From positions 1 to 25,444 of the IMG/VR virus record IMGVR_UViG_3300032308_000711: a DNA stretch of 25,444 nt. One strand, 5' to 3'. Made by a program: the position numbers and the translations under genes. Origin of the DNA: a virus. The notes beneath the pieces were generated by a model. The model saw only the letters and a list, made by a program, of their open reading frames with translations, had not been told where the DNA came from and searched no databases. Shown one piece after another: positions 1-25,444 of the stretch (within the stretch, counting starts at the first letter, position 1; each line of letters begins with the position of its first letter).

Positions 1-351
1 CAAACAATTCCACAAGATATCGCTTCAAGCGTTATCCGTGGTGGAGTTGCACCACTAGGTGGACCTGCAGGATATGTGGCACCATTCGCATTCGGTATTC
101 CGATTGTTGAAGTTCCACTTCTTCCAGAGACACAAGCTGGAGATTACTCAGGACAAACTGGTTCACACGGAGATATCCACTTGACATTCCCAAATAACGT
201 AGTTATTGGTATCAAGCGTGATGTAACTGTTTACCGTTTCTTCTGGCCACGTAAGGACTCAATCGAGTACACAATGTACACACGTGTTGGCGTCCAAATC
301 GAACAAGCTGACGCTTGGGTAGTCGTAAAGAACGTTAAGGTTGCTTCTTAA
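1..351 (+). CDS. Major capsid protein, C-terminal part (5' truncated by window edge)
   Basis: The frame is open from base 1 to the TAA at 349-351, so this is the last 116 codons of a longer gene. The residues following the prolines near the start, and the ending with RVGVQIEQADAWVVVKNVK, look like the P-domain end of an HK97-fold major capsid protein. The position fits: it lies directly before connector and tail genes and is followed at once by a strong terminator. All five Arg codons are CGT, unlike the AGA-rich genes around it, which suggests selection for high expression. An internal GTG at 76 is not the start, because the frame continues upstream without interruption. Fold and role are inferred from residue pattern and synteny; a decoration or scaffold-fused variant cannot be judged without the N-terminus. 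Confidence 0.8.
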   Translation, partial: QTIPQDIASSVIRGGVAPLGGPAGYVAPFAFGIPIVEVPLLPETQAGDYSGQTGSHGDIHLTFPNNVVIGIKRDVTVYRFFWPRKDSIEYTMYTRVGVQIEQADAWVVVKNVKVAS

Positions 352-367
352 TTAGAATTAACCCTAG

Positions 368-404
368 AAAGGCCCCCAATTAATTTTGGGGGCTTTTCAT
401 TTTA
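368..404 (+). terminator. Intrinsic terminator behind the capsid gene
   Basis: The hairpin pairs GCCCCCAA (372-379) with TTGGGGGC (386-393) across a TTAATT loop. Flanking A/G and T bases extend the stem, and it is followed by TTTT at 394-397 and a further T run at 400-403. It lies 20 bases after the capsid stop codon, so it would end or reduce capsid transcription before the connector genes. Confidence 0.85.
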
Positions 405-422
405 ATTTAACAATGCTATAAT
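394..422 (+). promoter_or_regulatory. Extended -10 promoter for the connector operon
   Basis: TGCTATAAT at 414-422 is a perfect TATAAT with the TG extension. A weak -35-like TTTTCA lies at 394-399 with a 17-base spacer and overlaps the T run of the preceding terminator. The expected start is near 429, giving a short leader that contains AAAGGAG (436-442) five bases before the ATG at 448. Confidence 0.65.
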
Positions 423-447
423 TAAAGGACCTAACAAAGGAGAATAT

Positions 448-855
448 ATGTCATTTGAGACATTAAAAGTTGCAGAACTCAGAAAAATTGCAGAGGACTT
501 TGCAGTTGATACTGATGGAATTAAGAATAAGGCAGACGTTATTGCCGCACTTGCCGAAGAGGGCGTAACATGGTCTGTATATCAAAAGACAATTAAGGAT
601 GTTGAAGAGGCGGCTGAAGAGTTTGCTGAAACAGAAGAAATTCTTCCTAGATTTGATCCAAAGTCAGAAAAGGCAGAGGACACAGTTCTAGTCAGAATGA
701 CAAGAGAGAATTACAGATACGATATAGTTGGATATACATTTACAAAAGAGCACCCTTTTGTTGCAATGACAGAAGAAGATGCTCAGAAAATTTTTGACAA
801 GGAGGAAGGTTTCCGCATAGCAACCCCTAAAGAAGTTCAGGATTACTACGCTTAA
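448..855 (+). CDS. Small head-region protein with SAP/Rho_N-like N-terminus
   Basis: A 135-residue protein of unknown exact role. Residues 1-40 (leucine-rich KVAELRKIAEDF, then a second helix KADVIAALAEEG) have the helix-extended-helix pattern of SAP, HeH/LEM or Rho N-terminal domains, which bind nucleic acid or act as small adaptor modules. Residues 45-65 are very acidic. The rest, from about 80 to 135, looks like a compact alpha/beta domain. It starts at ATG 448 behind a good ribosome site (AAAGGAG, 5-base spacing) and its own promoter. Similar small proteins often follow the capsid gene in actinophages, so a head completion or DNA-contact role is plausible. The function is inferred from position and the N-terminal motif only. 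Confidence 0.6.
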   Translation: MSFETLKVAELRKIAEDFAVDTDGIKNKADVIAALAEEGVTWSVYQKTIKDVEEAAEEFAETEEILPRFDPKSEKAEDTVLVRMTRENYRYDIVGYTFTKEHPFVAMTEEDAQKIFDKEEGFRIATPKEVQDYYA

Positions 856-865
856 CCTTTATTAA

Positions 866-1846
866 ATGGAGATATTAGTAGGTACAAACTCACCAGTAAA
901 GCACAAGGTTTATTGGAAAGGCTCCCCAAAAGATGCTGATAGTCTTCCAACTGTCAAAGTATACGACATAACGGAAGACCCAGCAGTAACACCTGCTATT
1001 AATCCAGGCATACTTGTTACAACATTAACTCCAACAAAGTTAGAAACAGATATTGGTGTCTATGAAGTTTACCCTTCGCATTCACTAACAAATAGAAATA
1101 AACAACTTAAGCTTGTTTGGGAATATTCTGTTGAAGGAACAACTATTAAAAAAGAGCATAAACTTTTTGTAGTAACTCCATATGTTGATATTACACAGGC
1201 GGGAGATGTTTTAAAACTTGGCTCAGACCCATCTGATCCAAATTATAGATCTTATTTTGAAATTGCAGAAGCCGAGAGGTATGCAAGAAAAATAATTGAA
1301 AATTATACAGGCCAAGTATTTAGCCTTTATGATGACGTTCAGACAGTGTATGGGGCAGGAGCAGATGTTCTTCCGCTACCATTTAAGCTAGCAGATTTAC
1401 ATGAACTTTATCAGAATGACGTATTATTAGTTGATACAATTAATAACGTTAATAATTGGAACTACAGCACTATTGTTTCTGAAAGCGGTTTTGGAGTAAG
1501 AGTAAATCGTGCAAACATGATTGATAATACAGTCTATGTGGCAAACGGAATGGTTCCTCCATCTATAAATGACATGGGCAACGGGGCATTTGGAAAAGAT
1601 AATGTATACCGTGTTGCAGGTAGATATGGCTGGGAACAAGTGCCAGATGAAGTTGAACTTGCAGCAATTGAACTTATGAAAGACTATTTCTCAAAAGACA
1701 AAGTCTGGAGAGACAAATATATGAAGAGTATATCAACATTTGACTGGAAGTTTGAATACAACTCTGAGACTTACAGAGGCACTGGTAACGTATATGTTGA
1801 TCAAATATTACTGCCTTATGTAATTAATCAAATGGTAGTTATCTAA
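866..1846 (+). CDS. Head-tail adaptor (gp6/gp15-like connector) with N-terminal beta domain
   Basis: A 326-residue protein in two parts. Residues 1 to about 105 look like an all-beta, Ig-like module. From about 110 the protein is mainly helical, and its C-terminal segment (GRYGWEQVPDEVELAAIELMKDYF, split here as GRYGWEQVPDEV then ELAAIELMKDYF) carries the GW-x-x-VP pattern typical of phage connector proteins that sit under the portal. The start at ATG 866, ten bases after the previous stop, has no clear Shine-Dalgarno sequence, so translation may depend on reinitiation. The next gene begins inside its stop codon (TAATG). Location between capsid and head closure genes supports the call. The added N-terminal beta domain is longer than in the minimal family and may decorate the neck. 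Confidence 0.7.
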   Translation: MEILVGTNSPVKHKVYWKGSPKDADSLPTVKVYDITEDPAVTPAINPGILVTTLTPTKLETDIGVYEVYPSHSLTNRNKQLKLVWEYSVEGTTIKKEHKLFVVTPYVDITQAGDVLKLGSDPSDPNYRSYFEIAEAERYARKIIENYTGQVFSLYDDVQTVYGAGADVLPLPFKLADLHELYQNDVLLVDTINNVNNWNYSTIVSESGFGVRVNRANMIDNTVYVANGMVPPSINDMGNGAFGKDNVYRVAGRYGWEQVPDEVELAAIELMKDYFSKDKVWRDKYMKSISTFDWKFEYNSETYRGTGNVYVDQILLPYVINQMVVI

Positions 1847-2274
1847 TGTTTAACGTCATAGATTCAGTTTTAACTATGAAGATGGATGTGTATAAGCAAG
1901 TAGACTATCAAGATCCAAATACAGGCGCCCTTAAAAGAGAATGGCAGTACGACAGAAGCATGGCTTGCCATGCAAAAGGCGTGATATCTAATTCTGCTTC
2001 AACAAGAACTGGCGATAAGCAAGTGTTAAGTAATAGATATGTAAACGATCAGATTTTGCAAATTAGAACAACTGGCAAAGTTAGTCTTCGTGAAAAAATA
2101 ACAAACATTCTTGATTCAAGCGGTACCGCTATTTGGGTAGAAGCTAATTTTCCAACAGATACTCCAACTGTTTTTGAAGTAATGGGATCGACACCAATGA
2201 CAGATCCATTTGGCACAGTAGTAGGATACAATACCTCTGTAAAGAGATCGGAGAACCAGACAATTGGATACTAG
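1846..2274 (+). CDS. Head closure (stopper) protein
   Basis: A 142-residue, beta-rich protein starting at the ATG that overlaps the preceding TAA (TAATG), so the two genes are translationally coupled. The opening MKMDVYKQVDYQDPNTGALKR-type strand pair, the mid-protein REKITNILDSSGTAIW and the TVFEVMGSTP strand resemble small SPP1 gp16-like closure proteins that seal the connector channel after packaging. The assignment rests mainly on size, beta content and its conserved place between adaptor and gp10-like gene. It could equally be annotated only as a head-tail joining protein. Confidence 0.55.
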   Translation: MFNVIDSVLTMKMDVYKQVDYQDPNTGALKREWQYDRSMACHAKGVISNSASTRTGDKQVLSNRYVNDQILQIRTTGKVSLREKITNILDSSGTAIWVEANFPTDTPTVFEVMGSTPMTDPFGTVVGYNTSVKRSENQTIGY

Positions 2275-3046
2275 TGCGGTATTAGTTCAAGCAGCTAGCG
2301 GATTGCACAAGAGCATGTCTGGGGCTAAGGGCACCGTTTTAAAGGATAGCACTGTTGCACAAATTTCTGCTGCAATTTATTATCAAGCTTCTGTTGTTTC
2401 AAAAGTAACAACTAACAAACAATTTCAATCAAAGTTCCAAACAATTCTATTTAACCAAATAGAAAAAGATTTTGGAAATTATGTAGATTCTCAAGCAAGA
2501 ATCAATCCAAAAACTCTTCACCATGTCTATGAATGGAAAAAGGTAGGTGTTCCGTCTTCAAGACTTTTTAATTTAAAGATGTCTGGAGTAAGTGGACTTT
2601 CATTTAAAATTGTTTCTGAGTTCAAGCCATCTAAATCTATGGTGCCAACAAACTTTGGAAAGTCCAGACACGTATTTACAAATAAAGCCTCCGTTATGGA
2701 AGCAGGAAACCCAGTTGTTATACGACCAAGAAGTGCTGAACGTTTAGTATTTGACATAGACGGTTTTGTTGTTAGAATGCCAAAGGGGATGCCAGTTACG
2801 GTAAAGAGACCTGGAGGCGGAAAAGCAACGGGAAGATTTAAGATTGCTTATGCACAATTTTTTACTGGAAATCTAGTAAACCTTTCAATAAAAAATTCAA
2901 GGTTTCAGCAGATTTTTAATTCTTCTATGACAAAGGCTTTAAAGCTGCCTGGAGACATAAGAAAAGTTAAATATTCATTTTCTCCAAATACAGTAAATAT
3001 GCAGGCAGAAACTGCCCTTGTAGCAGCATTTGGAGGTGCAGTATGA
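2264..3046 (+). CDS. HK97 gp10-like neck/tail completion protein
   Basis: A 260-residue protein. The likely start is TTG at 2264, overlapping the previous gene by 11 bases, with a GGAG (2250-2253) about ten bases upstream. The N-terminal 75 residues are helical. The middle holds NPKTLHHVYEWKKVG and a glycine-rich K-R-P-G-G-G-K loop near residue 185, followed by beta strands. This layout and its place before the tail terminator fit the gp10-like family that joins head and tail, though this copy is longer than the roughly 120-150-residue classical members. Its last bases overlap the next start (ATGA). Function is inferred from synteny; an alternative is a phage-specific minor tail protein. Confidence 0.5.
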   Translation: MDTSAVLVQAASGLHKSMSGAKGTVLKDSTVAQISAAIYYQASVVSKVTTNKQFQSKFQTILFNQIEKDFGNYVDSQARINPKTLHHVYEWKKVGVPSSRLFNLKMSGVSGLSFKIVSEFKPSKSMVPTNFGKSRHVFTNKASVMEAGNPVVIRPRSAERLVFDIDGFVVRMPKGMPVTVKRPGGGKATGRFKIAYAQFFTGNLVNLSIKNSRFQQIFNSSMTKALKLPGDIRKVKYSFSPNTVNMQAETALVAAFGGAV

Positions 3047-3552
3047 CAGACTATAACTATGACGTGATGCTAGATCTTCGCAAGCACTTATGGAGCCAAC
3101 TAAAATCAAATAGTTTATTTCAAGCATCAGATTACTACAGCGATAATCTAGGAGAAGAATTAATTCCTATTATTCCAGTACAACAGCAACCAGAAATGAA
3201 TCAATTTTTGAGCGGGAAAAAACATATGGTCTACGATAAGGTAGGTATGTCTTACGAGGACAACTGGGTAATATGCTGCGAGCAAATTCTATTTACTATA
3301 TACTCTACAGATATATCTGAGATTAATCAGATCAGAAATTTAATGACTGACTTATATAGAAGAATGGATGAGTCCGCAAGAGACACAAACCTGTATTCAG
3401 GTATATCCCAGAAGTTTAAGTTTTATAGCATATTTGTTGCAGACATCTCTCCTACAGCCCCTTCAGAGGAGCTAGCAGGCTTCCTGTCAGCCGATGTGAT
3501 ACTTGAAGTAAAATATGCAAGGCATGTAGATTCAAACGGCAGATTCCTATAG
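3043..3552 (+). CDS. Tail terminator protein
   Basis: A 169-residue alpha/beta protein starting at ATG 3043 inside the previous stop (ATGA). The N-terminal helix MLDLRKHLWSQLK, the central DNWVICCEQILFTIYSTD strand and helix (DISEINQIRNLMTDLYRRMDE), and the C-terminal strands SAPSEELAGFL and VILEVKY fit the gpU/gp17-like terminator fold. That protein caps the tail tube when it reaches the length set by the tape measure. It sits directly before the major tail protein, which is the expected order. It is the last gene of the connector block and is followed by a 114-base untranslated leader. Confidence 0.6.
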   Translation: MTDYNYDVMLDLRKHLWSQLKSNSLFQASDYYSDNLGEELIPIIPVQQQPEMNQFLSGKKHMVYDKVGMSYEDNWVICCEQILFTIYSTDISEINQIRNLMTDLYRRMDESARDTNLYSGISQKFKFYSIFVADISPTAPSEELAGFLSADVILEVKYARHVDSNGRFL

Positions 3553-3553
3553 T

Positions 3554-3582
3554 TTGCCTTTTGGGGCATTATACACTAAAAT
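3554..3582 (+). promoter_or_regulatory. Candidate promoter for the major tail protein gene
   Basis: TTGCCT (3554-3559) and TAAAAT (3577-3582) are separated by 17 bases. Transcription would start near 3589 and give a leader of about 78 bases that includes an (AT)n tract. The boxes match consensus at four and five of six bases, without a TG extension, so this is tentative. Confidence 0.4.
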
Positions 3583-3651
3583 TGGATATAGAGGGAAGGG
3601 CCTAGCCAGCCAAGATTTCAAAGTTTAACAATATATATATATTTTTAAAAC

Positions 3652-3658
3652 AGGAGGT
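3652..3658 (+). promoter_or_regulatory. Strong ribosome binding site of the major tail protein
   Basis: AGGAGGT is a full-length Shine-Dalgarno match, eight bases before the ATG at 3667. It is the strongest site in the window and fits a very abundant structural protein. Confidence 0.85.
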
Positions 3659-3666
3659 AAGACACT

Positions 3667-4353
3667 ATGGCATTTAACTCAGCCAAAAATATTCTTGTGG
3701 GAGCTTCACCGCTTTACATCTCGAATTCAGATTCAACTGTAACAGGTTATGTTGAAAACCAAGAGCCAGGAGTTGCAAAGACTGCAACAGCTGGAAAGAA
3801 GGACGGTGTTCCAGCATTTAACTCTGCAACATCATACCGTACAACTCTTGACGCAGCACAAGCTGTAACAGATAACGCTTACCGTAACGTAGGTTATACA
3901 AACAATGGTCTTCAGATCACTTATAACCCAACTTACGATTCAGTAACTGTTGACCAGTTACTTGATACAGCAAAGCTTTTCAAGTCTGCGATGGAAGTTA
4001 TGATCGCAACAGAAATGGCAGAAGGAACACTAGAGAACGTTCTAGTAGTTTTCGGACAAGGACAAGGAACTCTTACAAACGCAGGTAAGACACTTGGACT
4101 AGAAGCAGGTTCTCTTGGTATTGCACCAACAGAGCGCCAGCTAGTAGCAATTGGACAAGCTCCAACTGAGACTTCAGCCACAACAGAGCGTATTTACTAT
4201 GCACGTCGTGTATTGTCTGTACAACAGTCACAATTCTCACTTGCACGTAATACACCAACATCATTCCCAGTAACATTCCGTTTGCTTCCAGACGCAGGTT
4301 ACACAGGTTCAGAATACGGTAAGATTATTGACCGTACTTGGACACCAGCTTAA
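3667..4353 (+). CDS. Major tail (tube) protein
   Basis: A 228-residue protein with a beta-rich pattern: short N-terminal arm MAFNSAKNILVGASPLYIS, a long loop through a GKKDGVP segment, then strands around GLQITYNPTYDSVTVDQL and a helix LDTAKLFKSAMEVMIATEMAEG. This resembles tube proteins of long-tailed actinophages, which stack as hexameric rings to form the tail lumen. Support comes from position (after the tail terminator, before the frameshifted chaperones and tape measure), the excellent ribosome site, its own leader and its dedicated terminator. All nine Arg codons are CGT or CGC, as in the capsid gene, which marks it as highly expressed. Confidence 0.8.
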   Translation: MAFNSAKNILVGASPLYISNSDSTVTGYVENQEPGVAKTATAGKKDGVPAFNSATSYRTTLDAAQAVTDNAYRNVGYTNNGLQITYNPTYDSVTVDQLLDTAKLFKSAMEVMIATEMAEGTLENVLVVFGQGQGTLTNAGKTLGLEAGSLGIAPTERQLVAIGQAPTETSATTERIYYARRVLSVQQSQFSLARNTPTSFPVTFRLLPDAGYTGSEYGKIIDRTWTPA

Positions 4354-4369
4354 TTAAAATTAAGTAGAT

Positions 4370-4396
4370 AAAGCCCCCATTTATGGGGGCTTTATT
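4370..4396 (+). terminator. Intrinsic terminator behind the tail tube gene
   Basis: AAAGCCCCC (4370-4378) pairs with GGGGGCTTT (4385-4393) across ATTTAT, followed by ATT. It is nearly the same hairpin as the one behind the capsid gene and begins 17 bases after the tube stop codon. Confidence 0.85.
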
Positions 4397-4397
4397 G

Positions 4398-4426
4398 TTG
4401 TACTGGTAAATGCTTTATGTTATAAT
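4398..4426 (+). promoter_or_regulatory. Extended -10 promoter for the chaperone/tape-measure operon
   Basis: TGTTATAAT at 4418-4426 is a perfect TATAAT with a TG extension. A weak TTGTAC at 4398-4403 lies 17 bases upstream. The predicted start is near 4433, about 22 bases before the TTG start codon at 4455. The arrangement copies the terminator-promoter pair at 368-422. Confidence 0.65.
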
Positions 4427-4441
4427 AATTAAGACAATCCT

Positions 4442-4449
4442 AGGAGGAT
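4442..4449 (+). promoter_or_regulatory. Ribosome binding site that fixes a TTG start
   Basis: AGGAGGAT ends five bases before TTG 4455. The only in-frame ATG upstream (4410) overlaps the -10 region of the promoter, lies before the predicted transcript start and has no ribosome site, so TTG 4455 is chosen. Confidence 0.8.
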
Positions 4450-4454
4450 ACACA

Positions 4455-4793
4455 TTGGCTACTACAATATATAGCACAGAAGAAATCAAGCTGCAAAATG
4501 GCACAACAGTTACGTTGAAGCCTTTATCAATTAAAGAGCTAAGAAAGTTTATGGCAGTTATTCAAAAGACTGCATCAGTCACCGATCAAGGTGAATCGCT
4601 AGACCTACTAATTGAGGCTTGTGGAGTTGCACTAGAAAAGCAAGCTCCAGATCTTGTAAAAGATAGAGACGCTTTAGAAGAAGCTCTTGACATTCCTACT
4701 ATCAATCGCATACTCGAAGTATGTGGTGGAATTAAGATGGATGATGAGTCAGCAAATTTAACTCAGGCGGCGGTTCTAGCTGGGATGAACTAG
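4455..4793 (+). CDS. Tail assembly chaperone, short form (gpG-like)
   Basis: A 112-residue protein, unshifted product of the chaperone pair. The N-terminal strands (EIKLQNGTTVTLKPLSIKELR) followed by helices match the tail assembly chaperone family, whose members coat the tape measure protein and bring tube subunits to it. Translation starts at TTG 4455 behind AGGAGGAT. The sequence ends DDESANLTQAAVLAGMN when no frameshift occurs. It lies between the tube and tape measure genes, where this pair is almost always found, and a -1 slippery site lies 11 codons before its stop. Like lambda gpG, the short form should be much more abundant than the shifted one. Confidence 0.85.
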   Translation: MATTIYSTEEIKLQNGTTVTLKPLSIKELRKFMAVIQKTASVTDQGESLDLLIEACGVALEKQAPDLVKDRDALEEALDIPTINRILEVCGGIKMDDESANLTQAAVLAGMN

Positions 4794-5122
4794 ATCTAGC
4801 TGCCTTAGAAGGAGAAGTTTTTCTTCTAGGACATTGGCGGAATTATGATGAGCTAGAAGCAAATCTTTCAATGCCAGAACTTATTCAAACTCTAAAGTCT
4901 ATATCTAAAAAGGAAACAGAAAGCAGAAAGTTTACTGCAGGACTTAAAGGTATAAACTTAGAGGGCGAAGAAGAAAAAGAAAACGGTTCTACCTTTGAAG
5001 ATGTTCGAAGAAGGGCTTTAGGAATAACAGCAAGTTCAGATGATGTAGTTTCACTACAAGGAGAATTTGCAGCAGAAGCAGGATTCGGAATCGGAGCAGG
5101 ATTAGGATATGTTAAGGAGTAA
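4455..5122 (+). CDS. Tail assembly chaperone, -1 frameshift fusion (gpGT-like)
   Basis: Ribosomes that slip back one base at 4754-4760 read 102 codons of the first frame and then continue from base 4760 in the -1 frame to the TAA at 5120-5122, giving 222 residues. The joined sequence runs ESANL-NSGGGSSWDELDL and then LGHWRNYDELEANLSMPELI; HWR-x-YDELEA-x-LS and the later KFTAGLKGINLEG are typical of the T domain of these chaperones. The ATG at 4871 lies inside this domain and lacks a ribosome site, so the second frame is unlikely to be an independent gene. The T domain is thought to bind tube subunits while G binds the tape measure. The -1 frame is closed by TGA at 4742 and 4745, which limits the shift to a short window containing the slippery heptamer. 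Confidence 0.85.
4754..4760 (+). promoter_or_regulatory. Programmed -1 ribosomal frameshift slippery site
   Basis: The heptamer A AAT TTA is in the correct X XXY YYZ phase of the upstream frame (GCA AAT TTA ACT) and re-pairs as AAA TTT after slipping. It is the only such heptamer between the last -1-frame stop (4745-4747) and the zero-frame stop (4791-4793). Confidence 0.85.
4765..4805 (+). promoter_or_regulatory. Candidate frameshift-stimulating stem-loop
   Basis: AGGCGGC (4765-4771) can pair with GCTGCCT (4799-4805), seven pairs with one G-U. An inner stem GGTTC/GAACT (4772-4776 with 4787-4791) can stack on it. The outer stem begins four bases after the slippery site, close to the spacing of known stimulators. 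Pairing was found by eye, without an energy calculation. Confidence 0.5.
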
Positions 5123-5132
5123 ATACTGATAA

Positions 5133-8100
5133 ATGGCTGATGAAAACATAGTAACCAATATAGTTGCTAATGCAGATTTTTCAAATCTTATTGCAGATGT
5201 CAATAGGGTATCAGCCTCTTTATCTAAATTACAAGCACAAATAATTGCATCTGATGCAAAACTTGCAAATCAAGTTGCAGTTATGAACAGATCTTTTGCG
5301 GAAAACCTAAGAAGAACAGGTCAATTCTCTACGCACTTTGTAACACTAACATCTGATGTAGAGAAGTTTGGAAGAAATCTAGACACTGGAAAACTTAAAC
5401 TCCGTGATTATTTTAGAACATTTCAGGACCACACAAGAACATCTGGCGGATTAATTAGAGATCTTGCTAAGCAGCAAGTTGCTTTACAAAATGCAATCAT
5501 CCAGCCGTTGGGCAAAAATGCTCAAGGCTTAATGCAATACAATGTTCACATACCTCAAGGTCTAGATGCTGTAAAAAATAAGACTTCTCTTGCAAGACAA
5601 GAGCTTCAGATCATGAACAAGGTTATTCAAGATGGTGGAGTTCAATTAATTAACTGGGGTAAAAATACTCAGTGGGCAGGCCGCCAGCTAACAGTAGGAC
5701 TTACAGTTCCTTTAGTTGCACTAGGCGCAGCAGCAGCAAAATCATTTAGAGAAGCAGATGCAGAGCTTACAAGACTTACAAAGGTATACGGAGGAGTTGC
5801 TGCAAGCTCTTCCGCAGATCTTGCAAAAATTAGAAACGAAGTATCTTCAACTGCAAGAGAATTAGCAAAAGCATACGGTACATCATTTAAAGAAACAATT
5901 CAGCTTGCAGCGGATGTAGCAGCAACTGGAAAAACTGGAAATGATCTTATTAACTCCGTAAAAGAAACAACAAGACTTGCAGTTCTTGGTGAAGTTGATA
6001 GACAAGATGCAATGAAAGCAACGCTTGCAATTCAAACCGCATTTAAACAAAACACAGAACAGTTATCTGAATCGATTAACTTTCTTAACTCGGTTGAAAA
6101 CCAGACATCAACAAGCCTTGCAGATTTAATAGAAGCTATTCCAAAAGCAGGACCAGTAGTGCAGGGTCTTGGCGGAAGCGTAAAAGATTTAGCATTATAC
6201 ATGACGGCAATGAAAGAAGGCGGAATTAATGCATCAGAAGGCGCTAATGCTTTAAAGTCAGCACTTGCATCATTGATTAACCCAACAAAAGTTGCACAAG
6301 AACAATTTGCAGGTATGGGAATAAGTCTTAAAAATATTGTTAATGATAATGCTGGAGATTTAACTGGAATGATTCTTGAGCTACAGTCTGCTCTTGATGC
6401 TTTAAATCCACTTCAAAAGCAACAAGCAATAGAGCAACTATTTGGTAAATTTCAATTTGCAAGAATGAATGCTTTGTTTGAGAATTTAGGAAAACAAGGA
6501 AGCCAAACATTACAGGTAATGGATTTAATGAAGGCGAGCTCACAAGACTTAGCAAATGTAGCCAGCCGAGAATTAAGTCTTGTTACAGAGTCAGCTTCTG
6601 GTAAGTACAAGAGAGCCGTGGAGTCTTTAAAAGCAAGCCTTGCTGGCATTGGAGAAGAATTTCTTAAAGTACAAACATTTTTTATTAACGTTACAGATAG
6701 CGTGGTTAAATTTGTTAACAACCTACCTGGCCCAGTAAAAACAATTTTAACATTTGTTACAGGACTTACTGCGGTCATGGGACCAATTATTATGTTGACT
6801 GGTGTGCTTGCAAACTTCTTTGGATATATTATTAAGGGAGCCTCACACTTTAGAGCATTGTTTAAAGGTGGAGAAGGCTGGAAAATGCTTACTCCAGAAA
6901 TTCTTGCAGCACAAAAAGCGGGATCTCTTGTAGAAGCTACATTCTATAGCGATGCAAAAGCAGCAACAGTTCTTAAAAATGCAATAGATGGTCTGATTGC
7001 TGAATTTACAATACTTGAACAAAAAGCAAAATCAGGAGCAATATCGGTAGCACCAGCATTTACTACAATGGCTGGAAATCTTGTTGCTGGCGGCGGAAGA
7101 CAGGTAAATCCAAATCATCCACTATTAAGCCCAACAGATACACGCTCAATGTCACACATGAATCCTGTAGCTGGAATGACAGCAGAACAAAGAGCTGCTC
7201 AAACAATTTTTGGAGTTGTCCCAGGAGCCCCTAGAGTAAATCAAAAAATTAGCAACAATCCACAGATGTATATGTCTGGAGATCTCCCTGCGGTTGAAGG
7301 ACTAACTTCCATAAAGGGAGTGTCAACTGGAGTTGTTGCAGAAGAAGCAGCAAAGTGGCATGCAATGACTGGTGCATTAGCAATGCAATCAGAAACAGAA
7401 ATTAAAGCATTAAAGACAGAAGTTTCAAGAACTGGTTTAATTACTAGAGAACTTTCTGATTCTTATGAAGCACTACTTCCAACAATGACAAACTTAACTG
7501 CAAATGCTGCAAAACAATCTGCAGCAATTGTTGCAGAAATGCAAGCTGGTAAAATTCAGGTTGACCAAGCAAGAGCAAAAATTATGGCTCTTAATGCACA
7601 GGTTGAAAGCATGATAGCTGGCGCTGCAGTTGATATTGCAGGACAACAAGGAAGAAGTATTAATTTAACTTCCGTTCCACTGCTAAACCAACCAGTTGTA
7701 GACGGCGCTGGAAAATCAAATATGAAAGAGCTTTCTCGTCCAGGAAGAACAAGAGGTCTTCTTAATAGAATTGCTCAAGGTTTAGGTGTAAAAACATACG
7801 GTGCGCCATATAGCATAGCAACAACTATGCCAAAAAGAATGGCAACTGGCGGACCTGTTTATATGGCAGGCGGAGGCCCAAGTGGCACAGATACAGTTCC
7901 AGCATGGCTTACAGAGGGAGAATATGTATTAAGAAAATCCGCTGTAGATAAGCTTGGAGTACCACTATTAGACAAGCTAAATGATTTAGGAATTAGCTCA
8001 TCAAGCAAAACAGTTGGCGCTCATGCAAGCATGCCAATGGAGTATAGAGCACATGAATTGCTTTCAGATTTTGGTCCACATCTTCCAAAAGGAACTGAAT

Positions 8101-11100
8101 CTTTTGCAAAAGCTTTACCAGATCATAAGGTTGATGTTATAGATTCAAACAAGCTAGGACTTTATAGCGAAGAAAACCAAGCTCTTAGAATGGGCAAAAG
8201 AGGTCTTACAAAATCAGAGTTAATAAGAGCGCTTGCAGCTAGAAACTCAAAGCTGTTTAAATATCTTCCACCAATGGATAAGCAAACACAAATGTTATTT
8301 AAGAGAAGACTACTTGATGCTGCAAAGGGATTGCAGGATGGAAGAGTTTATCATGATGACACCCTTGCTCAGGTATACGACTGGGCAAGAAAAGATACAA
8401 TGCGTTCTTTGCCAGCTGAATTAAGACCTGGATTTAGACAAGCTATGATTTTAGCAAATACTCCTTCAGGTTTTAGACCACATAGCTTTGATCAGTACAC
8501 AGATGGCCAAAAACCTCCTACAATGAATGCAGCAGAAGCAAAGGCCGCTTCTGGGGATAAACCATTTATCTATACAAGCCCTACATCAGCTTCAGGTAAA
8601 AAAGGAAAAACAACAGCTGTTGTTACAGGATATGACGGGTCAAAACAATCAATAACAACTGGCGGAACAAAAATGTTTAAAAAATCCATAAGGGAAGAAG
8701 GAAGCAACTGGCTTGGAAGATTTATGCCAGTTGGAAGAAAGCGTGTTTCTACAGACTACAATAGCGCAATGCTTACTAAGAAGTGGAGAAGAGGCTACGC
8801 AACTGGCGGATATGTTGGTAAGGGTGGGCCACAAGGATATGCTAATGGAGGAATGGTTCTTGATGGTTATGCAGACGGCGGGCCAGTTAAAGGATATGCA
8901 GGCGGAGGATTAGTCGCAGGATTATTAGCTGCAATGGGAATTCCAATTCTTGGAAATATGCTGGGAAATAAAGTTGGCGGAACTCCAGGAGCTGCAATAT
9001 CTAACGTATCAAATATACTTCCATTCCTACTGCCAATGGGTGCAATGAGTGGAATGACAAGAGGCATAACTAGCAAACTACCACAAGGTGCAACATCTAC
9101 AGTTAAGCCATTAGCTCAGACATCAGGAAACCTTATGGCAATGGGCAAGGCTGGATCATCAGCTGGCGCAGTTATGTCAAAGCTCGGCCCAATATTTGGA
9201 AGAGTTCTTGCTTCTGTCACACCTCTAGGATTAGCTATAACTGGAGTTACAACTGCATTAACAGTTGGATATACTGCATGGAAAAAGCATCAAGAAAATT
9301 TAAAGCTAAATGCATTAGGTTTTGGCCTTACAGCAGAAGCGGCACAAAAAGCTGGACTTAAATACACAGACTATAATCAAAAAATTAAAGATAGCATTCA
9401 AAGATCAAAAGACTTAATGGAGGCAAACAAGCTTGCATACGAAAGTATGACACAGGCTGGTATTCCAATTAAGATGACTATTACTGAATATAAAAAATTA
9501 AAAGATGAAGTTAAGGGTGCATTCTCTGAGCAAATCAAATTAATTAATTCAACAAAGAAAGCTGAGTTAGGCGATGTTGCTGTAAGATTAAAAACACAAC
9601 TAATGGCTGCTGGAATGTCTGCAGAGGATGCAACTAAGAAAATTTATGCAATGATGTCTCTTTCAAAAAATGCAGGAATGGCTGCAGCATCAACAGTTGG
9701 AAACCAAGATTTTAATGCTATAACAGATGCTAAAACGGCAGCAGGAGGCTCTCTTAAGTCATTTGATACAGCAGCAAGGCTAGGAGAAGCTCAAGCGCAA
9801 GCCGCTGCATTAAACACAGCACTAACTGCAATAGATGCTGGCGTAGACGAGATTGTTAGAAAAAGCGAAGAAGCCGCAAGAAAAGATAAAACCAATAAAA
9901 CTGAAGCTATAAGTAAAATTCAAGCAGAAATTAAGATGATGGATTATTTAAATGCTAGCCAGTTTAGACAAACTAAGCTTACAAGAGATACCATTAATGA
10001 AATGGCAAAAGCAAATCCAGCAATTAAAGAGCTTGCAAGTACATCAGATACAGTTGTTAGTGTATGGCAAAAGCTTAGATTGCAGGCAATGGGTCTTGCT
10101 GGAGATCTTTCAAAATTAAATGCAGAGCAAACTGCAGCACTCTACAACATTGGTAATATTATAAGTGAAAAGGTTATTGCTGCTAATAAAGGCAAGGGTG
10201 GATTGCTTGAACAGGAATATAAAGATTTAGGTGCTCTTAAAAAACAAAGAGATGACCTTGCAAAGAAGGCCGCTGGACAAAGTGTACAGGCTCAAATAGA
10301 TTCTAAGAAGAGACTAAAAGAGCTTCAAGATCAAATTGATAAAACAAATAAGCTTGCTGACGCAAGAATAAAAGCATTAAACGCCGCAAAAGAAGATGCA
10401 GATCTTAATCGTGAAATGGAATCTGCAAGACTTGAACTTCAATTTGCAGAGTCTACAGGGAATACAGCACAAGCAGCACAGGCTAGATTAAGATATGAAG
10501 GCGCTGTTAACAACATACAGAATCTTGGGCAAACTAGAGCAATTCAAGCTGCGGCAGATAAAGCAAATGCAGGACCACTTGCAGAAATTAAAAAAATACA
10601 AAGTGCTAATGAAAAGCTTGCAGATGCTGCAGCACTTGCAGGAACAGGCCTAGCTTCGCTTGATAAGAAGATTGCAGGACTAATTGGAACAATTGATGGT
10701 TTAAATAATGCTCAATCAGCATATCAATTAAACTTAGCTAAATGGAAAACAGAAAACCCTGGCATGACAGAAACAGATTTCTTAAAAACAGAATTAGGAA
10801 AGTACTTATCTGCAGGTTTGGTTGCTCCAACAAAAGCTGCAGGTGCAAATCTTCCAGCAGCAAACGGTGCGTATCCAGGAAAAGGTGGCTGGGTTCCAGC
10901 AACAACACCAGGTGCGTCTGCAGCTGCAATGTCAAGCAAGGCATTTACAACAGACACATTTATTGTTGGAGATAAAAACTTAGCAACAGTATTAGATAAA
11001 GCATTTAATGGAGGAGGCAAGCTTCCAGGAACACCAACAACAATTCCAAAAACCCCAGCAGCTGGACCATATGGAGGAGGAACTTATGTAAGTTTATCTC

Positions 11101-11582
11101 AATTGCAAAAGTCTGGTGCACAGAAAAAGTTTGCTGGACCACGTGACCGTACTGGCACATATGTCGGGTCTACATTTACAGATGAAAAAGGACAAAAGTG
11201 GAAGGTTACAGCAGATGCAGGTTATGCAGGATTTGCAGTAACTAAAGCTGGTAAGGGATTAATGAATGTTGATCCAAACAAGCCTGTAATTGTTGGTGAC
11301 ATGGGCCCAGAATTATTGTATAATAATATGGTTATTCCAAATCTTTCCAGTATTCCATTTGCAAGCCCAAGCTTTAATATTCCTGCAGGAGCAAAGGCAT
11401 TAACTGAACTACTTCCAGGATCCTCGAGCAGCGAATCAACAATTGTCTATCAGACATTTAATCAGGCTCCAGGTGAAGATGCAGATGCATTTATTAGAAA
11501 AGTTACACAAGCAACTGTTCAAGCGATTGGAAAAGATGCTAAATTAATTAAATCACAGTCTGGCGAAAGTAGGTTAATCTAA
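5133..11582 (+). CDS. Tape measure protein
   Basis: A 2149-residue protein, by far the longest gene here, that sets tail length and may leave the tail during DNA injection. Residues 1-170 are helical. A typical tape-measure core follows (NWGKNTQWAGRQLTVGLTVP near 180, then AGPVVQGLGGSVKDLALYMT near 345). Hydrophobic stretches lie near 530-570, 1250-1300 and 1365-1390. The motif GTDTVPAWLTEGEYVLRKSA begins at 918 and VGDMGPELLYNN lies near 2055; both recur in tape measure proteins. Residues 969-1215 form an unfamiliar polar domain, followed by four GYAxGGxV repeats (about 1221-1258). Coiled coil is likely at about 1690-1800. AAGGAG lies 13 bases before ATG 5133, a rather long spacing. At about 0.15 nm per residue the tail could approach 320 nm, an upper limit if inserted domains do not count. 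Confidence 0.93.
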   Translation: MADENIVTNIVANADFSNLIADVNRVSASLSKLQAQIIASDAKLANQVAVMNRSFAENLRRTGQFSTHFVTLTSDVEKFGRNLDTGKLKLRDYFRTFQDHTRTSGGLIRDLAKQQVALQNAIIQPLGKNAQGLMQYNVHIPQGLDAVKNKTSLARQELQIMNKVIQDGGVQLINWGKNTQWAGRQLTVGLTVPLVALGAAAAKSFREADAELTRLTKVYGGVAASSSADLAKIRNEVSSTARELAKAYGTSFKETIQLAADVAATGKTGNDLINSVKETTRLAVLGEVDRQDAMKATLAIQTAFKQNTEQLSESINFLNSVENQTSTSLADLIEAIPKAGPVVQGLGGSVKDLALYMTAMKEGGINASEGANALKSALASLINPTKVAQEQFAGMGISLKNIVNDNAGDLTGMILELQSALDALNPLQKQQAIEQLFGKFQFARMNALFENLGKQGSQTLQVMDLMKASSQDLANVASRELSLVTESASGKYKRAVESLKASLAGIGEEFLKVQTFFINVTDSVVKFVNNLPGPVKTILTFVTGLTAVMGPIIMLTGVLANFFGYIIKGASHFRALFKGGEGWKMLTPEILAAQKAGSLVEATFYSDAKAATVLKNAIDGLIAEFTILEQKAKSGAISVAPAFTTMAGNLVAGGGRQVNPNHPLLSPTDTRSMSHMNPVAGMTAEQRAAQTIFGVVPGAPRVNQKISNNPQMYMSGDLPAVEGLTSIKGVSTGVVAEEAAKWHAMTGALAMQSETEIKALKTEVSRTGLITRELSDSYEALLPTMTNLTANAAKQSAAIVAEMQAGKIQVDQARAKIMALNAQVESMIAGAAVDIAGQQGRSINLTSVPLLNQPVVDGAGKSNMKELSRPGRTRGLLNRIAQGLGVKTYGAPYSIATTMPKRMATGGPVYMAGGGPSGTDTVPAWLTEGEYVLRKSAVDKLGVPLLDKLNDLGISSSSKTVGAHASMPMEYRAHELLSDFGPHLPKGTESFAKALPDHKVDVIDSNKLGLYSEENQALRMGKRGLTKSELIRALAARNSKLFKYLPPMDKQTQMLFKRRLLDAAKGLQDGRVYHDDTLAQVYDWARKDTMRSLPAELRPGFRQAMILANTPSGFRPHSFDQYTDGQKPPTMNAAEAKAASGDKPFIYTSPTSASGKKGKTTAVVTGYDGSKQSITTGGTKMFKKSIREEGSNWLGRFMPVGRKRVSTDYNSAMLTKKWRRGYATGGYVGKGGPQGYANGGMVLDGYADGGPVKGYAGGGLVAGLLAAMGIPILGNMLGNKVGGTPGAAISNVSNILPFLLPMGAMSGMTRGITSKLPQGATSTVKPLAQTSGNLMAMGKAGSSAGAVMSKLGPIFGRVLASVTPLGLAITGVTTALTVGYTAWKKHQENLKLNALGFGLTAEAAQKAGLKYTDYNQKIKDSIQRSKDLMEANKLAYESMTQAGIPIKMTITEYKKLKDEVKGAFSEQIKLINSTKKAELGDVAVRLKTQLMAAGMSAEDATKKIYAMMSLSKNAGMAAASTVGNQDFNAITDAKTAAGGSLKSFDTAARLGEAQAQAAALNTALTAIDAGVDEIVRKSEEAARKDKTNKTEAISKIQAEIKMMDYLNASQFRQTKLTRDTINEMAKANPAIKELASTSDTVVSVWQKLRLQAMGLAGDLSKLNAEQTAALYNIGNIISEKVIAANKGKGGLLEQEYKDLGALKKQRDDLAKKAAGQSVQAQIDSKKRLKELQDQIDKTNKLADARIKALNAAKEDADLNREMESARLELQFAESTGNTAQAAQARLRYEGAVNNIQNLGQTRAIQAAADKANAGPLAEIKKIQSANEKLADAAALAGTGLASLDKKIAGLIGTIDGLNNAQSAYQLNLAKWKTENPGMTETDFLKTELGKYLSAGLVAPTKAAGANLPAANGAYPGKGGWVPATTPGASAAAMSSKAFTTDTFIVGDKNLATVLDKAFNGGGKLPGTPTTIPKTPAAGPYGGGTYVSLSQLQKSGAQKKFAGPRDRTGTYVGSTFTDEKGQKWKVTADAGYAGFAVTKAGKGLMNVDPNKPVIVGDMGPELLYNNMVIPNLSSIPFASPSFNIPAGAKALTELLPGSSSSESTIVYQTFNQAPGEDADAFIRKVTQATVQAIGKDAKLIKSQSGESRLI

Positions 11583-12040
11583 TGGCAGTCACGCTACCAG
11601 TTGGCTCAGTTCTTTACATAGACACTTCAACAAATGACACCCCAGTTTGGACAAAATTAACTGAGCATAATCGTGAACCAGTTAGCATTGATACAAATAG
11701 AATTGAGAAGCAACAAAGAATGGCAAATGGAACAATGCGTAAACAGTTTACTGCAGACAAAAAAACCATAAGCACTTCATGGACAATGCTTCCCTCTTAC
11801 AGCACAATGACATTAGATAATGGATACGGAGCAGTAGATCTTAAATCATTTTATTCAAACAAAGGAACGGGATCATTTAAGATTAAAATATCATACAATG
11901 CAGTTTCCGCAAGAGATGAAATTGTTACAGTTGTTTTTACAAATTGTAGTCACACTCTTGTAAAGAGAAATGTTAGAGAAAAAACTTCTGATGCTCCACA
12001 AGAATTTTGGGATGTTAGTATTGGCCTGGAAGAGGTATAA
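11582..12040 (+). CDS. Distal tail (Dit-like) / minor tail protein
   Basis: A 152-residue beta-rich protein starting at the ATG that overlaps the tape measure stop (TAATG). The pattern NGTMRKQFTADKKTISTSW followed by strands SFKIKISYNA and EIVTVVFTNCSHTLVKR resembles the small minor tail proteins next to the tape measure in actinophages, which share a tube-like fold and form the ring at the tail tip. It ends in TAATG coupling to the hub gene, behind a good AAGAGG site. A second tube-like protein is an alternative reading. The role is inferred from order and beta pattern. Confidence 0.6.
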   Translation: MAVTLPVGSVLYIDTSTNDTPVWTKLTEHNREPVSIDTNRIEKQQRMANGTMRKQFTADKKTISTSWTMLPSYSTMTLDNGYGAVDLKSFYSNKGTGSFKIKISYNAVSARDEIVTVVFTNCSHTLVKRNVREKTSDAPQEFWDVSIGLEEV

Positions 12041-15000
12041 TGTTATCTGGATACACTACGGCACTTGATGCTATAAATAAATCAGTATCGTATACATCGG
12101 TACCAGGCTGCTGGATTGAGTATAATATGAATGAGCTAATTGATGGATGCTCTATTACAAGCTCAACAGACGTTACAACTTCTACGGGAGACTCGCTTCC
12201 ATTTCAAAAGCTTTTCCCAGTAAAAACAATTATTGATCCACGCCGCCCTAAAACGGCGGGAATAAAATATTTTATTATGAATTCTCAAATTAATCAATAC
12301 CCTACAATATATTCAACATCAACAAATCAATCATACAGACTATACTATCCAGGAGATAAAGTTCAATATAAATACTGGGTTAGCAAAAGAGCTTTAGGGA
12401 ACTCCTTATCGGGATGTCTATTAACCGTATCTTATCCTGCAGCAAAAACTGCAGCATCAAATAAAATTGTAATTAAATTTGAAACATCACATAGCAAGCC
12501 AACTGCATGGACAGTAAAGATTAAAAACTTATCAGGCGTTGAATCAACAATATCTACAAATGCTGCTGTTCCAGATAATGGTGTAGTTAATTTGTACTAC
12601 AGCGGGGCATCTTGGAGCACAACAAAGTTTGCAAGTCCATCAGAGCCAGTGGGAATTTCTGAAATTAAGGTTGAGGTTACATCAGTAAGTGTTGCTAATG
12701 AGTATATTGGGGTAATTGAAATAGCTGCCAAGTATGTAAAAGATGTATCAGACAGAGTGGTTACATTTGATGTTAGAAAACAGTCCTCTAATTCTTCTGA
12801 TGGCATAACTCCAGTTGGAATGGTGACAGCAAACTCTCTATCATTAGATTTAAATTGCTATGATAGAACAGGTCTTGCGTATGATAAAACATTCTCATTT
12901 GATAAAAATAAAATTAATCTTTATAAAAATATCATAATTGAACCATTTATTAAAATTCAAAATTCAGACTCAATCCCCTATGGAGTTTTTTATGGAACAG
13001 AAGATTTTTCAATAACAGAGCATGGAGATGTAAGCATAACCGCTCTTGATGGTGCAGGCTATCTTCAAAAAATAATGGCTCCAGATATTTTGATGAGAGA
13101 CTACTCTTCTCAAGCAATAATTAGAAGACTTCTTGATAGCGTAGGATTTACCAATTATAACTTTAACTCTACTGGAACAGACTCTTCAACAGTAACTCCA
13201 TTATTTTATTATACAGATAGCACAAAAACAATGTGGCAGCACATACAAGACATATGCAATGACACACAAATGATTGCAGTCTTTGACGAATATGATGTTT
13301 TGCAATTTTATACAAGAGAGTATATCTTTTCAAACAAAGCGTCTTCTTTTAAATTTAGATACGAAAAAATAGGAGAGAATCTTCCAAACATTGTAAATCT
13401 TAAAAAAACAACAGTACCTTCAGCAAAAGCAATTAAAGTAAGATATACTCCACAGCTAACTTCTCAATATAACTTTTCTGCAGATCCAGTTTACGAGTCT
13501 GGAATAATTAAACTTGGTGCAGCCGCATTAGTTAAAGATCTAAGCGCATCGACTGGTGCAGGAGGATCAATATTTACTGAGCCAGTTTCAGTATATGAGT
13601 CAGCAGTGGACCATGTATTTTATCAAAAGTCAGGTTATCTTTTAGTAAACAAAGAAATTATTGAATATGATGCCATAAAGTATATATATCAACTAGTTGG
13701 ACAGTCAAACACTGCAGAACAATGGATTACATCTGATGTTGATATTGCAAAATATCAAGGTCTTTCTCAGCCAGGAACATTTAAGCCAACAGGTGAGTTT
13801 AGAATTAAAACAAGAAATGCTTTTGGGCTTTTGTCCGCCCCAGCAAATCATGAAGTTAATCTTGCTGCCATAAAATCAAGATGGACCACATATGTTTATG
13901 ATAAAGATGCAAAAACTTCAACATTAAATAACAGCCTAATATCGCTAGAGTCTTCTGATGCAAGCCAACTAAAAGCTCCAAGGTCAATGCTAACAGTCAA
14001 TTCTTTAGTTACGGCAACTCCAACATCATCTTCTCCAACTAAATACACAATATCTAGTACAACAGCAAAAACATTAAGATCAGGCTACGACAACTTTGTT
14101 GTAAGCACAAGCATGTACTTTCCTCTAGCAAGAAACTCAGATGGAACAGTAAGCGGGAACCAGATATGTGTTGGAGGTATAGCATTTTGCCTTAATGAAG
14201 CACATACAACTGGGTACATTGTTCATGTTGAGCCACCCCAAAGTGCGGTTGCAAGAGATTTAAAAGAAAGATGTGTTAAGGTTATTAAAGTTGTAAATGG
14301 TGTTGCAACCGTATTGCAAGACACACAAACTGATGCAAATCAATTTCAAAGCATTCAGGGCGGGAAAATGTATAGCATTCAGGTAAAAGCAAATAAGTCT
14401 CTCTCTAGTACAAATGAGGCCTTTATGTCTATTAAATTAATGATAGATAATACAGAAATTATTGCTATTGATAAGTCTCCCCTCCCAATAACAAATAGAG
14501 CAGGCTTAGTTTCGGGATTAGGAACAGCTAGATATGACTATATGTACACGTCTCCAATATCAGATTCAGAATTTATAACTAAAGAATTGTACAACCCATA
14601 TAAAAACTACCTAGGACAGAATTCATTTTTGGTAAAACAGTTTTCTAATTTTGTTATGTCTAAAGGCTCTGTAGTAGAAGACATAGGGTATATGGAAGAA
14701 TTTGGTCCAGTGGCAAGAGAAATAATAAAGATATCTTCAAGAATAACATCTGGGGATAACACTCCAGCCATACCAAGATATCCAGTAATTACTTTAAATC
14801 CGTATGCCACTATAGTAGGGTCAAACATAGACTCGTTCAGCATGGAAGCATTTGTAATGAACAACTCAGGCACATATACAATGTTAAGCGACGGGGAAAC
14901 AAAGTTTTTTAAAGTTATTGGAGACAGCATTGTTAAATCAGACCCATATGAATATTTAGATCCTACCTTAACAGCAATAGACAAAGAAGAGCAATTTGCA

Positions 15001-15294
15001 TTTGATTCAAATTGGATACAAAAAGAATCAGAGGCAAAAGCCCTATCAGACTGGATGAAAACTCAGTGGTCAAAACAGCAGAGTATCTTGGAAATGGAAA
15101 TAGTTCCAAATCCACTTATTCAAATAGGAGATGTGGTTGAAGTATCATACCCAATTGCAAGTCTATATTCTTCAGAAGATACCTCAATCCCAGCGGGATT
15201 CACGGCTGGCAAATACGTAGTATTAGACATCAATCATGACTGGGTAAATGGCCCATCAACAAAGCTTTTGTGTAGGTCGATTTATGTCAATTGA
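12040..15294 (+). CDS. Baseplate hub / tail-associated protein (gp27-like)
   Basis: A 1084-residue protein coupled to the previous gene by TAATG. The hub-like parts are residues about 255-470 (ITALDGAGYLQKIMAPDILM, IRRLLDSVGFTNYNF, WQHIQDICNDTQMIAVFDEY) and the C-terminus (about 985-1084: AKALSDWMKTQWSKQQSI, then IGDVVEVSYP and VVLDINHDWV). Such hubs form the ring to which fibres attach. Two beta-rich stretches interrupt the hub: about 90-235 and about 678-835, the latter resembling a concanavalin/LamG-type sandwich (YDNFVVSTSMYFPLAR, GGIAFCLNEAH, GKMYSIQVKANK). No peptidase or lysozyme motif was seen. The hub call is solid in kind; the inserted domain identities are inference. Confidence 0.75.
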   Translation: MLSGYTTALDAINKSVSYTSVPGCWIEYNMNELIDGCSITSSTDVTTSTGDSLPFQKLFPVKTIIDPRRPKTAGIKYFIMNSQINQYPTIYSTSTNQSYRLYYPGDKVQYKYWVSKRALGNSLSGCLLTVSYPAAKTAASNKIVIKFETSHSKPTAWTVKIKNLSGVESTISTNAAVPDNGVVNLYYSGASWSTTKFASPSEPVGISEIKVEVTSVSVANEYIGVIEIAAKYVKDVSDRVVTFDVRKQSSNSSDGITPVGMVTANSLSLDLNCYDRTGLAYDKTFSFDKNKINLYKNIIIEPFIKIQNSDSIPYGVFYGTEDFSITEHGDVSITALDGAGYLQKIMAPDILMRDYSSQAIIRRLLDSVGFTNYNFNSTGTDSSTVTPLFYYTDSTKTMWQHIQDICNDTQMIAVFDEYDVLQFYTREYIFSNKASSFKFRYEKIGENLPNIVNLKKTTVPSAKAIKVRYTPQLTSQYNFSADPVYESGIIKLGAAALVKDLSASTGAGGSIFTEPVSVYESAVDHVFYQKSGYLLVNKEIIEYDAIKYIYQLVGQSNTAEQWITSDVDIAKYQGLSQPGTFKPTGEFRIKTRNAFGLLSAPANHEVNLAAIKSRWTTYVYDKDAKTSTLNNSLISLESSDASQLKAPRSMLTVNSLVTATPTSSSPTKYTISSTTAKTLRSGYDNFVVSTSMYFPLARNSDGTVSGNQICVGGIAFCLNEAHTTGYIVHVEPPQSAVARDLKERCVKVIKVVNGVATVLQDTQTDANQFQSIQGGKMYSIQVKANKSLSSTNEAFMSIKLMIDNTEIIAIDKSPLPITNRAGLVSGLGTARYDYMYTSPISDSEFITKELYNPYKNYLGQNSFLVKQFSNFVMSKGSVVEDIGYMEEFGPVAREIIKISSRITSGDNTPAIPRYPVITLNPYATIVGSNIDSFSMEAFVMNNSGTYTMLSDGETKFFKVIGDSIVKSDPYEYLDPTLTAIDKEEQFAFDSNWIQKESEAKALSDWMKTQWSKQQSILEMEIVPNPLIQIGDVVEVSYPIASLYSSEDTSIPAGFTAGKYVVLDINHDWVNGPSTKLLCRSIYVN

Positions 15295-15296
15295 AA

Positions 15297-15305
15297 TGGT
15301 AGAAT
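15297..15305 (+). promoter_or_regulatory. Extended -10 box suggesting a leaderless transcript
   Basis: TGGTAGAAT lies three bases after the hub stop codon. Its last T is seven bases before the A of ATG 15312, which places the expected +1 exactly on the start codon. No good -35 is visible (TCGATT at 15277-15282). Confidence 0.45.
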
Positions 15306-15311
15306 GTTAAC

Positions 15312-15659
15312 ATGGCAAAAAATAACCCTAAGTTAAAATTATTTGAAGATGATCCTCTTGTAAAGGTTCTTAAAAAAGAGCATGTGGACATCATTAATCC
15401 ATTTACATATGATTTTGACGATACACCAGGCGGCAGCCTTCCAAACAGCAAGTTTACATTTTCACCAATAATAGGTGAAGATGATGAAGATGATGATAAA
15501 GAAAAAACAAAATTAGCGGCGCCAAACCTAGAAGATATAACTTTAGTAAAGTCAGAAATATATTATGATCAAAAGGGTGTACCGCAAGCAAGATTTATTT
15601 TTAATGTTAAAAACCATGTCGGCGATGGAGTAATTGGTGTTTATGGAAAAGGAGGATAA
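15312..15659 (+). CDS. Small acidic tail-region protein, unknown function
   Basis: A 115-residue protein that I do not recognise. Residues 1-30 are lysine-rich and helical. A run of Asp/Glu (GEDDEDDDKEKTK, residues about 56-68) forms a charged linker. The C-terminal 45 residues (ITLVKSEIYYDQ, ARFIFNVKN, GDGVIGVYGKGG) look like two or three beta strands. There is no Shine-Dalgarno sequence before ATG 15312, whereas an extended -10 box sits at the distance expected for a leaderless mRNA. It lies between hub and fibre genes, so a tail-tip or fibre-attachment role is likely but unproven. The ribosome site of the next gene overlaps its last codons. Confidence 0.6.
   Translation: MAKNNPKLKLFEDDPLVKVLKKEHVDIINPFTYDFDDTPGGSLPNSKFTFSPIIGEDDEDDDKEKTKLAAPNLEDITLVKSEIYYDQKGVPQARFIFNVKNHVGDGVIGVYGKGG
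15651..15655 (+). promoter_or_regulatory. Ribosome binding site that sets the fibre start
   Basis: GGAGG followed by ATAAA precedes ATG 15661 by five bases. It selects 15661 over the in-frame ATG at 15634, which lies inside the previous gene and lacks such a site. Confidence 0.8.
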
Positions 15660-15660
15660 A

Positions 15661-16605
15661 ATGCATATAACAGGAGAATACGTCTTTTATGAGAACGGCA
15701 AAGAGATATGCCGAAACTCCAACCTTTTAACTAAATTTGGTAAAAGATTTTTAACATCGTATCTAGCTGGAGCTGTGTCATTTAATAATAAAGACATAGC
15801 CATAGGAATTGGCAACGCTACAGCAACTGTAAACGATACTCAATTATCTTTTGAGTTCTATAGATCTGCAGTTAATTTAGGAAGCATTGATATTCAAACT
15901 AATGCTCAAACAGGAGTTTCAACATATGCAGTTGTTTATAAAACAACTATTCCAACAGACATAGTCGGAACAATTAATGAAGTTGGTTTATTTCCAACTG
16001 AAACTGAAGGCAACTCAGATTTTAGCAGTAGATTTATTTCTACTTTTGAAAACAATCTAAGTTGGCTAGACGACGCTGGTGCTCCAGCAACAACTGTATC
16101 TTCACCTTCTCCAAGAATAGGTAATACTTGGTTTAGCTTATCAGCAAACGCTAATAACAGCAAACAATATAATTTGTCTACAAACTTTAATCTATTAGGA
16201 TATAGTCAAAATGATAGCTTAACTCTTGCATTTAAACAGCAAGACACTAACTTAGATTACGTATATGTTAGATTCTATAGTTCTTCTTCTGATTACTATG
16301 AAATAAGATACTCAGGAGACTCTTCTCTTTTAAATAAAATTATTCCTCTTCAGCTAAGCAGCCTTTATTCTTCTGGATTTAATTTAGGTACTCCAGACAA
16401 AGAGTCAATAATTAAAATATCAGTAGGCGCAAAAGCAAAATCAAGCGGAGGCACAACAGTGCTGCTTGATGGGTTAAGAATAAATGATGAAGATAGTTTT
16501 AATACATACTCTTCTATTATCAGCAGATCCGTACTAACAAATCCTATTGTTAAATCTTACGGAAGAGAGATTGATGTAGAATATAGAATAGGTCTTTCCT
16601 TCTAA
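15661..16605 (+). CDS. Minor tail fibre with collar-type N-terminus
   Basis: A 314-residue protein, starting at ATG 15661 behind GGAGG. The first 125 residues (LLTKFGKRFLTSYLAG, then IAIGIGNATA, then VYKTTIPTDIVGTINEVGLF) match the pattern of the N-terminal attachment domain of many tail fibres, with the recurring xxEVGLF strand. Residues about 130-260 form a beta-rich, serine- and asparagine-rich region (KQYNLSTNFNLLGY, YVYVRFYSSSSDYYEIRY) that resembles a carbohydrate-binding jelly roll. The gene ends in TAATG with the large fibre. The likely role is host surface contact at the tail tip; the binding target is unknown. Confidence 0.6.
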   Translation: MHITGEYVFYENGKEICRNSNLLTKFGKRFLTSYLAGAVSFNNKDIAIGIGNATATVNDTQLSFEFYRSAVNLGSIDIQTNAQTGVSTYAVVYKTTIPTDIVGTINEVGLFPTETEGNSDFSSRFISTFENNLSWLDDAGAPATTVSSPSPRIGNTWFSLSANANNSKQYNLSTNFNLLGYSQNDSLTLAFKQQDTNLDYVYVRFYSSSSDYYEIRYSGDSSLLNKIIPLQLSSLYSSGFNLGTPDKESIIKISVGAKAKSSGGTTVLLDGLRINDEDSFNTYSSIISRSVLTNPIVKSYGREIDVEYRIGLSF

Positions 16606-19463
16606 TGAGAGACCCAGGTTTAGATGGAGTAGATAGATCAAATTCTGCTGATTTACAAAAAGATGCCTCAGGAATTGCTACTGCTAATGCACTTTCATCT
16701 AAAGACTCATATACTATAACAATAGAAAAACTTCCAGTAAAGCTTGCAGGTAAATATAATTTTGTTTTTCAGTATTATTATGTAAATCCAGATGAAACAC
16801 AATCAACTCCAGTCCTTGGACCACCGTCTGCTACATATACAATAGAGCTAGAAATTCCGTGTATCGCTACAGCACCTACTAATGTTACAACCGCAGGTGG
16901 ATTTTATTCTTATCAAGTTAAATGGGACATGCCAACATTTGCAAGTTATGCAGATACAATTGTTTATGAAAGCAATACAAATTCTTTTTCACCATCATCA
17001 AAAGTTGTTTACGTTGGAACATCTAACCAATGCAATATATTAACATCAGATCTGCTTCCTAAGTACGTTTATGTAGTGCACAGAGACATGTTTAGACAAA
17101 GTTGTATTGCAGGATTTGTTGCAGGACCAATTGTTATTAAAGATCCCATTACTGTAGATGCTAATCCACCAACAAATGATTTTACAGTAGGGACAGCAAC
17201 TGTTCAAGATGATCCAGACGGATTGTTTACTTTTAATAAAAAGGTTTTATTTAACTGGACAGCTAACACAGACGAGTCAACCTACGGATATCAGATAAGA
17301 TTTAGAAGAGTAGGTACAACTGATTATACCTACATGTCAGTTCCTGGACGTACAACAACGTCTACTTATTTATATGGAGTAAAGGCGGGGCAGACATATG
17401 AAATTGGTGTAAGCACATACGATCAATTTGGCAATACAAACGTTTCAGACTGGAAGAGCTATCCAAATATTGTAATACCAGCAAGCACATCGTTGGCAGC
17501 AGATGTTGCAATCACGGCGGGTGACATGAAAATGGGTTACGGTATTGGCGGAGATAATGCTAATAAAGGGCTTTACTTAGGTCCAGAAAATTACTGGTAC
17601 ATTCAGGGCAATACTACTGCTTCATCGGCAGCAAGACTTTCTGTTGGCGGAACAAATGACAAGTTGTTATGGGACGGAACAAATTTGTCAGTAACAGGTA
17701 ACCTAACAGCAAGAGCTGGATCTTTTACTGGAAACATATTGCTAGCTTCAACTAACGCATCTATATATAATGGAACAATCAACTCAGCTGGCAACCTAAC
17801 TGGAAATGGATTTGCTTTAAATGCAACGGGCTTAAAGGTTGCAAATGGAACTAACTCAATAACACTAGATGCTGCAAATGGTCAGATAACTGCAAATGCT
17901 GGAAATATTGCAGGGTGGCAATTAACAACAAACGGATTTAGCAATAATAATGCAAGACTAAATAGTTTAACGGGCTCACTTGAATTGGGTGGAGCAAACA
18001 CAGATGACATTGTTCGTCTTGATGCAAATGATGCAAATTTTAGAATGTGGATCGGAAAAAATTCATCCGCAACAGCACCATTTAAAGTTAGCAAATCTGG
18101 AGTTCTCACAGCTTCTGGGGCCATGATAACTGGTAACTCTTCCTTTGCTGGAACTTTAACTGTTGGCACACAGCTTTCAGATGGAACAACAATTGATACT
18201 GTTAAGCAAAATGCATTGCAGGGAATAACCGATGCTGGCGCCGCAGCTGGACAAGCGGCACAAGCAAAAGCCAGAGGTGACGAAGCTTATAATAAAGCCA
18301 TAGAGGCTGGGCAAACTGCAACAGCTGCTTCAGAAGCTGCGACTGCAGCAGCAAATGCTGCTGCATTAAAAATGGCAGCGGCAGATATTAATACGGTTTT
18401 AGATTTAAACACGACAGTAATAAATGGAAGCAGAATAACAACTGGAACAATTGATGTTGCTAGATTAAATATTACTGGTGGTACAGCAGGATTTAATGGA
18501 TTTGTTGTAGATGGAAATGGTATTCGGGCAACAAGCGGAGGAAGCCAAACATTAAATATTTCTTCAAATGGAACTATTTCTTTAGGAGATACTACAAATG
18601 GATGGACAGTAGACAATCAATACATAACATCTAGAAGCTACTACACAACAGGATATACACCAGTAAAATTAGATGGATGGAATGGAACAATTGAAGGTGG
18701 AAGAATTACTGCTTCAAAGTTTGAAGCCAACACTATTACTGGTGGAACTATAACTGGAACTAAAATTCAGACAAGTACTTCTGGCAACAGAGTTGAATTA
18801 GTGGACGCAACAACAGATTCTTTAAGAGTTGTTTATGGTGGTACTGTTAGAGGACAGCTTTTAGCCGCAGCATCTTCAGGAATATTAATGCACTGGGGCG
18901 CAACAGCTAACGCAAATGCTACAACATATGGCCTTATTTTACTTAATCAAAACGCTGCAACTATTGCGGCCGATAGCAATAACTATTTAACTGTTACAAC
19001 TACAAACACCACTCTGTCTGGAGCAATGGATTTTGTAAACGGAACAAGTACTTTTAGCTCTGGTTACAATACATTTTTTCAAAAAACCACAACGGGAGCG
19101 GCTACCCCGTCCACAACCACATCTGGAGCAAATGCGTGGCTAAACTCAAGTACAGGACAATTAGCAAGATCTACATCTTCAAGAAGATATAAAACAAATA
19201 TTCAAGATATAGAGTTTACAGACACTCAGCTTATGTTGTTAAGGCCAGTTAAGTTTCAGGGTATAGCTGATATGGAGTCTGGCGATGAAGCATATCGTGT
19301 AGGGTTAATTGCAGAAGAGGTAGCAGCAATTGAAGGCCTTGAAGATATAGTTGAATATAATAATGATGGGACCCCAGAAAACATTAATTATAATAGTCTT
19401 TCTCCAATACTAATAAGTGTATTAAAAAGAATATTAAATAGGCTTGACGCCGCTGGAATTTAA
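16605..19463 (+). CDS. Large tail fibre with FN3 modules and C-terminal S74 chaperone domain
   Basis: A 952-residue receptor-binding type protein coupled to the preceding fibre by TAATG. Two fibronectin-III-like modules are visible at about 88-180 and 187-293 (FTFNKKVLFNWTANTDES, YGVKAGQTYEIGVSTYD). Repetitive glycine/asparagine/threonine beta structure covers about 300-540 and 592-850, broken by an alanine-rich helix at about 540-592 that probably makes a trimeric coiled coil. Residues 858-952 are a Peptidase_S74 intramolecular chaperone: S858-S-R-R-Y-K863-T-N-I, then YRVGLIAEEVAAIEG and NYNSLSPILISVLKRIL. In this family the domain helps the fibre trimerise and then cuts itself off at the serine, with the nearby lysine as partner. 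Self-cleavage here is inferred from motif conservation. Confidence 0.85.
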   Translation: MRDPGLDGVDRSNSADLQKDASGIATANALSSKDSYTITIEKLPVKLAGKYNFVFQYYYVNPDETQSTPVLGPPSATYTIELEIPCIATAPTNVTTAGGFYSYQVKWDMPTFASYADTIVYESNTNSFSPSSKVVYVGTSNQCNILTSDLLPKYVYVVHRDMFRQSCIAGFVAGPIVIKDPITVDANPPTNDFTVGTATVQDDPDGLFTFNKKVLFNWTANTDESTYGYQIRFRRVGTTDYTYMSVPGRTTTSTYLYGVKAGQTYEIGVSTYDQFGNTNVSDWKSYPNIVIPASTSLAADVAITAGDMKMGYGIGGDNANKGLYLGPENYWYIQGNTTASSAARLSVGGTNDKLLWDGTNLSVTGNLTARAGSFTGNILLASTNASIYNGTINSAGNLTGNGFALNATGLKVANGTNSITLDAANGQITANAGNIAGWQLTTNGFSNNNARLNSLTGSLELGGANTDDIVRLDANDANFRMWIGKNSSATAPFKVSKSGVLTASGAMITGNSSFAGTLTVGTQLSDGTTIDTVKQNALQGITDAGAAAGQAAQAKARGDEAYNKAIEAGQTATAASEAATAAANAAALKMAAADINTVLDLNTTVINGSRITTGTIDVARLNITGGTAGFNGFVVDGNGIRATSGGSQTLNISSNGTISLGDTTNGWTVDNQYITSRSYYTTGYTPVKLDGWNGTIEGGRITASKFEANTITGGTITGTKIQTSTSGNRVELVDATTDSLRVVYGGTVRGQLLAAASSGILMHWGATANANATTYGLILLNQNAATIAADSNNYLTVTTTNTTLSGAMDFVNGTSTFSSGYNTFFQKTTTGAATPSTTTSGANAWLNSSTGQLARSTSSRRYKTNIQDIEFTDTQLMLLRPVKFQGIADMESGDEAYRVGLIAEEVAAIEGLEDIVEYNNDGTPENINYNSLSPILISVLKRILNRLDAAGI

Positions 19464-19472
19464 TGGTATATT
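19444..19472 (+). promoter_or_regulatory. Promoter for the small fibre-accessory genes
   Basis: TTGACG (19444-19449) and TATATT (19467-19472) are separated by 17 bases, with a TG extension (TGG at 19464-19466). The -35 overlaps the last codons of the large fibre gene. Expected start near 19479, 18 bases before ATG 19497. Confidence 0.65.
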
Positions 19473-19496
19473 TAATCTCTAAAGAAAAGGAATTTT

Positions 19497-19667
19497 ATGT
19501 CAAATAAAATAGAACTAGTGGTAGGAGCACTACAGCAAAGAATTGGCGAACTTGTCTCAAACTATGAGACTAATATAGCAGTTCTTCGTGCAGAAATAAC
19601 ACAGCTTGCTGAAGAGATTGAAGTTTTAAAATCAAAGAAAGAACCTGAAAAGGAAACTAAGGAGTAG
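19497..19667 (+). CDS. 56-residue coiled-coil protein in the fibre region
   Basis: A 56-residue protein beginning at ATG 19497, five bases after AAAAGGA, and ending TAG at 19665-19667. Almost its whole length has a heptad pattern (ELVVGALQQRIGELVSNY, then IAVLRAEITQLAEEIEVLKS), followed by a lysine/glutamate tail. It has no signal peptide or membrane segment. It has its own promoter-like sequence and lies between the large fibre and an accessory fibre gene, so it may be a fibre assembly helper or a small coiled-coil structural part. The coding call is supported by ribosome site, promoter and tight spacing to the next gene. The function is unknown. Confidence 0.75.
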   Translation: MSNKIELVVGALQQRIGELVSNYETNIAVLRAEITQLAEEIEVLKSKKEPEKETKE

Positions 19668-19669
19668 CA

Positions 19670-20122
19670 ATGGCATTCAACAATCTAACACCAATATCAA
19701 TCGGAGACGGGGATCCAGTAACAGCTGATGTCCTTAGAAAGATTGTTGAAAATATTAATATTATTGCTAAAGGGGAAACTGTAACCCCTGTAAAAATTGA
19801 AAGCACAACAATTAATGGCGGATCTATTACAGCTAAAGGTTTGGACACAACCGTTGGCTCAATTGTAACTAATAAACCTCTTAGTACATCAATGAAGTCT
19901 TTTCCTGTATCATTTGGAGATTTAACATTTACAGAAACTCCAATGATTAATGTCACAATTGAGTATGCTTCAGCAGCAGATTCAGCTTTGTACACCCCAA
20001 TGATTATTACTGCAACTAATAAAGGATTTAAAATACTTTGCAAGGCTCCAAGTGGAACTAAGCCAATTAATAATGCCAAGATTCATTGGACAGCTTCTGG
20101 AACACTAGATCCAAAAGCTTAA
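19670..20122 (+). CDS. Accessory fibre / tail-tip protein with beta-sandwich C-terminus
   Basis: A 150-residue protein starting at ATG 19670, two bases after the coiled-coil gene, whose end supplies the ribosome site (AAGGAG 19659-19664, five bases away). Residues 1-35 (DPVTADVLRKIVENINIIAK) form a helix that could anchor or trimerise it. Residues about 60-150 (FPVSFGDLTFTETPMINVTI, YTPMIITATNKGFKILCKAP, NAKIHWTASG) have the alternating strands seen in H-type lectin-like and fibre-tip domains. It is the last gene before the terminator at 20167-20191, so it closes the structural block. Lectin function is a suggestion, not shown. Confidence 0.65.
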   Translation: MAFNNLTPISIGDGDPVTADVLRKIVENINIIAKGETVTPVKIESTTINGGSITAKGLDTTVGSIVTNKPLSTSMKSFPVSFGDLTFTETPMINVTIEYASAADSALYTPMIITATNKGFKILCKAPSGTKPINNAKIHWTASGTLDPKA

Positions 20123-20126
20123 CCTA

Positions 20127-20154
20127 TTGACAATCTAAACCTATATGTTACAAT
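20127..20154 (+). promoter_or_regulatory. Strong promoter at the head of the replication block
   Basis: TTGACA (20127-20132) is a perfect -35. TACAAT (20149-20154) follows after 16 bases, preceded by the TG extension (TGT at 20146-20148). The expected start is near 20161. It is the best -35/-10 pair in the window. Confidence 0.7.
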
Positions 20155-20164
20155 TACTGTAACA
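20146..20164 (+). promoter_or_regulatory. Perfect dyad overlapping -10 and start site; candidate operator
   Basis: TGTTACA-ATTAC-TGTAACA has two perfect 7-base arms with a 5-base centre. The left arm covers the -10 box and the right arm covers the predicted +1, so a dimeric repressor bound here would block RNA polymerase. The dyad itself is seen; a repressor is inferred. Confidence 0.5.
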
Positions 20165-20166
20165 TC

Positions 20167-20191
20167 AAAGTCACGTACCCGTGACTTTTTT
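20167..20191 (+). terminator. Intrinsic terminator between late and replication genes
   Basis: AAAGTCACG (20167-20175) pairs perfectly with CGTGACTTT (20180-20188) around TACC, and a run of six T covers 20186-20191. It ends structural transcription, but it also lies about six bases downstream of the predicted start of the promoter at 20127, where it could act as an attenuator. Confidence 0.85.
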
Positions 20192-20208
20192 ACATATTAA
20201 GGTAGAAA

Positions 20209-21009
20209 ATGAGCAACGATTTAAAGTGGATGCTATCATCCGATCAGCAATTCCCGTATCAAGATGATAAGATGATTGCCTTATGGTTTAAGGTCATGAA
20301 ATGGTTTAAGCCAGATGTAGTTGATTACTTGGGAGATACTGATGACCAAGCATGTTATAGCAAATACAATGAAGGATTGTCTTCAGAATTTCTTGCCTTG
20401 CATAAGACAGATAGCAAAGATCTTATTGTTCCAATGATGCGTCATGAAGCAAAGGGTGCAAGAGATTTTTATGCAAAGACCAGAGAGATGTTGCCAGACG
20501 CTCAGCTTTTTTCTGCTTTAGGAAACCACGACATCAGAATTTTTAATTACATGGACGCTAAGCTTCCAGATTATTTAAAAGAGGTAACGCCAGAGACTCT
20601 TTGGAACCTAGACTCATTAGGCTATGAGTATATCTACTATGACTCTTTACCAAAACGTCGCTTTGGCGATGTGCACGTACACCATGGAATTTCTATATCA
20701 GCAACTGGATCAGTCAGAAAAGATATGGAAGACCTACAAGTATCTTTAATTAGAGGACACTCACACAGAATTGCTTCACATATGGTAACATATGAATTAA
20801 GAAACAATGGCGAAGGAGAAACCCTTCGTGGATATGAGATTGGTCACATGTGTGATGAAAAGGGGCCAGGTATGAAGTACACCCAACACCACGACTGGCA
20901 AAAAGGTTTTGCTATTGCACATATCGTAAATGATTATCCTCACATTCAAATGATTCATGTGTCCCCAGACTACTCTTGCGTTGTGGACGGAAAGGTATTT
21001 ACTTTATAA
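20209..21009 (+). CDS. Calcineurin-like metallophosphoesterase
   Basis: A 266-residue two-metal phosphoesterase. Visible motifs in order are SSDQQFPY (D12), YLGDTDD (G42-D43), GNHD (105-108), VHHG (H158-H159) and RGHSH (G183-H184-S185-H186), the standard metal-binding and catalytic set. Motif I is D-x-Q rather than D-x-H, a change I recall in other phage members. Such enzymes hydrolyse phosphomonoesters or diesters, possibly nucleotides or nucleic acid ends; the substrate cannot be read from sequence. It starts at ATG 20209 behind AAGG, 18 bases after a terminator, and overlaps the zinc-ribbon gene (TAATG). Being first in the replication block suggests a DNA or nucleotide metabolism role. Confidence 0.85.
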   Translation: MSNDLKWMLSSDQQFPYQDDKMIALWFKVMKWFKPDVVDYLGDTDDQACYSKYNEGLSSEFLALHKTDSKDLIVPMMRHEAKGARDFYAKTREMLPDAQLFSALGNHDIRIFNYMDAKLPDYLKEVTPETLWNLDSLGYEYIYYDSLPKRRFGDVHVHHGISISATGSVRKDMEDLQVSLIRGHSHRIASHMVTYELRNNGEGETLRGYEIGHMCDEKGPGMKYTQHHDWQKGFAIAHIVNDYPHIQMIHVSPDYSCVVDGKVFTL

Positions 21010-21194
21010 TGTGGTGCGGAAAATGTGGAGGAAGAGTTTTTGTAGATAGAGTTTTTTCTCAAAAGCTACATATAGAACTATTCTGTATTATGTGTGGTAA
21101 AAGAAATATGGTCAATAAAGAAATGAGTGCTTTTGGAAAATGGTTAGACGCAAAAGAAACGGCAACCTTAAAGAACTACGGTATTTCTTCTTAA
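21009..21194 (+). CDS. Zinc-ribbon microprotein
   Basis: A 61-residue protein starting at the ATG that overlaps the phosphoesterase stop (TAATG); an in-frame ATG at 20976 lies inside the previous gene and is less likely. C3-G-K-C6 and C26-I-M-C29, separated by 19 residues with beta-type sequence between them, form a four-cysteine zinc ribbon, a fold used for nucleic-acid or protein binding. The C-terminal 25 residues are helical and charged. The end overlaps the next gene by 55 bases in a different frame. A transcription or replication cofactor role is possible but not shown. Confidence 0.75.
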   Translation: MWCGKCGGRVFVDRVFSQKLHIELFCIMCGKRNMVNKEMSAFGKWLDAKETATLKNYGISS

Positions 21195-21625
21195 ACGATA
21201 AGGTACATAAAGTTTTAAGGGCATCCAGATCAAAGGATGAACTTGTTGCTTGGTGCTATCCAGATCATAAAAGAGTATTATATTCTTATTCTCAAGTATA
21301 TAAACATTTAAATAAAGCCTATACAGTAAAACAAGTAGGATTACTTTTAAATAAACATAGTGTAACTATTCATGACTATATACTTGAAGGTAAAATTAAA
21401 ACTCCTGCAAAAATATATCCAATTAGTGATCCAACAAATGAAAACTGGTCTAAATATTTATTTAGCGAAACGGACATTTTGGACACGCATCAATTTATAT
21501 TAGAGGTGGGTCATTCAAACAACATGCCGTCTCGTGCTGAATTATTAGGTCTTCTCAAACACAACATTATATTGTATACTAAGAGCTCAGAGGGTAAGTT
21601 TATCCCAGTATGGAAGGCGGAGTAA
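21140..21625 (+). CDS. MerR/excisionase-type helix-turn-helix protein
   Basis: A 161-residue protein. Residues about 61-90 (YTVKQVGLLLNKHSVTIHDY, then ILEGKIKTP) match a MerR or excisionase-type winged helix, with the T-I-H recognition helix and the E-G-K-I wing. Residues 20-50 (NDKVHKVLRASRSKDE, then VAWCYPDHKRVLYSYS) form a distinct N-terminal segment. ATG 21140 is the only usual start codon in the frame before this region, although it has no clear ribosome site and lies 55 bases inside the zinc-ribbon gene. Its stop is joined to the C2H2 gene (TAATG). It could regulate phage genes, for example at the dyad at 20146, but that link is speculation. Confidence 0.65.
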   Translation: MVRRKRNGNLKELRYFFLNDKVHKVLRASRSKDELVAWCYPDHKRVLYSYSQVYKHLNKAYTVKQVGLLLNKHSVTIHDYILEGKIKTPAKIYPISDPTNENWSKYLFSETDILDTHQFILEVGHSNNMPSRAELLGLLKHNIILYTKSSEGKFIPVWKAE

Positions 21626-21735
21626 TGGCAAGTAGCAGAATTGTAATTTGTCCAGATTGTAATAAAGAGCTTGAAGTTCGATCTGATTTTGCACACCTAA
21701 CATTATCTAACCATATTAAGAAGGAGCACAGATGA
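21625..21735 (+). CDS. 36-residue C2H2 zinc-finger microprotein
   Basis: A very short gene, ATG 21625 to TGA 21735. It carries C9-P-D-C12 and H30-x4-H35, with 17 residues between the pairs, a C2H2-type finger that fills nearly the whole protein. Both ends are coupled: its ATG overlaps the HTH gene stop (TAATG) and its TGA overlaps the next ATG (ATGA). It also contains AAGGAG (21721-21726), the ribosome site for the next gene. The double coupling plus the intact metal ligands argue for a real protein. A DNA-binding or protein-adaptor role is inferred from the fold only. Confidence 0.7.
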   Translation: MASSRIVICPDCNKELEVRSDFAHLTLSNHIKKEHR

Positions 21736-21935
21736 CAACGAGAGTTAAAGTAGACCTTTCCTTTACAAGGAACCTTGGAAACTATGAAAGCATTAAAATT
21801 GGCGTAGGGGTTGAAGATGATCTTCGTGACGGAGAAAATGTAGATACTGCTACAGAAAGAGTATATAAGTTTGTTGAAGATAAGCTTATTGAAAAGACTC
21901 GTGAGGTAGAAGAAGAGTTAAAGCGTGGCAAATGA
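21732..21935 (+). CDS. Conserved-type small protein (NLGNYES motif), unknown function
   Basis: A 67-residue protein starting at the ATG overlapping the C2H2 stop, six bases after AAGGAG. The N-terminal strand pair (RVKVDLSFTRNLGNYESIKI) leads to an acidic loop (GVEDDLRDGENVD) and one long C-terminal helix (TATERVYKFVEDKLIEKTRE). I recall the T-R-N-L-G-N-Y-E-S stretch from small phage proteins encoded near replication genes, but no function is known to me. There are no cysteines and no membrane segment. It overlaps the next gene by 11 bases. Confidence 0.7.
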   Translation: MTTRVKVDLSFTRNLGNYESIKIGVGVEDDLRDGENVDTATERVYKFVEDKLIEKTREVEEELKRGK

Positions 21936-22242
21936 AAAACAGCCTTATATTCTTATAAGCCTATATCTGTCTTTGTATAAAGAAAGATACAATAAGGTTT
22001 TAACTATTAATAAATTTCGTGAGAAGTGGGCTATGCAAGATGTCATTGATAGTGTAGGATATGATCGTGCAGTTGAACTGCTAAAGTATTATTTTAAGAC
22101 AGCAAAGTCGGGGCACCCACTTAACTTCTTCTATAACAACTTTGACAGGATTGATCAATTAGAAAAAGATATTAAGAAGGATAAGGCAGTCCGCAGTGTC
22201 CTTTTAGGAGAAACTAAGAAGATGGTAGAAGGCGAAGAATGA
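21925..22242 (+). CDS. Small helical protein directly before the helicase; possible loader
   Basis: A 105-residue protein starting with GTG at 21925, 11 bases inside the previous gene; no in-frame ATG is nearby. It is mostly helical (SLYLSLYKERYNKVLTINKF, then MQDVIDSVGYDRAVELLKYY) and ends in a charged helix (IDQLEKDIKKDKAVRSVLLG). Its stop overlaps the helicase start (ATGA), so the two proteins are probably made together. Small helical partners encoded next to DnaB-type helicases are often loaders or anti-helicase cofactors, which makes that role attractive here. No DnaC-like ATPase motif is present. I do not recognise the family. Confidence 0.65.
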   Translation: MANEKQPYILISLYLSLYKERYNKVLTINKFREKWAMQDVIDSVGYDRAVELLKYYFKTAKSGHPLNFFYNNFDRIDQLEKDIKKDKAVRSVLLGETKKMVEGEE

Positions 22243-23483
22243 ATACAGAAGCAACTTTAATTTCTGCCGTATGTAAGAATAAAGATATTAGCACACTGCT
22301 TGCAGACAATGTTGACGACCTATTTACTTCCCATAGAGATATCTGGGAAAGCTTAAAGTCGTACTACTATAAGTTTAAAGCCGTGCCAGAGGCTGGCGTT
22401 CTTATGGAACGACATAAAGACTTTGAGCCAGTTGAAGCAAAGGCAGAGACTGGATACTACCTAGACATATTAAAGAACGAGTTTATTTCAAACAAACTCA
22501 AGACAATCATTTTACGTGGAGGATCTGCTCTTAAAGAAGATGCAGCATCTAGAGTTCTTGCACAAATGCAAAGCGACCTTGCTGGACTAAGTCGATATAC
22601 AAATAATGTAAGAGACTTGGACATTATTGATGTTGAAAATGCAGCACGACATTATCAAGCAGTTAAAGAGCGCTCATCTGTAATGGGTGGAGCACCAGGA
22701 ATCCTAACTGGATTTGATGCTATTGATAAAGCATATCCAACAGGAATGGCACCAGGACATTTAATTGTTGCCATTGGTTGGCCAGGAAAAGGAAAGACGT
22801 GGTTTACTTCATACCTTGCTTGCAAGGCTTGGGAGCAAGGCTTTAAGCCAATGATTGTTTCTCTTGAAATGTCTCCAGAGAATATGCGTGATCGTATCTT
22901 TACAATGCTTGGGTCTGGTATATTCCGTGCAAGCGATTTGTCAAAGGGTGACATTAACATTGATGACTTCCGTAACTGGGGAAACAAAAAGTTTGAGGGC
23001 AAGAATAGTTTTGTTTTGATCTCAAATGAGGGTGCATCAGAAGTTACTCCTGCAACTATTCAGGGCAAGATAGATCAGCACAAGCCAGACTTAGTTATTC
23101 TAGATTACCACCAGCTGTTTAACGATAACAAGCGTTCAAATTCTGAAGTAGAAAGAAACAGAAACGTTTCTCGTGAATTTAAAATGCTTGCTGTATCTAA
23201 TAACATTCCTATCATTGATATTACTGCTGCAACAGCAGACGATATATCTGATCAGGAAAATCCGCCAATGATGTCTCAGGTTGCTTGGTCTAAAGCAATT
23301 GAGTACGATGCCGATATGGCTCTTGCGGTACACAGGTACCCACAGACTAATATGATTGAGATTGTGTCTAGGAAGAATAGACACGGTCATGACTTTAATT
23401 TCTATTTGGACTGGGATATTAACCGTGGTATCGTCAAAGAAATTTACGAGAACCCATTCCAAAATGACGCACAAAAGAATTAA
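22239..23483 (+). CDS. Replicative DNA helicase, DnaB family
   Basis: A 414-residue hexameric 5'-3' helicase. Residues 1 to about 115 are the helical N-terminal domain that contacts primase. The RecA-like ATPase domain follows, opening with GILTGFDAIDKAYPTGMAPG. Walker A is G180-WPGKGK-T187, the SLEMSPENMRDR segment follows, and Walker B is LVILDY (285-290, D289) followed by HQ. Later, SQVAWSKAIEYDADMALAVH fits the C-terminal core. It begins at the ATG overlapping the preceding gene (ATGA), with AAGG upstream. Arg codons are a mix of CGN and AGR. Together with the primase and SSB downstream it gives the phage its own replication fork machinery. Confidence 0.92.
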   Translation: MNTEATLISAVCKNKDISTLLADNVDDLFTSHRDIWESLKSYYYKFKAVPEAGVLMERHKDFEPVEAKAETGYYLDILKNEFISNKLKTIILRGGSALKEDAASRVLAQMQSDLAGLSRYTNNVRDLDIIDVENAARHYQAVKERSSVMGGAPGILTGFDAIDKAYPTGMAPGHLIVAIGWPGKGKTWFTSYLACKAWEQGFKPMIVSLEMSPENMRDRIFTMLGSGIFRASDLSKGDINIDDFRNWGNKKFEGKNSFVLISNEGASEVTPATIQGKIDQHKPDLVILDYHQLFNDNKRSNSEVERNRNVSREFKMLAVSNNIPIIDITAATADDISDQENPPMMSQVAWSKAIEYDADMALAVHRYPQTNMIEIVSRKNRHGHDFNFYLDWDINRGIVKEIYENPFQNDAQKN

Positions 23484-23763
23484 GAGATTTCAAATTGATG
23501 TAGAGTTTCATGACAATATTCAGCTTATAAGCCTTAAGCCGCAATATGAAAATTTATTAACTCACGATATGAGATCAAAAGGATATGCGAGAGTGCTTGA
23601 CATAGACACAGCATTTTCGGTAGAATTTACAGGCGAAACATGGAAGTTCTTAATGACACTCCATGGTGTATACGTAGGAAAGAAGCAGGCATGGCTATCA
23701 GAGGGTATAACGCAAGGAAAATTGATTCCACGCAATATGCGCCCAACCATATCAAGTCAGTAG
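23464..23763 (+). CDS. Small protein between helicase and primase, unknown function
   Basis: A 99-residue protein from ATG 23464, overlapping the helicase end by 20 bases and the primase start by 73 bases, both in other frames. An upstream in-frame ATG (23356) lies wholly inside the helicase gene and is unlikely. The sequence alternates strands and helices (RFQIDVEFHDNIQLISLKP, then VLDIDTAFSVEFTGETWKF, then WLSEGITQGKLIPRNM), giving a compact alpha/beta protein. No ribosome site is clear, so coupling to helicase translation is likely. I do not recognise it; a replisome accessory role is suggested by position alone. Confidence 0.65.
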   Translation: MTHKRIKRFQIDVEFHDNIQLISLKPQYENLLTHDMRSKGYARVLDIDTAFSVEFTGETWKFLMTLHGVYVGKKQAWLSEGITQGKLIPRNMRPTISSQ

Positions 23764-24689
23764 TAAAAGCTCTTGGCTTAGACGTAGTTGCGGAACCAGG
23801 TAATGAGGTTATGTTTTACTGCCCATTTCATTCTAATAGACACACAGCTTCATGCTGCATAAACAAATCTTCAGGGGCCTGGCTATGCTTTAACCCTTCA
23901 TGTGGAGAGTCTGGAACATTAACAGAGTTAGTTAGAAGAGTTTTACATAAAAATGATTTTGAGGCAATTAGATTTATTGCTGCACAGGAGCAAGAAGCAT
24001 TAAATAATTTTGATGAAGTTATGGCTAGCATGTTTGAAGACAAGCCAGACTTCGAAGAGTTCTCACAAGAGACTTTAGATAAATTATATGCAGATCTATC
24101 TATAAGCAAAGAGGCCCAAGACTATTTGCTATCCCGTGGGATTAATAAGTCGTCAATTGATTATTTTAAATTAGGGTATTCCTCTAATATGAATATGGTT
24201 ATCACTCCAGTGCATAGTCCAGACGGAACACCTATAGGTTTAGTAGGAAGATCAATTGAGGGCAAGTCATTTAAAAATAGCACTAACTTGCCTAAGAGCA
24301 AAACTTTATTTAACGTTCATCGTGCCAAGAAGATTGGCGAACATGTTATTGTAGTTGAGTCTAACTTTGATGCAATTAGAATACATCAGGCGGGATTCCC
24401 AAACGTAGTAGCAGTCCTAGGTGGAATATTATCTACAGAGCAGCATAAACTTTTAAATAGATACTTTAATAAAATAATTGTAATGACAGACTCAGATTTG
24501 GCTGGCAGAGAGCTAGGCTTGAGCATAGCCAATAGATTAAAGAACAAAGACCTCTTGTGGGCTTCCCATGAATATGGTAAGATATATCCACATGATGCAA
24601 AAGATGCTGGCGACATGACTGATGAAGAAATTAAAATCTGTATTAAAAATGCAGTATCAGACATAGAGTACAGGTCTTGGACCCCATAA
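23691..24689 (+). CDS. DnaG-type DNA primase (zinc finger plus Toprim)
   Basis: A 332-residue primase. ATG 23691 is preferred, with AGGAAAG about ten bases upstream; the in-frame ATG at 23640 would add 17 residues and lacks a site. The N-terminal zinc-binding domain carries C44-P-F-H47 and C66-F-N-P-S-C71. The Toprim catalytic region has E223 (VIVVESNFDAIR), then T266-D267-S268-D269-LAGRE, and the KDAGDM segment near 294-299, the usual metal-binding set. It makes RNA primers for lagging-strand synthesis and should act with the DnaB helicase two genes upstream. It lacks a recognisable DnaB-binding C-terminal domain, so contact with the helicase may be through another protein. Confidence 0.9.
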   Translation: MAIRGYNARKIDSTQYAPNHIKSVVKALGLDVVAEPGNEVMFYCPFHSNRHTASCCINKSSGAWLCFNPSCGESGTLTELVRRVLHKNDFEAIRFIAAQEQEALNNFDEVMASMFEDKPDFEEFSQETLDKLYADLSISKEAQDYLLSRGINKSSIDYFKLGYSSNMNMVITPVHSPDGTPIGLVGRSIEGKSFKNSTNLPKSKTLFNVHRAKKIGEHVIVVESNFDAIRIHQAGFPNVVAVLGGILSTEQHKLLNRYFNKIIVMTDSDLAGRELGLSIANRLKNKDLLWASHEYGKIYPHDAKDAGDMTDEEIKICIKNAVSDIEYRSWTP

Positions 24690-24733
24690 TAAAACAAACT
24701 AAAGATGGATATATACCATCAACTATATGAAAC

Positions 24734-24740
24734 GAGGAAG
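24734..24740 (+). promoter_or_regulatory. Ribosome binding site that decides the SSB start
   Basis: GAGGAAG precedes ATG 24742 at a good distance, whereas the in-frame ATG 24727 lies before this site and has no Shine-Dalgarno sequence. Confidence 0.7.
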
Positions 24741-24741
24741 C

Positions 24742-25407
24742 ATGGGAATAGTAAAAGGGTTAAAAGACCTTAACAAAGTGATGGACAAGCCGCAGTCTTC
24801 AGGTGGAGACGGTACAAAGGCTCGTTGGGTTAAGTTAGAGGATGCAGAAAGCGTTAAAGTTCGTTTTCTTCAAGAACTTGATCCAGACTCACCTACCTAC
24901 AATGAAAAGCTGGGCCTTGGATTTATTGCAGTAGAACACACAAATCCAAAAGACTATCGTCGCAAGGCTCTATGCACAATGGATGACCAAGGTAAGTGCT
25001 ACGGTTGCGAACAACACCGCAAGGACTACAAGGCAGGATGGAAGGGCCGTTCACGACTCTACATTAATGTTCTTGTAGATGACGGCAAGGAAGATCCTTA
25101 TGTAGGAATCTTGTCTCAGGGTTCAAGTGGAAAGACAATTACACCAACACTTATCGAGTACGCTGGAGAAATGGGAAGCATTACTAACCTAATGTGGCGC
25201 ATTAAGCGTACTGGTACAAAGACAGATACAAGTTACACAATTATCCCACTTGCAAAAGATGAAACACCATTTGATGGTTCATCACTTGAGCTTTATAAGC
25301 TTGAGGATACAGCAGTGCGTGACATGCCATACACAGAGCAAGAAGCATTTTTTGCTGGTGAAGCAAATGGCGAAGAGTCTACTTCTTCAAGTAGCGTAGA
25401 CTGGTAA
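24742..25407 (+). CDS. Single-stranded DNA-binding protein, T4 gp32-like
   Basis: A 221-residue SSB. Zinc ligands are spaced H66-x11-C78-x7-C86-x2-C89, close to the zinc site of T4 gp32. Strand patterns around it (SRLYINVLVDDG, YVGILSQGSSGKTI) fit an OB-fold core. The C-terminal 25 residues are rich in Glu and Ser and end in VDW, an acidic tail of the kind used by SSBs to contact helicase, primase or polymerase. All ten Arg codons are CGN, none AGR, which suggests high expression, as expected for a protein needed in stoichiometric amounts. It lies 52 bases after the primase stop, behind its own ribosome site and a short dyad. Confidence 0.85.
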   Translation: MGIVKGLKDLNKVMDKPQSSGGDGTKARWVKLEDAESVKVRFLQELDPDSPTYNEKLGLGFIAVEHTNPKDYRRKALCTMDDQGKCYGCEQHRKDYKAGWKGRSRLYINVLVDDGKEDPYVGILSQGSSGKTITPTLIEYAGEMGSITNLMWRIKRTGTKTDTSYTIIPLAKDETPFDGSSLELYKLEDTAVRDMPYTEQEAFFAGEANGEESTSSSSVDW

Positions 25408-25430
25408 TAGGTTAAGAGGCGGAGAGTTAA

Positions 25431-25444
25431 ATGAAATTTACACA
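25431..25444 (+). CDS. Start of a following gene (partial)
   Basis: ATG AAA TTT ACA (M-K-F-T) begins six bases after GGAG (25421-25424) and 23 bases after the SSB stop. Only four codons are present, so nothing can be said of the product. Confidence 0.55.

Follow-up and report, generated by a model that had tools for sequence, protein, structure and literature searches.

Results

The tape measure gene and its parts

The material analysed was a 25,444-nt IMG/VR virus record in which a tail gene cluster is present, and the whole of this stretch of DNA is referred to here as the window. The product of the gene at 5133-11582 was matched by Pfam PhageMin_Tail (E=1.3e-29) and by the tape measure profile PHROG 10030 (E=2.8e-123) and, being encoded by a large ORF within the tail cluster, it belongs with the tape measure proteins (TMPs); its parts are listed in Table 1. 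The first 940-949 residues or so show 57-86% identity between the window and most full-length relatives outside those sharing its central module (type A, described below), and the position of the first hydrophobic segment is constant in all full-length TMPs listed. The C-terminal part is 64% identical between the window and the related locus L016, despite the unrelated modules that lie between the two conserved ends. The nearest named relatives are the TMPs of Streptomyces phages (Stanwilliamsviridae), with approximately 35% identity only over residues 4-626, and the one from phage Angela aligns with residues 51-598; at the DNA level, no match to the window was found among named phages. A host candidate from bacterial bins, a single match to a cyanobacterial bin, was set aside as likely misbinning. 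Opposite 8037-8779, the minus strand holds no ORF of 80 aa or longer.

Table 1. Features of the tape measure gene, with positions in the window
Feature	Residues	Position	Strand	Basis
TMP gene, carrier of the module		5133..11582	+	One intact ORF, 2149 aa, largest gene in the window
N-terminal TMP part, conserved	1-949	5133..7980	+	Identity between relatives
First hydrophobic (membrane-like) segment	535-567	6735..6833	+	Kyte-Doolittle >1.6
Entry motif GTDTVPAWLTEGEYV, upstream border of the slot	918-932	7884..7928	+	Sequence
Type A module	954-1222	7992..8798	+	AlphaFold2 model; replaced by unrelated modules in relatives
Core of type A module	~960-1185	~8010-8687	+	AlphaFold2 model
C-terminal lobe of type A module		8463..8675	+	Weak HPF C-terminal domain resemblance, lead only
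Linker of GYAxGG(x)V repeats, bordering the slot downstream	1221-1259	8793..8909	+	Sequence
Second hydrophobic segment	1255-1278	8895..8966	+	Hydrophobicity
C-terminal TMP part	1279-2149	8967..11579	+	Identity to L016

The type A module

An earlier note on this DNA, made from the letters alone, had pointed to an unexplained domain of mixed alpha/beta character, not of the coiled type, embedded in the TMP at 8037-8779, and these positions do correspond to residues 969-1215, between GTDTVPAWLTEGEYV and the GYAxGG repeats that begin at about residue 1221. AlphaFold2, given 10 aligned sequences, predicted for residues 954-1222 a compact domain of alpha/beta type (pLDDT 85.3, pTM 0.77) containing 8 strands and 12 helices, in which pLDDT falls below 50 solely at model residues 242-250, a short stretch near the C-terminus. 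The segment is predicted to be folded, and not as the disordered segment or the helical tape measure extension that the note had named as outcomes that would speak against it.

Sequence searches of Pfam, PHROG, and the PDB with the type A module gave no match, and the fold search that the note had proposed, run on the model with Foldseek (PDB and viral models) and VIA, gave no whole-domain match; an intact TMP ORF does embed a predicted compact domain, which in these searches matched neither a known family nor a known whole fold. No wall hydrolase family was matched in Pfam or PHROG, and no HINT/intein splicing domain was found in the segment by Pfam at E up to 1. Whole-domain matches being absent, no ADP-ribosyltransferase (ART) appeared among the Foldseek and VIA matches listed for the model; the residue series of these enzymes (Arg, then Ser-x-Ser, then Glu-x-Glu) was not found in type A, whose invariant series runs S13, E61, R66, R70, E76, R79, H121. 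In VIA, the C-terminal lobe aligned with 3lyv_B, the HPF C-terminal domain, with a Z of 6.0, in the range that the tool itself calls common (rmsd 2.4, 51 residues, 24% identity); with no match to Pfam PF16321 and a weak structural resemblance alone, an HPF/S30AE C-terminal domain was rejected as the identity of this lobe.

Across 10 type A homologues, whose identity to the window goes down to 38%, 29 columns are invariant, and 10 of these are polar or charged (H11, S13, E61, N62, R66, R70, E76, R79, H121, and D122, model numbering), as in a putative binding or active site. Close pairs are under purifying selection, with dN/dS of 0.09 (L085/L086) and 0.08 (L013/L014), the values of more distant pairs being affected by saturated synonymous sites. 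This selection and the 29 invariant columns argue that the type A segment is more than a product of chance. All occurrences of type A are on metagenomic contigs, and no relatives of the module were found in named phages or bacterial genomes.

A slot with replaceable content

When the TMP sequence immediately upstream of the domain was used as a query, 80 loci were retrieved. The TMPs of many relatives resume their match to the window at approximately residue 1230-1257, the intervening segment is often unrelated, and the length of this slot ranges from about 250 to 1100 aa. Between relatives, nucleotide identity drops directly 3' of the entry motif: for L034 and L038 it is 84-95% as far as residue 939, falls to 32-46% over 969-1194, and returns to 84-90% thereafter, the same sharp drop and recovery is observed for L020 and L044, and identity over the slot stretch is 34-57% between L007 and L013, both of which have divergent type A modules. 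Cassette replacement in the slot is visible at the protein level too. Type A is represented by 10 unique segments, two carriers of which (L085 and L086) have a different C-terminal half of the TMP, and the domain and its flanks evolve discordantly, with 69% identity in the domain versus 29% in the C-terminal part for L007/L086, and 55% in the domain versus 94% and 81% in the flanks for the window and L003. The type A segment is a replaceable unit, absent or replaced in relatives, and the earlier note's own counter-case, ordinary tape measure sequence present in all of them, does not apply.

In a wider scan, the N-terminal part of the TMP matched at least 587 loci; anchored TMPs numbered 202 and unique slot segments 120, and a first-position module is present in every one of the 202. 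Single-linkage clustering merged most slot modules, in part because of shared linkers at the segment start, and was for that reason replaced by profile comparison. By the latter, the first-position modules form at least six mutually unlinked families (A, B, C/E, D, F/H, and G), plus rarer ones, with structures predicted for two modules (type A and ART) and the other slot families, which may still be distantly homologous to one another, separated by sequence profiles; the best probability linking type A to any other module family was 3.6%. While the slot in the window holds one module, those of relatives hold two to four in tandem, one of them an ART, and Gly-Gly linkers like the GYAxGG repeats stand between these modules. 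Whole modules appear to be swapped between the repeated Gly-Gly linker motifs that border the slot. The homologous TMPs of Streptomyces phages Angela and Tomas are without some 530 residues at the slot, a gap whose C-terminal anchors are weak (about 50% probability) and whose order and spacing agree.

Searches of Pfam, PHROG, and NCBIfam with the other slot modules gave no match of use. A kinase-like reading of another slot module (GGxY..VFVKP, GDxDLxxxN, DVG) came from motifs found by eye, and was not retained, the profile of that module having matched no PDB kinase; a PARP/DUF3990-like module in L033 was likewise dropped as a weak match (E=0.017).

ADP-ribosyltransferase modules in related tape measure proteins

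In related TMPs, an ART module sits behind the first-position module of the same slot. Its start in L040 is at approximately residue 1345, between blocks that match window residues 940 and 1178, which places it in the slot that type A occupies in the window. A scan with this module found 48 loci, all within large ORFs, and the TMP signature motif is present in 46 of these 48 ORFs, the other two being cut short or without that stretch. The catalytic residues are almost fully conserved (Arg in 48/48, Ser-x-Ser in 46/47, Glu-x-Glu in 47/47), so that the module carries, as judged from its residues, the signature of an arginine-type ADP-ribosyltransferase. The best five Foldseek matches of its structure model (pLDDT 77.8) are all ARTs (E 2.4e-5 to 7e-4), led by Vis and Certhrax with a probability of 1.00, and the matches listed by VIA are all ARTs as well (Z 9.9, with 127-132 residues aligned at an rmsd of 2.7-3.2). 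In these 48 TMP loci, the second module thus has the predicted fold of an ART, and no match to it was found in Pfam, PHROGs, or named phages.

ART enzymes require NAD+. Since such an enzyme would be useful only where NAD+ is available, the slot would have to reach the host cytosol, or its content act inside the producing cell ahead of assembly, and the cytosol is a plausible site of action for cargo carried there.

Discussion

Our best reading of the sequences is that this TMP slot is a feature of environmental phages that form a large group, with tape measures akin to those of Streptomyces siphophages. Type A could be an exchangeable, host-directed cargo module of the TMP, a proposal for which we consider the chances evenly balanced because the evidence is positional. 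The earlier note had suggested a cargo released into the host; this gains indirect support from the ART modules found in the same slot of relatives, and delivery into the cell is inferred from the biology of TMPs and from the NAD+ requirement of an ART. TMPs generally occupy the inside of the tail tube and, on infection, are expelled into the membrane of the host, as summarised in PMC13277306. If type A is cargo, the TMP would be threaded through the tail tube, exit the virion before the DNA, and enter or cross the host membrane, with the slot modules unfolded during the passage and refolding on the cytosolic side once released, and type A might then act early on a host target, through binding or enzymatic activity. 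The two hydrophobic segments flanking the slot fit a membrane-crossing step. Against this, a 27-kDa domain is unlikely to be folded in the tail lumen, and unfolded packing would be needed; the module in the window has no enzyme fold or known family match; and the ARTs sit in relatives, behind the first-position module, so that what they suggest for type A is carried over by position. A wider proposal, to which we give somewhat less than an even chance, is that the TMP serves this phage group as a polymorphic effector carrier, whose host-directed modules are swapped in a dedicated slot and delivered by the tail and not by the capsid, type A being a new effector family with an unseen fold.

The main rival is that the module is a specificity domain for host entry, which after ejection docks on a variable host protein of the envelope or inner membrane needed for DNA entry, and does not act as cargo in the cytosol. 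This is an unlikely explanation, albeit one with several points in its favor, since a first-position module is found in all 202 anchored TMPs, whereas the ART and kinase-like modules are optional, the module is positioned between two hydrophobic segments and, in the comparison of the window with L003, it diverges faster than its flanks; moreover, the TMP of HK97 depends on an inner-membrane protein (cited in PMC13277306). However, entry specificity leaves the NAD+-needing ART modules in the same slot unexplained, and full replacement by unrelated sequences exceeds the needs of receptor tuning. An ART occupant with intact catalytic residues also speaks against a TMP domain with a structural role or a place at the tail tip (for length adjustment, chaperone binding, or as a plug) that is neutrally exchanged by mosaic recombination, as do the purifying selection and the ten invariant polar residues of type A. 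Although TMPs tolerate length variation, phages are mosaic, and the linkers are common TMP motifs (with PHROG matches close to the termini of other TMP profiles), a slot of approximately 250-1100 aa would be intolerable in a length ruler, unless it lies outside the ruler, and we regard a structural role as improbable.

The other function envisaged in the earlier note, an enzyme acting on the cell envelope, would make the module a peptidoglycan hydrolase or similar enzyme within the TMP, like that of mycobacteriophage TM4. Although actinophage TMPs offer a precedent (PMC1796659), searches by Pfam, PHROG, PDB sequence, and fold matched no hydrolase; the suggestion found no support and is very improbable. 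An intein, a homing endonuclease insertion, or the product of a diversity-generating retroelement would be in keeping with an in-frame insertion of variable content at a single site, but no intein, HNH, or reverse-transcriptase family was found in the segment by Pfam or PHROG, the best HNH match, in a homologue, reached just E=0.1, and the variants are whole unrelated sequences rather than point variation, so that this origin is disfavored to the extent of being hardly credible.

Virion-borne enzymes that modify the host are known mainly from phage heads. If the cargo proposal is true, a swappable slot in the tail TMP would constitute a second delivery route, found in environmental phages of an abundant group, and would be a large unexplored source of domains for host takeover or counter-defence. 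Phage tape measures would then have a direct connection to the tape-measure-like effectors of contractile injection systems (CIS), and the ART modules would be predicted to act on host proteins, modifying them as soon as infection begins. The modules grouped under the effector-carrier proposal would be ARTs, possibly kinase-like enzymes, and several uncharacterized folds. No earlier report of an ART or a polymorphic cargo inside a phage TMP was found in the open-access literature; wall-degrading motifs of TMPs, CIS tape-measure effectors, and head-packaged phage ARTs are already known, and the type A domain family is possibly new.

Comparison with known systems

The peptidoglycan-hydrolase motifs in the TMP of TM4, an actinobacterial phage, are dispensable for viability and aid infection in some host states (Piuri and Hatfull, PMC1796659). 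In both cases a siphophage TMP contains a motif of accessory function, but the motifs of TM4 are short, wall-degrading, and related to host proteins, whereas the 250-1100 aa slot of the window's group has unrelated folded modules, some ART-like and none matching wall enzymes. A glycine zipper is required for target-cell entry of the type VI secretion system effector Tde1, and its authors note a link to TMPs (PMC10240207). There, a glycine-zipper or hydrophobic segment adjoins the toxin domain, a likeness to the arrangement described here. Tde1 is, however, an effector of a secretion system; in the present case zipper runs (Gly/Ala/Ser-xxx) are enriched across the TMP family (mean of 6.6 versus 5.0 in shuffled sequences), whereas the window's own TMP, with a run of 5, is not above its shuffles.

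Tme (PMC11126660) and Sle1 (PMC13277306) are tape-measure-related effectors of contractile injection systems in Actinobacteria, in which a tape-measure-like protein also has exchangeable, structurally diverse functional domains. These belong to host-encoded contractile particles and have a C-terminal effector, with a DUF4157 partner or domain, whereas the modules described here are internal to the phage's own length-determining TMP; type A lies at residues 954-1222 of 2149, and the TMP has no Pfam match to DUF4157. Polyvalent proteins and head-packaged phage ARTs, such as T4 Alt and the MuF-VIP2 fusions (PMC5512222; PMC9503650; PMC7302621), combine modular exchange with host-modifying domains borne in the virion, ART and kinase-like folds among them, which the present system would have in common with them. 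The term "tape measure" does not occur in PMC5512222, nor "tape measure protein" in PMC9503650. The packaging of those head-borne ARTs is linked to the head, the portal, or MuF, whereas the carrier of the modules described here is the tape measure of the tail.

Other modules of the tape measure protein (TMP) and its relatives

Several modules occupy the slot, the exchangeable-module site within the TMP, in related loci (table). One PARP-like module, whose similarity to DUF3990 is weak (E=0.017), is possibly a further occupant resembling an ADP-ribosyltransferase. Another occupant carries motifs resembling the protein-kinase core (GGxY..VFVKP, GDxDLxxxN and DVG), and when its profile was compared with solved structures no kinase was matched. 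In many TMPs, the final module ahead of the second hydrophobic segment is GNVLKG...WGVNSLSIEMA, predicted by eye to be helical. In the window's own module, the topology of the C-terminal lobe bears an unconfirmed resemblance to that of the HPF C-terminal domain (Z 6.0).

Another, smaller replaced stretch was observed near the TMP C-terminus, where the related locus L002 is 60-63% identical to the window, as against 99-100% elsewhere, and L003, although more distant from the window than L002, is window-like. Among bacterial genome bins, the sole match to the TMP family (42% identity) was L146, a contig of 110 kb that had been assigned to a cyanobacterial bin and is probably a misbinned phage.

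Location of the features discussed
Feature	Location	Residues
PARP-like module	L033:9489-9947	
Kinase-like module	TMP slot of L053, L055, L057, L059, L062-L064, L066, L185, L207, L224	
GNVLKG...WGVNSLSIEMA module	L021, L023, L026, L028, L038, L053 and others	
C-terminal lobe of module	window 8463-8675	
C-terminal replaced stretch	window 10833-11432	about 1901-2100
SSRRYKTNIQDIE	window 18870-19463	

Tail protein

Close to the end of the 952-aa tail protein, SSRRYKTNIQDIE was spotted by eye, a pattern known from intramolecular-chaperone (peptidase S74-type) tail proteins.
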